From the NCBI GenBank assembly GCA_029210625.1, contig JARGFU010000012.1, forward strand, positions 1 through 64,000: a stretch of DNA of 64,000 bases, given 5' to 3'. The stretch is from Deltaproteobacteria bacterium (GTDB lineage: Bacteria > Myxococcota > Myxococcia > SLRQ01). The notes under the pieces were generated by a model that saw nothing but the letters and a program-made list of their open reading frames with translations, did not search any database and was not told the DNA's origin. A program made the translations under genes and the position numbers. This document shows positions 1-64,000 of this stretch, piece after piece; within the stretch, counting starts at the first letter, position 1, and each line of letters begins with the position of its first letter.

Positions 1-54
1 TCTAGGTGTTCACGTTCGGCCGATCTGGGTGTTCACGATCGACCGAAATCCGCA
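1..54. mobile_element. Terminal end of a second insertion sequence (IS21-like) running off the left edge
   Basis: Two 19-bp direct repeats differing at two positions lie at 5-23 and 28-46, each starting GGTGTTCACG and ending CCGA, 23 bp apart. Multiple subterminal repeats of this kind plus a terminal CA (5'-TG on the other strand, ending near 54) are characteristic of IS21-family ends. Exactly at this boundary the neighbouring transposase stops resembling its family. I infer that an IS inserted there, with only its right end visible. The family name is from pattern memory; the transposase of this second element is outside the window. Confidence 0.5.
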
Positions 55-1362
55 GTCCGCCTGGAAGACGCGCTTCAGCAACTCGGCCCAGGGGATCCGG
101 CGGGGGCGGACCTCGACGTTAGTCTCGATCCCCTTCCAGTGGGCCCCACCACCCTCGGGCAGCGCCTTCAAGGGGAGCGGCGGGTACCCGGGAGGCGAGG
201 GGGCCCGGTAGGGAAGCTCGGCCGTGGCCTTCGCCGCCAGGAGGGCGAGGGCTGGCCGGTGCTTCGAGTTCGGGGCGAAGACGCCGTGGTAGCGCACCAG
301 GTTCTGGCCCTTCGGGGGGACCAGGTTGGCCAGGCGGCCCATCAGCTCCAGAGGATCGAGGAGGAGGTGCGTGCGGCCGTCCGCCAGCGGCTTGCGCAGC
401 CGGTAGTAGAGCTCGCCCTTCGGGCCCTCGTCCAGGCGCCCCTCCGCGAAGGGCGGACGCAGCCCGTAGCGCAGGATGCGCTCGAGGCCCTCGCGGTCGT
501 ACGACTCGACCGCCACCCCGGCATGCAGGCTGTAGCCGAGGTGGAAGGCGGAGAGGCCCTTGCGCTCGGGAGGCTCGTCGCCGGGTGCGAAGACCACGAG
601 CTGCTCGCCGATGGCTCGTCCCAGGACGTGACGTTCAGGATCGAGCTCGTCCTCGAGCTGCGGCTCCCAGGCGCCGAGGTCCCGCAGCTTCTTGCCGATC
701 TTCCGCCAGAGCTTCGACACCAGCACATCGAGGTCCTCGATCGTGGGGGGCCAGAGGCTGTGGAAGACGAGAGGCCCGGTGTCGGTCTCGCGGAAGAAGA
801 CTCCATCGGGGAGGAAGCTGTGGAAGTGGAGATTCAAGTTGAGGGCATCACCGAAGCGCTGGATGCAGGTGACGGCGCCGCAGAGGGGGGCCTTCACGCC
901 CTGCGCCCGGGCCCGCTTGCGGTGCCAGGTGTAGAGCGTCCGCAGATAGACGTCGTGGACCGGTGAGACCAGCTCCTTGCGGGTCACCAGGAGGTAGCGG
1001 ACCCGCCTGGGCAGAGAGAGGACCCACTGGCGGTAGGGCGCAGGGGGCAGCACCCGGTCGACGAGATGGGCGGCGGTCTCGTACATCCGGCGGCCGTTGC
1101 AGCTGGGGCAGAGCCGGCCCTTGCACGAGAAGGGCAGGAGCTTGTCGTGGCCGCAGTCGGCGCAGCGCAGGCGGGTGAAGCCGTTGGCGAGGATTCCGCA
1201 CTCGAGGAAGTCCTCGAAGGCCTGGAGGACGTGGAAGGGCAGGTCCGGGCGCCGCTCCCGGAAGGCCGCGAGGTGAGTGCGCACCACGCGGTGGAGGAGG
1301 CCGAGGGCCGGGGCGCGGGGGCGGTAGGGGCGCTCCGGTGCGGTGGAGAGAACGCCGGGCAA
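10..1362 (-). pseudogene. IS91-family (Y2/HUH) transposase, C-terminus replaced by inserted IS
   Basis: Rolling-circle-type transposase that would nick and transfer single-stranded DNA. The N-terminus carries a zinc-ribbon-like module (CxxC at about 49-52, then CxxxxCPSC). The HUH signature is visible in LHFHSFLPDGVFF, followed by the family's typical RYGLRPPFAEGRL segment. IS91 proteins normally continue past RIPWAELLKRVFQAD into a CPxCGG zinc-binding tail. Here QAD is followed by 14 residues encoded by another element, so the gene is 3'-truncated and read into an IS end. The start at 1362 is TTG with no ribosome site, so the true start is uncertain. It is probably inactive. Confidence 0.8.
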
Positions 1363-1427
1363 GGGGCGGCGGGCGCTTCATGGCGCGTGCCGCTTCGGTG
1401 AACCTCGTCCTTTCGGGGGGTTCGGTT

Positions 1428-1473
1428 GACCGGCGCCGGTCAGACGGTCCGGCGCTTGGACCTAGGGTCCAAG
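1428..1473. repeat. Two palindromes upstream of the IS91 transposase
   Basis: A perfect 14-bp palindrome GACCGGCGCCGGTC (1428-1441) is followed by an 8-bp inverted repeat with a 3-nt loop (CTTGGACC at 1455-1462, GGTCCAAG at 1466-1473). They sit between the transposase start and the 3' end of the toxin gene, where the IS91 terIS end would be expected; IS91 ends carry short palindromes rather than terminal inverted repeats. They could equally be a transcription terminator for the toxin gene, though no T-tract follows. Confidence 0.35.
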
Positions 1474-1496
1474 ATCAGGCCCTCTCCTGATTCTCT

Positions 1497-1841
1497 CTAT
1501 CGGTCCAACAGCACGTCGATGCCGGCGAAGACCAGCTCGAGCTTCCGGCGGGGAATCCTTCCGGTGCGATCCTCGAGATCGTCGCGGTCGAGGGTCATCA
1601 GCTGGGTGGTGTTCGCGACCGAGTCGCGGGAGAGCCCTGTGTCCCGCCGGGAGAGAACGACGCTGCCCGGCGCAGCCGACCACTTCTGGTTGCTGGTGAG
1701 GGCCACGCAGACGACGGTGGAGAGCCGGCTGGCGTTGTAGGGGTTTCCCTGGATCACCAGCACCGGCCGCCGGAAGGCCGGCTCCGAGCCGCGCGGTTCA
1801 CCGAGGTCGGCCCACCAGACCTCGCCCTGGGAGATCACCAC
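1497..1841 (-). CDS. mazF: MazF/PemK-family mRNA endoribonuclease toxin
   Basis: A 114-residue type II toxin; members of this family cut single-stranded RNA at short sequences and arrest translation. It shows the family landmarks: an N-terminal GEVWWADLGEPRGSEPAFRR segment, RPVLVIQGNPYN, then VCVALTSN and a Thr/Gln motif (NTTQLMTLDRDDL), ending in the hydrophobic KLELVFAGIDVLL helix. The start is GTG at 1841, overlapping the last 7 nt of the antitoxin gene, so the pair is translationally coupled. It lies next to an IS-rich patch, a usual setting for mobile toxin-antitoxin pairs. The sequence from 1363 to its stop contains no gene. Confidence 0.93.
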   Translation of the reverse strand: MVISQGEVWWADLGEPRGSEPAFRRPVLVIQGNPYNASRLSTVVCVALTSNQKWSAAPGSVVLSRRDTGLSRDSVANTTQLMTLDRDDLEDRTGRIPRRKLELVFAGIDVLLDR

Positions 1842-2095
1842 TCGCCCTCCTCCTCCCGCACCACCGAGCGGGCCGCTCGACGGAGAAACGCCCTCGAGTT
1901 GGTGTAGCGCCTCTCCCCGGAGGGGAGCTCCTCGAGGACCTCATCGAGCTGGGCGGTCACCGAGTCGGCCTGCCGCCGCGCGATGTACTCGGCCAGGGCC
2001 TCCGCGTAGAGCTGGCTTCGGGACTTCGAGAGGCGCTTCGCCAAACGATCGGCGTCGGCGAAGACCTCATCCGGGATGGACACGGCGGTCTTCAT
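1835..2095 (-). CDS. Ribbon-helix-helix antitoxin partner of MazF
   Basis: An 86-residue protein immediately upstream of and overlapping mazF. The N-terminus MKTAVSIPDEVFADADRLAK and the following SRSQLYAEALAEYI match the ribbon-helix-helix DNA-binding fold of MazE-type antitoxins. The acidic, Arg-rich C-terminal half is the expected toxin-binding tail. The ATG at 2095 is chosen because the RHH fold starts there and because a promoter ends exactly six bases upstream. Longer in-frame extensions would run into menB. It is expected to repress its own promoter together with the toxin. Confidence 0.88.
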   Translation of the reverse strand: MKTAVSIPDEVFADADRLAKRLSKSRSQLYAEALAEYIARRQADSVTAQLDEVLEELPSGERRYTNSRAFLRRAARSVVREEEGEW

Positions 2096-2130
2096 GTCCC
2101 CAGTATAACCCCGGGTATGACCATCCTCAA
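2096..2130 (-). promoter_or_regulatory. Sigma-70 promoter of the toxin-antitoxin operon, leaderless
   Basis: On the minus strand TTGAGG (2125-2130) and TATACT (2102-2107) are separated by exactly 17 bp. Only six bases (GGGGAC) separate the -10 box from the ATG of the antitoxin, so the expected +1 is the A of the start codon. No Shine-Dalgarno site fits before it. The promoter begins 7 bp after the menB stop codon. Confidence 0.7.
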
Positions 2131-2136
2131 GGCGGC

Positions 2137-3027
<891 letters not shown>

Positions 3028-3077
3028 GGGCGGAAGGTATCCGCCGCGGGAGCCCGGCACGCAAGACCGGGCAGCAC

Positions 3078-5168
3078 CTAGTCGAAGCGGAGGGTGTAGC
3101 CGATCTTGCCCACGAACTCCCGCGTCGGCGCGGGATAGGGCGCGTGGTAGCCGTCGTAGGGCTGGACGTAGCGGTAGCCGCTGCCGAGGAGGTCGTAGGC
3201 CCCCACCCCGACCTCGAGGCCCTCGACCCCCGGGATGGCGTAGCGCGCGTAGAGGTTCAGGAGCAGGGTCGGGTCCTCACGGCCGAGGACCAGCTCGTCG
3301 CTGGCGTCCACCGAGGTGTAGGCGAAGCGCTCGCTCATGAAGATCAGCGAGGCCGAGACGTTCAGCCCCTCGATCGGGGTGACCCGGGCGAGCAGCGTGA
3401 CCTTGTGCTGCGGGAAGCCCAGCAGCGGGCCCTTCTCGCCGTCGACTGCGTAGGAGGCGACCTCGTTCTTCCCGGCCTCGGCGTAGAACGAGTAGGTCAG
3501 GTGAGCCTTGACCACGGGGTGCTGGAAGCGCAGCTCGGCCTCCACGCCGCGCGAGCCGGTCTGGCCCTGGTTGGCGTAGAACTCCTCGTCTCGATCGAAG
3601 TCGTAGTAGTAGACGATCGGATCCTGGAGGGTGGTGTCGAAGAGGTTGATGCCGGCGTAGAGCTGCTGGGTGATGCGGTAGCCGGTCTCGAGCTCGAAGA
3701 CGGTCGCCTTCTCGGGGTCGATGCCCCAGGCGATCTCCTCGTCCGGCGTGGTCGGGGTGGGCAGCTCGGTCACGCCGAGCTCGAACTGCTGCACCGCCGG
3801 GGTGCGGAAGGACTGGGCCGCCTGGAACTTGATGTGCCAGGGGCCGACGACCTTGTTGAGGCCCAGGCGGGGTACCAGGGAGGCCCGCGTGGCACTGTGG
3901 TTCTCGTAGCGGACGCCCGCGGCGACGTTGACCCAGGGGTTGTCCCAGAGGATCTGCCCGAAGCCAGCCACCGAGAAGTAGGTGACCTCCTCGCCATCGC
4001 CGAAGAGGTTGAGCCCGTCGGGGCCCGGCGAGTTGGCGATGGCCTGGTCGAAGAGCCCCTGGACGCCGAGCATCAGGTTGAGCCCCTCGCGCAGGTCGTA
4101 GGCAGCCGTCACCCCCCCGGACCAGGTGGTGTAGGTCTGGTCGATGAAGGTGTAGGCGGCGCTCGCATAGACATCGAGATCGAGCTCCTCGGGCTGGTAC
4201 CAGGGCCGGACCCGCTTGAACTGGAACTGCGGCGTGATCACCATCCGGCCCTCGAGCAGGCGCCAATCGTAGCTGACCCCGGCGTAGTGGCCGGTCAGGT
4301 CGTTGTGCAGAGCCTCGGGGGCGAGCTCGTCGCCGAAGCCGATCCGGTTGGTGGTCCGGTAGCCGTCCAGGATGTAGCGCAGCTTCAGGCCCTTGTAGGT
4401 GAGGCCGAGGTTGACCATCGCCGGATCGAGGGCCGAGTTGACCGGGTCCATCTCGTAGCTCTCACCGTAGAAGGTCTCGACGGTGCCGTTGCTGCGGGTG
4501 CCCTGCCCCAGGTAGGCGGAGAGGCTGACGCCCAGCTCCCCGAACTTCTCGGCGGCGGTCAGGGAGAGGGTGCGGCGGCCGAAGCTGCGCTCCATCAGGC
4601 CGTAGTGGCCGGTCAGGGAGATCCCGCGGAAGTCGTCGGCGGAGCGGGTCACGACGTTGATGACGCCGAGCTCGGCGAAGCCACCGTACACCACGGATCC
4701 GGGACCCCGGATGATCTCGATGCGCTCGATGGCCTCGATGGGGTAGTGGTTGCCGAGGAAGAGGTTGGCGTAGGCCCGCTCGTTCATCTCGAGACCATCG
4801 AGCAGGAGGAGCACCTTGCCCTCGAAGCCCCAGGTGCCGCGGAAGCCGAGGCCCACGACCCCCTCCACGTCGGTGCCCGGGGAGAAGCCGGGGACCAGCT
4901 GCATCACGTCGATCAGATCGCGGGCGCCGGCGTCGAGGAGCTCCTCCCGGGTGATGACCGTGATCACCCCGGGGGACTCCCGGGCGCTCTTGGCGAGCTT
5001 GGTCGCCACCGTCACCTGGAGGTCGAGGAGGTTCTCGAGGGACATCGCCATGTACTCATCGATGGCCTCCTCGGGGGGCGGCTCCTCCTGGGCCCGGAGC
5101 CCGGAGGGAGCGGCGAGTGACGAGATGGCGAGGGCGAGGATCCAGGCCCGGGGGCGAGTGAGGGTCAT
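3078..5168 (-). CDS. TonB-dependent outer-membrane receptor
   Basis: A 696-residue receptor with a signal peptide ending near LRAQ. An N-terminal plug domain follows (PGVITVITREELLDAGARDLIDVMQLVPGF; IERIEIIRGPGSVVYGG; GVINVVTR), then a 22-strand-type barrel rich in alternating aromatics ending in an aromatic/acidic strand (GYTLRFD). It imports a large ligand (siderophore, vitamin or similar) driven by TonB; the ligand cannot be read from sequence. The second of two adjacent ATGs (5168) has the better spacing to AGGGG. It lies 12 nt downstream of a YfiR-like gene, so the two form an operon, a pairing common in delta-group genomes. Confidence 0.92.
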   Translation of the reverse strand: MTLTRPRAWILALAISSLAAPSGLRAQEEPPPEEAIDEYMAMSLENLLDLQVTVATKLAKSARESPGVITVITREELLDAGARDLIDVMQLVPGFSPGTDVEGVVGLGFRGTWGFEGKVLLLLDGLEMNERAYANLFLGNHYPIEAIERIEIIRGPGSVVYGGFAELGVINVVTRSADDFRGISLTGHYGLMERSFGRRTLSLTAAEKFGELGVSLSAYLGQGTRSNGTVETFYGESYEMDPVNSALDPAMVNLGLTYKGLKLRYILDGYRTTNRIGFGDELAPEALHNDLTGHYAGVSYDWRLLEGRMVITPQFQFKRVRPWYQPEELDLDVYASAAYTFIDQTYTTWSGGVTAAYDLREGLNLMLGVQGLFDQAIANSPGPDGLNLFGDGEEVTYFSVAGFGQILWDNPWVNVAAGVRYENHSATRASLVPRLGLNKVVGPWHIKFQAAQSFRTPAVQQFELGVTELPTPTTPDEEIAWGIDPEKATVFELETGYRITQQLYAGINLFDTTLQDPIVYYYDFDRDEEFYANQGQTGSRGVEAELRFQHPVVKAHLTYSFYAEAGKNEVASYAVDGEKGPLLGFPQHKVTLLARVTPIEGLNVSASLIFMSERFAYTSVDASDELVLGREDPTLLLNLYARYAIPGVEGLEVGVGAYDLLGSGYRYVQPYDGYHAPYPAPTREFVGKIGYTLRFD

Positions 5169-5180
5169 CATATTCCCCTA

Positions 5181-5720
5181 TCAGTGGACGATACGGGCCA
5201 GGCGCAGCAGCTGGGAGGAGAAGGTGTGGGTCTCGTTGCTGGCGCGGCGGAGGTTCAAGACGATCTTGGGGCGGCCGCCGTGGCCCAGCTCCACGCCGAC
5301 GGCGACCTGCCCGCCCTCGACCGGATCGGAGCTGCCCGCGATCGAGAGGACACCGTTGGAGGCGACGAGTCCGCTCACCTCCGCGGCGTCGACACCGCTC
5401 ATGACGTAGACGACGTCCGCTCCGGAGACCTTGCTGCGCAGGCTCGTGGTGGAGACGGCCTGGGCGCGGACCCCCGCCCGGGAGAAGGCGGTGGTCACCT
5501 GGTAGGCCTGCGAGAGCTGCCCGGGGGCGTGGACGATGAGGAGCTCGAGGTCGTCGCCCTTGCTGGCCAGCTTCTGGTTCAGCTTGAAGATCTTGGTGAA
5601 GAGCGCGGCCTGCAGGTTGAGCGGAACCTCGGCGGCCTGGCTCGGCCGGGGCGCGAGCAGCAGGCCGAGCAGCGCGAGGACCGCGACTCGTGCCAGGTGG
5701 GATGGGGTGAGGACTCTCAT
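5181..5720 (-). CDS. YfiR-like (DUF4154) secreted protein
   Basis: A 179-residue exported protein with signal peptide (cleavage near SQAAEV). The body begins with LQAALFTKIFKLN and ends with a stretch typical of the YfiR family: GVLSIAGSSDPVEGGQVAVG, then PKIVLNLRRASNE and SSQLLRLARIV. YfiR in Pseudomonas is a periplasmic repressor of a membrane diguanylate cyclase, but many family members sit beside TonB receptors and their role is unknown. It is co-transcribed with the receptor downstream. The start at 5720 is chosen because an upstream extension would precede the signal peptide. Confidence 0.75.
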   Translation of the reverse strand: MRVLTPSHLARVAVLALLGLLLAPRPSQAAEVPLNLQAALFTKIFKLNQKLASKGDDLELLIVHAPGQLSQAYQVTTAFSRAGVRAQAVSTTSLRSKVSGADVVYVMSGVDAAEVSGLVASNGVLSIAGSSDPVEGGQVAVGVELGHGGRPKIVLNLRRASNETHTFSSQLLRLARIVH

Positions 5721-5789
5721 CGAGCCCAGACATAAGCAACTTCCGGGCCAGGGCTGGATCTGCCGAAAACAGGGCCTCATCGGCTGATT

Positions 5790-5825
5790 GGGGCCAACGG
5801 CCCCGTTCCGGATCCCGTGATCCGG
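5790..5825. terminator. Paired hairpins downstream of slyX
   Basis: Two perfect stem-loops follow each other: GGGGCC-AAC-GGCCCC (5790-5804) and CCGGATC-CCGT-GATCCGG (5808-5825). They lie downstream of slyX and upstream of the YfiR-like gene. Neither is followed by a T-run, so factor-independent termination is not certain. The rest of 5721-5885 shows no gene. Confidence 0.35.
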
Positions 5826-5885
5826 ATCTCGAAAGCACGACGCGCACCCGGTCCGGCCTGCGCCCGGCGGCCCGGGGGGGATCCC

Positions 5886-6089
5886 CTAGTAGTGTGGGGG
5901 TGGCGACTCGTCGGCCTCGTCCTTCACCGGGCTGACCGGGATCGCGCCGAGCTTCTCCTCGACGGCGTGAAGGCGCCGCTCCAGCTCGACGATGACCCTT
6001 CCCTGCTCGAGGAGATCGGCGGAGAGGCGCTCGAGGGTCTGCTCCTGGAAGCCGACCAGGGTCTCCAGCTCGGTGATTCGTTCTTCCAT
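5886..6089 (-). CDS. slyX: SlyX family protein
   Basis: A 67-residue coiled-coil protein: MEERITELETLVGFQEQTLE, then LLEQGRVIVELERRLHAVEEKL, ending in a short Pro/acidic tail with PPPHY, the usual SlyX C-terminal signature. Its function is unknown; in E. coli the gene neighbours slyD. The second ATG (6089) is chosen because AGGAG, which overlaps the stop codon of the upstream lipoprotein gene, lies 8 nt before it; the first ATG is only 2 nt away. Translation is therefore likely coupled to the lipoprotein gene. Confidence 0.88.
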   Translation of the reverse strand: MEERITELETLVGFQEQTLERLSADLLEQGRVIVELERRLHAVEEKLGAIPVSPVKDEADESPPPHY

Positions 6090-6100
6090 GGTCATCACTC

Positions 6101-6883
6101 CTAGAGCGGCTCGCAGAGCCCGCGGATCGTGTTGCAGATCATCGTGGCCGGCGGGCAGGGATCGTTGTCGAGATCGCAGAGCTCGCTGCAGAGCCCGCCG
6201 AGGCAGCGGCCGAAGGCGCAGTCCACGTGGCTGGCGCAGACCTCGCCCACGCCGAGCGTCCCGCGGGCACCCACGGTGCAGCAGAGCAGCTCGTCGGCAG
6301 GATCGCCCCGCACGTCCTCGCATCGCGTCGAGGCGCTGCAGTTGTCGTTGTAGAAGCAGACGGCGAGGGAGACCTCGTCGCAGCTCTGGATCGGCACGGT
6401 GGTGTCCATCGGCACGCACCAGTGGAAGACGTCGCTGCAGAACATCCGGGAGGGGCAGTCGAGGTCGACCAGGCACTCGCCGGAGCAGAAGGCCTGGCCG
6501 TCGTCCCTCGGGATGCAGAGGCCGAAGGCGCACTCGCCGTGCTCGGTGCAGGGCTCGTTCACCTGACCGCTGCCGGGGGTCCCGGGGGCGCAGCAGCGAT
6601 CGTCGGGCACCGTGCTGTCGGTGGCGCAGATCTCGCCGGCGCCGCAGTCGAGGTTGGAGAGGCAGAAGGCCGCGTCGGGATCGGCGCAGGAGACAGTGCC
6701 GCCGCCGTCGATGCTCCCGCCGTCGCGATCCCCGGCGTCGGTGGCGCCGCCGTCCGCCCCGCCCCCTCCGTCCTGGATGTCCCCCGCGTCGGAGCCTCCG
6801 CCGTCGGGCACGCCGCCGCCCTCCGGACAGGCGACGAGGAGGAGGAGCGAGGACAGGAAGACGATCGAGCTGAGCGTGCGCAT
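6101..6883 (-). CDS. Cys-rich lipoprotein with Asp/Gly linker
   Basis: A 260-residue lipoprotein. The signal peptide ends in the lipobox LLVAC (Cys at about 19). A low-complexity DGGGSDAGDIQDGG-type linker of about 40 residues follows, then a domain with over 20 cysteines in repeated CxxxxDC / CAFGLCI / CxxGLC patterns, resembling the Dickkopf-like or EGF-like cysteine modules frequent in Myxococcota surface proteins. It is probably anchored in the outer membrane, with disulfide-bonded modules displayed. No enzyme motif is visible. Another protein of this style is at 48865-50151. Confidence 0.8.
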   Translation of the reverse strand: MRTLSSIVFLSSLLLLVACPEGGGVPDGGGSDAGDIQDGGGGADGGATDAGDRDGGSIDGGGTVSCADPDAAFCLSNLDCGAGEICATDSTVPDDRCCAPGTPGSGQVNEPCTEHGECAFGLCIPRDDGQAFCSGECLVDLDCPSRMFCSDVFHWCVPMDTTVPIQSCDEVSLAVCFYNDNCSASTRCEDVRGDPADELLCCTVGARGTLGVGEVCASHVDCAFGRCLGGLCSELCDLDNDPCPPATMICNTIRGLCEPL

Positions 6884-6920
6884 GAGGATCTCTCGGGGGG
6901 TTGCGGGGCCTGGGCCGGCC

Positions 6921-7952
6921 TCAGCCGTCCAGCGCCGCGCAGAGGGCGCCGGTCTCGGCGTCGGTGGTGGCGTGGGAGAAGACGAAGCGCGCCAGGTCCT
7001 CCCGGCCGGGCCAGCGGTGGAACTCCATCCCGGCGGCCTCGAGCCGCTCGAAGCCCGCCGGGTTCCAGATCACGAAGACCTCGTTGGCCTCGACCGGGTA
7101 GGCCAGCCGGGCCTCGCCGTGCGTCGAGACGGTCCGGGCGAAGGCGCTCGCCTGCCCGTTCGCCCGGGCGGCGAGCTCCAGCCAGCGCCCCCCCTCGAGG
7201 TAGGCCAGGAGCTGGGCCGAGGGGTAGCGCATCTTCGAGAAGAGGTGACCGCCGCGCTTGCGCAGCCGCTCGACCCGCTCGCGCAGCTCGGGCCGGTCGA
7301 AGATCACCAGGGCCTCGGCGGCCAGGCAGCCGTTCTTGCTGGCGCCGAAGGAGAGCAGGTCGATCCCCGCGCGCCAGGTGAGGTCGGCCGGCGCGCAGCC
7401 GAGGTGGGCCACGGCGTTCGCGAAGCGCGCGCCGTCGAGGTGGGTGCCCATCCCTCGCTCCCGGGCCAGGGCGGTGAGGGCCGCCAGCTCCCCGGGACGG
7501 TAGACGGTCCCGCACTCGGTGCTCTGGGTCAGGCTGAGGGCCGCCGGCGCATAGCTGTGCACCCCGTGGCCGGTGTTGGCCCGCAGCGCCGCCTCCAGGG
7601 CCTCGGGCTGGAGCTTTCCCCCGGGCCCCTCGACCGGGACGATCCGCAGGCCCTGGCCGTAGAACTCGGGCGCGCCGCCCTCGTCACCGTGGATGTGCGC
7701 CTCGCGGTGGCAGTAGACCGAGCCCCAGGGCGGACAGAGGGCCGCCAGGGCGATGCTGTTGGCCGCGGTGCCGGTGCCCAGGGGCACCACCGTGGTCTCG
7801 CACTCGAAGAGGGCGCCGAAGGCCTCCTCGAGGGCCGCCGTCCAGTCGTCCTCGCCATAGGCCCAGGCGGACCCGGTGTTGGCCGCGACCAGGGCCTCCA
7901 GGATCGCCTCGGCGGCCGGGGACTCGTTGTCGCTCCGGAAGTTGATGGACAT
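6921..7952 (-). CDS. ltaE: PLP-dependent threonine aldolase / beta-eliminating lyase
   Basis: A 343-residue fold-type I PLP enzyme that would split L-threonine or allo-threonine into glycine and acetaldehyde. Visible family features are FRSDNESP at the start, the phosphate-binding PLGTGTAANSIAL, REAHIHGDEGG, the Asp-containing MGTHLDGARFANAVAHLG, and the PLP lysine in SFGASKNGCLAAEA. The length matches the family (about 340). It starts 15 nt after the stop of the CDF transporter gene, so the two are probably co-transcribed. Substrate stereospecificity cannot be told. Confidence 0.9.
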   Translation of the reverse strand: MSINFRSDNESPAAEAILEALVAANTGSAWAYGEDDWTAALEEAFGALFECETTVVPLGTGTAANSIALAALCPPWGSVYCHREAHIHGDEGGAPEFYGQGLRIVPVEGPGGKLQPEALEAALRANTGHGVHSYAPAALSLTQSTECGTVYRPGELAALTALARERGMGTHLDGARFANAVAHLGCAPADLTWRAGIDLLSFGASKNGCLAAEALVIFDRPELRERVERLRKRGGHLFSKMRYPSAQLLAYLEGGRWLELAARANGQASAFARTVSTHGEARLAYPVEANEVFVIWNPAGFERLEAAGMEFHRWPGREDLARFVFSHATTDAETGALCAALDG

Positions 7953-7967
7953 CGTGGATTCCGGGTT

Positions 7968-8897
7968 TCAGGGTGGCCGGGCGATGATGCGCAGCGACTC
8001 GGGCTCGACGTGACAGATGACCTCGGCCTGGCCGAGCCCGTCCACGATCACCGCCTCGACGTGATCCGCGAGCCCGTGCCCCTCGGCGACGGTGGTGTCG
8101 TCGGGGACGTAGAGGACGAAGTCCACGTGGTGGAGCGCGCCCTGGTGGCGGGCCCGCAGGCGAGCCCAGCCGCGGAAGAGGGGGTGGTCGACCGCCTGGA
8201 GGAGCCGCGAGACCTTCGCCAGGTCGTCGGGATCCGCCGTGTCCATGATGCCCTTCACCGCCTCCCGGAAGAGCCCGGCGCCGATCCGCAGGATGTTCAG
8301 CGCCGCCAGGATGGCGATGACCGGATCGAGCCAGCCGAAGGAGGTGAGCCAGACCGCCACCAGGGCCACCACGCTGGCGCCCGAGGTCCAGACGTCGGTG
8401 AGCAGGTGCTTCCCGTCGGCCACCAGGGTGAGGGAGCCGGTGCGCTTGCCCACCCGGATCAGGTAGAGGCCCAGGAGCAGGTTCACCACCGCGGCGCCGG
8501 TGATCAGGATCAGGCCCAGCCCGATGCGCTGCAGCTCGCCGCCGACGATCAGCCGATCGATGGACTCGTGGAGGATCAGCCCCCCGGCGAGGAAGATCAG
8601 CCCGCCCTCGAAGCCCGCCGAGAGGAACTCGACCTTGCCGTGGCCGTAGGGGTGATCGAGGTCCGGGGGCTTGTCCGAGAGGTAGACCGAGTAGAGGGCG
8701 AAGCCCGCGGCCGCGACGTTCACGATGCCCTCGAGGGCGTCCGAGAGCACCGCCGCAGAGCCGGTGAGGCGCCAGGCCACCAGCTTGGTGATCAGCAGGG
8801 CGACGCCCACGACCAGGGAGGCCAGGGCCGCGACCAGCCGCCCCCGCTTGTCGGTCGGCGGGCTCGGGTGCTCGTGGGGGGCGGGCTCGGAGGGCAT
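7968..8897 (-). CDS. Cation diffusion facilitator (CDF) metal exporter
   Basis: A 309-residue inner-membrane divalent-metal/proton antiporter. It has about six membrane segments, starting with LVAALASLVVGVALLITKLVAW. Metal-site residues are in LSDALEGIVNVAA (TM2) and KHLLTDVWTSGASVV (TM5), with the conserved HPYGHGKVEFLSAGFEG between TM2 and TM3. The C-terminal part (from about 215) is the cytosolic ferredoxin-like dimer domain with HHVDFVLYV and HVEAVIVD. The His-rich N-terminus APHEHPSPP may bind metal. The start at 8897 avoids a non-homologous extension. Confidence 0.92.
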   Translation of the reverse strand: MPSEPAPHEHPSPPTDKRGRLVAALASLVVGVALLITKLVAWRLTGSAAVLSDALEGIVNVAAAGFALYSVYLSDKPPDLDHPYGHGKVEFLSAGFEGGLIFLAGGLILHESIDRLIVGGELQRIGLGLILITGAAVVNLLLGLYLIRVGKRTGSLTLVADGKHLLTDVWTSGASVVALVAVWLTSFGWLDPVIAILAALNILRIGAGLFREAVKGIMDTADPDDLAKVSRLLQAVDHPLFRGWARLRARHQGALHHVDFVLYVPDDTTVAEGHGLADHVEAVIVDGLGQAEVICHVEPESLRIIARPP

Positions 8898-9021
8898 GAC
8901 CCGCGCAGTGTCGCCAATGGACCCCGGGGCCGCAAGGCGCCGCGCCGCCGGGACCTTGACCCTTCCGGGAGGATGCCGCAGAACGCCCGGACACCCCTCG
9001 CCGGGGGTGGAGGAGGGTCCG

Positions 9022-10164
9022 ATGGCCGCCAACAACCTGGAAGTCCGCCCGGTCCGCACGAGCGCCGAGCGCCGCGCCTTCATCAAGTTCCCCTGGAAGG
9101 TCCTCGAGGGCGATCCGGCCTGGGTCCCGCCCCTGGTGATGGACCGCAAGGACTTCCTCGACCGCAAGAAGCACCCCTTCTATCTCCACGGTGACGCCGA
9201 GCTCTTCCTGGCCTGGCGGGGCGACGAGGTGGTCGGCCGGATCATGGCCAGCGACGACCCCCGCTACAACGAGGTCCACGAGACCAACCAGGTGGGCGCC
9301 GGGATGTTCGACGCCATCGACGACGTGGGGGTCGCCGGCGCCCTCTTCGACGCCGTCGCGGCCTGGGGCAAGGCGAAGGGCCGCGACACCGTGCTCGGCC
9401 CGCTGGACTACTCCTCGAACTACAACTGGGGCCTGCTGATCGACGGCTTCGACACCCCGCCCCGGGTGATGATGCCCCACAACCCTCCCTACTATCAGCG
9501 CCTCTTCGAGGAGACCGGCTTCGAGAAGGTGAAGGACCTCTGGGCCTGGTGGCTCACGAAGGAGCAGGAGCCCCCCGAGCGCTGGCGCAAGCTCGCCGAG
9601 CGGATGGCCAAGCGCGGCGGCGTCACCATCCGCTCCGCGAACCTGAAGGACTACGAGAACGAGGTGCAGCACCTCATGCACATCTACAACGAGGCCTGGG
9701 AGGACAACTGGGGCTTCGTGAAGATGACCGAGCCGGAGTTCGAGCACCTCGCCAAGGAGATGAAGCTCCTCATCGACACCAACCTGCTGCTCTTCGCCGA
9801 GGTCGAGGGCAAGCCGGTGGGCTTCTCCCTGGCCCTGCCCGACATCAACGAGGTGCTGCGCCACCTCCCCGACGGCAAGCTCACCACCTTCGGGCTGCCC
9901 ATCGGGCTGGGCAAGCTGCTCTATTACAAGAACAAGATCCGGACGATCCGCCTCATCACCCTCGGCATCCTCCCGGGCTACCGCCGGCGGGGCATCACCG
10001 AGCAGCTGATCCTGCGGACCTACGACGTGGGCTCGGCCCACGGCTACACCGCCTGCGAGATGGGCTGGACCCTCGAGGACAACGACCTCATCAACCGGCC
10101 GATCGAGGCGCTCGGCTCGACGAAGTACAAGACGATGCGGGTCTACCAGAGGGCGATCGGCTAG
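9022..10164 (+). CDS. GNAT-superfamily N-acyltransferase of unknown substrate
   Basis: A 380-residue cytosolic protein with a strong ribosome site (AGGAGG, 5 nt before ATG). The C-terminal half carries the acetyl-CoA-binding motif ITLGILPGYRRRGITEQLIL. The N-terminal half has WKVLEGDPAWVPPLVMDRKDFLDRK and DPRYNEVHETNQVGAGMFDAI, typical of a large-GNAT group of about 380 residues found widely in soil bacteria whose substrate is unknown. A lipoprotein gene starts 11 nt downstream. Divergent from the CDF gene; 8898-9021 holds the shared control region with no clear promoter. Confidence 0.8.
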   Translation: MAANNLEVRPVRTSAERRAFIKFPWKVLEGDPAWVPPLVMDRKDFLDRKKHPFYLHGDAELFLAWRGDEVVGRIMASDDPRYNEVHETNQVGAGMFDAIDDVGVAGALFDAVAAWGKAKGRDTVLGPLDYSSNYNWGLLIDGFDTPPRVMMPHNPPYYQRLFEETGFEKVKDLWAWWLTKEQEPPERWRKLAERMAKRGGVTIRSANLKDYENEVQHLMHIYNEAWEDNWGFVKMTEPEFEHLAKEMKLLIDTNLLLFAEVEGKPVGFSLALPDINEVLRHLPDGKLTTFGLPIGLGKLLYYKNKIRTIRLITLGILPGYRRRGITEQLILRTYDVGSAHGYTACEMGWTLEDNDLINRPIEALGSTKYKTMRVYQRAIG

Positions 10165-10175
10165 GCTCGACGCTC

Positions 10176-10994
10176 ATGCGCCCCCTCCTCGCCCTCCTCT
10201 TCCTCGCCCTCCTCGGCACCGGCTGCCCGAAGAAGCCCTCGGCGGAGGAGGCGCGTAGGATCCAGGAGCTCTGGGCCCGCTCCAAGATCGACGCCGCCCG
10301 CTTCGAGGCGCTGATCCTCAACCGCGGCGCCTATCAGGGCGACCTCGATCACAAGTACCCGAAGATCTGGGCGGGGCTGGAGATCGATCGCCAGATCCCG
10401 GAGAAGCCCGACGCCGGGGCCCTGCGCCAGCGGCTCGAGGACCAGGCCATCCAGATGGGGCTCACCCCGAGGCTCGAGGTGAAGAAGGTGGCGGCGCCGG
10501 TCCCCACCCTACCGGCCCGGGTCGGCCCGGACGAGCCGGTCGCCTGGCCCGAGGCCGCCCTCCTGCGCGAGGAGCACCTCACCCTCGTCCTCGAGCCGGC
10601 CGACCTCGGCAAGGCCGAGGCCTGGTTCGAGCAAAGGGGCCACCTCGGCCGCCGGCTCTTCGTGCGCTCCGTGAAGCTCGGGGGCGGCAGCGTGCGGATC
10701 GAGGCCACCGCCTACAGCTTCCGCGACGACCTCCCCCTGCCCGTCCGCACCCAGCCCCCCTTCGACTTCGCCGCCCTCCTCGCCGAGGCCGGCCTCCCGG
10801 CCTCCCTGGTCGAGCAGAGCCCGAAGCTGCAGGAGGTGAAGGCCCGCTACGAGGAGCTCGAGGCGCAGCGCCCCCGGATCGACGAGGCCCTCGCGCTGCG
10901 GACCCGGGCCGAGTGGATGGACGCCCGCTACGGCGCCTTCCTGAAGGTGGTCGAGCGCTGCGACCAGCAGCGCTGGCTCGAGGTCCTGAAGTAG
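10176..10994 (+). CDS. Hypothetical lipoprotein
   Basis: A 272-residue protein with signal peptide and lipobox LLGTGC (Cys at about 15). The rest is soluble and charged, with heptad-like segments (EEARRIQELWARS; LQEVKARYEELEAQRPRIDEALALR) suggesting coiled coil at the C-terminus. No known domain is recognised. It starts 11 nt after the GNAT gene, and a strong hairpin follows it, so the two genes form one transcription unit. Confidence 0.75.
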   Translation: MRPLLALLFLALLGTGCPKKPSAEEARRIQELWARSKIDAARFEALILNRGAYQGDLDHKYPKIWAGLEIDRQIPEKPDAGALRQRLEDQAIQMGLTPRLEVKKVAAPVPTLPARVGPDEPVAWPEAALLREEHLTLVLEPADLGKAEAWFEQRGHLGRRLFVRSVKLGGGSVRIEATAYSFRDDLPLPVRTQPPFDFAALLAEAGLPASLVEQSPKLQEVKARYEELEAQRPRIDEALALRTRAEWMDARYGAFLKVVERCDQQRWLEVLK

Positions 10995-11004
10995 GAACCA
11001 AAGG

Positions 11005-11040
11005 AGAGGCCCGCCCCGCCGTGGGCGGTAGCGGGCCTCT
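11005..11040. terminator. Bidirectional hairpin between convergent genes
   Basis: A 10-bp perfect stem AGAGGCCCGC (11005-11014) / GCGGGCCTCT (11031-11040) encloses a second small stem CCGCC/GGCGG (11016-11020 / 11024-11028). It sits between the stop codons of two converging genes, where a shared terminator is expected. There is no T-tract. Confidence 0.55.
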
Positions 11041-11064
11041 GGCTCCACGCGAGGGTGCCTGGCG

Positions 11065-12873
11065 CTACTGGTTGAAGATCAGCTGCCAGCCCTCGAGCTT
11101 GCCCACGTCCTGGCCGGCCCGGTCCTTGACCTGGAGGCGCCAGGTGCCCGCGGTGGTGTCACCGATGTAGTGGGGCACGTCGATGGGATCCTTGAGATCG
11201 TCGGCCGAGCCGCCCTCACCCTTGCGCTTGATGGTCTTCCAGCGCCGGCCCTTGCGCAGGGTGATCTCGAGATCGCCCCGGTAGGTGTGGGTGATGTTCG
11301 GGACGACCACCAGGCTGGTGATCTCGACGTCCTCGCTGACCTCGATCTCGGAGGTGATGCCCGTGCTGTCGTTGTCCGGGATGTCCTGGGCCTCGGTGGA
11401 CTGCTTCACGAGCCCACCCGGGGTCGGCGTCGGCGCCACGGTGTGGAACATATTCGGCAGGATCTCGGAGACGATCCGGTCGTAGGGCACGTAGGGGTTC
11501 TCGTAGTCCCGCTGCGAGGGGGACTGCCCCTGGGGCTGCCAGGCGAAGTCGGGGTGGTTCTGGTTGCCGATCATCGAGCCGTGCTTCCACTCACCGTCGC
11601 CGATGATCTGGGCCTTCTCGTCGCCCAGGGGCCGGGAGAGCCAGAGCTCGTAGGTCAGCGTCCGGATCTCGACCTGGTCGTCGTACTTGCGCCGGATGGC
11701 CCACGAGTCGGCGAACTCACCGCGATCGTCGCGGTGGGTGATCTCGGCGACGTTGAGGGCGTTGTGGGGCAGGCCGTCGGTGATCCAGTGGAAGGTCGTG
11801 GTGACCAGGACCGGATAGACGTCCTTCTCCCCGGTGTCCTTCTCGGAGCCGGTGCCGTTGTAGGAGTAGGAGGTCTGCTTCACCTGCCGCTTCATGGCGG
11901 TCTCGCCCTCGTAGAGGGGCTCCATCCGGGTCTGGTAGGCCCGCATGGGCTGGTTCCAGACCTGGTCGCCGGTGTAGCGGTCGATGACGAAGGACTTGTC
12001 CTTGTTCCCGATCTGGTCGGCCAGGAAGATGTGGAAGGAGGCCGGGGTCAGGTCCTTGTAGGCCACCTCGGTGTCCGCCCAGTCGGTCTTCCCGTCGCTG
12101 TTCTTGTCCCAGGGGTCCTCGTTGGCGCGGGAGCCGTGGAAGGAGGAGCGCTGCTCCATCCAGGCCTCGGCCAGGTAGCCCTTCACGTCGGCCGGCGTGA
12201 ACTCGATGCCACCGACGGTCGTCGCGACGCGGGGCTCCGGGTCCATGATCGCCGCGGCGGACCACGCGTTGCAGTGACCCCACCAGCCGCCGACGCCAGG
12301 GACGCCCTGACCGTGGTTCAGGATCTCCCACTCGGTCGCGGTGTCGACGTTCACGGCGGGCAGGCTGTTCTGGAGGTTCTTGATCTCCTCGACCACCTCC
12401 AGGTAGCGGATGCCGTCGGGCTGCTCCCGCCAGTTCCCATCCGGATTCGAGGCCATCCACCGGTTGATCTTGGTGATCAGGTCCCGCTTCTCGTTGGTCA
12501 GGGGATCGAGGGCCGCGGTCTGGCCCAGGTAGGCCTTCACGTCGGCGCGATCGATCTTGTCGGTGCGCCCGAGCCACTCGTCCAGCTTCTCGGACGGGGA
12601 GGTCGCCCGGGTGTCCTCGTAGCAGTCGTCGGCGCCGGAGACGTCCCAGCAGTTCGCGATGCCGTTGTTCTTGTAGGCCCACCAGGAGCCCACCCACGGC
12701 ACCTTGGAGACCTGCGCGCCGTCGAGGAGCACGCCGCCATCCATCGTCGCCTCGGGGTGCAGCCGGTCCACCCGGGTCTCACCGAAGCGGTCGTTGGCGT
12801 TGGCCAGCGACGCCCGGGGGGCGACGAGGGCCGAGAGGAGCAGGGTCGAGAGGAGAATCTTCGTGGTCTTCAT
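11065..12873 (-). CDS. Secreted transglutaminase-elicitor-family protein with C-terminal P-domain-like module
   Basis: A 602-residue exported protein (signal peptide to about ASLANA). Residues about 60-430 resemble the transglutaminase elicitor family known from Phytophthora GP42 and some Vibrio. A catalytic-Cys-like motif GWWGHCNAWSAA lies near residue 198, followed by EFTPADVKGYLAEA, LTPASFHIFLADQIG and DQVWNQPMRAYQ. Residues about 490-602 resemble the proprotein-convertase P domain (ITSLVVVPNITHTYRGDLEI; GTWRLQVKDRAGQD; LEGWQLIF). It probably cross-links or deamidates external protein. The second ATG (12873) is chosen for AGGAGG spacing. It lies 12 nt after a lipoprotein gene in the same operon. 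Confidence 0.75.
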   Translation of the reverse strand: MKTTKILLSTLLLSALVAPRASLANANDRFGETRVDRLHPEATMDGGVLLDGAQVSKVPWVGSWWAYKNNGIANCWDVSGADDCYEDTRATSPSEKLDEWLGRTDKIDRADVKAYLGQTAALDPLTNEKRDLITKINRWMASNPDGNWREQPDGIRYLEVVEEIKNLQNSLPAVNVDTATEWEILNHGQGVPGVGGWWGHCNAWSAAAIMDPEPRVATTVGGIEFTPADVKGYLAEAWMEQRSSFHGSRANEDPWDKNSDGKTDWADTEVAYKDLTPASFHIFLADQIGNKDKSFVIDRYTGDQVWNQPMRAYQTRMEPLYEGETAMKRQVKQTSYSYNGTGSEKDTGEKDVYPVLVTTTFHWITDGLPHNALNVAEITHRDDRGEFADSWAIRRKYDDQVEIRTLTYELWLSRPLGDEKAQIIGDGEWKHGSMIGNQNHPDFAWQPQGQSPSQRDYENPYVPYDRIVSEILPNMFHTVAPTPTPGGLVKQSTEAQDIPDNDSTGITSEIEVSEDVEITSLVVVPNITHTYRGDLEITLRKGRRWKTIKRKGEGGSADDLKDPIDVPHYIGDTTAGTWRLQVKDRAGQDVGKLEGWQLIFNQ

Positions 12874-12885
12874 GGTCATCTCCTC

Positions 12886-13737
12886 CTACGGCTCCAGCTG
12901 CCAGACGAGCAGGGCATCGCCCCGGGCGCCGGTGACGAACGAGGGCCACAGGTCACCGGAGGCCCAGTAGACCTCCTCCACCCCACCCTCGAGGTCGAAC
13001 TTGAAGTAGCGATAGCTGCGGGTCTGCCAGTCGGCCGGCAGGCGCCCGAGCTCGGCGGCCTTGTTGGCCACGGCGGTCAGCTCGGCCGAGAGGGCCGGCA
13101 GGCTGCGCGTGTCGCGGCCCTCGACGGTCACGTTGGGGACCTCCACCGGGAAGGGATCCATCGCGGCCCGGACCCGGCTGCCCTCGCCCATCTCGACGTA
13201 GCGGCCGTGGGGGAAGTTGCGGTCGTAGTAGACCTTGGCGACGCCGCGGAAGAGGTCGTCCATGAGCAGATCGACCTGGTAGGTGAAGGTGTCGAGGCGC
13301 TCGGGGGCGACCAGGCCCGCGTAGGGGCCGGCCTCCGAGGCCTGCTGGATCTCGATCCGGGCGACGCTGCGCTTGTAGTCGCCGATGACCCGCCGCTCGA
13401 GGCCACCGACCCGGTAGTCGAGGAGGAAGAGGTCACCGAGCGCACCCGCGTTCACCGCCTCGTCCGGCCCCACGTCGCGGCGCTCGAGGCGACGATCGGC
13501 GCGGAACTGGTAGGCGACCTGCCAGGTGTGGCCGGTCCGCAGGAAGCCGGTGCGGCCGAGCTCGGCCTGCTCGTAGGCCGAGGCCAGGTCGGCCGGATCG
13601 CAGTCGAAGCAGTCGGCCTTGATGTCGGTGCCCTCGAAGGCGTCCTCCTTCGAGCCGACGTTCTGGTTCCCGTTGCCGCTACAAGCGGCGATCAGCAGGG
13701 CCGAGAGCCCGAAGGCTCCCCATCTCATCCACCTCAT
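12886..13737 (-). CDS. Lipoprotein of unknown function, partner of the transglutaminase
   Basis: A 283-residue lipoprotein. The signal peptide runs through WGAFGLSALLIAAC (lipobox Cys at about 20). The mature part has a CFDCDPAD segment and then a mixed alpha/beta body with no family I recognise. The start at 13737 has GGAGG 7 nt upstream; an apparent 18-residue N-terminal extension lacks such a site and precedes the signal peptide. Its stop lies 12 nt before the transglutaminase start, so translation is likely coupled. Zymogen, chaperone or inhibitor roles are possible but unproved. Confidence 0.75.
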   Translation of the reverse strand: MRWMRWGAFGLSALLIAACSGNGNQNVGSKEDAFEGTDIKADCFDCDPADLASAYEQAELGRTGFLRTGHTWQVAYQFRADRRLERRDVGPDEAVNAGALGDLFLLDYRVGGLERRVIGDYKRSVARIEIQQASEAGPYAGLVAPERLDTFTYQVDLLMDDLFRGVAKVYYDRNFPHGRYVEMGEGSRVRAAMDPFPVEVPNVTVEGRDTRSLPALSAELTAVANKAAELGRLPADWQTRSYRYFKFDLEGGVEEVYWASGDLWPSFVTGARGDALLVWQLEP

Positions 13738-14068
13738 CACAATCCTCCCGAAGAGTGCGCGGGCCCACTGGCGAGGGGGCCTTCGGCGCATCGCATCATT
13801 TGAGCAGTCGGTGCCCCCCTTGGCAAGCTACGTGCCATTTCCCGGGAGCCCGCAGGTGCAGGATCCGTCGCCTGCTGGCCTGCTGCGCGGGGCCGCCGCG
13901 GAGTGGAGTGTTCATATCCTGAACAGTCCACCACCCGCTGGACGATCGGGACCGCGGGAGGCCGGTGGCTTCCTGTGAGCGGCGGGTGGCTCTGTTATGC
14001 TTCCGGACGAATCGATCGCCGTGCCGGAGGGGCCGGCGACACCGTGTAGATCTCGGAGGAAGAGCAAC
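13738..14068. other. Divergent intergenic region, 331 bp
   Basis: This control region lies between the lipoprotein/transglutaminase operon (leftward) and the Ig/lamin-tail gene (rightward). It holds a good leftward promoter at 13798-13826, and for the rightward gene a TATGCT box at 13996-14001 without a convincing -35. GGAGGA at 14055-14060 is the ribosome site of the rightward gene. No small gene is evident. Confidence 0.5.
13798..13826 (-). promoter_or_regulatory. Candidate promoter of the lipoprotein-transglutaminase operon
   Basis: On the minus strand TTGCCA (13821-13826) and TCAAAT (13798-13803) are separated by 17 bp, with 5/6 and 4/6 matches to the sigma-70 consensus. The box lies about 60 bp upstream of the lipoprotein ATG. 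A to T content is locally raised in a GC-rich background. Confidence 0.45.
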
Positions 14069-16270
14069 ATGCTCCGGCGCTCGTTCGGATTGGTCCTGCT
14101 GTCCACCCTGGTGCTCACCGTCGCCTGCGGCGGCAAGCCCCCCACCCTGCTCGCCATCGGCAACCAGACCGTCGCCGCCGGAGAGACCCTCACCATCGAC
14201 ATCGCGGCCAGCGACCCCGACACCAGCCGCCTCTCCTTCAGCGCGGAGAACCTGCCGGCGGGCTCGACCCTCGACTCCTCCGGTGAGGCCCAGGCCCGCT
14301 TCCGCTGGGTGCCCACCGCCGCCGACGTGGGCGACCACCACGTGGACTTCTTCGTCACCGACGGCCGCTCCATCGACTCCGAGGCCATCGTCATCACCGT
14401 GACCTCCGGTGGCGGCACCGACGGCCCGGAGTTCGTGGGCCAGACCACCTGGGTCCTCGAGGCCGACCAGAAGTCGATCCAGAAGACCATCGAGGTGCGC
14501 GACGACGCCGCCACCTCCATCGACTGGACCATCCAGGGCAACCCGGCCGGCTCGACCTTCACCCCCCTGATCAAGCGGGCCGTCTTCTTCTGGGAGCCGG
14601 ACGCCACCCAGCGGCAGCAGCCCCAGTACACCTTCTCGGTCACCGCCCGGAACCCGGCCACCGACAAGAGCGCGGACCAGGTCTTCACCATCCTGATCCG
14701 CAACGGGGGCAGCACGACCTGCACCACCAACAAGCCGAACATCACCTCCACCACCCCGGCCACCCTCGACGGCGCCAACGACTTCTCCATCAGCGCCAAC
14801 GTGACCGACGCCGAGTCGAAGGTTCAGAAGGTGACCGTCTCCTACGCCTTCGGCGCCAGCCCGGCGGCGGCCGACTTCGTGAACCTCGACATGATCGCCG
14901 GCACCGACCCCGCCTGGACCGCCAGCGCCCGCCGCGCGACCGATCTGGGCCCGGGCGAGTTCGACACCCTCAACTACGAGATCTGCGCCACCGACGACGA
15001 CGACACCACCGGCGACGCCTGCGATCAGCAGACCTGCACCGGCCGGCTGACGGTGAACGTGCGGCTGGCGGGCGGCGGGGGCCTGTGCGAGTCCTGCAGC
15101 AGCGACGCCGGCTGCGGCACCGCCGAGGATCGCTGCGTCACCACCCTCGGGACGCCCTTCTGCGGGGTGGACTGCTCGGGCGGAGGCTCCTGCCCCACCG
15201 GCTACACCTGCACCGATCTGGGCGGCACCATCTCCCAGTGCACGCCGGTCAGCGGGACCTGCGGCTCCAGCGGCAGCCCCGCCGCCCAGCCCGGCGACCT
15301 CATCATCAACGAGGTGCTGGCGGATCCGCCGGCCGACACCGACGTGAACGGGGACGGCATCGCCTCGACCACCGGCGACGAGTTCATCGAGATCGTCTCC
15401 TACGCCTCGAGCACCGTCGACATCGGCGGGGTGACCGTCGCGGACGGCACCCAGGTGCGCTTCACCTTCCCCCTCGGCGCCACCCTCGGCGCCGGCGAGG
15501 CCGTCGTCCTCTTCGGAGGAGGAAACACCGGCAACTTCACCGGCATCGGCAACGCCACCGCCTACGCGGCGTCCTCTAACGGCACCGCCGGCACCCTCGG
15601 CCTGAACAACACCGGCGACTCGGTGCAGCTGCGCACCCCCGCCGGGCAGGTCATCGACGCCATGAGCTACGGCGCCAGCGCGGGCCAGGACGAGTCGGTC
15701 ACCCTCGACAACCAGGTGGGCGGCATCATCTACGTGCGCCACTCCCAGGCCACCGGCTCCTCCACCCCCTACTCTCCGGGCACCGTGAGCTGCGGAGGCA
15801 ACTTCCCGGTCAGCGGCAACGTCTGCAACGGCGCCTACTGCGGAGACCGCGCCCAGGACGCCGACACCGAGCCCAACAACGACCTGGCCTACGCCGGTTG
15901 CCTCTTCGACACCTTCTCGGTGGGCTTCACCGGCAGCCTCCACTATGTGGGCGGCACGGGCGGCCCCGGCCCCGATCCCTGGGACTACTTCATCTTCTGG
16001 GCGCCCCAGGGGACCCGGCTCGATCTGCTGACCTCGGCCGTGAGCGGGCAGCCGGAGATCAACACCACGATCTCGATCCTCGACTCCACCGGCATCGAGC
16101 TCGCCTTCGGTGACGACACCACCGATGGCAGCGGCAACCTCACGAGCTTCTACTCGGAGATCAACGGCTACGTGGTGCCCGCCGACGGCACCTACTACGT
16201 CGCCATCGCCACCTATCAGGGGAGCGCCGATCAGAACGGCGCCTACGAGTTCCTGATGGTGGGCAACTGA
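14069..16270 (+). CDS. Surface lipoprotein with Ig-like, Cys-rich and lamin-tail domains
   Basis: A 733-residue lipoprotein (lipobox LVLTVAC, Cys at about 20). In order: a putative-Ig-like module (IGNQTVAAGETLTIDIAASDPD; the DHHVDFFVTDG strand), a second beta-sandwich, a short Cys-rich insert around 340-400 (CESCSSDAGCGTAEDRC), a lamin-tail domain (GDLIINEVLADPP; DEFIEIVSYASSTVDIGG; GTLGLNNTGDSVQLR; VIDAMSYG) and a C-terminal beta domain resembling bacterial pre-peptidase domains. It probably mediates adhesion or holds other proteins at the surface. The ATG has GGAGGA 8 nt upstream. A metalloprotease gene follows after 20 nt. Confidence 0.85.
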   Translation: MLRRSFGLVLLSTLVLTVACGGKPPTLLAIGNQTVAAGETLTIDIAASDPDTSRLSFSAENLPAGSTLDSSGEAQARFRWVPTAADVGDHHVDFFVTDGRSIDSEAIVITVTSGGGTDGPEFVGQTTWVLEADQKSIQKTIEVRDDAATSIDWTIQGNPAGSTFTPLIKRAVFFWEPDATQRQQPQYTFSVTARNPATDKSADQVFTILIRNGGSTTCTTNKPNITSTTPATLDGANDFSISANVTDAESKVQKVTVSYAFGASPAAADFVNLDMIAGTDPAWTASARRATDLGPGEFDTLNYEICATDDDDTTGDACDQQTCTGRLTVNVRLAGGGGLCESCSSDAGCGTAEDRCVTTLGTPFCGVDCSGGGSCPTGYTCTDLGGTISQCTPVSGTCGSSGSPAAQPGDLIINEVLADPPADTDVNGDGIASTTGDEFIEIVSYASSTVDIGGVTVADGTQVRFTFPLGATLGAGEAVVLFGGGNTGNFTGIGNATAYAASSNGTAGTLGLNNTGDSVQLRTPAGQVIDAMSYGASAGQDESVTLDNQVGGIIYVRHSQATGSSTPYSPGTVSCGGNFPVSGNVCNGAYCGDRAQDADTEPNNDLAYAGCLFDTFSVGFTGSLHYVGGTGGPGPDPWDYFIFWAPQGTRLDLLTSAVSGQPEINTTISILDSTGIELAFGDDTTDGSGNLTSFYSEINGYVVPADGTYYVAIATYQGSADQNGAYEFLMVGN

Positions 16271-16290
16271 TCCAGCTGGAGAACCCTGCC

Positions 16291-18141
16291 GTGCGTGCCG
16301 TACCCTCGCTCCCCACCGCCCTCCTCGCCGCCCTCCTCGGCCTCGCGGCCTGCGGACCGCCACCGGTGGATCCTCCGAGCGTCGGCACCATCAACCTCGC
16401 CCGGGTCGAGCCCGAGACGGTGCTGCCGGGGACCCGCCTGCGCTTCGTGGGCAGCGGCTTCCTGCCGGACGAGACCGTGGAGGCTCACTTCCAGGGCACC
16501 TTCGGCGGGGGCTCGGTCGATGGCACCCTCCCCCTGCGCTACGAGTCGGTCACCGAGCAGGTGCTGGTGGCCGACGACACCTTCTTCGCGCTGCTCGGCG
16601 GAGACAACGGCACCTTCGGAGGCCGGGTGACCCTCTCGGTGATGCGCAAGGGTCAGCTCCTCGAGGACACCGAGTCGGTCTCCCTCTCGATCCTCCCCAC
16701 CCTCACCCCCACGCTCCTGCAGATCGAGGACCAGGCCCTCGCCTTCATGGAGCGGGCCCGGGTGGACGGCCGCGGCTTCCTCCTCCCCGGGGAGGGAGAG
16801 ACCCGCTTCCTCTTCAACGGCACCTTCACCCCCAACGGCGGCGCCGCCATTCCCCTCTCCGACGCCCAGCTCACCGTGGACGTCGAGGGGCGGGTGGAGG
16901 CCTTCTACCTCCACACGCCAGAGGCCCTGGGCCTGGCCGCCGGAACCCTCGAGGGCGAGCTCCTCGTCGAGAACCACCACCTGCGGGGCGACGTCGTCAC
17001 CGGCGGCAGCCTGCCGGTCCTGCTGACGGTGCTCGAGCCGGCCGTGGCCTCGGCCAGCCCCTCGGCGGCGAGCCGGGGGCAGATCATCTCCTTCCTCGGC
17101 CGGGGCTTCCTCCCCGATGACAGCAGCAAGAGCCAGCGCACCGTGCTGGTCTTCGACGGGACCTTCACCACCGGCGACGGCACGGTCCAGAACCTGAGCG
17201 GCGCCAACGCCCTCGAGCTCTTCCCGACCTACGAGGAGCCCGGGCGGGTCTCCTACGTCATCCGCCCCACCCGGGGCAGCAGCGGCAACCTCGAGGGCCT
17301 CGGCTCGGTGCCCGGCACCTTCGACGGCGAGGCCCGCATCCGCCTCGAGTACGACGGCGCCGAGCTCGTCGGCCCGCCCTGGCTCGGCACCTTCCAGATC
17401 GTGGCCACCAAGCAGGTGGTCTACCTGAAGTACCTCGACAGCTTCAGCGACGGCCTCGCCCGCTTCGGCCTGCGCAACGTCGAGCAGCAGGTCCGCGCCC
17501 GGGTGCTCGAGGTCTGCGAGCGCGACTACCAGCCCTACAACGTCGAGTTCCGCGAGGAGCGGCCCACCGACTTCCACGACTACTCGGTGATCGAGGTCTC
17601 GGCGATCGATCCCAACGGCGCCGGCCTCTTCGGCCTCGACAACACCGAGGGCAAGGACGAGGGCAACAACCGCCTCAACGACGTCATCGGCGGCCGCAAC
17701 GCCGAGAGCCAGGAGCAGGGCTTCTACGCCTTCGGCGGGGTCTTCGTGGAGAGCTTCCTCTCCTTCTCTCCGAAGAGCGCGAGCCCCAGCCCCATGTCCA
17801 CCGATCGCTTCGATCGCATCTTCGACGGCATCGTCCCCGAGCTCGGCGGCGCGGAGGTGATGGCGGGCGAGTTCCCCGGCGGTCAGCGCGACACCGAGAT
17901 CTCCGAGGCCCTCCGGGTGCTGGGCAACCTCATCGGCAACACCCTGGTTCACGAGATCGGCCACTCCCTGGGCATGGCCGCCGTCCCCACCGGCTTCCAC
18001 CACGACGGCAGCACCCCGGGGCTGATCATGAACGCCGGCTCGGCCCGCAGCTTCGAGGAGCGCGCCGAGCTCGACGGTCAGGGCCCGGCGGTCTGGGGCT
18101 CGACCGACGGCGCCTACCTCGAGTCGATCCTCCCCAAGTAG
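16291..18141 (+). CDS. Zinc metalloprotease lipoprotein
   Basis: A 616-residue lipoprotein with lipobox LLGLAAC. The N-terminal 360 residues hold three repeated beta-sandwich units with IPT/TIG style, each containing a GSGFLPDE / GRGFLLPGE / GRGFLPDD loop. The C-terminal part has the zinc-binding HEIGHSLGMA near residue 553, followed by HHDG and an LIMNAG stretch that could be the Met-turn, so it is metzincin-like. The start is GTG with GGAGA 9 nt upstream. It probably degrades extracellular protein and may be displayed beside the preceding lamin-tail protein in the same operon. Confidence 0.82.
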   Translation: MRAVPSLPTALLAALLGLAACGPPPVDPPSVGTINLARVEPETVLPGTRLRFVGSGFLPDETVEAHFQGTFGGGSVDGTLPLRYESVTEQVLVADDTFFALLGGDNGTFGGRVTLSVMRKGQLLEDTESVSLSILPTLTPTLLQIEDQALAFMERARVDGRGFLLPGEGETRFLFNGTFTPNGGAAIPLSDAQLTVDVEGRVEAFYLHTPEALGLAAGTLEGELLVENHHLRGDVVTGGSLPVLLTVLEPAVASASPSAASRGQIISFLGRGFLPDDSSKSQRTVLVFDGTFTTGDGTVQNLSGANALELFPTYEEPGRVSYVIRPTRGSSGNLEGLGSVPGTFDGEARIRLEYDGAELVGPPWLGTFQIVATKQVVYLKYLDSFSDGLARFGLRNVEQQVRARVLEVCERDYQPYNVEFREERPTDFHDYSVIEVSAIDPNGAGLFGLDNTEGKDEGNNRLNDVIGGRNAESQEQGFYAFGGVFVESFLSFSPKSASPSPMSTDRFDRIFDGIVPELGGAEVMAGEFPGGQRDTEISEALRVLGNLIGNTLVHEIGHSLGMAAVPTGFHHDGSTPGLIMNAGSARSFEERAELDGQGPAVWGSTDGAYLESILPK

Positions 18142-18144
18142 GGC

Positions 18145-19098
18145 ATGGCCACCTTCTCCCCGGTCACCCTGGGCCTCTGGGCCATGGGCGGAAAGTACTG
18201 GGGCGAGGACGTCCGCGACGAGGACTCGATCGCGGCGATCCACGCCGCCCTCGACCTGGGGATCGAGAGCTTCGACACGGCGCCCCTCTACGGTGAGGGC
18301 CACGCCGACGAGCTCCTCGTCCGGGCCCTCGGGGAGCGCCGTCACCAGGTGACGATCGCCACCAAGGTCGGCGTCCGCCTGCCCACCGCGGCCGGAGAGC
18401 ACGCCCGCTCCGATCTCTCCCCGGCCCACCTGCGCGCCGACTGCGAGGCCAGCCTGCGCCGGCTGAAGCTCGAGCGCATCGATCTCCTCCAGATCCACTG
18501 GCCCTGCGAGTTCGGCACCCCCCTCGAGGAGAGCCTCGCCACCCTGGTGGCGCTGCAGGGGGAGGGGAAGATCGCGGCCTTCGGCCTCTCGAACTACGAC
18601 GCCCCCACCCTCGCCCGGGCCCGCCAGCTCGCCCCGGTGGCGACCCTCCAGACGCCCTACTCCCTCCTGCGCCGGGAGTACGAACAGGGCCTGGAGGCGG
18701 TCTGCCTCGAGCCCGCGCCGGCCCTGGGGGTCCTGATCTACGAGCCCCTCTGCCGGGGGCTGCTGACGGCCAAGTTCGACGAGGAGAGCACCTTCCCGGA
18801 CTCGGATCTGCGCGCCCACGACGACCGCTTCTCGGGGCCGGCCTTCCGCCGCGCGCTCCGCCTCGCCGAGGGGCTGGCCAGGATCGCCGAGCACTTCGAC
18901 GCCACGGCCGCCGCCCTGGCGATCGCCTGGGTGCTGCGCCGGCCCTCCGTGAGCGCCGCCCTGGTGGGCGCCAAGCGCCCCGAGCAGGTGCGCCAGAACG
19001 CCGAGGCGGCCCGCCTGGCGGCCGATCCCGGGGTCCCCTGGGAGGTCCTGGACCGGATGGCCGAGGCGATGAGGCCGCCACCGCGTCACCGGCCTTGA
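18145..19098 (+). CDS. Aldo/keto reductase
   Basis: A 317-residue NADPH-dependent TIM-barrel oxidoreductase. The tetrad is visible: Asp and Tyr in FDTAPLYGEGHADELL, Lys in TIATKVGVR and His in LLQIHWP. NADPH-binding residues lie in the C-terminal SAALVGAKRPEQVRQN. It starts 3 nt after the metalloprotease stop, with no clear ribosome site, so it may be translated by coupling. The physiological substrate is unknown. Confidence 0.92.
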   Translation: MATFSPVTLGLWAMGGKYWGEDVRDEDSIAAIHAALDLGIESFDTAPLYGEGHADELLVRALGERRHQVTIATKVGVRLPTAAGEHARSDLSPAHLRADCEASLRRLKLERIDLLQIHWPCEFGTPLEESLATLVALQGEGKIAAFGLSNYDAPTLARARQLAPVATLQTPYSLLRREYEQGLEAVCLEPAPALGVLIYEPLCRGLLTAKFDEESTFPDSDLRAHDDRFSGPAFRRALRLAEGLARIAEHFDATAAALAIAWVLRRPSVSAALVGAKRPEQVRQNAEAARLAADPGVPWEVLDRMAEAMRPPPRHRP

Positions 19099-19134
19099 GC
19101 CCCCGCGTCGGGATGTGAGAGGTTGCCGCTCGCC

Positions 19135-19986
19135 GTGAAAGAGCGCTTCTCCCGCATCCTCGAGACCTGCACTCCCTACTTCGTCAGCTCGCCCCTTGGC
19201 GCCATCCCGTATCCGGGTGAAGCGCCCCTGGGGATCGAGGTGGCCGAGGAGCACCGCTACGATCCCCACAAGGTCGCGAGCGGCGACTTCCTCCACGCCC
19301 TGCAGCGCCTCGACGAGCTGACCTTCGGGCCGGTGGGCATGACCATGCCCCGCTGGGTCTTCTACGACTGCGCCGAGGTCCCGGGGGGCATCTTCGGCTT
19401 CGGGCGGCCCGCGGCCGAGCTGCCCGACTGGGTGCGGCGCGGCCTGGACGTCCCGGTCGACTACGTGGGCCTGGTGCCCCTCTCGATGTACGTGGCGATC
19501 CCGATGCTCGAGGCGGGGGCCTGGCACACCTACACCCTCTGCACGATCAACGAGGTCGCCCCCGGCGCCGCGCCGACCAACCTCGGCGTCCTCACCGAGG
19601 CCGCCGCCCTCTCCATCTTCCAGGTGAAGCTCGCCTACGGCGCCACCCAGTGGCGCTCGCGCAAGCTGAAGGTCCACAGCCGCTTCGGCCCCCTGGAGCT
19701 GCTCACCGCCTGGACCCCGGCCCACTCGGATCCCTCCACCACCACCTTCCGCTTTCCGGTCGAGCCCGCCCGGATCGAGGCGGCCCTGGCGATGGACGAT
19801 CATCCCCGCCCGAGCGGCGAGGACATCGAGTGGATCGACTGCGACGATCGCGAGGCCCTCGTCGCCCTGCAGACCCGCCTCGAGGCCGGCGAGCGCTTCG
19901 AGCTGCTCTCGGGCGCGGTGAGCGAGGGCGACGTCTCCCGGGTGCCGATCCGGGCGATGGCCCCGGGCCCTGGAGGTGCCGCATGA
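19135..19986 (+). CDS. Uncharacterised protein, first of a tandem paralogous pair
   Basis: A 283-residue cytosolic protein of a family I cannot name. It shares with its downstream neighbour a conserved core: LTFGPVGMTMPRWVFYDCAEVPGGIFGFG, then GLVPLSMYVAIPM, GATQWRS and the near-invariant HSRFGPLELLTAWTPAHS. No signal peptide or membrane segment is seen. The GTG at 19135 is preferred because the alternative TTG at 19123 directly abuts the GAGAGG ribosome site. Its stop overlaps the ATG of the paralogue (ATGA), so the two are translationally coupled and probably form a hetero-oligomer. Confidence 0.7.
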   Translation: MKERFSRILETCTPYFVSSPLGAIPYPGEAPLGIEVAEEHRYDPHKVASGDFLHALQRLDELTFGPVGMTMPRWVFYDCAEVPGGIFGFGRPAAELPDWVRRGLDVPVDYVGLVPLSMYVAIPMLEAGAWHTYTLCTINEVAPGAAPTNLGVLTEAAALSIFQVKLAYGATQWRSRKLKVHSRFGPLELLTAWTPAHSDPSTTTFRFPVEPARIEAALAMDDHPRPSGEDIEWIDCDDREALVALQTRLEAGERFELLSGAVSEGDVSRVPIRAMAPGPGGAA

Positions 19987-20816
19987 CCCTCGCGACCCGC
20001 AACCCCGGCCTGGTCGAGCGCCTCGAGCCCTTCCTGGTCTGCTACCGCGGCCACCGCGGACACTTCGACCTCTCCCCCCTGGGTGTGACGATCCCCGAGG
20101 CGAACCTCGTCGATCCGATGCGGATGGAGTCCGAGCGCTTCCTGCTCCTCCTCCAGACCCTCGACAAGCTCACCTTCGGCCCCGAGGGCATGCCCATGCC
20201 CCGCTGGGTCTTCTACGACGCCGCCGAGATCCCGGGCGCCATCTTCGGCTTCGGCGCCCGGCCCTCGGCCCTGCCCGAGCGCGTGCGCGAGCAGCTCGGC
20301 GTGCGGGACGACGAGACGGGCCTGGTGCCCTTCTCGATGTACATCGCCATCCCGGTGAGCCCCCCGGAGGTCTGGTTCGGCCACAACCTCGCCAGCCTGA
20401 ACCCCACCTTCCCGGATCTGGGGCTGAAGGGCCTGGCCAGCATCACCAAGGCCCTGGGCCTGCAGGTCTTCCGCTGCCGCACCCAGATCGGCGCGACCCA
20501 GTGGGACTCGGACGCCCTCCACATCCACACCCGCTTCGGCCCCCTGGAGCTGGTGACCGCCTACACCCCGGCCCACTCCGAGGCCGAGACCCTCACCTAC
20601 CGCTTCGACATCACCGAGCAGAAGATCCGGTGCGCCCTGGGCGATCCGGAGGCCTCGCTCGACGTCCCCGAGCCCACCCTGGAGATCACCGCCGGGGACG
20701 TGGCCGCGATGCAGGCCCTGCAGCAGCGCATCGAGGACGGCGAGCGCTTCTGCCTCACCGGCCCGCCGCGCCGCAGCGGCGGCGAGCGGCGGGTCCCCGT
20801 CGCCAGTCTCGACTAG
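19983..20816 (+). CDS. Uncharacterised protein, second of a tandem paralogous pair
   Basis: A 277-residue protein clearly homologous to the upstream gene: PMPRWVFYDAAEIPGAIFGFG, GLVPFSMYIAIPV, QIGATQWDSDALHIHTRFG and PLELVTAYTPAHSEAET. The conserved Trp, Tyr, Asp and His/Arg residues look like a ligand or active site rather than a purely structural core, but no known fold is recognised. It is followed after 14 nt by the YchF-like GTPase gene, so a role linked to translation or stress is possible but unproved. Confidence 0.7.
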   Translation: MTLATRNPGLVERLEPFLVCYRGHRGHFDLSPLGVTIPEANLVDPMRMESERFLLLLQTLDKLTFGPEGMPMPRWVFYDAAEIPGAIFGFGARPSALPERVREQLGVRDDETGLVPFSMYIAIPVSPPEVWFGHNLASLNPTFPDLGLKGLASITKALGLQVFRCRTQIGATQWDSDALHIHTRFGPLELVTAYTPAHSEAETLTYRFDITEQKIRCALGDPEASLDVPEPTLEITAGDVAAMQALQQRIEDGERFCLTGPPRRSGGERRVPVASLD

Positions 20817-20830
20817 AGAGGATCATCACC

Positions 20831-21871
<1,041 letters not shown>

Positions 21872-21873
21872 TT

Positions 21874-21899
21874 TCCGGGGGGAGGTCCCTCCCCCCGGA
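21874..21899 (+). terminator. Hairpin terminator after ychF
   Basis: An 11-bp perfect stem TCCGGGGGGAG / CTCCCCCCGGA with a 4-nt loop begins 3 nt after the ychF stop codon. It lacks a downstream T-run, so it may act as a Rho-assisted or pausing structure. Confidence 0.5.
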
Positions 21900-21934
21900 C
21901 CCCCCAGGTCGAACCCCCGGTTCAAGGGTCCGCT

Positions 21935-21963
21935 CCCGGAGGGGACTGCGCGTCCCCTCCGGG
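21935..21963. repeat. Perfect 12-bp stem-loop in the ychF downstream region
   Basis: CCCGGAGGGGAC (21935-21946) pairs perfectly with GTCCCCTCCGGG (21952-21963) around a 5-nt loop. Together with the hairpin at 21874 it makes the 180-bp gap before the next gene strongly structured. It could be a second terminator or a leader structure for the downstream gene. Confidence 0.45.
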
Positions 21964-22051
21964 TCGCTGCTGCCCGAGGTCCCCCTCGAAGCCCCTCGCA
22001 CCCGACCGCCCACCCTGGCGCGCCCGTTCTTGGACGTCAGAGCGACTGGTC

Positions 22052-22744
22052 ATGGTGGTCTGGTCGGAGCGCACGGGCATCCAAATGGCAGGTGGCGAAA
22101 CGCAGCCGAGGGGCAGATCTCGGACAGCTTGGTCCTTCGCGGAGGCCCTCTCGAACTTCGTTCGCGTGGTGGATGACTCCTCTCGCCTGGTGCCCCGCTG
22201 GATGGTCCCGCTGATCATCCTCCTCTGGACCGGCTTCGTGGCCGTGGCCTGTGTTGTCCTGTTCCCCTACAAGGTCCTGCATTCGCTCCTCCCCTCGAAG
22301 CCCGATCCGATGGAGCTGCTCCGGACGCATGTGGAAGGAGTGTGGCGGGTGGGCAACCCTCGAGCCGCTCTGGCTATCGTCCGCGACACGCATCGGGAAC
22401 TCCTGGATTCCGTCAGGAAGCGCCCATGGGGGCGAAAGCGGATCGCTCCCTACGGCAAGATGGGTATGGACCACTTCCTCCAGCTCGCCATGTATCGGTA
22501 CTACTGCGAGCGGCGGCTGGGCGAGCAACTCGGCGCCCTCGAGGCCTGCGACTCGGTCCTCGCGTTCGCGGGTGAGGAACAGCCGCCCGATCCCCGGCGA
22601 CCCCCCTGGTGGCAGCTCCGCAAGGCCGAGGCGCTGGTGGCCCTCGGCGGGCGAGGCGCCGCCATCGAGTACCTCATGCGCATGCGCAACCCGGCCGCTC
22701 CGGTACCGCAGATCGAGGAACACCTCCGACAGCTCCATCTGTGA
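22052..22744 (+). CDS. Hypothetical membrane-anchored protein
   Basis: A 230-residue protein with one clear membrane segment (PLIILLWTGFVAVACVVLFPY) around residues 52-73 and a C-terminal cytosolic or periplasmic helical region with TPR-like spacing (HFLQLAMYRYYCERRLGEQLGALEACDSVLAF; KAEALVALGGRGAAIEYL). GC content is visibly below that of its neighbours, which may mean recent acquisition. No ribosome site supports the ATG at 22052; an internal ATG at 22085 is equally possible. No family recognised. Confidence 0.55.
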   Translation: MVVWSERTGIQMAGGETQPRGRSRTAWSFAEALSNFVRVVDDSSRLVPRWMVPLIILLWTGFVAVACVVLFPYKVLHSLLPSKPDPMELLRTHVEGVWRVGNPRAALAIVRDTHRELLDSVRKRPWGRKRIAPYGKMGMDHFLQLAMYRYYCERRLGEQLGALEACDSVLAFAGEEQPPDPRRPPWWQLRKAEALVALGGRGAAIEYLMRMRNPAAPVPQIEEHLRQLHL

Positions 22745-22762
22745 TCGGATGTGATCGGTGAT

Positions 22763-22823
22763 CGGGGTCAGACCCCGACACATGACATATCGACCAAGTG
22801 TCAATTGTCGGGGTCTGACCCCG
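22763..22823. repeat. 61-bp palindromic REP-like unit
   Basis: Perfect 18-bp inverted arms: 22763-22780 (starting CGGGGTCAGACCCC) and 22806-22823. The inner bases TGACA (22783-22787) and TGTCA (22799-22803) extend the symmetry after a 2-nt mismatch. Each arm itself folds as GGGGTC-A-GACCCC. This organisation matches extragenic palindromes mobilised by REP-associated tyrosine transposases; no such transposase is in the window and I see only one copy. It may also act as a terminator for the upstream gene. The rest of 22745-22937 holds no gene. Confidence 0.65.
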
Positions 22824-22937
22824 CTTCCCGCTTCCCCCCGCTTCGTCGGGGGGTCTCTCGCTGTCCGACCGCTCTCCCACGCGCTCGCGCTCGGCTGCTC
22901 CAGGTTCTCGCTATGATGCGACCGAGGTGGTCATCCG

Positions 22938-23621
22938 ATGAGTGACTTCGAGCGCGCCTGGCAAGGGAAGCTCCGTGCGGGGCTGGTGAAGCTCGGTCGT
23001 CCGGAGCTCTTCGAGGCGAGTGGTCCCTGTCCCGACGACGCTCCGCCGGAAGAGCGGGTCGCGTGGAACGGTCGATTGCAGGCGCTCCTGCAGGCCGCGC
23101 TCTCACCCGCGAAGCGAGCGGAGCTGCTCACCGGCTGCGCCTGCCGCTACCCCCCGGAGGAGCTCGCCTTCCTGCGAGAGCTCTACCGGGAGAGCGGGAA
23201 CCTCGCTCGCACCCACGAGGCGCTGCAGGCGTTCTTTCTCACGATGATCAGCGAGTACAAGCAGCTCGACGACGAGCACCTCGCCTTCATCCAGGAGAAC
23301 GACATGGGGATGGCCGGCCGGCTGGAGGGCCGCACCATCACGGCCGTGAAGATCCCGAAGGAGCTGAAGGCCTATCTCGCGGCGGACGAACCGGACGAGC
23401 GGGCCCGGCTCTACTGCCACTGCCCCCGGATCCGCGACGCCCTCGAGGCGGCGCGGGAGACGCTTCCGGCCGACTACTGCCTCTGCAGCGCCGGCTTCTA
23501 CCGCTTCCTCTGGGAGGAGATCCTGGAAGCGCCGGTCGAGGTGAGCGTCACCCGGACCCTGCTCGCGGGTGATCCCATCTGCGAGTTCCGGATCGTCCTG
23601 CCCCAGCTTCCGGCGCCCTGA
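22938..23621 (+). CDS. Hypothetical Cys-containing protein with CxC motifs
   Basis: A 227-residue soluble protein. The C-terminal third has a conserved-looking arrangement RLYCHCPRIRDAL, then DYCLCSAGFYRFLWEEIL and PVEVSVTRTLLAGDPICEFRIVLP. A further GCACRYPPEEL lies near residue 66. The C-terminal segment is reminiscent of small-molecule-binding families such as 4-vinyl-reductase-like or ATC-hydrolase-like proteins, but I cannot assign it. The CxC pairs could hold a metal or be redox active. ATG at 22938 with weak ribosome site. It converges with the next gene without any gap. Confidence 0.65.
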   Translation: MSDFERAWQGKLRAGLVKLGRPELFEASGPCPDDAPPEERVAWNGRLQALLQAALSPAKRAELLTGCACRYPPEELAFLRELYRESGNLARTHEALQAFFLTMISEYKQLDDEHLAFIQENDMGMAGRLEGRTITAVKIPKELKAYLAADEPDERARLYCHCPRIRDALEAARETLPADYCLCSAGFYRFLWEEILEAPVEVSVTRTLLAGDPICEFRIVLPQLPAP

Positions 23622-24740
23622 TCAGGGCCCGGTGCAGCGCCGGGGGCCGAAGGGCAGGCTCTGATCCACGGCGATGCCCAGGGTGAGCACGTCCAGGTGC
23701 GAGGTGCCCAGGTAGAAGTGGGTCTCCTCCGGCGTCCCGCCGATGTGGGCGAGGTTGCCGGGGCCGGTCTCGTGCCCGGCGGCCACCACCACCGCGCGAT
23801 CGGTGCCGGGCAGGCGCAGGATCATCCGGGTGCCGCGGGCGGGCCGGTCGCTCACCTGCCAGTACATGTTCACGTACCAGCCCTCCTCGAGGACCGGCAG
23901 CAGGGTGGGGCTGCCGATCCCGGCGCCGTAGAAGCTGCCCCCCTCCAGGGGCGCCCAGGACTCCAGGCGGTGCATGACCAGGCCGGTGGTCTCCTGGGAG
24001 AGGGCGTAGTGGCGCTCGATGAACTCCCGGGCCGCGCTCGGGTAGGGCTCCGGCTCCTCGGCGGTGACCAGGTGCGCCTCCCGCACGATCGGCCCGGTCG
24101 CCGGCATCGCCAGGGTGTTCCCCCCGTCGTTCACCCGGGCCATGGTCCCCACCTCCAGGCCGCAGTCGCCCTCGCTGGGCACGAGGAGGCCGAGGTCCAG
24201 GCCGTAGGGGCCGGCGTGCTCCACCCCGCCCGAGACGTAGGTGTCGGCGACGACGTAGACGAAGCCCGCCTCGAGGTCGGCCGCCACCGAGAGGTCGCCC
24301 CGGTCGAGGCAGTCGGCCGCGTCGAGGGAGGCGAGGAGGTGCAGATCCACGTCGACCCCGGCGCCGTCGTGGACGGCGGCCGAGAAGAAGCCGGCGGTGG
24401 GGAGGCGGACCCGGTAGATCCGCTCGGGGCCCGACTCGTCGGTCCCCGGCGCGCAGCCGTAGCCGTCGAGGTCCCGGGCGGTGGAGAGGCCGGTGTCGTT
24501 CTCGTCGTGGAAGGGCAGCGTGTCGACGCAGATCACCCCGAGGGGGCAGTCGCTCCCCCCGTCACCGCCGTCGCCCGGACCGCTGTCCGTGCCGCCGTCG
24601 TCCGGACCGGCGTCGCTCGCCCCGGCATCGCCGTCGGGCAGGCCACCGTCCTGCCCGCTCGCCGTCCCGGCACCGCAGGCCGGCGCCAGGAACAGCGCGA
24701 CGAGCAGGGCCGGAGCGGCGAGGTGGGTCGAGATCGTCAT
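23622..24740 (-). CDS. Hypothetical lipoprotein with Asp/Gly-rich linker
   Basis: A 372-residue lipoprotein: signal peptide, lipobox LFLAPAC (Cys at about 22), a low-complexity GGLPDGDAGASDAGPDDGG linker of about 40 residues, then CPLGVICVDTLPFHDENDT and a beta-rich domain like bacterial pre-peptidase C-terminal domains (residues about 75-190). The C-terminal half (from about 200) has a separate unknown beta fold. No catalytic motif is obvious. It lies 12 nt downstream of argF on the same strand, though a functional link is not evident. Confidence 0.7.
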   Translation of the reverse strand: MTISTHLAAPALLVALFLAPACGAGTASGQDGGLPDGDAGASDAGPDDGGTDSGPGDGGDGGSDCPLGVICVDTLPFHDENDTGLSTARDLDGYGCAPGTDESGPERIYRVRLPTAGFFSAAVHDGAGVDVDLHLLASLDAADCLDRGDLSVAADLEAGFVYVVADTYVSGGVEHAGPYGLDLGLLVPSEGDCGLEVGTMARVNDGGNTLAMPATGPIVREAHLVTAEEPEPYPSAAREFIERHYALSQETTGLVMHRLESWAPLEGGSFYGAGIGSPTLLPVLEEGWYVNMYWQVSDRPARGTRMILRLPGTDRAVVVAAGHETGPGNLAHIGGTPEETHFYLGTSHLDVLTLGIAVDQSLPFGPRRCTGP

Positions 24741-24752
24741 CCAGCCCCCGCG

Positions 24753-25661
24753 CTAGATGGCCACCCCGCCCATGAGGTGCAGCAGGATCGCCTTCTGCGC
24801 GTGCAGCCGGTTCTCGGCCTCGTCGAAGACGACGGAGCGGGCGTGGTCGACCACCTCGTCGGTGACCTCCTCGCCGCGGTGGGCCGGCAGGCAGTGCATG
24901 AAGATGGCGTCGTCCTTGGCCTTGCCGAAGAGCTCGCCGTTGACCTGGTAGGGCTGGAAGAGCTTCAGGCGCGCCTCGTGCTCGGCCTCCTGGCCCATGC
25001 TGGCCCAGACGTCGGTGTAGACCACGTCGGCGCCCTGGCAGAGCTTCGCCGCGTCGGTGTCGACGACGACCTTGCCCAGCTTGGAGGCGGCCTCCACGAT
25101 CTCGGGCACCGGCTGGTAGCCCTCGGGGGCGGCGATGCGCACCTCCATCCCCATCCGGACGCCGCCGTTGATGAGGGAGTGGGCCATGTTGTTGCCGTCA
25201 CCGACGTAGGTGAGCACCAGGCCCTCGAGGTGGCCCTTGTGCTCCTGGATGGTCTGGAGGTCGGCCATCACCTGGCAGGGGTGGAGCAGGTCGGAGAGGC
25301 CGTTGATCACCGGGATGGTGCCGGTGGCCAGGTCATCGACGTCCTTCTGGGCGAAGACCCGCGCCATGATCCCGTCGAGGTAGCGCGAGAGCACCTGGGC
25401 GGTGTCCGGGACGGTCTCGCCCCGGCCCAGCTGCAGGTCGTTCCCCGAGAGGAAGAGGGCGTGGCCCCCGAGCTGGAACATGCCCACCTCGAAGGAGACC
25501 CGGGTGCGGGTCGACGACTTCTGGAAGATCATCCCCAGGGTCTGACCCTCGAGCGCCTTGCGGTACTCGCCGGGGTTCTTCTTCACCTTGGCAGCCAGCG
25601 CCAGCAGGCCGCCCAGCTCCTCGGAGGAGTAGTCCGAGAGGGCGAGGAAGTGCTTTGCCAT
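24753..25661 (-). CDS. argF: Ornithine carbamoyltransferase
   Basis: A 302-residue enzyme interconverting ornithine plus carbamoyl phosphate with citrulline plus phosphate. The carbamoyl-phosphate loop is SSTRTRVSFE (about residues 49-58), then HPCQVMADLQT, the ornithine loop region DVWASMGQEAE, and FMHCLPAHRGEEV with the conserved Cys. The start overlaps the stop of the upstream P-loop gene by one base (TGATG), so the two are coupled. Because carbamate kinase is divergently encoded nearby, a catabolic or dual direction is plausible; sequence alone does not settle it. Confidence 0.95.
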   Translation of the reverse strand: MAKHFLALSDYSSEELGGLLALAAKVKKNPGEYRKALEGQTLGMIFQKSSTRTRVSFEVGMFQLGGHALFLSGNDLQLGRGETVPDTAQVLSRYLDGIMARVFAQKDVDDLATGTIPVINGLSDLLHPCQVMADLQTIQEHKGHLEGLVLTYVGDGNNMAHSLINGGVRMGMEVRIAAPEGYQPVPEIVEAASKLGKVVVDTDAAKLCQGADVVYTDVWASMGQEAEHEARLKLFQPYQVNGELFGKAKDDAIFMHCLPAHRGEEVTDEVVDHARSVVFDEAENRLHAQKAILLHLMGGVAI

Positions 25662-26980
25662 CACGCCACCACCTTCTTCAGCTCGTCGAGGAGGGAGGGA
25701 TCGTCGGCGAAGGGATCGAGCACGTAGTTCACGCGCTGCGCCGGCTTGCCGAGCTCGACGTTGGCGGCCAGGTCGAAGGGCGTGCCCACCAGGATGAGGT
25801 CGCACTCGACCGCGTCGATGGTGGCCTTCAGATCCGCGATCTGCTCCTCGAAGTAGCCCATGGCGGGCAGGAGCTTTCCGATGTGCGGGTAGGTCTCGTA
25901 GGTGGTCTGGATGCTGCCCTTGAAGTGGGGCCGCGGATCGACGACCTCGGCGGCGCCGAAGGTCTCGGCGGCCACCTGGGCGGCGCCGAAGGTCATGCCG
26001 CCGTGGGTCAGGGTCGGGCCGTCCTCGATGCAGAGGACCTTCTTGCCCTTCACGGCGTCGGGGTCGGCCACGCTCACCTTGGAGGCGCAGCGGATGACGG
26101 TCGCCGAGGGGTTCAGCTTCGCGGCCGCGTCCTGCACCGCCTTCACCTCCTCGGCCGTCGCCCGCTCGGCCTTGTTGATGCAGATGACCTGGGCGGCGCG
26201 GAAGTTCACCTCGCCGGGGAAGTACTTCGTCTCGTGGCCGGCCCGCAGGGGGTCGGCGACGGTGATCCAGAGGTCGGGGGTGTAGAAGGGCCAGTCGTTG
26301 TTGCCGCCGTCCCAGATCAGGACGTCACACTCCTCCTGGGCCTGCTCGAGGATCGCGCCGTAGTCGACGCCGGCGTAGATGACGTTCCCCTCCTTGATGT
26401 GGGACTCGTACTCCTCCCGCTCCTCGAAGGTGCACTCGTGCTCGTCCATGTCCTCGACCTTGGCGAAGCGCTGGACGGCCTGCTTGGCGAGATCGCCGTA
26501 GGGCATCGGGTGGCGGACCGCCACGACCTTCTTGCCCATGTCCTGGAGGGCCTTGGCGACCCAGCGGGAGGTCTGGCTCTTGCCGCAGCCGGTGCGCACG
26601 GCGCAGACGGCGATGACCGGCACCTTGGCCTTCAGCATCGTGTCCCGGGTGCCCAGCAGCCGGAAGTCGGCGCCGGCGGCGTTGCAGCGGGCCGAGATGT
26701 GGCCGACGTGGTCGTAGGAGACGTCGGAGTAGCTGAAGACGCACTCGTCGACCTTCAGGTCGGCGATGACCTTCTCCAGGTCGTCCTCGGGGAAGATCGG
26801 GATGCCCTCGGGGTAGAGCTTGCCGGCCAGCGCCGCGGGGTAGCGGCGGTCGTCGATGTTGGGGATCTGGGCAGCGGTGAAGCCAACGACCTCGTGGGTC
26901 TCGTCCTCGCGGAAGACCACGTTGAAGTTGTGGAAGTCGCGCCCCGCGGCGCCGATGATCAGAACCCTGCGTCGAGTCAT
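25661..26980 (-). CDS. Cyclic 2,3-diphosphoglycerate synthetase-like P-loop protein
   Basis: A 439-residue protein. The N-terminus has a Rossmann-like start RRVLIIGAAGRDFHNFNVVF, and around residue 135 a P-loop AVRTGCGKSQTSRW. Further motifs are DVLIWDGGNNDWPFY, INKAERA and LCIEDGPTLTHGGM. This matches proteins annotated as cyclic 2,3-diphosphoglycerate synthetase, known in thermophilic methanogens, but many bacterial members lie beside carbamate kinase and carbamoyltransferase genes and their activity is untested. The ATG at 26980 is chosen because homologues begin at the Rossmann strand. It forms a two-gene operon with argF. Confidence 0.8.
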   Translation of the reverse strand: MTRRRVLIIGAAGRDFHNFNVVFREDETHEVVGFTAAQIPNIDDRRYPAALAGKLYPEGIPIFPEDDLEKVIADLKVDECVFSYSDVSYDHVGHISARCNAAGADFRLLGTRDTMLKAKVPVIAVCAVRTGCGKSQTSRWVAKALQDMGKKVVAVRHPMPYGDLAKQAVQRFAKVEDMDEHECTFEEREEYESHIKEGNVIYAGVDYGAILEQAQEECDVLIWDGGNNDWPFYTPDLWITVADPLRAGHETKYFPGEVNFRAAQVICINKAERATAEEVKAVQDAAAKLNPSATVIRCASKVSVADPDAVKGKKVLCIEDGPTLTHGGMTFGAAQVAAETFGAAEVVDPRPHFKGSIQTTYETYPHIGKLLPAMGYFEEQIADLKATIDAVECDLILVGTPFDLAANVELGKPAQRVNYVLDPFADDPSLLDELKKVVA

Positions 26981-27074
26981 ACCTGGCCTCCTTGGCTTCG
27001 TTGGTCCCCCCCGGACGGGTGGGACACGGCCGCCCGGTATAGCACAGGGCCGAGGGAGTGCTAAGGTGCGCCCC

Positions 27075-28046
27075 ATGCGAGACAAGTCACCGGAATCAGG
27101 GGCCCAGACGGTCGTCGTGGCGATGGGCGGCCACGCCTTCATCCAGCCCGGCGAGCGCGGCACCATCCACGATCACGAGAAGAACGCCAAGGAGATCTGC
27201 GTCCAGCTGATGTCCCTGGTGGAGCGCGGCTACCACCTGATCATCACCCACGGGAACGGCCCCCAGGTCGGCAGCCTGCTGATCCAGGCCGAGCGCGCCC
27301 GGGACGAGGTCCCCCCCTTCCCCCTCGACGCCAAGGTCGCCGAGACCGAGGGAGGCCTCGGCTACATCCTCCAGCAGGCCCTGCTCAACGAGCTGCGCCG
27401 CCGGGACATCCGCCGCTACGTGGTGACCATGGTGACCCAGGTGCTGGTCGACGAGAACGATCCCGCCTTCCAGAACCCCACCAAGCCCATCGGCCCCTTC
27501 ATGTCGAAGGAGGACGCCGAGGCCCGCAAGGCCGAGTTCGGCTGGGACATCGTCGAGGACTCGGGCCGCGGCTGGCGGCGGGTGGTCCCCTCCCCGAAGC
27601 CGAAGCGCGTGATCCAGCGCGACATGATCCGCGACGCGGCCCTCCAGGGGCACATCGTGGTCGCCGGCGGCGGCGGCGGCATCCCCATCAAGAAGAACGA
27701 CGACGGGGACTACGAGGGCGTCGAGGCCGTCATCGACAAGGACCTGACCTCCAGCGTGCTGGCCGCCAACATCGGGGCCGACCTGCTGATCATCCTCACC
27801 GCCGTGGACGCGGTCTACCTCGGCTTCAACACCCCCGAGCAGGAGGCCCTCGGGGCCGTCACCCTGCGGGAGTGCAAGGAGCACATCGATCGGGGGCACT
27901 TCCCGCCCGGCTCGATGGGCCCCAAGGTCGAGGCCATCTACAACTTCCTGAAGGCCGGCGGGCGCCGGGGGCTCATCACCAGCCCCGACAAGCTGATCGC
28001 GGCGCTCGACGGTGAGGCCGGGACCCACTTCGTCGGACATATCTAG
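27075..28046 (+). CDS. arcC: Carbamate kinase
   Basis: A 323-residue amino-acid-kinase-family enzyme: carbamoyl phosphate plus ADP gives ATP, ammonia and CO2. Motifs present are VAMGGHAFIQPGERGT, IITHGNGPQVG, the VAGGGGGIPI loop and DKDLTSSVLAANIGADLLIILTAVD. The length fits the family (about 310). It is divergent from the argF operon; the 94-bp region between contains a TATAGC box at 27038-27043 but no matching -35 at normal spacing. With ornithine carbamoyltransferase it could make ATP from citrulline, yet no arginine deiminase or antiporter gene is present here. Confidence 0.94.
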   Translation: MRDKSPESGAQTVVVAMGGHAFIQPGERGTIHDHEKNAKEICVQLMSLVERGYHLIITHGNGPQVGSLLIQAERARDEVPPFPLDAKVAETEGGLGYILQQALLNELRRRDIRRYVVTMVTQVLVDENDPAFQNPTKPIGPFMSKEDAEARKAEFGWDIVEDSGRGWRRVVPSPKPKRVIQRDMIRDAALQGHIVVAGGGGGIPIKKNDDGDYEGVEAVIDKDLTSSVLAANIGADLLIILTAVDAVYLGFNTPEQEALGAVTLRECKEHIDRGHFPPGSMGPKVEAIYNFLKAGGRRGLITSPDKLIAALDGEAGTHFVGHI

Positions 28047-28058
28047 CCGGGGCACCCG

Positions 28059-28094
28059 CGTGTACGTGAACGTGTACGTGTACGTGCACGTCCG
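28059..28094. repeat. CGTGNA hexanucleotide array, copy 1
   Basis: Units read CGTGTA, CGTGAA, CGTGTA, CGTGTA, CGTGCA, CGTCCG in succession, in the convergent gap between arcC and the GNAT gene. From 28071 to 28090 the sequence alternates strictly pyrimidine-purine. A nearly identical copy lies on the other strand at 51031-51061. Confidence 0.8.
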
Positions 28095-28112
28095 TCCACG
28101 AAGCCCCGCGAC

Positions 28113-28553
28113 TCAACAGGTGCCCGCTGGGCCCCACGCCTTCCTGAGGTAGAGGACGTCGCGCCGCAGCTGGTAGCCCGCCTCCTCGAAGAAGGCGAGG
28201 GAGGCCTCGTTCTGGTGCTCGACGAGCGCCGTGACGATGATCCGGCCGCGAGCGCGGAAGGCCGCCTCGCAGGCCTCCACCAGCCGGCGGGCCAGGCCCG
28301 TCCGCCGCAACTCGGGGTGCACCGCCAGGCGGTTGATCCAGCCCTTGCGCCCGTCGTCGGTGCCGACGACGCTGCCCACCAGCCGGTCGGCGAGGTAGGC
28401 GCCGAGCCAGAGGTCGGCGTCACGGGCCCGCTGCCGCTCCAGCTCCGCGAGGGTGTCCCGGCCCTCGGGCTCGTGGGGCAGCCCGGCCTCCTCCCAGAGT
28501 CTGTGCAGCGCCGCGAGCTCCCCGGGCTCGATGGGCCGAAGGGTGACCTCCAT
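28113..28553 (-). CDS. GNAT-family N-acetyltransferase
   Basis: A 146-residue acetyltransferase, the usual size of single-domain GNATs. It begins MEVTLRPIEPGELAALHRLWEEAG. The acetyl-CoA-binding loop is INRLAVHPELRRTGLARRLVEA, followed by ALVEHQNEASLAFFEEAGY, the common beta-6/alpha segment. The substrate is not predictable. The ATG at 28553 is chosen from the fold start; the region upstream in frame is the low-complexity tail of the neighbouring gene read in another frame. It follows that gene by 10 nt on the same strand. Confidence 0.88.
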   Translation of the reverse strand: MEVTLRPIEPGELAALHRLWEEAGLPHEPEGRDTLAELERQRARDADLWLGAYLADRLVGSVVGTDDGRKGWINRLAVHPELRRTGLARRLVEACEAAFRARGRIIVTALVEHQNEASLAFFEEAGYQLRRDVLYLRKAWGPAGTC

Positions 28554-28563
28554 GGCCGGCGCG

Positions 28564-30354
<1,791 letters not shown>

Positions 30355-30588
30355 GGTGGATCTGGACCTCGTGGAATCGGTGGGGGCAGGATGCCCGGCA
30401 CCCGGCGACCGCCTTCTCTTTCTTCGGGCGGTCGGGTGGGCGTGCTCTTCACGGCCACGCCGGGTGCAACAGCCCTCGAACCTTAGGCTGGTGTAAGAGC
30501 CCGTATTGGCTGGTATTCGAGGTGGGGCCTACCTAGCACCGCCCCTCGCCGGTTACAAGCAGCCTCCGAGGGCCCCCGAAAGAGGATC
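30355..30588. other. Divergent intergenic region, 234 bp
   Basis: Separates the leftward pcnB-type gene from the rightward PHP gene and must hold both promoters. The centre (30480-30540) is more AT-rich than its surroundings, but I find no box pair with normal spacing, no tRNA fold and no small coding region. Confidence 0.4.
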
Positions 30589-31440
30589 ATGAGCAGCGCA
30601 CCCTATCCGGTGGATCTCCACGCCCACACCCTGGTCAGCGACGGCCTGCGCACGCCGGCCGAGCTGGTGGAGCTCGCCGCCGGGCGAGGCGTCCTGACCC
30701 TCGCCCTCACCGACCACGACGCCGTGGAGGGCATCGCCCCGGCCCGGGACGCCGCCGCGCGCCACGGGCTGGAGCTCGTCCCGGGGGTGGAGCTCTCCTG
30801 CGACCTCGACGCCCGGGAGGTCCACCTCCTGGGCCTGGGCATCGATCCGGACGCCCCGGCGCTGCGCGAGCTCCTCACGCGGGCGCAGGCCTCCCGCCGC
30901 AAGGCCTTCCTGAGGGCCCTGGAGCGCCTGGCGACCTGCCGGGTGCCGCTGCCCGAGGACCTCGTCGAGCGGCTGGACGCCCAGGGCACCCGCGCGCTCG
31001 GCCGGGCCCACCTCGGGCGGGCCCTCACCCGCGCCGGGCACACCCGCAGCGTGGGCGAGGCCTTCGCCCGCTTCCTGGGCGAGGGCGCCCCGGCCCGGGT
31101 GATCCGGGAGCGCCCCTCCCTCGAGGAGGCCATCGAGGTCGTGGTCGCGGCCGGGGGGCTGCCCCTGCTCGCCCACCCCGGGGGCTACGCCGGGTCGACC
31201 TTCGGGGTGGAGCGCCTCCGCCAGCTGAAGCGGCTGGGGGTGGTCGGGCTGGAGCTGCGCCACCCGGCCCACAAGAGCCAGAAGATCCGCGCCTTCCGGG
31301 AGGCGGCCCTCGAGCTCTCGCTCCTGGTCAGCGGGGGCAGCGATCATCACGGGTACCCGGGGGATCAACCGCCGGGCAGCCAGGGCCTCGACCTGGAGGA
31401 GTACCGCCCGCTGGCCGCGCGCCTGGCCTCGACAGGATGA
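30589..31440 (+). CDS. PHP-domain phosphoesterase
   Basis: A 283-residue PHP-superfamily metalloenzyme. Metal-binding motifs are in order: DLHAHTLVSDG (His11 and His13), LTDHDAVEGI, VPGVELSCD, LPLLAHPGGY and the C-terminal SGGSDHHGY. This arrangement is that of the stand-alone family containing 3',5'-nucleoside bisphosphate phosphatase / 5'-3' exoribonuclease (RNase AM), which is about 290 residues. The gene heads a rightward run with an M20 peptidase and an aldehyde-dehydrogenase-like gene. Confidence 0.9.
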   Translation: MSSAPYPVDLHAHTLVSDGLRTPAELVELAAGRGVLTLALTDHDAVEGIAPARDAAARHGLELVPGVELSCDLDAREVHLLGLGIDPDAPALRELLTRAQASRRKAFLRALERLATCRVPLPEDLVERLDAQGTRALGRAHLGRALTRAGHTRSVGEAFARFLGEGAPARVIRERPSLEEAIEVVVAAGGLPLLAHPGGYAGSTFGVERLRQLKRLGVVGLELRHPAHKSQKIRAFREAALELSLLVSGGSDHHGYPGDQPPGSQGLDLEEYRPLAARLASTG

Positions 31441-31477
31441 GGGGGTTCGTCCCATGGTGCTCCTGCGGGAGGAACGA

Positions 31478-32917
31478 GTGAGCACACCCTTCGACTTCCT
31501 CGAGGCTGCGCGAGAGCTGATCGCGGCGCCCAGCGTCTCGGCGATGGGCAACGACGCCGCCCTGGCGGTGGTCCGGCCGCTGGCCGAGCGCTGCGGGCTC
31601 ACGACCTCGATGCTGCCGGGCGAGTACCTCGGCCGCACCCACCACAACCTGCTCTGCGCCCACCCGGGCAGCCCCGGCGCCGACGGTGGCCTGCTCCTCC
31701 TGACCCACTCGGACACCGTGGACCCCGGCGCGCTCGAGGCCTGGACGGCGACCGGGAACGATCCCTACCGCCTCACCCGCGACGGGGACCGGCTCTACGG
31801 GCTGGGCACGGCGGACGTGAAGCTCGACGCCCTCTGCAAGCTCCTGGCCCTCGATCGGGTGCGCGAGCTGAAGCTCACCCGCCCGGTGCACTTCCTCTTC
31901 TCCTTCGCCGAGGAGGTGGGGTTGGTCGGCGCCCGGCACTTCATGGCCGATCCGCCGATCCGCCACGCCTTCGCCTCCGCCGGCGAGCCGAGCGAGCTGA
32001 CGATCATCCACGCCCACAAGGGCTACCTGGTCATCCGGGTGCAGCTCACCGATCCCGGCGCCCCGCCCCTCTCGGGCGCGCGGCGCGAGCGCACCTTCGA
32101 GGGCCAGAGCGCCCACTCGAGCACCCCTCACCTGGGCGACTCGGCCATCGAGCGCCTCCTCGACGCCCTCCACCCGGGGCCCGGCCCGGCCGGCTCCCAC
32201 CCCGACGAGGGCGTCGCCCGAAGCCAGGGGGCCCGGGGGCTGGACGCGGCGGCCGTGCGCGCCGCCCTCGGCGGTGGCGTGGCGGCGGTGCGAGGCGGCG
32301 AGGTCGCCAACCGGGTCGCCGATCGCTGCACCCTCGAACTGGACGGCGTGGGCCCCGACGGGAGCGCCCTGCTCGCCGCCGCGGCCGAGCTGCGCGCCCG
32401 CTGGTGCGCCCTCGTCGCCGGCCTCGAGCCGACCGAGGACCGGCGCTTCGATCCTTACCACTCGGTCTACAACCTCGGCCGGATCCGGCTCGAGGCCGAC
32501 GAGGAGGGCCGGGCCTCCCTCGACGTCCTCTACGACTGCCGGATCCTCCCGGGCCAGGACGCCGAGGCCGCCGCCCACGCCTTCGAGCGCGAGATCGAGG
32601 CGGTGGCCCGGGCCGGCGCCTTCGACTGGAGCGTCGAGGTGGACCGCGACTCGCGGGCCCTCTCGGCGCCTCCGGACGGCCCCCTGATCGAGGCGGCCAT
32701 CCGGGCTGCCCGCCAGGTGGGCACCGACCCCACGCCGAGGACCAAGGCCACCAGCACCGAGGCCGGGGTCCTCGCCAGCCGGGGCGCCCAGGCGATGGTC
32801 TTCGGCGCCGGCGTCTCCGTCGGCAACGTCCACAAGCCCAACGAGCACAACCTCCACTCCCAGCTGCTCACCGCCATCGACTTCTACGAGGCGCTGATCC
32901 GCGAGCTGTGCACCTGA
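31478..32917 (+). CDS. M20-family metallopeptidase / deacylase
   Basis: A 479-residue dizinc hydrolase of the ArgE/DapE/carboxypeptidase G2 group. Metal and catalytic residues are seen in LLLTHSDTVDPG (His, Asp), LGTADVKLDAL (bridging Asp), FAEEVGLVG (catalytic Glu and zinc Glu), and VHKPNEHNLHSQL at the C-terminus. The lid/dimer domain includes IHAHKGYLVIRV and has an unusually long insert around 190-280. The GTG at 31478 has GGGAGG 5 nt upstream and is preferred over an ATG at 31454. Substrate is probably an N-acyl amino acid or dipeptide. Confidence 0.88.
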   Translation: MSTPFDFLEAARELIAAPSVSAMGNDAALAVVRPLAERCGLTTSMLPGEYLGRTHHNLLCAHPGSPGADGGLLLLTHSDTVDPGALEAWTATGNDPYRLTRDGDRLYGLGTADVKLDALCKLLALDRVRELKLTRPVHFLFSFAEEVGLVGARHFMADPPIRHAFASAGEPSELTIIHAHKGYLVIRVQLTDPGAPPLSGARRERTFEGQSAHSSTPHLGDSAIERLLDALHPGPGPAGSHPDEGVARSQGARGLDAAAVRAALGGGVAAVRGGEVANRVADRCTLELDGVGPDGSALLAAAAELRARWCALVAGLEPTEDRRFDPYHSVYNLGRIRLEADEEGRASLDVLYDCRILPGQDAEAAAHAFEREIEAVARAGAFDWSVEVDRDSRALSAPPDGPLIEAAIRAARQVGTDPTPRTKATSTEAGVLASRGAQAMVFGAGVSVGNVHKPNEHNLHSQLLTAIDFYEALIRELCT

Positions 32918-32921
32918 TGCC

Positions 32922-34421
32922 ATGAGCACACCCGACCTCACCCCCCTCCCCTACCTCGGCAACTACGTCGGCGGCCGCTTCGTGAAGGTCAGCCCCTCGA
33001 AGGCGGACGGCCACCTCCTCTCGGTCTCCCCCCGGGACGTCACCGACGAGATCTGGCGGGGCACCTTCCGCCTCGAGGCCATCGAGGAGGCGGTGGAGGC
33101 GGGCCGCAAGGCCCGGCAGGGCTGGGGCGAGCTCCCCCTGGCGGGGCGCCTCAAGATCCTGGGCAAGATCAAGGCCCAGCTGCGCAATCACCGGGAGGAG
33201 CTGGTCCTGCTCCTGGCCCGCGAGGCTGGCCTGCCCCTCTGGGAGGGAGAGGCCGAGGTGAAGCGGGCCATCGAGCTCTTCACCCTCCTCGAGGGCCCCG
33301 CCCGGCAGCAGCTGGAGCAGCTCACCTCCCTCTCCGAGGATCTCGAGCCGGTGCCGCTGGGGCTGGTGGCGGTCCTGCCCGACTTCGCCTCTCCCCTCCT
33401 CGATCTGCACCGCGGCGTGCTGGCGGTGCTCGCGGCGGGGAACGTCGCGATCGTCCACCCCCACGCCCTCACCCCCGGCCTGGGCCAGCTCTACGCCCGC
33501 ATCCTCGACGAGGCCGATCTGCCCCGGGGGGTCTTCGCGCTGGTGCAGGGGGACTCGGATCTCCGGGCGGCGCTCGCCGGCCACCCGGGGCTGGACGGAG
33601 TCCGGCTCACCTCCTCGGCGGGCATGGCGCGGCGGGTCGCCCGCCTCGTCCAGGAGCAGCCCTGGAAGACCCTGCGGATGCGGACGCCGGGCAAGAACCC
33701 CCTCCTGGTGCTGCCGGGCGCGGACCTCGAGCGGGCCGCGCGCGACGCGGCGCTCGGCGCCTACCTCACCGCGGGGCAGCGCGCGACCTCCACCCGCTGG
33801 GTGGTCGTGCACCGCAAGCTGGTGAGCAAGTTCGTGCCCGCCCTCGACGCCTGCGCCACCCGCTTCCGGGTGGGCGACCCCCTCGATCCGGAGACGGTGG
33901 TGGGGCCCCTGGCCTCCGAGGCCCTTCGCCGCGCCTTCCTGCGCCACGTGCGCCTCGGCGAGAACGAGGGCAACCGGGTGGTGCGCGCCACCGGCATCGT
34001 CGGGGCCGATCCGGTGGGCTGGTACGTGGGCCCGGCCATCCACGAGGTGCCCACCATCCTCGAGGACTCCCGCTACCAGATGTACCCGGTCCTCGGCCCG
34101 GACCTGCCCATCTTCAGCGTACGCAGCACGGAGGAGGCCTTCGCCCTGGTGGGCTCCCTCGACTCCCTCCTCTGCGCCTCCGTACACACCTCGGACGCCA
34201 AGCTCTGGAACGCCGCCCGGCACGCCCTCTCGGTGGGCCGCCTCATCCAGAACGGCCCGACCACGGCGCGGGTTGCCGCGCTGCCCATGCCCAGCGGCGC
34301 GCAGGGCCGACGGAGCCTCCTCGAGGGCTTCTTCCTCCTCACCGAGTGGGTGAGGCCCAGCGTGCGGATCCCCGCCGACCGGCAGCAGGACGACACGCCC
34401 GTGCCGCCCGGCCTCGACTAG
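32922..34421 (+). CDS. Aldehyde-dehydrogenase-superfamily protein lacking catalytic Cys and Glu
   Basis: A 499-residue protein aligning end to end with succinylglutamate-semialdehyde dehydrogenase (AstD)-type enzymes. The nucleophile motif, normally GQRCTCAR, reads GQRATSTR (Ala288). The general base motif, normally LALEMGGNNP, reads LRMRTPGKNP (Arg254). The 34-residue spacing of these positions equals that of Glu268 and Cys302 in ALDH2, so the alignment is firm. The NAD-binding and oligomer regions look retained. It is therefore a predicted pseudoenzyme, with a possible regulatory or binding role. It starts 4 nt after the M20 peptidase stop, so the two are co-expressed. Confidence 0.88.
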   Translation: MSTPDLTPLPYLGNYVGGRFVKVSPSKADGHLLSVSPRDVTDEIWRGTFRLEAIEEAVEAGRKARQGWGELPLAGRLKILGKIKAQLRNHREELVLLLAREAGLPLWEGEAEVKRAIELFTLLEGPARQQLEQLTSLSEDLEPVPLGLVAVLPDFASPLLDLHRGVLAVLAAGNVAIVHPHALTPGLGQLYARILDEADLPRGVFALVQGDSDLRAALAGHPGLDGVRLTSSAGMARRVARLVQEQPWKTLRMRTPGKNPLLVLPGADLERAARDAALGAYLTAGQRATSTRWVVVHRKLVSKFVPALDACATRFRVGDPLDPETVVGPLASEALRRAFLRHVRLGENEGNRVVRATGIVGADPVGWYVGPAIHEVPTILEDSRYQMYPVLGPDLPIFSVRSTEEAFALVGSLDSLLCASVHTSDAKLWNAARHALSVGRLIQNGPTTARVAALPMPSGAQGRRSLLEGFFLLTEWVRPSVRIPADRQQDDTPVPPGLD

Positions 34422-34425
34422 GGGA

Positions 34426-35754
34426 TCAGCGGGTCCCGGGAGGCGGGGCCCCGACGACCTTCACCTGCGCGCCGCGCAGCGCGGGCGCCACCGAGCGGAG
34501 CTGACCGGCCAGGGAGTCGCCGGCCCCCAGATCGAGGTAGACGCCCTCGGCCGGGGCCTGGCCCCGCGAGGGATCGACCCGGATCCAGCCCTTCTCGGTG
34601 CGCACCTCGACCCAGGTGTGGGGCCAGAGGCGGGTGGGCTCGGCGGGGTCCTGGAAGAGCCCGGTGCGGCGGCGGGCGTCGAGGCCGAGGAGGGGCGCCG
34701 ACGCCAGGAAGACGGCGGCGGCCTCGTTGCAGTCGCCCCGCCCGCGGGCCAGCGCGGTCTCGGGCTCGGCCTCCCAGAGGCCGGCGCCGTCCACCTCGGG
34801 GTCGAGCTGACCGTCGATCAGCTGCGCCAGGGAGGCGGCCCGCTCGGTGATGCTCTGCCCCTTCACCCGGGCGACCAGGCCGCGGACCTGCGGACCGGCG
34901 GAGGGCTGGAGCCTCCGGGTGGGGGCCTCGTCGGTGCCGGCCCCGCAGAGGGGCCCGGCCGCGGGAAGGGTGACCTCCCGGTCGGCGCAGGCGAGCCCCG
35001 GCCAGTCCTCCGGCGGGGACAGGCGCAGGCGGACGCCGGGGACCAGGGTGCCCTCGACCACCACCGAGCCGCCGGTGAGGTCGGCCATCCGGCCCACGTC
35101 GTTGCCGGCCTCGATGCCCTCGGCGGCGTAGACCAGCCCGATGTCCACCAGATCCAGCGCGTCGGGGAGGGCCGCGCCGGGGGCCCAGCGGGAGCGCACC
35201 CGCACCCCGAGCTCCTCGGTCTCGGCCCAGCCGCGCTCGTCGCGGGCCTGCCGCAGGATGACCCAGCCCAGGTTCCCGTCGGGCAGGTCGAAGACCCGCC
35301 GGCGGGCGCCGACCGAGCCGCTCTCGATGAGCCGCCGGGGGGCCTCGAAGAGCGCCTCGACCCCGGCCGCCGAGTCCACCGGCACCCGCTCGACCCGGTC
35401 ACCGCGGCGCACCACCATCGCGCCGGCGCGGGCGTCCCAGCGGGCGCTCACCGCCTGGCGCTGGCCGCCGGAGATCCGCACGGCCCAGGCCGAGAGCAGC
35501 ACCCCGTCCTTGACCCGCACCTCCTCGTGGAGGACCCGCTCGCTGGTCTTCCCGTCGCGGGAGGAGGTCAGCTTGCTGTGGTGCGTGTAAGTGGTCGTCC
35601 CACCCGAGTCCCGCCGGTAGGTGAGGACGGCGTGTCCGACCTCGCTGCCCTGGAGGCGGACGGAATAGCGCCGCGTCTCCCCCGCCTCGCTCGCGGCGGG
35701 CAGGAGGAGCAGGAGGGTACAAAGAAGTAGCGCTGGCCGGCGGTTGTATGCCAT
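34426..35754 (-). CDS. Secreted transglutaminase-like cysteine protease
   Basis: A 442-residue exported protein with signal peptide ([16 protein letters not shown]). The C-terminal third is a transglutaminase-like domain with the complete triad: Cys in [16 protein letters not shown], His in [10 protein letters not shown] and Asp in [10 protein letters not shown]. The N-terminal 250 residues are beta-rich, as in families where a beta domain precedes the core. It probably cleaves or cross-links peptide bonds in the periplasm. The start codon is 44 nt from that of the divergent chemoreceptor gene, so their promoters must overlap. Confidence 0.85.
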
Positions 35755-35797
35755 GGGTGGAAGACCCGGGGGACGGATCACCCCGGCGATCTGGCCC

Positions 35798-38700
35798 ATG
35801 GTACAGCGCTTCCAACGCCTGTCCACGCTTCTCACCGTCCTCGCCGGGGCGGCGGGGGCGGGAACCGCCCTTCTGGTGGGCGGCGGGGCCCTGGGCTTCA
35901 TCCTGGGCGTCGTCGCCGGCCTGGCCGTCGGTATCGCCGGCACCTGGGGCATCGCCTCCTCCCTCCAGGAGCGGGCGAGCAGCCTGGATCTGGAGAAGCT
36001 GGCCGAGGGGGACCTCTCCCACGAGCCCAGCGACCCCCAGATCGGCGAGGCCGTCCGGGCCATCCGGGGCACCCTGGGGCGCCTCCAGGGCACCACCGGC
36101 GCCGTGAACGTGGCCGCCCAGGAGGTCTTCGAGGGCACCACCCGCCTGCTCCAGGCCGCCCGGCACCAGGCCCTGACCGTGGAGAGCACCCTGACGGCGG
36201 CGGGCGCCATCGGGGACGCCCTGGCGACCTCCGAGATGACCGTCCAGGAGATCGAGACCCGGGCCGGTGAGGCCGGCACCGCCCTCGAGCGGATGGACCT
36301 CTCCATCGACGCCGTGGGCACCGCCCTCGACTCCCTCTACGACTTCGTCCAGCGCACCCGCGAGGTGATGGAGGAGATGGGCCAGTCCATCGACCGCTTC
36401 GTGGACAGCGGCCACCACCTCTCGGGCTTCGTCACCGAGACCGACGACTACGTCCAGGTCGTCGCCGATGGCATCGCCCGGGTGCGGGCGCTGGCCGAGG
36501 ACACCGGCCGCCAGGCGATGGAGGTCAGCGAGCGCGCGGACCGGGGCCACCAGCTGGTCTCGGACGCGGTGCAGGGCCTCTTCGTCCTCGAGGACACCGT
36601 GCAGCGGGCGGCGAACATCGTCGACATCCTCGGCGCCCGCTCCCAGGCCATCGGCAAGATCGTCGAGATCATCGAGGAGATCGCCGACCAGACCAACCTC
36701 CTCGCCCTCAACGCGGCCATCCTCGCCGCCCAGGCCGGAGAGCACGGCCGGGGCTTCGCGGTCGTGGCCGAGGAGATCCGGGACCTCGCCGAGCGGACCG
36801 GGCGCAGCACCCGCGAGATCGGCAACCTCGTCACCGAGGTCACCAGCCAGGTCTCCACCGCGGTGAAGGTGATGGAGGAGGGCCGAGTGCAGGCCTCGGC
36901 GGGCCTCTCCCTCGGCGAGCGGGCCTCGCAGGCCCTCGACGAGATCCGGACCACCGTCTCCGCGACTGCGACGGCCGTGGCCGAGACGGTGAAGGAGACC
37001 TCCCTCCTCGAGGAGGAGGGCCAGCGGGTCTCCCGGGCCTCGCGGCAGGTCTCGTCCCAGGTGGAGAACATCTCGGTGGAGGCGGTCCGCCAGGCCGAGG
37101 TGGGCAACCAGCTCGCCGACCGGACCGAGCAGATGACCCTGCTCACCCGGCAGACCCAGCAGGCCGCGGAGGAGCAGGCCGCCAACGGACGCCTGGTGAG
37201 CGAGGTCGTCGCCCGGCTGCGCGAGGGCATCGCCGCGGTGCGCGAGGCCCACCGCCTCTCCAGCGACGCCAGCCAGCGGGTGCGCACGGCGAGCACCGAC
37301 GTGGGCTCGGACGCCGAGGGGCTCATCGGCGTCGCCTCCGACCTCTCCCGCACGGCGCGCCGCCTGCAGGAGGTGGCCGGGACCATCACCGCCGACCTCG
37401 ACACCTTCCGCCTCCCCTCGGCCCGCCATGGCGGCGTCCTGCGGGTGGCGATGGTCGAGCCCAACCTCCTCCACGAGACCGAGGGCCTGGACCCGCTGTG
37501 CCTGCGCGGAGTGCGCGAGGCCATCGTCGCCTCTCTGGTCCACTCGGGGCTGCTGCGCCCCGGCCCCCAGGCCGAGATCCGGCCGGCGCTGGCCCGCAGC
37601 TGGCAGGTCGAGCGGGAGGGGCGGGTCTACCGCTTCCACCTCCAGGGCGGGCTGCGCTTCCACGACGGGACGACCTGCGACGCCGCCGCGGTGAAGGCCT
37701 CGCTCCTGCGCCACCTCGAGCCCGGCCGCGAGGGGCCGGTGACCGACCTCTTCCTCGACCTCATCGGAGCTCGCCACTACCGCGCCGGAGAGAGCAGCGA
37801 CGTCGAGGGCATCCGGGTGGTCGACGATCACGAGCTGGTGATCGAACTCAAGGAGCCCCGGGCCTTCCTCCTCCAGCTGATCTCCAGCCCCGACTGCTAC
37901 GTCTCCCGCCGCACCGAGGCCGGGGTCCAGGGGTTGGGCCCCTTCCGGATCGACTCCTCGGTGCCGGGCCGCAGCCTGAAGCTGGTCCGCTTCGAGGAGG
38001 GCCTGCGCGCCAACTCGATCCCCCTGGACACGATCGAGCTGCAGCTGGGCCACGCCAACCCGGCGGCCGCCTGCGCCGCGGTCGCCGACGGCCTCGCCGA
38101 CATCGCGCTGGAGATCCCCGCCGACCGGCTGGCCAACAAGAAGACGGTCGACGGCCTCGAGCTGCGCTCCCACCCCATCCTCTCCACCGAGATGATCTTC
38201 TTCGGCTGCGGGCGGGCGCCCCTCGATCGCCCGGCCGTGCGCCGGGCGCTGCGGATGGCCCTCGACATCGAGGGCTTCGCCCGGCGCCTCCCGGGCCGCC
38301 CGGGCCTGGCCACCGGCCTCATCCCCCGCGGCCTCCCCGGCCACGCCGCGGACCTGCCTCCGCACCGGCTCGATCTCGAGCAGGCCCGCAAGATCCTCGA
38401 GGAGGAGGGCGTCACCGGCCTCGAGCTGGCCTGGCCCTACGCCACCTTGCGCGACGCCGGCTGGATCGAGGCGACCCGCACCCTGCTGGCCCCCCTGAAG
38501 GAAATCGGTGTTCAGATCCGCGAGGAGCCGATGCCCGCCGACCTCTACTGGCGGCGCGTCGGCGAGGGCGACTTCGATCTGCTGCGCCAGGGCTGGGTCG
38601 CCGACTACCCCGACGCGGACTCCTTCTTCTACTTCCTCGTCCACTCCTCGGGGCAGAAGCCGATCTTCGTCGACTACGGCAACGACGCCGTCGATCGCCT

Positions 38701-38908
38701 CACCGACGAGGCCCGGGCCACCGTCGATCCCGACCTTCGCCACCAGCTCTACCAGCGCGCCGAGCGCGAGCTCTACGAGGACCCCTGCCTCGTTCCCCTC
38801 GTCTACGGGCGCGACGCCGTCCTCATCCGCGACGGCGTCCACGGCGTCACCGTCCTCCCGACCGTGCCGTCCATCCGCCTCGACGACGTCTGGCTCTCCG
38901 AGAGCTGA
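35798..38908 (+). CDS. Methyl-accepting chemotaxis signalling domain fused to an oligopeptide-binding-protein (SBP_bac_5) domain
   Basis: A 1036-residue fusion. Residues about 8-55 form two hydrophobic segments joined by a very short turn. A HAMP-like and long helical region follows, with the chemoreceptor hairpin tip [34 protein letters not shown]-type sequence near 290-325 (key: [16 protein letters not shown]). From about 545 comes a full ABC-type periplasmic peptide-binding domain: [65 protein letters not shown]. No signal or membrane segment separates the two, so the ligand domain should lie in the cytoplasm. An in-frame ATG at 35753 is an alternative start. Confidence 0.88.
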
Positions 38909-39317
38909 GCCGGCCCGCGCGCCGCTCTCGAGAGCCCGCGCGCAGACCGCGCTCTCTCTCGAAGCTGGTTGACCCGTTCGTCCAGGGTAGCGCCCCCGAA
39001 GAACCCTCGAGCGCCATCGCCGCAGGCCCGCCCTCCATCGCCCGTGCCCTCGCCTCGGGTGCGCCGTCCCGAGAGCGCGGCCTGCGCGCGGTGGCCCGAG
39101 AGCGGCGCGCGGGTCGCAGGGAAGGGCCCTCCCGGGGGCGTCGGCGACGCCGCCCGGTTGCGCGAGCCAGCACGAGTCCGGGCGGCGTCGCTGCCGAGCG
39201 AGCCGGAGCCGGGCCTAGCGGCGGTGTGTCGCGTCGGCACGGGCCCGGCGGGAGGTGAGCGTCCCCCGGGGGGGCCCTTCCCTGCGGCCCGCAAGCGCCG
39301 CGAGGGAGGCGACCGCG
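38909..39317. repeat. 409-bp convergent gap rich in nested inverted repeats
   Basis: Three separate pairs are present. Pair A: 38936-38956 with 39071-39091, 20 of 21 bases complementary. Pair B: 39116-39140 with 39261-39285, about 22 of 25, containing the perfect GCAGGGAAGGG / CCCTTCCCTGC. Pair C: 39144-39157 with 39178-39191, 14 of 14. C is nested inside B. No convincing gene is present. The region separates the chemoreceptor fusion from dedA, both of which end here, so part may be a terminator; its extent suggests a palindromic element or structured RNA. Confidence 0.7.
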
Positions 39318-39965
39318 TCAGGCGCGGCGCTGGCGGAGGCGGCGGGCGAGGAGGAGGAGGGCCCAGGCGGCGAGGGCGGCGCCGAGGACGACCCAGCCGC
39401 CGGTGCCGACCCGGGCGGCGAAGGCCATGATCTCCTCTAGGTTGCCGCCGAGGTAGGCGCCGGCGGCGAGGACGCCGAGGTTCCAGAGGGTGGCGGAGAT
39501 CAGGCCCCAGAAGAGGGTCTGCCGCCGGGGGATGCCCGCCGCGCCGGCCGCCAGGAAGAAGAAGGCGCGGGCGGCCGGGAGGAAGCGGTTGCCGACCAGC
39601 AGCCAGGCGCCCCACTTGCGGTAGGCCACCTCGAAGCGAGAGAAGCGCTCCTGGGAGAGGGGCTGCCACCAGGGGCGCTCCGCCTCACCGGGGAGCTGGC
39701 CCGCGTGGAGGGCGAGCCAGCGGCCCACCTCCCAGTCGACCAGCATGCCCACCACGTTGCCCAGGAAGAGGGCCACCACCACCGCCCCCCAGGAGACCCC
39801 GCCGCTCATGGCCATCACCCCGCCGACCAGGGTGACCGTGTCGCCGGGGAAGGGCGGGAGGACGTACTCGACGAGCGAGGCGCCGCCGAGGAGCAGCGGC
39901 GCCCAGGGGCCGAAGCCCTGCATCACCGCCTGGATCTCGGCCGCCACCGTGACCGGATCGCCCAC
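39318..39965 (-). CDS. DedA-family membrane protein
   Basis: A 215-residue inner-membrane protein of the DedA/SNARE-associated superfamily; members act as lipid scramblases or flippases, for example for undecaprenyl phosphate. Landmarks are the re-entrant loop segment with LPPFPGDTVTLVGGVM and the second one with GNRFLPAARAFFFLAAGAAGI (family pattern: acidic or Gly, then F/R-x-x-P-x-x-R). At least four hydrophobic segments follow the expected order. The start is GTG with GAGGAG 9 nt upstream. Its gene starts 6 nt after the stop of the SprT-like gene. Confidence 0.88.
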   Translation of the reverse strand: MGDPVTVAAEIQAVMQGFGPWAPLLLGGASLVEYVLPPFPGDTVTLVGGVMAMSGGVSWGAVVVALFLGNVVGMLVDWEVGRWLALHAGQLPGEAERPWWQPLSQERFSRFEVAYRKWGAWLLVGNRFLPAARAFFFLAAGAAGIPRRQTLFWGLISATLWNLGVLAAGAYLGGNLEEIMAFAARVGTGGWVVLGAALAAWALLLLARRLRQRRA

Positions 39966-39971
39966 GACGCG

Positions 39972-40739
39972 CTACTCCTCGGACCGGGGCAGCAGGAGGC
40001 GGCGGAAGTTCGCCTCCTCCCAGGCCTTCGCCTGGGCGGCCTCTCGGTAGGTCTTCTCGAGCTTCCGGAAGGCCGGCGGGTGGTAGTAGGTGCGGCCGTT
40101 CTTTCTCACCGGGGGGACGAGCTGGTGCAGCATTTCATGGAATACGACCCAGGCCAGGTAGTATTTCGGCACCTCGGGATCGTCGAGGGCGGGGTGGATC
40201 CGGATCAGGCGGGCGTCGTGCAGGTAGGTGCCCATCTTGATCGAGCGCCTGCGGCGGTGCTTGCGCGGCCCCCAGCTGCTCCAGCCGATCCGGGCGGCGA
40301 TCTTCCCACCGAAGTACTCCCGGTTCAGCTCCTCGAAGATCTCCTTGAGGTCGTGGTGCTCGCCCTCGGGGTCGGCCGGCGCCCGGGGAGAGGCCGCGGG
40401 ATCCGAGCGGATCTTCTCCAGGTTCGAGTCGATGAAGGCGTCCAGGCGCTTGCCGGCGCTGCGCTTCTTGCGGCCGAGGGCGTAGGCCGCGAGGGCCTCG
40501 CGCACCTCGTCGCCGGCCGAGAGGAAGATGTGGTGGGCCCGGATGTGGAAGGCGTCGTCGTCCTCGCGGATGGTGAGCACCGAGGAGCGGTTGTCGGTGA
40601 CCACCAGCTTCACCGGGTGGGCGAGGCGGCTGGCCAGATCGTTCGAGAGGGCCTGGGCGCGCAAGCGCAGCTGCTCCCCCTTCGGCCGCGCCTCCCGCCG
40701 CAGCGGCAGCAGGAGGCTCATCTGCTCCGGTCGACCCAT
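39972..40739 (-). CDS. SprT-like zinc metallopeptidase domain protein
   Basis: A 255-residue soluble protein. The zinc motif is VFHEMLHQLVPP (HExxH), with the following HPPAFRKLEKTY giving a likely third ligand. Upstream is IFEELNREYFGGKI, which matches the start of the SprT-like domain (LNxxYF), then GWSSWGPRKHRRRRSIKMG and YLHDARLIRIHPALD. The N-terminal 120 residues are a separate helical region. SprT-like proteins in eukaryotes process DNA-protein cross-links; bacterial roles are unknown. The start at 40739 is supported by AAGGTG 7 nt upstream. Confidence 0.85.
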   Translation of the reverse strand: MGRPEQMSLLLPLRREARPKGEQLRLRAQALSNDLASRLAHPVKLVVTDNRSSVLTIREDDDAFHIRAHHIFLSAGDEVREALAAYALGRKKRSAGKRLDAFIDSNLEKIRSDPAASPRAPADPEGEHHDLKEIFEELNREYFGGKIAARIGWSSWGPRKHRRRRSIKMGTYLHDARLIRIHPALDDPEVPKYYLAWVVFHEMLHQLVPPVRKNGRTYYHPPAFRKLEKTYREAAQAKAWEEANFRRLLLPRSEE

Positions 40740-40751
40740 CGTCTGGCACCT

Positions 40752-40795
40752 TAAAGAAAGAGAGCCCCCCGGGCAATCGACTGCCCGGAAGGCTC
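40752..40795 (-). terminator. Intrinsic terminator after the giant metalloprotease gene
   Basis: Read on the minus strand, GAGCC-TT-CCGGGCA-loop-TGCCCGG-GG-GGCTC (40762-40795) is followed by TCTTTCTTT. A stable stem plus a T-rich tail is the classical factor-independent form and lies just 25 nt past the stop codon at 40820. Confidence 0.85.
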
Positions 40796-40819
40796 CCTTG
40801 GGTGGAGATCTAGATCCCT

Positions 40820-43800
40820 CTAGAGCGTGCTGCCGAAGATGTCGTACATCGCGCGCTCGATGTTCATCCACTCGACCTCGTTGGCGATCTGCCAGGTCCA
40901 GTCACTCTCGCACTCCGCGTCGCCACCGCAGGCCTGGTAGCTGGCGAGGAGCTGGTTCGCCCGCTGGATCATCTTGGTGGCAGCGTTCGCCTCGGCGTTC
41001 TGGGCCTGCAGCGCGGCGTAGACCACGCCGGTGGTGGGATCGGAGAAGGTGATCACGTCGAAGCCCGGACCGGCCTCCAGGGTCTCACCCGAGCCCAGCC
41101 GGAAGATGTGGCGATCGTCCGGGAAGTTCAGGCTGTAGCTGGAGGTGAAGGAGCTCATGCCGAAGAGCAGGGCATAGAAGCGGTTGGTGAAGTTGATCTC
41201 GGGCACGACCACCGGGTCGAGGTCGATGAAGCTCGAGCCCTCGGGGTAGATGTCGAGCCAGTCGAAGGCCGGCCGCTGCACGACCGCCTGGTTGCCGCCG
41301 GTGCCCGTGAAGCGCGGGGCGAAGGAGCGGTACTCCTCCCCGATGATGCCGTTGTAGACGCGGGTCAGCTCGTTGTCGAAGACCAGGTAGTAGGGGATCA
41401 GGTACGAGCTGAAGTCCGACTGGGTGTTGGCGCCGCGGACCGTGGCCGAGCTCTGGGAGAGGGCCAGCAGGGCCGCGTAGTAGTCCCAGAAGTGCGACGC
41501 CTCCTGCGGGTAGTACCAGTAGTAGTAGCCGCGCTGGTAATCGTAGCGGGTGTAGGGACGCCGGGCGTCGTTGCCGCGATCCAGGTAGAGGTCCTCACCC
41601 GAGCGGTGGCTGTAGGTCCAGGCGTACTGGTACTGGTTGGTGGCCGCGTCGTAGTCGTAGGAGCCGTAGGCCGGCATCGAGAGGACCTCCATCAGGAAGT
41701 TGAAGCCCTCGAAGGCGCCCATGGCCTTGTAGTTGGCCTGGATGTTGTCGGCCTGGGTGTAGAACTGGTCGAAGAGCCAGGTCTGGTAGAAGTTCGGCAT
41801 CATGTTGAAGTAGCGGCCCGCGGAGCGCGCGTAGACGTCGTAGGGGCTCCAGGCGCGCTTGTTCCGGCGGAAGTTGTTGAACCAGTAGTAGTTCCGCCAG
41901 CTCTGCTGCACGTTGCGGGACTGCTCCCACATGTCGGAGCCCTCGTCCCACCGGTGGCAGGAGGCGTCGACGCCGACCCACTCGTCGGAGCAGAACATGT
42001 AGGGCACCTCGAGGAGGCGGCTGGTGTCGCCCGCCTCGCGGGAGGCCTTCACGGCCGCAGCCGGCATGACGATCCGGTCGTAGAGCCGCTCGATGCCGGT
42101 GTCGATGTTGCCGTCGCCCATGAGGACGGGGACCCAGGTGTAGTGGATGTCGTCCAGGAACTGGGAGTAGGCCAGCGAGCCGCGCTCCTCGTAGATGGTG
42201 TCCATGAAGTTGTTCCGGAAGCCGCTGCCGACCTCGCGGAAGACCTCCACCGAGTCACCGTAGGCGTAGAGGATGGCCGCCTCGTCGTAGGGCCCGAGGC
42301 CGTGGATGTCGCTGTTGAAGGCGCGGCCGTAGTCCATGATCGAGGAGTACTGGAACTCCCGCATCTTGCCGGCGATCTGGCTGCTGGTGAGCTCGCTCAT
42401 GTCGAAGAGGTCACCGATGGTGGAGAGGCTGGTGTTCAGGTTCTCCTTGCGCAGCTCCCAGTACTCCGGGAAGAAGTTGATCGCGTCGTAGGAGCCGTTG
42501 AAGTTGTGGCGCAGGCCCATGGTGTGGCCGACCTCGTGCTCGGTCACCGCCCGCAGGATGGAGTTGCGCAGCCACTGGTACATCTGCTCACGGTCCATGC
42601 CGCTGCCAGCGAGGTCCTGGGCGAGGCCGAAGATCGAGGGATCCTCGAAGTCGGCGAGCCAGATGCTGTTCTTGGCGGCCCAGTCCTGACGGATCTGCTG
42701 GTCGCGCAGCAGCTTGTCGGCGTCGAGGGTGTAGGGCTTCGCTGCGGCGAGGAGCTCGGGGGTCATGCCGTTCTCGACCAGGTCCATGTTCTTGAACTTC
42801 TGGGCCACCACGGCGCGGATCTCGTCGTTGATCATGTAGGACTCGAAGGGGGTGCCCTCGATCCGGCGCAGCCGCTGCATCGAGTCCTCCTTGAGGGTCT
42901 CGAGGCCGAACTGCTTGAGCGCCTCGATCTTGGCGAGGTGCTGCGGCTTCATGAGGTTCTTCGCGCCGTCCAGGATCGGCTTCTCGAGGACGTCCGCGAG
43001 GCCGGCGCGCTCGGCCTTGGCGCGGGGATCGGTGCGGTCGCGGCCGGCGATGATCTGGTCGCGGATGTCGTCGCCGGTGATCAGCTCGTCGATGGTGAGC
43101 TCGCCGTTGAGGGCGTCGACGATCTCGAGGCCGCGCTGGGCGTAGGTGTCGATCGGGGCGCCGTAGATGTAGGCCTGGCCGGCGACGATCACGCCGGTCT
43201 CGGGATCGACCGAGGAGGGGCCGTAGCCCAGGGGCGAGGAGAGCTGGGGCTGGTCGACCCAGTACATGAAGTTGTGGCGCAGATCGCCGATCTTCGCGTG
43301 GCCGTCCTCGTTGTAGTCGATCTGGAAGAGGCCGGTGTTGAGGTAGTTGCCGTTGGCGTCCTCGTAGGGGAACTGCGCGAGGACGGTCTCGACCGGCTTC
43401 ATCTGGGCGGCGGCCACGGCGCGGGCCAGGGCCTTCGACCAGCCGCGGGCGGTCCACTCGGCCGCGCCGACGAGCTCCTTGGGCCAGTTGGCCGAGAGGG
43501 CGTAGACGATGGGCTTGGGGGTCCGCAGGTTCTTCGGCATCACGCTGCCGTCGGCGTTGAAGTCGGTCTCCCAGATGTGGTGGATGTTGGCGAGGAGGAT
43601 CTGGCCCTCGTCGGTGCGGCCGAGGCGGCGGTCGTAGGTCTCACGCTCGGTGCGGAAGTAGCCGAACTTCACCATGTCCTTGTCGTCGTAGAAGACCGGA
43701 TCGAAGGTGCGGGTCTCGGGGATCTTCAGGATCGAGGTGCGGACCATGGCCTCACCGGAGGCGCAGTCGTAGGCCTCGCCGATGAGCCAGCAGGCCGGCA

Positions 43801-44575
43801 CGCCGTAGTCCTCGTCGATCCAGTAGGTGGCCGGATCGATGTAGCCGCGGGAGACCACGTCGATGTAGGCCGGCGGGGTGCGATCCGAGAAGCCGGGGTC
43901 GGTGGGATCGACGATGACCGCCTCGCCCTCGGCGGTCTCCATCCGGAAGGCCCACTCGCCGCCCGCGCTCTCCTGCACGTACTCCCAGGTGCCCATGTCG
44001 GTGGCGTTGTCGTTCGACGACTCCATCAGGTTCTGGGAGAAGTCGACCCGCATGTACTCGCGGTCGTACCAGTGCCGGTCGCTCATGTTCTCGGTGATGA
44101 CGTTGCTCTGCTCACCGGTCGCCGGGTTGTACTGGCGCTGGATGTCGAAGTGGCTCTGGACGCGGTAGGCCGCGATCGGCGCGTCCTTGTAGCCGTTGTC
44201 GATGTAGTAGCTGTCGTCGAGGATCGGGTTACCCTCGGCGTCCCGGCGGATGTCGGTGTCGTCGATGGTCTTCCCCTCGTGATCGACCTTCGGGTTCATC
44301 CCGGGGAAGAGCTCGTAGGAGCGGTAGCCGATCAGGTAGTGCTCGGTGATCTCCCACTTCACCTTCTCGGTGTTCAGGGTCATGCCCACGAAGGAGAAGC
44401 TGACCGAGGGACCCACGTCCGCGATGGTCTGGCGGATGTACCACTCGCCCTCGAAGTCGGACTTCTTCACGTAGTTGGGCTGGACCCGGTTGATGTCGCC
44501 CACGTTCTGGGCGCAGCCGAGCGCGGTCAGGCTGGCCAGCACGGCGAGAGAGATGATGCGGGAAAGAGACTTCAT
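40820..44575 (-). CDS. Giant zinc-dependent metalloprotease lipoprotein (metzincin)
   Basis: A 1251-residue exported lipoprotein (lipobox TALGC, Cys at about 21). It holds a full metzincin signature TEHEVGHTMGLRHNF near residue 680 (HExxHxxGxxH) and a likely Met-turn in YSSIMDYG about 65 residues later. The overall arrangement fits the large zinc-dependent metalloprotease group often labelled by DUF5117/DUF4953 domains. The start at 44575 has AAAGGAGC 7 nt upstream. It is preceded by an outer-membrane barrel gene on the same strand, 61 nt away, and ends at a strong terminator, so these two genes form one operon. Confidence 0.9.
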   Translation of the reverse strand: MKSLSRIISLAVLASLTALGCAQNVGDINRVQPNYVKKSDFEGEWYIRQTIADVGPSVSFSFVGMTLNTEKVKWEITEHYLIGYRSYELFPGMNPKVDHEGKTIDDTDIRRDAEGNPILDDSYYIDNGYKDAPIAAYRVQSHFDIQRQYNPATGEQSNVITENMSDRHWYDREYMRVDFSQNLMESSNDNATDMGTWEYVQESAGGEWAFRMETAEGEAVIVDPTDPGFSDRTPPAYIDVVSRGYIDPATYWIDEDYGVPACWLIGEAYDCASGEAMVRTSILKIPETRTFDPVFYDDKDMVKFGYFRTERETYDRRLGRTDEGQILLANIHHIWETDFNADGSVMPKNLRTPKPIVYALSANWPKELVGAAEWTARGWSKALARAVAAAQMKPVETVLAQFPYEDANGNYLNTGLFQIDYNEDGHAKIGDLRHNFMYWVDQPQLSSPLGYGPSSVDPETGVIVAGQAYIYGAPIDTYAQRGLEIVDALNGELTIDELITGDDIRDQIIAGRDRTDPRAKAERAGLADVLEKPILDGAKNLMKPQHLAKIEALKQFGLETLKEDSMQRLRRIEGTPFESYMINDEIRAVVAQKFKNMDLVENGMTPELLAAAKPYTLDADKLLRDQQIRQDWAAKNSIWLADFEDPSIFGLAQDLAGSGMDREQMYQWLRNSILRAVTEHEVGHTMGLRHNFNGSYDAINFFPEYWELRKENLNTSLSTIGDLFDMSELTSSQIAGKMREFQYSSIMDYGRAFNSDIHGLGPYDEAAILYAYGDSVEVFREVGSGFRNNFMDTIYEERGSLAYSQFLDDIHYTWVPVLMGDGNIDTGIERLYDRIVMPAAAVKASREAGDTSRLLEVPYMFCSDEWVGVDASCHRWDEGSDMWEQSRNVQQSWRNYYWFNNFRRNKRAWSPYDVYARSAGRYFNMMPNFYQTWLFDQFYTQADNIQANYKAMGAFEGFNFLMEVLSMPAYGSYDYDAATNQYQYAWTYSHRSGEDLYLDRGNDARRPYTRYDYQRGYYYWYYPQEASHFWDYYAALLALSQSSATVRGANTQSDFSSYLIPYYLVFDNELTRVYNGIIGEEYRSFAPRFTGTGGNQAVVQRPAFDWLDIYPEGSSFIDLDPVVVPEINFTNRFYALLFGMSSFTSSYSLNFPDDRHIFRLGSGETLEAGPGFDVITFSDPTTGVVYAALQAQNAEANAATKMIQRANQLLASYQACGGDAECESDWTWQIANEVEWMNIERAMYDIFGSTL

Positions 44576-44636
44576 CGCGTTGCTCCTTTGGGGGGTCGTG
44601 CGATCAGAGGACGAATCGAAAAAATAGAGTCGAAGG

Positions 44637-45977
44637 CTAGAACGAGCGGCCGACGCGGAGGCTGAAGCCCGTGCGCTGCAGGCTGGAGTCCCAGAAGGGG
44701 AAGCGCAGCACACGGTTCTCGTCGTCGAGGTCCGGGCCCAGGTAGCGGAAGAGGGGACCGCCGGTCATGAGGTTGGCGGAGAGCATGTACATGCCCGGCA
44801 GGCGGTAGGTGAGGCCGAGGCCGCCCATCATGGCGTCGGAGGGGGTGATCGTGCTGTCGACGACCAGGTTGCCCTTCGAGTCGACGATCTGGGAGGAGAA
44901 CTCGTCGACGGGGATGGGATAGCTCCAGCCCCGGGAGAGGCCGAAGTTCAGCATGCCGCCGAGCTTGTCGGTGAACTGGTAGCTCACGCCCAGGTTCAGG
45001 CCGATGTTGGCCATGCCGTTGTTGTCGCCGGTGGCGCACTGGGAGTCGTTGACCGCCTCGTTGCCGCTCTCGCGGATCTGGCAGGCCCAGACCCCGTCCC
45101 GCCACTGCTGCCGGATGACCGGCGAGGTGTAGCGGTTGAAGGGCAGGCCGCCGGTCACCGAGAGGTTGGCCGAGAGCTTGTCGTCGAGGAAGCTGCGGCT
45201 GGCGGCGACCGAGGCGCCCAGGGAGAAGAGCTGGGTGGCGGTGATCGACATCCGGGAGAGGCCGAGGCCCACCGAGGCCGAGCCCGAGACGTTGATCCCG
45301 GTGAGCTTCTCGTCCTTGTAGAGGGAGCCGTGGGCGAGACCGAGGGTGGGGTCGCCGTAGTTGAAGCGCCGCAGGAAATCGCTCTTGCTGGTGCTGCCCG
45401 GGGTGGTCAGCTCGTAGGAGAAGCCCCAGTTGCCCGAGGCCGTCACCTGCTCCTTCAGCTGGTAGCTGCCACCCACCGAGACCGAGGGGATGAAGGTGGC
45501 CTGGCTGCTGCGCACATAGCGGGTCGGGTGGAAGAGCATCATGCTCATCGAGGTGCCGACGCCCACGTTCACCGACCAGGGCTTGGTCGGACCCTCGGCC
45601 TTCGCGTCGCCCTCGGGCTTCGCCTCGACCTCGGGGGCCGCCTCGGCCACCTCGGCCTCAGCGACCGCCTCGACCGTCTCCACGGCCACCGCCTCGCCCG
45701 CGGCCGCCTCCTCGACCACCGCCGCCGGCTCGGCCTCGGCCTCGGCCTCGGCCTCGGCCTCAGCCTCAGCCTCAGCCTCAGCCTCGGTGGCCTCCTCGGT
45801 GGCGGCCTCCTCGGTGGCGGCCTCCTCGGTGGCGGCCTCCTCGGCCGCAGGGGCCTCCTCGGTGGCGGCCTCCTCGGAGGGGGTCGCCTCGGAGGTCTCC
45901 TCGGCGTACGCCGGGGCGGCCAGGGCCAGGGCGGCCAGGAGGGCGATGGAGGTCGTCAGGCTCGGGAGGTCTCGCAT
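44637..45977 (-). CDS. Outer-membrane beta-barrel protein with Glu/Ala repeat linker
   Basis: A 446-residue outer-membrane protein. After a signal peptide (ALALAAPAYA) comes an acidic low-complexity linker of about 110 residues made of TEEAA repeats and a run of Ala-Glu pairs. From about residue 135 alternating hydrophobic strands begin (WSVNVGVGTSMSMMLF), ending in the typical terminal strand GFSLRVGRSF with C-terminal Phe recognised by BamA. The mostly repetitive N-terminus would reach into the periplasm. It is encoded upstream of the metzincin, so it may export or display that protease; this is inferred from position only. Confidence 0.82.
   Translation of the reverse strand: MRDLPSLTTSIALLAALALAAPAYAEETSEATPSEEAATEEAPAAEEAATEEAATEEAATEEATEAEAEAEAEAEAEAEAEAEPAAVVEEAAAGEAVAVETVEAVAEAEVAEAAPEVEAKPEGDAKAEGPTKPWSVNVGVGTSMSMMLFHPTRYVRSSQATFIPSVSVGGSYQLKEQVTASGNWGFSYELTTPGSTSKSDFLRRFNYGDPTLGLAHGSLYKDEKLTGINVSGSASVGLGLSRMSITATQLFSLGASVAASRSFLDDKLSANLSVTGGLPFNRYTSPVIRQQWRDGVWACQIRESGNEAVNDSQCATGDNNGMANIGLNLGVSYQFTDKLGGMLNFGLSRGWSYPIPVDEFSSQIVDSKGNLVVDSTITPSDAMMGGLGLTYRLPGMYMLSANLMTGGPLFRYLGPDLDDENRVLRFPFWDSSLQRTGFSLRVGRSF
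45727..45846. repeat. In-gene tandem repeats (GGCCTC hexamer and 15-bp units)
   Basis: The linker of the barrel protein is encoded by about ten hexamers of GGCCTC/AGCCTC type (45727-45786) and by three 15-bp units CTCCTCGGTGGCGGC (about 45792-45840). Both keep the reading frame and code for Ala-Glu and Glu-Glu-Ala-Ala-Thr. Such tracts can change length by slippage. Confidence 0.75.
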
Positions 45978-46241
45978 GAGCGGTATCCCTTTTGGTGAAG
46001 GCGGCAAGAGGGGCCCGGAGTGTTCGCCGACTGGCGACGGACGAGGGCGTCGGGCCTCTTCAGGCAAGAAGGGGGCCACTTGTGCCACCTCGACCCTGGG
46101 CTGACAAGGCCACGAATCCCGGGGACTTGCAGATCGGGGGGCTCCCCCGACCGTGAGGCCGGGGGTTCCCTGCCGTCCAGCCGGCGGTCGCCCTCCCCTC
46201 CCGGCGCCAGGATGCTAACGGCGGGGGCTCCGGGATATCCC

Positions 46242-47708
46242 CTACTCTTCCCGGCCGAAGAGGGCCTCCAGGCGGGCGGGATCCGGCACCACCCGCAGGG
46301 AGCGCCCCTTCGCCACCGAGACCAGGCCCGGGGCGGCCCCCGGGGGGTGGCGCAGGTGCTTGCGCTCGGTGAAGGTGATCTCCACCGCCCCGGCCTCCCG
46401 GCCGTCCGAGAAGTGAGCCGCCAGGAGGCCCGCCTCCAGCAAGGTGGTGGGGTCCACCTCGGCGTCCTTGCGACCCCCCGAGGCCTGGATGACCACGTGG
46501 GAGCCGGGCCAGTCCCTCACGTGCAGCCAGAGGTCGTTGCCCCGGGCCACCGTGAAGGTCAGGGCGTGGTTGTCCCGGGCGCTGCGCCCGACCAGGATCC
46601 GATCGCCGTTGCTGGCGAGGAAGGTGCGGTGGGGGCGGCGCGGCGCCGCCTTCTCCGCGCTCCTCCCGCCCACCGGCGGCGGCGCCGGGCGCCGGACCCC
46701 GAAGGGCCGCGCCTCTCTCCAGAGCGCCTCCAGGGCCTCGGGCGTGCCGGCGGCCTCGACCTCCTCGAGGAGGAGGGCGAGCCCGGCCTCGCGGTCGTGG
46801 GCCCGCGCGAGCCGCTCCCCGGCCACCTCGGCGCCGCGCTGCAGCTTCCGGGCCCGCCGGAAGTAGGCCTCGAGGTTCTCCTTCGGGCCGAGCTTCGGAT
46901 CGAGGGGCAGCCGGATCCGCGGCGCCCCGGGGTCGTAGTAGTCGACGACCTCGACCTCCACCTGGCCGCGCTTCATCCTCCCGAGGGCGCTCTTGAGCAG
47001 CTCGCCCTGCTGCTGGATCCGCGGGGCCTCGGCGGCGGCGGCCACGGCGGCCTCGAGCTGCTCGACGATCCGCTCCTGCTTTTTGCGAGCCCGCCCGAGG
47101 CTCTTGCGTAGGGCTCGCCGCGCGTCGGCGACGAGGGCCTCGCGATCGAGCGGACCGTAGGCAGCCTCGAGGGCGGCCGAGATCGGAAACTCTCCCTCGC
47201 CCCCCCGCCACCGCGCCGGCTCCCCCTCCCCCGCCTCCCGGGCCGGCGGCGGAGCGTAGGCCTCCCCGAGCGCCAGCCCCCGCCGCGGGAGCCGCTCGGG
47301 GCGGGCCGCCGCCAGGAGCAGGCCGTCGGCGTCCAGGAGGAGGAGGTTGCCCCGGCTGCCGAGGAGCTCGGCGATGAGGTGCGCCCCCCCCTCCCGGTGA
47401 CCGAAGGAGAGCGCGACGACGCGATCGCCCTCGACCTGCTGCGCCAGGGAGACCAGCCGGCAGCCCTCGAGGGCCGCGCGCAGCTGCGCCTGGAAGGATG
47501 ACGGCTCCCCCCGGGGCCGCTCCTGCACCACGCCGAGGCGAGCCCGGGGGTGCGCCACCTCGATCAGCAGATCGTCCTGGGCCCCGGGTCCCTTCAGGCG
47601 CAGGACCACCGAGGTGCCGGTCGGCGTCCAGACCTTCGTGGCCCGCCGCTCGACGAGGGGCTGCAGCTCGTGGAGGAGGGGCGCGACTTCCGCGGGGCGC
47701 AGGGACAT
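46242..47708 (-). CDS. NFACT / RqcH-type protein
   Basis: A 488-residue protein with the three NFACT parts: an N-terminal NFACT-N region (RATKVWTPTGTSVVLRLKG; IAELLGSRGNLLLLDADG), a central charged helical hairpin (RKSLGRARKKQERIVEQLEAA; KENLEAYFRRARKLQRG) and the NFACT-R domain with NGDRILVGRSARDNHALTF and GNDLWLHVRDWPGSHVVI. RqcH recruits tRNA-Ala to stalled 50S subunits for C-terminal alanine tailing. The length is shorter than Bacillus RqcH (about 570), mainly in the middle. The 264 bp downstream up to 45978 hold no gene, only a 7-bp hairpin (46134-46150). Confidence 0.88.
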   Translation of the reverse strand: MSLRPAEVAPLLHELQPLVERRATKVWTPTGTSVVLRLKGPGAQDDLLIEVAHPRARLGVVQERPRGEPSSFQAQLRAALEGCRLVSLAQQVEGDRVVALSFGHREGGAHLIAELLGSRGNLLLLDADGLLLAAARPERLPRRGLALGEAYAPPPAREAGEGEPARWRGGEGEFPISAALEAAYGPLDREALVADARRALRKSLGRARKKQERIVEQLEAAVAAAAEAPRIQQQGELLKSALGRMKRGQVEVEVVDYYDPGAPRIRLPLDPKLGPKENLEAYFRRARKLQRGAEVAGERLARAHDREAGLALLLEEVEAAGTPEALEALWREARPFGVRRPAPPPVGGRSAEKAAPRRPHRTFLASNGDRILVGRSARDNHALTFTVARGNDLWLHVRDWPGSHVVIQASGGRKDAEVDPTTLLEAGLLAAHFSDGREAGAVEITFTERKHLRHPPGAAPGLVSVAKGRSLRVVPDPARLEALFGREE

Positions 47709-47721
47709 CGCCGTCCTCGCT

Positions 47722-48195
47722 TCAGGAGGCGTAGCGAAGGTTGTGGAGGAAGGTCTCGATCCGCTTCCGGTTGCGCCGCAGCACCCAGCCCGCCCAGCCC
47801 AGCGCCACGACGGCCCCCACGCCCAGCGCGAGGAGCACCCGCCCGCCGGGGCCCTCGCCGACGGGGACCAGCGTCGAGAGGAGGCCCGCGCCCAGCCCGG
47901 GCACGAGCCCGAAGAGGGCGCTGCTCGCCACCGAGAGGCGATAGAGCACTCGGGCGTCGGCGCCGGTGTCGTCCACCCGCAGCCAGCCCGCCGTCACCCC
48001 GGTGCAGAGCGCGCCCAGGGTCACGGCGCGGAAGGCGATGCTGCGCGAGTCGCGGTGGGTGATCTCGAGGCCCGCGCCGACGGCGCCCCCGATGAAGCCC
48101 CGGACGACGTGGTCGGCGGCGGCCCGCGGGTTCTGCGGCACGGCCACCTGGCCGGAGAGGCGAAGCAGCCCCCCCTGGGTCTCGACCTCGTTCAT
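47722..48195 (-). CDS. Hypothetical membrane protein
   Basis: A 157-residue protein with two membrane segments near the C-terminus (LFGLVPGLGAGLLSTLVPV and VLLALGVGAVVALGWAGWVL) followed by a basic cytosolic tail RRNRKRIETFLHNL. The N-terminal 90 residues look like a small alpha/beta domain (GLEITHRDSRSIAFRA). No family recognised. It ends 13 nt before the NFACT gene start, so they are probably co-transcribed. Confidence 0.7.
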   Translation of the reverse strand: MNEVETQGGLLRLSGQVAVPQNPRAAADHVVRGFIGGAVGAGLEITHRDSRSIAFRAVTLGALCTGVTAGWLRVDDTGADARVLYRLSVASSALFGLVPGLGAGLLSTLVPVGEGPGGRVLLALGVGAVVALGWAGWVLRRNRKRIETFLHNLRYAS

Positions 48196-48231
48196 CGTCC
48201 CCTTCTCGCGCTCTTCGGCCCCTTAACGCAA

Positions 48232-48260
48232 CACGGCCCGCCGTAGGAGGGCGGGCCGTG
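48232..48260 (-). terminator. Terminator hairpin after the histone-like gene
   Basis: An 11-bp perfect stem CACGGCCCGCC / GGCGGGCCGTG with a 7-nt loop. On the minus strand it is followed by TTGCGTTAAGG, a weak T-tract, 25 nt past the stop codon of the Lys/Ala protein. Confidence 0.7.
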
Positions 48261-48285
48261 CTGGAGTCGAAGACTCGAGCTCGAA

Positions 48286-48537
48286 CTACTTCTTCTTGGC
48301 GGTCTTCTTCGCGGCCTTCTTCTTGGTGGCCTTCTTCTTCGCAGGCTTCTTGGCAGCCTTCTTGGCGACCTTCTTCTTGGCCTTCTTCTTCTTGGCCTTC
48401 TTCTTGGTGGCCTTCTTCTTGGCGACCTTCTTCTTGGCGGCCTTCTTCGCAGGCTTCTTGGCGGCCTTCTTAGCGACCTTCTTGGCGGCCTTCTTCTTGG
48501 TGGCCTTCTTCTTCGTGGCCTTCTTCTTCGTAGCCAT
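48286..48537 (-). CDS. Histone H1-like Lys/Ala-rich DNA-binding protein
   Basis: An 83-residue protein made almost only of Lys, Ala, Thr, Val and Pro in repeated KKATKKKA, AAKKVAKKAAKKPAKK units, like the C-terminal tail of eukaryotic histone H1 and bacterial proteins such as AlgP and Hc1. It has no globular domain. It should bind DNA or RNA non-specifically and compact the nucleoid. AAGGAGG lies 5 nt before the ATG and a strong promoter precedes it, so high expression is likely. The gene itself is built of near-repeats and may vary in length between strains. Confidence 0.9.
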   Translation of the reverse strand: MATKKKATKKKATKKKAAKKVAKKAAKKPAKKAAKKKVAKKKATKKKAKKKKAKKKVAKKAAKKPAKKKATKKKAAKKTAKKK

Positions 48538-48581
48538 GGAACCCTCCTTAAGAGTCCGTTCAGTGGTTGAAGACGTGATCG

Positions 48582-48633
48582 AGTATGGAGAAGCCCTACA
48601 AGTGAGTCAACACATTTTCTACTTAATTAAGTA
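48582..48633 (-). promoter_or_regulatory. Strong AT-rich promoter with palindromic upstream element for the histone-like gene
   Basis: On the minus strand TTGACT (48605-48610) and CATACT (48582-48587) are 17 bp apart. Directly upstream is the perfect 14-bp palindrome TACTTAATTAAGTA (48620-48633) within an AT-rich patch, where an UP element or an activator site would sit. Such an AT-rich stretch is exceptional in this GC-rich window. Confidence 0.7.
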
Positions 48634-48797
48634 AAAGTTAGTGCCATTGTTGGGCAAGAGATTGCCAGTTGCGTCTACCTTCAGCACACGCATTTCGCCC
48701 GCATTTTTGGCAGCCGAGGTGGTGATCGCCCCCGGCGGGCCGCCCCCCGGACGGACCCCGCGCTCGCGCCCGCCGACGCCCACGACGGAACGAAGAA

Positions 48798-48828
48798 CGC
48801 CGCGCTCCCTCGAAAGTGAAGCGCGGCG
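48798..48828 (-). terminator. Intrinsic terminator after the Cys-rich lipoprotein gene
   Basis: A 9-bp perfect stem CGCCGCGCT / AGCGCGGCG with a 13-nt loop. On the minus strand it is followed by TTCTTCGTTCC. It lies 36 nt past the stop codon at 48865. Confidence 0.7.
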
Positions 48829-48864
48829 CTCGTCGATGCGATCGCCCGTGATCGGGTCAGCTCG

Positions 48865-50151
48865 CTACTGGCACTGCCCCGGCAGACCCATGAGGCACAT
48901 GGTCATGTCGAGGAGCGGATCACCGAGGACCACGCAGGTCTTCGCCGGGTTGGCGCAGATGCAGAAGGTGTCGATCGAGCAACCCTCGGCGCAGGTGCCC
49001 GGCAGGCCGAAGTCCGGCAGCGCGCCGGAGCACATCAGGCCGGTGTTGCAGTCGGCATCGGCGAGGCAGGTGGAGCCCACCCCACCACCACCGCCGGTGG
49101 AGGTGCAGGTGCAGCTCACGGTGTCGCAGATCTGCCCGGTGAGGGAGCAGTCGCTGGGGCAGGCGGTGCAGCCGCCGCCGCCGGAGCACTGGTGGCTGAT
49201 GGCGTCGCAGGTCTGGCCCGCCGGGCAGGGGTTGCACTCGTTCACGCTGCCGGTGCAGCCGGAGTCGGTGCAGCCCAGGCGGCAAGAGGTGGTGGCCTGG
49301 TCGCAGAAGTAGGCCGAGCCGAGCGAGGCCTGGCACTGGGCGTCCGAGCAGCCCGGGTTGTCGACGCAGGAGCCGGCGTTGCAGATCTGGGTGGCCTCGC
49401 ACTGGGCGTTGGTGGTGCAGGCCTCGCACTTGCCGCCCCGGCAGACCAGGCCGCCCTGGCAGTCGGCGTTGGTGGTGCAGGCGGTGACGCAGAGGCCGCC
49501 CCGGTCGGTGTCGCAGATGAAGCCGATGGCGCAGTCGGGCAGGCCCAGGCCGCACTCGGGGTGGCAGTAGCCGACGCCCGGGCCGACGCCGTCGTCGAGC
49601 ATGTCGCACTTGGGGCCGTGGGTCGAAGCGGCGCAGAAGGCGTCGTTGAGGCAGCCCTCGCAGCGGGCGTCACCCAGGCTGTTGCACTGGTGGTCCCGGG
49701 GGCAGTCGGCGTTGGTGGCGCAGGGCGCGTTCACGTCCCAGGTGGCGCAGTTGCCGCCCGAGCAGATCTGGTCCACGGCGCAGTCGTTCACGGTGGTGCA
49801 GGGGCTCGAGGGGGCCTCGCAGTGCCCGGTCGCGCCGCAGGTCCAGCCGCCGCTGCAGTCGGCGTCGCTGCTGCAGCAGTCGGTGCAGGCCTCGCACTCC
49901 CCGGTGAGCATGTTGCAGCTGCCGCTCGGACACTCGTTGTCGGCGGTGCAGCCTCCACCCCCGGGGCTGCAGACGCCGCTCTCGCAGACCGGGAAGGCCG
50001 GGTCGGTGCAATCGGAGTCGCTGGAGCAGATGCCGCCGCTGTCGGGGTTCCCGGCGTCGGGGTTGCCCACGCCCGGCGGGCAGGCCGTCATCAGGAACAG
50101 GGCCGAGAGGGCCAGAATCGGGCGCAGGAACGAAACACTCAGAGACTTCAT
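48865..50151 (-). CDS. Large Cys-rich lipoprotein
   Basis: A 428-residue lipoprotein: signal peptide, lipobox FLMTAC (Cys at about 24), a short NPDAGNPDSGG linker, then about 50 cysteines in repeating modules of the form CTxxxDCxxGxxCxxGxC, several ending with CEAC or CV. The modules resemble the EGF/Dickkopf-like Cys repeats of Myxococcota outer-membrane lipoproteins. It should be heavily disulfide-bonded and displayed at the surface, perhaps in adhesion or recognition. It has its own terminator downstream; a GAGGT site lies 7 nt before the ATG. Confidence 0.82.
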   Translation of the reverse strand: MKSLSVSFLRPILALSALFLMTACPPGVGNPDAGNPDSGGICSSDSDCTDPAFPVCESGVCSPGGGGCTADNECPSGSCNMLTGECEACTDCCSSDADCSGGWTCGATGHCEAPSSPCTTVNDCAVDQICSGGNCATWDVNAPCATNADCPRDHQCNSLGDARCEGCLNDAFCAASTHGPKCDMLDDGVGPGVGYCHPECGLGLPDCAIGFICDTDRGGLCVTACTTNADCQGGLVCRGGKCEACTTNAQCEATQICNAGSCVDNPGCSDAQCQASLGSAYFCDQATTSCRLGCTDSGCTGSVNECNPCPAGQTCDAISHQCSGGGGCTACPSDCSLTGQICDTVSCTCTSTGGGGGVGSTCLADADCNTGLMCSGALPDFGLPGTCAEGCSIDTFCICANPAKTCVVLGDPLLDMTMCLMGLPGQCQ

Positions 50152-50261
50152 GGTGGCGACCTCTATCTCGCTTGGGATTTCGCTCGGAAAGCCCCATCCT
50201 CCCCGAACCGATTATCGAGCCAGTATAGCGACTGCCCCTAGATACCGTCGAAAAACGCGGC

Positions 50262-50981
50262 TTACAACTCTCTCTCCGCCCGGCAGAGGACGGCCACGTG
50301 GACCTCGGCGGCACCGGCCGCGAGGAGCGCGCGGGTGGCCGCCCGGGCCGTGGCGCCGGTGGTGAGGACGTCGTCCACCAGCAGCAGCCGCGCTCCGGCG
50401 CGGGAGCGCAGGTCCCCGCCGGCCTCGAAGGCCCCCCGGACGTTCTCCCGGCGCCGGGCGATGCTCGCCCCCACCTGCCGGGTCGGCGGCCCCCGGCGGA
50501 CGAGGGCCCGGGAGAGGAGGGGCCGGTCCAGGCAAAGGGCCGCCTCGAGGGCCAGCGAGGCGGCGAGATCGAAGCCCCGCTGCCGGTAGTGCGCCGGGTG
50601 CCCCGGGAGGCCCACCACCGCGTCGACCTCCGGTGACGCGAGGCGGAGGCTCCCCCCCAGCAGCCGCACCAACCCGGGGATGGCCTCGGCCCGCGGCTGG
50701 AACTTGCAGGCATGGAGGGCCTCCAGGAGGGGTCCGCCGTAGAGCAGGCCGGCCCGCAGGCTCGTCCAGGGAGGCGGCTCGAGGCGGCAGGCCAGGCAGG
50801 CACGCCCACCCTCGACCCGCGCGCCGCAGGCGACGCAGTCGTGTGGGGAGGGAGCCTCGAGGAAGGACCGGCAGTCGGGGCAGAGGAGCCGGCCACCCGG
50901 ACTGCCGTCGTCCTCGAAGAGCCGGTCGCAGGCCTGGCAGTGGAGGGGGAAGAGGAGGGAGAGGGTGGTTTCGAGGAGCAT
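50262..50981 (-). CDS. ComF-family phosphoribosyltransferase-like protein
   Basis: A 239-residue protein with the ComF organisation: an N-terminal double zinc-ribbon (HCQACDRLF, LCPDCRSFL, DCVACGARV, ACLACRLEPP) and a C-terminal type I phosphoribosyltransferase domain with the PRPP loop LLLVDDVLTTGATARAA. YRQRGFDLAASLA and RRRENVRGAFEA are the other family signatures. ComF/GntX proteins help handle single-stranded DNA taken up during transformation; other competence genes are not in the window. The length is normal (about 240). Confidence 0.92.
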   Translation of the reverse strand: MLLETTLSLLFPLHCQACDRLFEDDGSPGGRLLCPDCRSFLEAPSPHDCVACGARVEGGRACLACRLEPPPWTSLRAGLLYGGPLLEALHACKFQPRAEAIPGLVRLLGGSLRLASPEVDAVVGLPGHPAHYRQRGFDLAASLALEAALCLDRPLLSRALVRRGPPTRQVGASIARRRENVRGAFEAGGDLRSRAGARLLLVDDVLTTGATARAATRALLAAGAAEVHVAVLCRAEREL

Positions 50982-51030
50982 GGGTCCCGGGAGAGCAAGA
51001 GTCGAGCCAGGGGACTCCCCTGCCCACCCC

Positions 51031-51140
51031 GTGCACGTACACGTACACGTACCCGTACACGGATTCTCCCGGGTGTCCGGATTCCGACCATCGATACCCA
51101 GGAAAGACCGTGCACGTGGACGTGGACGTGTACGTTCACG
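51031..51140. repeat. CGTGNA hexanucleotide arrays, copies 2 and 3, in opposite orientations
   Basis: Copy 2 (51031-51061) read on the minus strand is CGTGTA, CGGGTA, CGTGTA, CGTGTA, CGTGCA, differing from the array at 28059 at only two positions. Copy 3 (51109-51138) on the plus strand is CGTGCA, CGTGGA, CGTGGA, CGTGTA, CGTTCA. They face each other across 47 bp in the gap between rlmH and the ComF-type gene. 51031-51052 is strictly alternating purine-pyrimidine. Confidence 0.8.
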
Positions 51141-51161
51141 GTGGGCACCGAGGCACTCGAA

Positions 51162-51617
51162 CTACTTGTGGTAAGGCTCCCCCTTCAAAATCGTCGCCGC
51201 CCGATACAACTGCTCCAGCAGCACGACCTTCGCCAGGCGATGGGGCAAGGTCATCGGCCCCAGGGCCAGCAGCTCGTCGGCCGCGGCCTTCACCTCGGGG
51301 GAGAGACCCTCGTCCCCGCCGATGACCAGGATCACGTCCCTCCCCTCCCGCCGCCAGGCCTCGAGGCGGCGGGCGAAGGCGACCGAGTCATGGCTCTGAC
51401 CCTCGGCATCGAGGGCGACCAGGCGGGCCTTGCCCAGGGCGGCGAGGATCCGCTCGCCCTCCTCCCGCATGGCCACGCCGGGCTCCCGCTTCCGCGAGGC
51501 GGGCAGCTCCACCAGCTCGAGGGAGAGGTAGTGCTTCAGGCGCTTCGCGTAGAGCGCCGTCGCCGCTTCGAAGGGACCGGCGGACCTCTTGCCGATCGAG
51601 ATGAGGCGCAGCTTCAA
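51162..51617 (-). CDS. rlmH: 23S rRNA (pseudouridine1915-N3)-methyltransferase RlmH
   Basis: A 151-residue SPOUT methyltransferase that methylates pseudouridine 1915 in helix 69 of assembled 70S ribosomes using S-adenosylmethionine. Signatures are the N-terminal KLRLISIGK, LVALDAEGQSHDSVAFARRL, the knot loop VILVIGGDEGLSPEV and the invariant C-terminus EQLYRAATILKGEPYHK. The start is TTG, overlapping the rsfS stop (TTGA), so translation is coupled. Length is as usual (about 155). Confidence 0.96.
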   Translation of the reverse strand: MKLRLISIGKRSAGPFEAATALYAKRLKHYLSLELVELPASRKREPGVAMREEGERILAALGKARLVALDAEGQSHDSVAFARRLEAWRREGRDVILVIGGDEGLSPEVKAAADELLALGPMTLPHRLAKVVLLEQLYRAATILKGEPYHK

Positions 51618-52060
51618 AAGGCCGGGCGCGGCGGGGCGCCGGGGATGCTCACCCGGCGGGCGTCGGCCCAGAGCCCGTCGAGGTCGTAGTGGTAGCGCGC
51701 CTCCTCGTGGAAGACGTGCACCACCACCTCGCCCAGATCGATCAGCACCCAGCGGGAGCCGGTGGCCCCCTCGGTGCCCAGCGGACGGTGCCCCTCCTTC
51801 TTCGCCTTGCGCTCGAGGGAGTCGGCGAGCGCCGAGACCTGCCGCTCGTTGCTGGCGGAGAGGAGGAGGAAGTAGTCGGCGTAGGCCGAGAGGCCGGTGG
51901 CATCGAGCAGCACCGGCTCGAGGGCCTTCTTGTCCAGGGCTTCCTGGGCCAGGACCAGGGCGAACTGCTCCACCTCCGGCTTCGCGACCTGCGGGTTCTC
52001 GACGGCCTCTGCTGCCATACCTCTTGCTCTCTCCTCTTCGGGCGCCTCGTTGGGTGACAC
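51614..52060 (-). CDS. rsfS: Ribosomal silencing factor RsfS
   Basis: A 148-residue RsfS/YbeB/Iojap protein that binds L14 on the large subunit and blocks subunit joining in starvation. Family features are ALDKKALEPVLLDATGLSAYADYFLLLSA, NERQVSALADSLE, GSRWVLIDLGEVVVHVFHEEARYHYDLDGLW. The GTG at 52060 has AGGGGG 7 nt upstream; an ATG at 52018 would give a 134-residue protein without the charged N-terminus and is a fair alternative. It stands between proA and rlmH; in many related genomes nadD lies before it. Confidence 0.94.
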   Translation of the reverse strand: MSPNEAPEEERARGMAAEAVENPQVAKPEVEQFALVLAQEALDKKALEPVLLDATGLSAYADYFLLLSASNERQVSALADSLERKAKKEGHRPLGTEGATGSRWVLIDLGEVVVHVFHEEARYHYDLDGLWADARRVSIPGAPPRPAF

Positions 52061-52073
52061 CCGTGGCCCCCTT

Positions 52074-53360
<1,287 letters not shown>

Positions 53361-53372
53361 GGCGGCGGTCTA

Positions 53373-54527
53373 TCACAGCAGCACCAGCTCGTCCCGGTGC
53401 ACCACCACCTCCAGGGTCTGGTAGCCCAGGAGGCGGGCGATCTCGGAGGTCTTCTGCCCCTGGATCTGGCGCACGGCCTCGGCGCCGTAGGTGGCGAGCC
53501 CCTGGGCGAAGACCTCGCCGTCGGGGCCGGCGAGCTCGACGACGTCGCCCTCGGCGAAGCTGCCCTCCACCGAGGTCACGCCGGCGGGCAGGAGGCTCTT
53601 GCCCCCGGTGGTGATGGCGCGCTTCGCGCCGCCGTCCACCACCAGGCGGCCCCGCGGCCGGGTGGCGTGAGCCAGCCAGCCCTTGCGGCCCGCGAGCCGG
53701 CTCGGCCGGGGCGGCACCAGGGTCCCGAGATCCTCCCCCTGGAGGATGCCCCCGAGGATCCCCGGGGTGCGGCCGGCGGCGATGACGGCGGGCACGCCCA
53801 GCTCGGCGGCCATGCGCGCCGCCTGGAGCTTGGTGCGCATCCCGCCGGTGCCCAGGGCGGTGGCGTGGGCCTTCCCGCCCGAGCCCTGGCGCAGCTGGGC
53901 GAAGCGCGGATCGTCCAGCTCGAGCAGGGAGATCCGCTCGGCGTCCTGGCTGTGGCGGGGGTCCCCGTCGTGGACGCCGTCCACGTCCGAGAGCAGCACC
54001 AGCAGGTCCGCCCCCACCAGGCCGACGCAGAGGGCGGCGAGCTGGTCGTTGTCCCCCACCCGCAGCTCCTCGGTGCCGACGGTGTCGTTCTCGTTCACGA
54101 CCGGGACCAGCCCGGCCTTCAGCAGGCGGCCGAGGGTGTGCCGGGCGTTGAGGTAGCGCTTGCGGTCCCCGACGTCCTCGTGGGTGAGCAGCACCTGGGC
54201 GACCTGCAGATCGTGGCGGGCGAAGGCCCGGGCCCAGCGCTCCATCAGCCGCACCTGGCCGGCCGCCGCCGCGGCCTGGAGGGTCACCACGTCCCGGGGA
54301 CGCCGGCGCAGGCCCAGGGGGGTCAGCCCCACCGCGATGGCCCCCGAGGAGACCAGCACCACCCGGCGCCGCCCGGCGTGGAGGCTAGCGATCTCCTCGG
54401 CCAGCCGGGCGACGGTGCGCCGGTGCAGCCCCGCGCCGTCCGAGAGGGTCGCCGAGCCGACCTTGACCACCACCCGCCGGGGGGAACCGATGATGCGCTT
54501 CCGCTCTGTGCTCACCCGGCGGAGCAT
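53373..54527 (-). CDS. proB: Glutamate 5-kinase with PUA domain
   Basis: A 384-residue kinase making L-glutamyl 5-phosphate, the first step of proline synthesis, usually feedback inhibited by proline. The amino-acid-kinase domain shows RVVVKVGSATLSDGAG, VLVSSGAIAVGL, PVVNENDTVGTEELRVGDNDQLAA, LLSDVDGV and GTGGMRTKLQAARMA. The C-terminal PUA domain begins near 290 (GRLVVDGGAKRAIT; GDVVELAGPDGEVFAQGLATY). The ATG at 54527 adds a short Arg-rich extension; a GTG a few codons in is possible. Divergent from hflX. Confidence 0.96.
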   Translation of the reverse strand: MLRRVSTERKRIIGSPRRVVVKVGSATLSDGAGLHRRTVARLAEEIASLHAGRRRVVLVSSGAIAVGLTPLGLRRRPRDVVTLQAAAAAGQVRLMERWARAFARHDLQVAQVLLTHEDVGDRKRYLNARHTLGRLLKAGLVPVVNENDTVGTEELRVGDNDQLAALCVGLVGADLLVLLSDVDGVHDGDPRHSQDAERISLLELDDPRFAQLRQGSGGKAHATALGTGGMRTKLQAARMAAELGVPAVIAAGRTPGILGGILQGEDLGTLVPPRPSRLAGRKGWLAHATRPRGRLVVDGGAKRAITTGGKSLLPAGVTSVEGSFAEGDVVELAGPDGEVFAQGLATYGAEAVRQIQGQKTSEIARLLGYQTLEVVVHRDELVLL

Positions 54528-54631
54528 GGCACGAGGGCGCGCGGCGGACCAAGACTCTCCCGCGGTCCCCCTCTCGCCAATCCCACGCCGGCGCGATAGG
54601 TGAGCGCTCTCGAGAAGAAGAGGAACCGGTC

Positions 54632-56302
54632 ATCAAAGACATCCACGGAAACACCCGGGGCCTGAAGCCCAGCCAGCAGAAGCGCCTCGAGGCGACCTAC
54701 CGCCGCAAGGTCTCCCCCGAGGAGATCGTCAGCCCCGAGCTGGCCCGGCACCTCTGCGAGCTCTCCCGGGAGATCGGCCGCCAGGTCGGCGTGCTCCTCG
54801 ACCGCCGCGGCGCCGTGGAGTCGGTGATCGTCGGAGACGCCCAGAAGATCGAGCTGCCGGACATCGGCCGCGCCCGGGCGGGGCAGGTGCGGCTGCGGGG
54901 CCTGCGCCTGGTCCACACCCACCTCAAGCCCTCGGTGCCCGACCGCGACGACCTCACCGACCTGGCGCTGCTGCGCCTGGATCTGGTGGCGGTGATCCAC
55001 GCCGGGCCCGACGGACTCCCGGGCGCCTTCGCCTGGGCCCACCTCCTGCCCGACAACCCCGACGGCGACCTGTGGCGTATCGAGGAGCGGCGCTCGGTCC
55101 ACGAGGGCCTGGACTGGCCGGCCGGCACCCAGATCCAGGACCTGGAGGATCAGCTCGCCTCGTCGGCCCGCCGCCTGCGCACCGTCGAGGGACAGGAGCG
55201 CGCCATCCTGGTGGGGGTCTGCTCCGAGGCCCGGCACGTGGGCCAGGCGCGCCTCGACGAGCTGGCCGAGCTGGCCCGCACGGCGGGGGTCGAGGTCGTC
55301 GACAGCCTGCTGCAGATGCGGCGCAAGGTGGATCCCAAGACCCTCATCGGCCGCGGCAAGCTCGAGGAGCTGAACCTGCGCGCCATGCAGCAGATGGTCG
55401 AGGTGATCCTCTTCGACCGCGACCTGGCGCCCTCCCAGGCCCGGGCGGTGGCCGACGTGACCTCGGTGAAGATCCTCGATCGCACCCAGCTGATCCTCGA
55501 CATCTTCGCCCAGCGCGCGCAGAGCAACGAGGGCAAGATCCAGGTCGAGCTGGCCCAGCTGCGCTACACCATGCCGCGCCTCGCCGCCCGGGACGACTCG
55601 CTCTCCCGCCTCACCGGCGGCATCGGGGCGCGGGGCCCCGGCGAGACCAAGCTCGAGGTGGATCGCCGCCGCGTGCGCGATCGCATCGCCCGGCTGGAGA
55701 AGCAGCTCGAGGCCATCGCCACCTCCCGGGCGACCCGCCGCTCGCGGCGGGTGAGCCGGGACGTCCCCACGGTCGCCATCGTCGGCTACACCAACGCCGG
55801 CAAGAGCACGCTGCTGCGCTCCCTCACCAAGGCCGACGTGCTGGTCGAGGACAAGCTCTTCGCCACCCTCGACACCGCCAGCCGGCGGCTGCGCTTCCCG
55901 CAGGAGCGGGAGGTGGTGATGGTGGACACCGTCGGCTTCGTCCAGGATCTACCCCGCGCGCTCGAGGCGGCCTTCCGGGCCACCCTGGAGGAGATCGACG
56001 AGGCCGACCTCCTGCTGCAGGTGGTGGACGTCTCGGACGAGGACTACCTCGCCAAGATCGAGGCCGTGGAGCGGGTCCTCGACGACCTTGAGGCCGGGCA
56101 GCAGGCGCGGCTGCTGGTCTTCAACAAGGCCGACCGCCTGCCCCGCGAGAAGGCCGAGGCCATCGCCCGCCGCCACGAGGGCATCGCCATCAGCGCGCTG
56201 AAGCGAGAGGGCCTGCGGGAGCTGCTCGAGCACGCCGGCGGCATCCTCTTCCGGGAGGCCGAGGGGGAGCGCGCTCGCCTGGCGCTGGCGGATCTCCCGT
56301 AG
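54632..56302 (+). CDS. hflX: GTPase HflX, with no standard start codon for its N-terminus
   Basis: A ribosome-splitting GTPase of 556 residues if counted from 54632. The N-terminal region GNTRGLKPSQQKRLEATYRR and ELSREIGRQVGVLLDRRG is characteristic of the long HflX in this bacterial group. Next come ERAILVG, KTLIGRGKLEEL, the GGIGARGPGETKLEVDRRR hinge, then the G domain: GYTNAGKST (G1), TLDTASRRL (switch I), DTVGFVQDLP (G3), FNKADRL (G4). Homology begins at an ATC codon (54632) with AGAGGA about 7 nt upstream. The first ATG/GTG/TTG in frame is GTG at 54791, which would cut 53 conserved residues. The in-frame stop upstream is at 54491. Confidence 0.93.
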   Translation: MKDIHGNTRGLKPSQQKRLEATYRRKVSPEEIVSPELARHLCELSREIGRQVGVLLDRRGAVESVIVGDAQKIELPDIGRARAGQVRLRGLRLVHTHLKPSVPDRDDLTDLALLRLDLVAVIHAGPDGLPGAFAWAHLLPDNPDGDLWRIEERRSVHEGLDWPAGTQIQDLEDQLASSARRLRTVEGQERAILVGVCSEARHVGQARLDELAELARTAGVEVVDSLLQMRRKVDPKTLIGRGKLEELNLRAMQQMVEVILFDRDLAPSQARAVADVTSVKILDRTQLILDIFAQRAQSNEGKIQVELAQLRYTMPRLAARDDSLSRLTGGIGARGPGETKLEVDRRRVRDRIARLEKQLEAIATSRATRRSRRVSRDVPTVAIVGYTNAGKSTLLRSLTKADVLVEDKLFATLDTASRRLRFPQEREVVMVDTVGFVQDLPRALEAAFRATLEEIDEADLLLQVVDVSDEDYLAKIEAVERVLDDLEAGQQARLLVFNKADRLPREKAEAIARRHEGIAISALKREGLRELLEHAGGILFREAEGERARLALADLP

Positions 56303-56315
56303 TATCTCTTGCTCC

Positions 56316-56681
56316 ATGGTCCAGCTGGCCACCTTCGCTCTCCTCGTGCAGGAGGGCGGCTTCGATCTCGACTTCCTGGAGCGCAACCGCCACATCATCT
56401 ACCCGGCGGTGGGCGTGCTGGTGATCATCCTCCTGGGCGCCTCGGTCATCTCGGCCTGGCGCACGCCCAAGGTCGAGGGGGCCGAGAAGGCCCGCCTCAA
56501 GGGTGAGGTGATCCGGGCGATGCGCCAGAACATCGGCTGGATCACCGCGGCCGAGCTCGCCGAGCGGCTCGATGTCGACCTCGCCCTGGTGGTGCAGATC
56601 CTCACCGAGATGAAGGAAGAGGACGTGGTCGTCTCGGCGACGATCCAGAACCTGGTGAACTACCGCCTGCGCGGGATCTGA
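56316..56681 (+). CDS. Membrane-anchored winged-helix-like protein
   Basis: A 121-residue protein. One membrane segment lies at about 28-47 (IIYPAVGVLVIILLGASVIS). The cytosolic C-terminal part (LKGEVIRAMRQNIGWITAAELAERLDVDLALVVQILTEMKEEDVVVSATI) has the helix-turn-helix-plus-wing rhythm of winged-helix domains, with ITAAELAERLDVD as the likely turn. It could be a membrane-tethered regulator or a protein-binding module. It begins 13 nt after hflX and is probably co-transcribed. No named family recognised. Confidence 0.75.
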   Translation: MVQLATFALLVQEGGFDLDFLERNRHIIYPAVGVLVIILLGASVISAWRTPKVEGAEKARLKGEVIRAMRQNIGWITAAELAERLDVDLALVVQILTEMKEEDVVVSATIQNLVNYRLRGI

Positions 56682-56684
56682 AGC

Positions 56685-56972
56685 TCAGTCGGGGAGCTTG
56701 ATCTTCGGCTCCTCGGGGTGCGCCCGATAGAGCAGGAAGGTCTTGCCCAGGACCTGCACCAGCTCGGCGTCGCAGGCCTCGGCCAGCTTCGCGCCGACCA
56801 CCTTCTGGTTCTCGGGCGCCTCGCGCACCCGCACCTTGATCAGCTCGTGATCGAGGAGCGCAACCTCGGCCGCCCGGATCACGCCCTCGGTGACCCCGGC
56901 CTGCCCGACCCGGACCACGGGCTCGAGGTGGTGTCCCAACCCACGCAGATGTCTTCTGGCCTTGCCGTTCAT
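56685..56972 (-). CDS. yhbY: CRM-domain ribosome-assembly RNA-binding protein YhbY
   Basis: A 95-residue single CRM domain that binds pre-50S particles. Signature elements are RRHLRGLGHHLEPVVRVGQAGVTEGVI, then LIKVRVREAPENQKVVGAKLAEACDAELVQVLGKTFLLYR. The GxxG-like loop and length (about 97) are normal. The start overlaps the stop of the upstream GYF_2/DnaJ gene (ATGA), so they are coupled. It converges with the winged-helix gene with a 3-nt gap. Confidence 0.95.
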   Translation of the reverse strand: MNGKARRHLRGLGHHLEPVVRVGQAGVTEGVIRAAEVALLDHELIKVRVREAPENQKVVGAKLAEACDAELVQVLGKTFLLYRAHPEEPKIKLPD

Positions 56973-58837
56973 GCCTTCTTCTTCTTGGAGGGGATCTTGG
57001 CCCCGAGGGCCTTGGCCCTGGCCAGATACTGCTTCATCGAGTCCTTGTCACCGTAGGCCTTGGCGATCCGCGCCGCGTTGAGGAAGGCCACGCCGCACTC
57101 CGGGCCGAACTTCATCGCCCGGGTGATGAGCTCCAGGGCCTTGGGCTTCACCGCCTCCCGGTTCTCAGCGCTCACCACCGTCACCCAGGCGAGGTAGGCA
57201 TAGGCCCCCGCGTCCCCCGGGTCCTGACCGATCCGCTGGTTGAGGGCGTCCCGCGCCTTCGCGTAGTCCTTCTGCGAGAGCATCTCCTCGAAGGGATCCC
57301 ACTGCGCCGCCTCCTGCTGGGCGCTCTCCTCCTCGGCCTTCGCGCCGAGGTACTCCTTGCGCTTGGCCTCGGAGTCGAGGGCCTTGTAGGCGGCGGTGAG
57401 GCGGTCGAAGATCGTGCGGTAGTCCTGCTGCAGCGCCTCGGGCGCGTCGGGCACCCGGTCGGGGTGGAAGATGCGGATCCGCTTGTTGAAGGCGGCCTTC
57501 ACCTCCTCGTCGGTGCAGCTCTGCTTCAGGCCGAGGACCGTGAAGTGATCGCCCTTCTCCACCCGGGCCATCATCTTGGCGGCCCGCTCCTCCTGCTCGC
57601 TCCAGTCCTTCGCCGGCTCGGGCGGCGGCGCCGGCGCGGCGGCCTCGGGCTGGACCTCGACCACCCCCGCGAAGGAGAGGAAGCGGCACTCGGCCAGGAG
57701 CAGGGCCAGGCGCAGGAGGGTCCCGCCAGAGTCACCCTCGGTCTGGGCGAGCTGGGCGGGAGAGTGGACTCCGTCGAAGAGGGGATAGAGCCGGGTCTCG
57801 GCGGGGCCGAGGCGAAGATCCTCCACCTTGCAGCCGGCGACGTTGGTCTTCATCGCCGGCGCCTCGAGCCTCGGACCGAGGCGCTCACGCACCTCGGCCT
57901 CGGTGATCAGCCGGGCGGCCTTCACCAGGAACTGGTAGGGGTTGCTGCCGAGCGGGAAGGCGTCCGGCGGGGGCGGCACGTCGCGCTGGACCAGAAAGCT
58001 CCCCTCACAGAGCTGGAGGATCTCGAGGTAGACCTCACTGGCCCAGGCCGCGAGGTGCTGGAAGCCGGTCCCGGGATCCATCAAGCCCTGGGCGAAGAGC
58101 GCGGCGGTGAAGCTGCCCCCGAAGTTCGACGCCCCCGCCTCGGCCTGCTGCTTCTGGGCCTCGGCCAGGTGCCCCTTCTCCACCAGCCACTCCCCCAGCG
58201 CGGTGAGCTCGCTGTCGACGTGCTCGGGCTTGCCCTTCTTGTAGTGGACCACCGAGACGCCCCCGGGGCCGACGAACTCCACCCGGGCCGTGAGCTCCGT
58301 CGCGGCGATGGTGAAGGCGAGGCGCAGGGCCGAGGTCTGCGAGAGGTCGCCCTGATCGGGCAGCTCGAGCTCGGAGATCGGCTCGGGGGCGAGGACCGAG
58401 GGGTCGAAGGCCGCCGGGGGTGGGGCGTCCGGGGCGAGGGCGGAGGGATCGAAGACGGCCCCCGGCGAGGGATCCGGCGCGAGGGCGGAGGGATCCAGGG
58501 CGGCCCCCGGGGAGGGCGCGAGGGAGGAGGGATCCAGAGCCACCGCGGCCGCGGCGACCTGCTGCTCGACGTCGGTGACCTGGATGGTCAGCCCGGGGGG
58601 CGGCGGGAGCCGATCGACGTCGGCGGGATCGACCCCCCACCACTCGGTGTCGAGGACCTCGCGCAGCTCGGGGAAGCGGCCGATCTGGACGAAGTTCTCG
58701 CCGTCCGCCGAGGCCTGGAGCTGCCCCTTGAAGAGCTTCTGCGGGATCAGGAGCTCCAGGGTGGAGGCCTGCAGCGGCCCCCAGCGCTTACCCTCGTCGT
58801 TGCGGATCCAGTATTGCTGCGGGGTGACCTCGTCCAT
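56969..58837 (-). CDS. GYF_2 / DUF4388-like / J-domain fusion protein
   Basis: A 622-residue cytosolic protein. Residues about 8-62 resemble a GYF_2 domain (QYWIRNDEGKRWGPLQASTLELL). At about 90-150 there are four copies of a (A/F)DPS(S/A/V)LAP repeat in a Pro/Ala linker. About 165-310 resembles DUF4388 (VSVVHYKKGKPEHVDSELTALGEWLVEKGHL). Near 475-545 is a J domain (HFTVLGLKQSCTDEEVKAAFNKR, FHPDRVPDAPE with the HPD triad). A TPR-like tail and a KKKK end follow. It probably recruits Hsp70 to a target recognised by the N-terminal modules. Start ATG at 58837; the coding frame upstream belongs to no gene. Confidence 0.85.
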   Translation of the reverse strand: MDEVTPQQYWIRNDEGKRWGPLQASTLELLIPQKLFKGQLQASADGENFVQIGRFPELREVLDTEWWGVDPADVDRLPPPPGLTIQVTDVEQQVAAAAVALDPSSLAPSPGAALDPSALAPDPSPGAVFDPSALAPDAPPPAAFDPSVLAPEPISELELPDQGDLSQTSALRLAFTIAATELTARVEFVGPGGVSVVHYKKGKPEHVDSELTALGEWLVEKGHLAEAQKQQAEAGASNFGGSFTAALFAQGLMDPGTGFQHLAAWASEVYLEILQLCEGSFLVQRDVPPPPDAFPLGSNPYQFLVKAARLITEAEVRERLGPRLEAPAMKTNVAGCKVEDLRLGPAETRLYPLFDGVHSPAQLAQTEGDSGGTLLRLALLLAECRFLSFAGVVEVQPEAAAPAPPPEPAKDWSEQEERAAKMMARVEKGDHFTVLGLKQSCTDEEVKAAFNKRIRIFHPDRVPDAPEALQQDYRTIFDRLTAAYKALDSEAKRKEYLGAKAEEESAQQEAAQWDPFEEMLSQKDYAKARDALNQRIGQDPGDAGAYAYLAWVTVVSAENREAVKPKALELITRAMKFGPECGVAFLNAARIAKAYGDKDSMKQYLARAKALGAKIPSKKKKA

Positions 58838-58872
58838 GGCTCTCGTGGCGAAAAGGTAGCACGCAACCCGAA

Positions 58873-61482
58873 TCAGCGGCCATCGCCGGCCGCGGGCGGC
58901 GGCGGCTCTCGCGGCGCGTCGAGGGACTCGAGCCGGCGCTGGATCCGCTGCCGCTGGGCCCCCCGGGTCCGCTCCAGCGCCTGCTCGTAGGCCTCCGCGG
59001 CCTCCGCCGGGCGCCCGAGCTCTCGCAGGAGATCGCCCATGGCGATCGGCGCCGCCGCGCTCTCCTCGTTCTGCCGGGCGGCGAGGCGATAGGCCTCCAG
59101 CGCCCGCTCGGGCTCCCCCTGCCGGGCGAGGAGCTGGCCCCGGAGCAGGTGGTAGGTCGCCCGCTGGCCGCGTCCGCGCAGGCCGGAGGCCCGGGCGAGC
59201 GCCTCGTCGGCGCCCTCGAGGTCCCCGGTGGTCAGCAGCAGGCGGGTCAGCTCGAGGGAGAGGGTCGGGTCGCCGGGGAGCCGGGCGAGGCCCTGCTGCA
59301 GCACGGCGCCCGCGGCGGCCAGATCGTTCTGGCCTCGATGGATCCGGGCCAGCAGGAGGGGTCCGCGGGGATCGAGGGGCGCGAGGGCCTGGAGCCGGGT
59401 GGCGAGCTCGAGGGCCCGCTCCGCTTCGCCCTCGCTCCGCGCCGCGGTGGCCGCCAGCGCCAGCAGATCCGCCGAGTCGGGCCAAACCTCCAGGGAGCGG
59501 GTCGCGATCTCCAGGAGATCGGCCCACCGCTCGCGCCGGGCGAGGTAGTTCGCCAGCTCGGTCCGGGCGCGCTCCTCCTCGGGCAGCGCCCGCGCCAGGT
59601 CCTCGAGGGCCGGGAAGCTGCGCTCGGCGCTGGCGAGCACCGAGGGGATCGGGTGACCCCAGCGCGCCGCGAGGCGGTACTCGAGCAGCGCCTGCTCCCG
59701 CTGGCCGGCCCGGGTCAGGAGGATCGCCGCCAGGAGGTGGGCGAGGGGCTCGGTGGGCGAGAGGTACATTGCCCGGCTGACCCAGCGCATCGCGGCGACC
59801 TCCTCGCCTCGCTCGGCGAGGGTGCGGGCGGCCACGAGCGCGACCATGTGATCGGTGGGGTGGCGCCGCTGCGCCTCCCGGGCCCGCTCGAGGAAGACCG
59901 GCGTCTCGAGCTCCCCCTCCTGGAGCGCGGCGAGGTCCGCGTCGGCGAGCCCGCGGGAGGCCAGGCCCAGGCCCGCGGCCCCGAGGAGGGCGACGCCGCC
60001 CAGGAGGGCGAGGGCCGGCAGCCGGCCGAGGCCGAGCTCCCGCTTCGTCGCCTCCTCGCCCTCCCCCCGCTGGCGGCCGCGACAGGCCAGGGTCAGGGCC
60101 AGGGTCGCCGGGATGGCCACCCCGCCGAAGACCGTGGAGAAGTCCGCGAGCTCGTGGACCCCCAGCGCCGCGAGGCCCGCCACCACGCCCGCGCCGCGGG
60201 GCGAGGCGACCACCCGGGCGCCCTGCACCAGGAGGAAGGCGAAGACGAGGACGAAGAGCGTCCCACCGATCAGGCCGAGCTCGGCGAGGGCCTGCACCGG
60301 CTGGCTCTCGGCGTGGGAGAAGGTGCCGACCCGGGCGATGGTCCGGTAGACGGGGAAGGTCAGCGCCCAGGCGCCCCGCCCCACCCCGGTGAGCCAGTGG
60401 CCCTGGATGAGCTCCCGGCCGTCCCGCCAGATCGCCAGGCGCATCTCCCCCGAGAGCGCCTCCTCCCCGCCGAGGGTCTGCAGCTCGGCGAGGACCGGCT
60501 CGAGGGCGAGGTAGGCGACGCCCGAGAGCACCGCGACCACCCCGACGAGGGCGAGCCCCAGCGGCCACCCCCGCGCCCGCAGCGGCCGCCGGTCCTCCGC
60601 GACGAGAGCCTCGCGCCCCCGGAGCCGGGCCTGCAGGAGGGCGAAGACCGCCAGCCCCACGGCCCACCCCACCATCCCGCCGCGCGAGAGGGTCAGCACG
60701 CAGGTGATGGAGACCCCCACGAAGACCGCACCCCAGAGCAGGGCGAGGGGCCGGGTGCGGGCGCCGAAGGCGAGCCCCAGGCACAGGGGGGCCAGCAGCC
60801 CCAGCAGCGCCGCCAGGTGGTTGGGGTTGACGAAGCTCGCGAAGAGGAAGCCCCGGGGCGGCACCGGGAAGACACCGTAGATGAGCTCGAGGCGGGCGAG
60901 CTTCTGACCGAAGGCCAGCACCACCAGCAGCGCGGCGAGCGCACCCAGGTAGAGCGCGATCCGCCGGCGGCCGTGGCGCGAGCGCGCGAGCTGGGTCACC
61001 ACGAGGAAGAGGAGGAAGAAGGTCGCGTGGCGCGCGACCTCCAGCGCCGTCGCGGCCGGGTCGAGGGAGACCGGGCGCCAGGCGGGCCAGGCGCCGAGGT
61101 CGCCCAGGGAGTAGGCCAGGAGCTCGGCCGAGCGCGGCGCCAGCAGCTCCAGCAGGGCTGGCGGCAGCGGCAGGAGCTGCAGGGCCTCCAGCCCCAGGAG
61201 CAGGCCCAGCCCGAGGGTCGCCCAGCGCGGCAGGACGAGGCGCCCTCCCCCGCGCAGCGCGAGGAGCAGGCCAGCGGCCGCGAGCCCGACCCCGAGCAGC
61301 TCCAGCGCCGTCGCCCAGAGGTGCACCGAGCCGAGGGCGAGGGGGGCGAGGAAGAGGGTCAGGACGACGGCGCCCTCGGAGACGCGGGCGAAGGGACCCC
61401 GGGGTCCTCGCGCCCGCGACCGGCGCTGACGACGCCCGGTCTCGGCGGCGGGATCCCTGCGGCTCGAGGTCGACTCGCTCAT
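58873..61482 (-). CDS. O-antigen ligase/polymerase-family (Wzy/WaaL-like) membrane protein with C-terminal TPR region
   Basis: An 869-residue inner-membrane protein. About 12 hydrophobic segments occupy residues 35-500. The family's conserved periplasmic loop is present: SFVNPNHLAALLGLLAPL, the following TLSRGGMVGW, and HWLTGVGRGAW ... FSHAESQPVQALAELGLIGG with the conserved His. From about 525 to the end come tetratricopeptide repeats. It would polymerise or ligate lipid-linked glycans. It is divergent from ugd across 59 bp and so belongs to the polysaccharide locus at the right edge. Confidence 0.88.
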   Translation of the reverse strand: MSESTSSRRDPAAETGRRQRRSRARGPRGPFARVSEGAVVLTLFLAPLALGSVHLWATALELLGVGLAAAGLLLALRGGGRLVLPRWATLGLGLLLGLEALQLLPLPPALLELLAPRSAELLAYSLGDLGAWPAWRPVSLDPAATALEVARHATFFLLFLVVTQLARSRHGRRRIALYLGALAALLVVLAFGQKLARLELIYGVFPVPPRGFLFASFVNPNHLAALLGLLAPLCLGLAFGARTRPLALLWGAVFVGVSITCVLTLSRGGMVGWAVGLAVFALLQARLRGREALVAEDRRPLRARGWPLGLALVGVVAVLSGVAYLALEPVLAELQTLGGEEALSGEMRLAIWRDGRELIQGHWLTGVGRGAWALTFPVYRTIARVGTFSHAESQPVQALAELGLIGGTLFVLVFAFLLVQGARVVASPRGAGVVAGLAALGVHELADFSTVFGGVAIPATLALTLACRGRQRGEGEEATKRELGLGRLPALALLGGVALLGAAGLGLASRGLADADLAALQEGELETPVFLERAREAQRRHPTDHMVALVAARTLAERGEEVAAMRWVSRAMYLSPTEPLAHLLAAILLTRAGQREQALLEYRLAARWGHPIPSVLASAERSFPALEDLARALPEEERARTELANYLARRERWADLLEIATRSLEVWPDSADLLALAATAARSEGEAERALELATRLQALAPLDPRGPLLLARIHRGQNDLAAAGAVLQQGLARLPGDPTLSLELTRLLLTTGDLEGADEALARASGLRGRGQRATYHLLRGQLLARQGEPERALEAYRLAARQNEESAAAPIAMGDLLRELGRPAEAAEAYEQALERTRGAQRQRIQRRLESLDAPREPPPPAAGDGR

Positions 61483-61541
61483 CGCGGCCCAGCCTACCGG
61501 GCGCTGGCTTTTGGGTCGATCGATGATAGGGCTGACCGGCC

Positions 61542-62849
61542 ATGAAACTCGCCGTCGTCGGAACCGGATACGTGGGCCTCGTCGCTGGCACCTGTCTCTC
61601 GGAGACGGGTCATGACGTGGTCTGCATCGACATCGATGCCGCCCGCATCGCCCTGCTCGAGCAGGGTCAGATCCCCATCTACGAGCCCGGCCTCGAGGAG
61701 CTGGTCCGCCGCAACGCGAAGGCCGAGCGCCTGACCTTCTCCACCGATCCGGACGCCGTGCGGGGCGCCGAGGTGATCTTCGTCGCCGTGCAGACCCCCC
61801 AGGACGAGGACGGCTCGGCCGACCTCACCCACATGCTCGAGGCCGTCCGCGACATCCTCGGCCGCTGCCGGGACGACGCCATCCTGGTGCTCAAGAGCAC
61901 GGTGCCGGTGGGCAGCGCCGACCGGGTCTGGGAGCTGGTGCACGAGCTGCGGGGCCCCGACACGAAGGTCGAGGTCGCCAGCAACCCCGAGTTCCTCAAG
62001 GAGGGCGCGGCGGTCGACGACTTCCAGCGGCCGGATCGGGTGGTCATCGGCCACCGGACCGAGCGGACCCGGCAGGTGATGGGCGACCTCTACGCCCCCT
62101 TCGTCCGCACCGAGAACCCGATCCTCTTCATGGACCACCGCAGCGCCGAGCTGACCAAGTACGCCTCGAACGCGATGCTGGCCACCCGGATCTCCTTCAT
62201 GAACGGCGTGGCCCTCCTCTGCGAGGCCACCGGCGCCGACGTGGATCTGGTCCGCAAGGCCGTGGGCGCCGACTCCCGCATCGGCTACCCCTTCCTCTTC
62301 CCCGGGGTGGGCTACGGGGGCAGCTGCTTCCCCAAGGACGTGCAGGCCCTCCTCCACACCTCCAAGGTCCACGGCGTCGAGCTGCCGATCCTGCAGGCCG
62401 CCGAGGACGTGAACGTCCGGATGCGGCTGCTCCTCCTCCGGAAGGCGAAGCAGCACTTCGGGGAGCTGAAGGGCCGCAAGGTCGCGGTCTGGGGCCTGGC
62501 CTTCAAGCCCAAGACCGACGACGTCCGCGAGGCGCCGGCCCTCTACCTGATCCGGGCGCTGGTCGAGGCGGGCGCGAAGGTCGAGGCCTTCGATCCGGCG
62601 GGCACCGTGAACGCGAAGCGGGCGCTCGCCGATCTCGGCGAGGCCGTGACCTACCACGAGCGCAACTACGACTGCCTCGAGGGCGCCGAGGCCCTCTTCC
62701 TCATGACCGAGTGGAACGCCTTCCGCCGGCCCGACTTCGAGCGCATCCGGTCGCTGATGGCCACCCCGGTGGTCTTCGACGGTCGGAACATCTACAACCG
62801 CGAGCGGCTGCTCGAGCAGGGCTTCGTCTACCACGGCGTGGGGCGCTGA
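61542..62849 (+). CDS. ugd: UDP-glucose 6-dehydrogenase
   Basis: A 435-residue NAD-dependent enzyme oxidising UDP-glucose to UDP-glucuronate. The N-terminal Rossmann motif is VGTGYVGLVAGTCLSETGHDV, followed by VFVAVQTPQ-type FVAVQTPQDEDGSAD, STVPVGSADRV, NPEFLKEGAAVDDF and the catalytic Cys in GYGGSCFPKDVQAL. The C-terminal domain has WGLAFKPKTDDVREAPAL. Length is typical. It heads a rightward run with a small lipoprotein and a GT2 enzyme; the product probably feeds the decarboxylase at the window edge. Confidence 0.96.
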   Translation: MKLAVVGTGYVGLVAGTCLSETGHDVVCIDIDAARIALLEQGQIPIYEPGLEELVRRNAKAERLTFSTDPDAVRGAEVIFVAVQTPQDEDGSADLTHMLEAVRDILGRCRDDAILVLKSTVPVGSADRVWELVHELRGPDTKVEVASNPEFLKEGAAVDDFQRPDRVVIGHRTERTRQVMGDLYAPFVRTENPILFMDHRSAELTKYASNAMLATRISFMNGVALLCEATGADVDLVRKAVGADSRIGYPFLFPGVGYGGSCFPKDVQALLHTSKVHGVELPILQAAEDVNVRMRLLLLRKAKQHFGELKGRKVAVWGLAFKPKTDDVREAPALYLIRALVEAGAKVEAFDPAGTVNAKRALADLGEAVTYHERNYDCLEGAEALFLMTEWNAFRRPDFERIRSLMATPVVFDGRNIYNRERLLEQGFVYHGVGR

Positions 62850-62850
62850 C

Positions 62851-63147
62851 ATGATGCGACGTCTTTCCTTCCTCCTTTCGATCCTCGCCCTCACGGCCCT
62901 CGGCCTCGCCGCCGCGGGCTGCACTCACCCCTGCCTGAAGCTGGCCGAGCAGATCTGCGAGTGCGAGCCGGGGGAGATCGAGAAGGAGGCCTGCGAGCGC
63001 GAGATGAAGTCGGCCTACGACAGCGCCCGGGTGAACGAGCTGAAGGCGCAGGCCGACACCTGCACCGAGCTCCTCGACACCTGCGACTGCACCCGGCTGG
63101 ACACCGAGGAGGGGCGCCAGGCCTGCGGCCTCGCCCGGACGCCATGA
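62851..63147 (+). CDS. Small Cys-rich lipoprotein
   Basis: A 98-residue lipoprotein: signal peptide and lipobox GLAAAGC (Cys at about 24), then a charged helical stretch with paired cysteines (CICEC-like pattern QICECEPGEIEKEACE; TCDCTRLD). Its stop overlaps the start of the GT2 gene (ATGA-type overlap at 63144-63147) and it begins one base after ugd ends, so the three genes are translationally coupled. No family recognised; it may be a structural accessory of the export machinery. Confidence 0.78.
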   Translation: MMRRLSFLLSILALTALGLAAAGCTHPCLKLAEQICECEPGEIEKEACEREMKSAYDSARVNELKAQADTCTELLDTCDCTRLDTEEGRQACGLARTP

Positions 63148-63878
63148 GCGCGCACCGCCCCAAGCTCTCCGTGGTCATGCCGGCCTACAACGAGCTGGCC
63201 ACCATCGACGAGATCCTCGAGCGCGTCGCCGCGGTGCCCATCGAGAAGGAGATCATCGTCGTCGACGACGGCTCCACCGACGGCACCCGGGACCACCTGA
63301 AGGAGCTCGAGGAGCGCTGGTCCGGCGAGGAGCACCCCCACGCCACCCTCCGGGTCTTCCTGCAGCCGCAGAACGGCGGCAAGGGCAAGGCCTTGCGAAC
63401 CGGCTTCGCCCACGCCCGCGGCGAGGTGACCATCGTCCAGGACGCCGACCTCGAGTACGACCCGGACGACTACCCGAAGGTGGTCGGCCCGATCCTCGAG
63501 GGCCGGGCGGAGGTGGTCTACGGCAGCCGCTACGCCGACATCGGCCCGCGCGACCTCCTGGACTGGCACACCTTCGGCAACCAGCTCCTCACCTGGTCGA
63601 GCAACCTGCTCACCGGGCTGCGCCTCTCCGACATGGAGACCTGCTACAAGGCGTTCCGCACCGAGCTGCTCCAGTCCCTCGACCTGCGCGAGGATCGCTT
63701 CGGCTTCGAGCCGGAGGTCACCGCCCAGCTCGCCCGCCGCGGCGTGCGCCCGATGGAGGTCGGGATCGCCTACGAGAGCCGGGGCTGGGACGAGGGCAAG
63801 AAGATCGGCTGGAAGGACGGCGTCGAGGCCTACCGGGTGATGCTCACTCAGGCGTTCGACCGGCTGCGCTCCCGGTAG
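63144..63878 (+). CDS. Family 2 glycosyltransferase (dolichol-phosphate-mannose-synthase-like)
   Basis: A 244-residue GT-A fold enzyme. Motifs are [62 protein letters not shown] (metal-binding DAD) and [28 protein letters not shown]. This is the DPM1-like subgroup that transfers a sugar to a polyprenyl phosphate. No membrane segment is present. The ATG at 63144 gives the canonical N-terminus. Its 3' end overlaps the convergent decarboxylase gene by 31 nt. Confidence 0.94.
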
Positions 63879-64000
63879 TAGTCCAGGGTGCGGGAGAGCC
63901 CCTCGATGAGGGGCACCTTCGGCTCCCAGCCGAGCACCTGCTTCGCGCGGGTGATGTCCGGGCAGCGCACCTTCGGATCGCCGGTGGGCAGCTCGCTGTA
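63848..64000 (-). CDS. UDP-glucuronate decarboxylase (3' end only)
   Basis: The last 50 codons of a gene entering from the right edge, ending in TGA at 63848-63850. The visible peptide contains [19 protein letters not shown] and [13 protein letters not shown], then RTLDYYRE, the C-terminal signature of extended short-chain dehydrogenases of the UXS type (DDPxxRxPDITxAxxxLGWEPxVxLxEGL). With ugd nearby, conversion of UDP-glucuronate to UDP-xylose is the natural reading. A related NAD-dependent epimerase cannot be excluded without the N-terminus. This short stretch would also be a good place to check the overlapping ends with the GT2 gene. Confidence 0.75.

Follow-up and report, generated by a model that had tools for sequence, protein, structure and literature searches.

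We refer to the whole 64,000-nucleotide stretch of myxococcotal DNA analysed here as the window. It carries a gene whose product joins the signalling hairpin of a chemoreceptor to an oligopeptide-binding domain. The gene, its upstream neighbours and the features of its product (positions within the window) are as follows.

31454..32917, plus strand: M20 deacylase, acetylornithine-deacetylase-like (below the equivalog cut-off)
32922..34421, plus strand: aldehyde dehydrogenase, distantly AstD-like (succinylglutamate-semialdehyde dehydrogenase; below the NCBIfam cut-off)
34429..35754, minus strand: transglutaminase-like protein with a hydrophobic, signal-like N-terminus (Pfam PF01841), divergent neighbour of the next gene
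35798..38908, plus strand: mcpK-like gene, 1036 aa, with two transmembrane (TM) segments, chemoreceptor hairpin and C-terminal SBP_bac_5 domain
35819..35959, plus strand: pair of hydrophobic segments at aa about 8-30 and 31-54, forming a membrane hairpin that lacks a periplasmic domain (hydropathy, 15 orthologues)
35960..36091, plus strand: putative HAMP-like stretch, aa 55-98, with invariant A69, D72 and L73 (alignment)
36080..37411, plus strand: antiparallel coiled-coil hairpin, aa about 95-538, about 63-64 heptads (periodicity, paralogue alignment)
36515..37057, plus strand: Pfam MCPsignal match, aa 240-420
36686..36772, plus strand: kinase-contact tip, aa 297-325 (29 residues; invariant columns)
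37403..37417, plus strand: junction TFRLP, aa 536-540, where the native C-terminal end of the MCP passes directly into the SBP domain (invariant residues, paralogue ends)
37427..38905, plus strand: complete SBP_bac_5 (OppA/DppA-like) domain, aa 544-1036 (Pfam, PDB alignment, AF2, Foldseek)
38603..38605, plus strand: Asp936, the equivalent of OppA Asp419 (counted out on the alignment)

The mcpK-like gene is a single uninterrupted frame, with the stop codon ending at 38908. Translation probably begins at the ATG at 35798, because in-frame starts further upstream (from 35744) would overlap the divergent transglutaminase-like gene that starts at 35754; 43 bp separate the two divergent starts. Pfam finds MCPsignal (E 6e-36) and SBP_bac_5 (aa 593-953, profile positions 1-366 of 368, E 9e-59) in the 1036-aa protein, and no other domain. 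NCBIfam and PDB searches agree with this assignment: the closest solved structures are cytoplasmic fragments of methyl-accepting chemotaxis proteins (MCPs) for aa 208-473 and family 5 binding proteins for aa 542-1036. Both Pfam domains are present in all 15 aligned orthologues. An earlier note on this DNA had read the locus as a fusion of the order TM-TM, MCPsignal, SBP_bac_5, with a complete OppA/DppA-like domain after the hairpin; the single frame, the Pfam matches, the nearly full-length SBP_bac_5 profile, the hydropathy and the orthologues bear out both points. A separate SBP gene beginning at an internal in-frame start, M553, was considered and rejected, since the other orthologues have no Met there.

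The SBP domain alone (aa 520-1036) was modelled with confidence by AF2 (42 sequences; pLDDT 92.2, pTM 0.89), and with this model the top 50 Foldseek matches were all family 5 SBPs (best E 5.9e-43, TM-score up to 0.84), including OppA, DppA, MppA, AapF and an OppA2-arginine complex. The structure modelling that the earlier note had proposed thus succeeded for this domain and not for the full-length protein, whose model is weak (pLDDT 62, pTM 0.43); where the SBP stands with respect to the rod is therefore derived from sequence only. In OppA, Asp419 binds the amino group of the peptide ligand. The equivalent position 936 holds this Asp, an anchor common to many SBP_bac_5 proteins, in 15 of the 16 family members compared and Asn in the other, and the same stretch holds four invariant, family-specific residues, D939, D941, S950 and Q953. 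The hinge motif GxGP(F/Y)R is also kept. These features favour a retained site for an amino-bearing compound, and SBP_bac_5 domains have been assigned mostly to peptides (PMC9602780). The suggestion that the domain senses internal peptides or muropeptides is thus consistent with the pocket Asp as far as peptides and amino acids in general are concerned, and gains nothing for muropeptides specifically. Predicted to be soluble and confidently modelled, the domain is amenable to ligand screening.

The SBP could, alternatively, have given up small-molecule binding and become a structural or protein-docking module for localisation or array packing, with an ABC transporter, another Che protein or the nucleoid as imaginable partners. 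It does diverge more than the hairpin tip, many positions that it strictly conserves, D941 and Q953 among them, differ from those of OppA, and no transporter genes adjoin mcpK, whose neighbours are AST-like, transglutaminase-like and VTT genes. We, however, consider this role unlikely: the full clamshell fold is retained together with the hinge and the amino-anchor Asp, and the receptor has no periplasmic sensor, so without sensing by the SBP the membrane hairpin would be the only input domain left.

Peptide-binding proteins of SBP family 5 are usually regarded as periplasmic parts of importers. The domain described here shares with OppA and DppA the full fold, the amino-anchor Asp (OppA D419) and the hinge motifs, but it lacks a signal peptide or lipobox and adjacent transporter genes, and lies covalently within a receptor. 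Since export signal and transporter are missing, it is not the SBP of an importer. A C-terminal SBP_bac_5 sensor within a signalling protein is known from the transcription factors SgrR and DsvR (PMC13060122), the output of which is a DNA-binding domain rather than a chemoreceptor hairpin. Elsewhere in the same genome, the frame L004:250-2973 (plus strand; C6:259455-262178) encodes a cyclase-like N-terminus, recognised by eye as resembling class III adenylate/guanylate cyclases, then one TM segment and SBP_bac_5; the SBP of this protein would lie outside.

We turn to the signalling hairpin. Averaged over the orthologues, hydropathy repeats every 3.5 residues without a change of phase between aa about 75 and 540, and aa 78-545 contain no indels among the orthologues save one compensated 4-residue shift; the region is therefore a continuous antiparallel coiled coil, each arm of which has about 215-225 residues. 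The kinase-contact tip is kept in 15 of 15 orthologues and matches MCPs in the PDB. PDB alignment alone is ambiguous on the heptad class, for which we used the periodicity and an alignment to paralogues. The own-genome paralogue L063 (G000:C14), whose periplasmic sensor lies between TM segments at 29 and 221, aligns without gaps to aa 89-538 of the window protein (450 residues) and stops, at EVQRFRT, one residue past the equivalent of aa 538. A second receptor of this genome, L069, ends in KRFTLPLGED, five residues beyond the junction. Likewise, the McpJ-like receptor L109 of G024, taken as a Myxococcus-group genome (the genus being judged from its MCP set), is gapless over 415 residues and ends in EVRRFRV at the junction site. 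That site reads RFxLP in the mcpK-like family, with F537, L539 and P540 invariant. McpJ-type receptors such as L063 and L109 therefore share with the window protein a gapless hairpin of equal length, the AAQAGEHG tip and the RF end site, but they carry a periplasmic sensor between their two TM segments and nothing past the RF end. Since the paralogues end at or just past the junction, an ordinary receptor acquired the SBP immediately after its native C-terminus and lost its periplasmic sensor. The labels McpJ-like and DifA-like, used here and below, reflect length, membrane segments and class rather than direct comparison with the M. xanthus sequences. G024 also encodes an Mcp7-like cytoplasmic receptor, L110 (G024:C1:1395149-1395973, minus strand; 861-aa frame, no TM segment), in which about 430 residues behind the tip resemble a continuous coiled coil, without a recognisable sensor.

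A receptor of this composition is already on record in M. xanthus. McpK (MXAN_6456) was listed as an orphan of 1048 aa with an MCP domain at 246-463, a solute-binding domain, three TM segments, class 44H and no HAMP match (PMC3945109 Table 1). The window protein has the same domain set, a similar length (1036 aa), likewise no HAMP match and an orphan gene; judged by sequence comparison, the gene plainly belongs to the same family, as an orthologue of McpK, with identity to MXAN_6456 itself deduced from length and domains. Orthologues of the Myxococcus group have 1049 aa, the window protein being 36% identical along its whole length, and their loci share with the window a transglutaminase-like neighbour and a VTT/DedA-like gene. 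The statement of the earlier note that no receptor with this order had been described therefore calls for amendment: McpK had been listed with both domains, but its domain order and topology were not discussed in 2014, and no ligand was given (PMC3945109). A literature search on SBP_bac_5 with MCPsignal, and on MXAN_6456, returned no match. Beyond the 2014 listing, the present analysis adds the site at which the two parts are fused, the exchange of sensors with respect to McpJ-type paralogues, the length of the hairpin and what it implies for the array partner, the distribution of the family and a sensor model of high confidence.

In place of three TM segments and class 44H, we derive for the family two TM segments, a C-terminal SBP placed in the cytosol and a hairpin estimated from periodicity and alignment at about 64 heptads, the same in the Myxococcus orthologues. 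This mismatch questions the published class, not the orthology with McpK. It also changes the choice of Che system to be tried with McpK. On the shared class 44H, it was proposed in 2014 that McpK signals via the Dif system together with DifA; both fall within Group 1 of the receptor phylogeny, along with McpB, McpJ and Mcp7 (PMC3945109). We sampled 28 chosen genomes, 14 with and 14 without McpK; because these are related, the counts are supportive only. A DifA-like receptor occurs in all 14 McpK-positive genomes, as this proposal would have it, but also in 11 of the 14 McpK-negative ones, whereas a McpJ-type receptor occurs in 14/14 and 4/14, respectively. The window hairpin exceeds that of the DifA-like receptor L068 by about 20 heptads; L068 and L115, the DifA-like receptor in G024, are 50.6% identical. 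The published table itself has DifA stop two residues past the MCP domain, while McpK and McpJ run at least 80 residues further (PMC3945109). Signalling through Dif together with DifA thus appears doubtful, and receptors of the McpJ/Mcp7 type would be likelier array partners than DifA, because the hairpin has about 64 heptads and not 44.

As to topology, the charges surrounding the two N-terminal segments fit a membrane hairpin with both ends inside (N-in/C-in), and hydropathy of the 15 orthologues reveals no recurrent membrane segment after these two. The stretch that follows has an invariant A-x-x-D-L motif; Pfam nevertheless reports no HAMP match in the window protein or the aligned orthologues. 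The topology prediction that the earlier note had called for thus returned only the two N-terminal segments, and its claims that neither an export signal nor a membrane segment separates hairpin from SBP, and that the SBP is consequently cytosolic, are supported, the latter by topology together with conservation of the arrangement in 15 of 15 aligned orthologues. Passage of the C-terminal hairpin arm through the membrane by an undetected segment, which would bring the SBP into the periplasm, is very improbable: the arm does terminate near the membrane, and family 5 SBPs are normally periplasmic, but none of the 15 orthologues has a hydrophobic segment between hairpin and SBP, which are joined by a short, conserved stretch of polar character (TFRLP..R.GG).

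The fusion is widespread among relatives. Over the full length (about 1000 aa) the window protein is 34-39% identical to its orthologues, and when 58 relatives were searched using just the SBP half, strong matches lay inside long frames in nearly every genome having one. A profile of the SBP half was then searched against 195 genomes of the phylum, orthologous rows being counted by hand, which gave 95 rows in 91 genomes, all of the same class; other proteins with the order TM-TM, MCPsignal, SBP_bac_5, for which the earlier note had proposed to search, are thus numerous. Open frames of at least 1045 aa contain 88 of the 95. Of the remaining seven, four (in G001, G107 and G150, plus one of the two copies in G104) are cut off by the end of a contig or located near the start of one, one has an internal TGA (G112), and the second G104 copy also falls outside such frames. 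In the copy of G055 (L054, G055:C4:208000-226000) the MCP and SBP halves lie in different frames, through either a sequencing error or a real frameshift. A copy in G157, split over contigs, was left out of the count. Members of the fused family, including the larger G157 piece, score at least 437 bits, and the next, ordinary SBP scores 237 bits, such proteins having frames of about 550-720 aa. Given this gap, the SBP subfamily has no free-standing member in the 195 genomes. Neither a frameshift or assembly error joining two genes, nor homologues existing only as two separate genes, was therefore found. Joining of two genes by a sequencing or assembly error, for which the frame change in the G055 copy could speak, has a negligible probability and is already refuted by the conservation of 88 intact frames in independent genomes and by the lack of free-standing relatives.

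Within the class, the family is restricted to families f1, f2, f5 and f9; it is absent from f4 and from other classes in the searched set, and the sole match in f3 (G088) is at the level of ordinary SBPs. Four genomes of genus g30 (G101, G102, G104 and G105) have two McpK copies each, so the fused receptor is duplicated within this genus. Full-length profile searches at strict cut-offs, under which convergent fusions might score below the cut-off, found no fusion in 399 Pseudomonadota genomes or in 151 genomes of the phylum of an Anaerolineales genome. A single-protein scan of genome contigs, of a sensitivity so low that Myxococcia orthologues were also missed, found ordinary SBPs and MCPs and no fusion.

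Two cytosolic sensors behind the signalling hairpin offer a comparison, the CZB domain of Helicobacter pylori TlpD, in which changes are passed on through the coiled coil as far as the tip (PMC12871147), and the hemerythrin domain of Desulfovibrio vulgaris DcrH (PMC9388753). The window protein shares with them a sensor after the hairpin, its cytosolic location being deduced from topology. Their sensors, however, are small helical metal- or oxygen-binding domains, in contrast to a two-lobed OppA-type clamshell of 490 aa; moreover, an N-terminal periplasmic or PAS sensor is missing here, and Pfam finds neither CZB nor hemerythrin in the window protein or the aligned orthologues. By analogy, the protein would work like receptors of the TlpD/DcrH type, presumably also in the direction of signalling, but with its different sensor it is not one of them.

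We propose that McpK is an orphan, membrane-anchored, long-hairpin receptor that lost its periplasmic sensor and gained a cytosolic OppA-type SBP, a reading to which we give a probability of about 0.7. The ancestor would have been an ordinary receptor of about 64 heptads with a periplasmic sensor, like the McpJ-type paralogue of the same genome. Having lost that sensor, it would have gained an OppA-type binding domain right behind its native C-terminus, keeping a short two-helix hairpin as its anchor in the inner membrane. Since the C-terminal arm starts at the kinase tip and leads back towards the membrane, the expected place of the binding domain is on the cytosolic side, next to the membrane at the base of the rod. 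McpK may join arrays with McpJ/Mcp7-type receptors of equal length, and the best reading of the conserved pocket is that it senses an amino-bearing ligand in the cytosol, probably a peptide or an amino acid.

Amino-acid starvation triggers myxobacterial development, and most mcp deletions in M. xanthus affect fruiting. The ΔmcpK strain probably had a fruiting defect, as judged by elimination from those parts of the original study that list mutants without a defect or with a motility defect (PMC3945109). More tentatively, and at somewhat less than even odds, moving the sensor from the periplasm to the cytosol would let the array read the internal pool of peptides or amino acids, perhaps linked to arginine, and couple nutrition to motility and development. 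If this is true, a cytosolic SBP in a conserved receptor gives the chemosensory array a direct route for sensing metabolism, and myxobacteria may be guided in their movement by an intracellular pool of nutrients or peptides, through a layout kept in about 90 related genomes.

The possible link to arginine comes from the gene neighbourhood. At 16 other loci, a transglutaminase-like gene is nearby in 14, AstA (arginine N-succinyltransferase) in 13 and a VTT/DedA-like gene in 10; L049 has AstA and a closer AstD relative on one side. Arginine or amino-acid status is thus a lead as to the possible signal, although the AST-like and other neighbour genes do not form one operon with mcpK. A carbamate kinase gene (26916-28043, plus strand; NCBIfam arcC above cut-off) lies near the AST-like genes, about 8 kb upstream of mcpK. 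On its other side, at 40823-44662 (minus strand), the window encodes a very large metallopeptidase-like protein (met-zincin, DUF4953), which is next to mcpK in G001 as well. No che genes lie beside mcpK in the window. Elsewhere in the genome, at C34:32857-34669, there are three adjoining CheW-domain matches, one of them in an 874-aa frame of CheA size, on a contig with no MCP match; the 874-aa frame may encode a kinase that serves orphan receptors, McpK among them.
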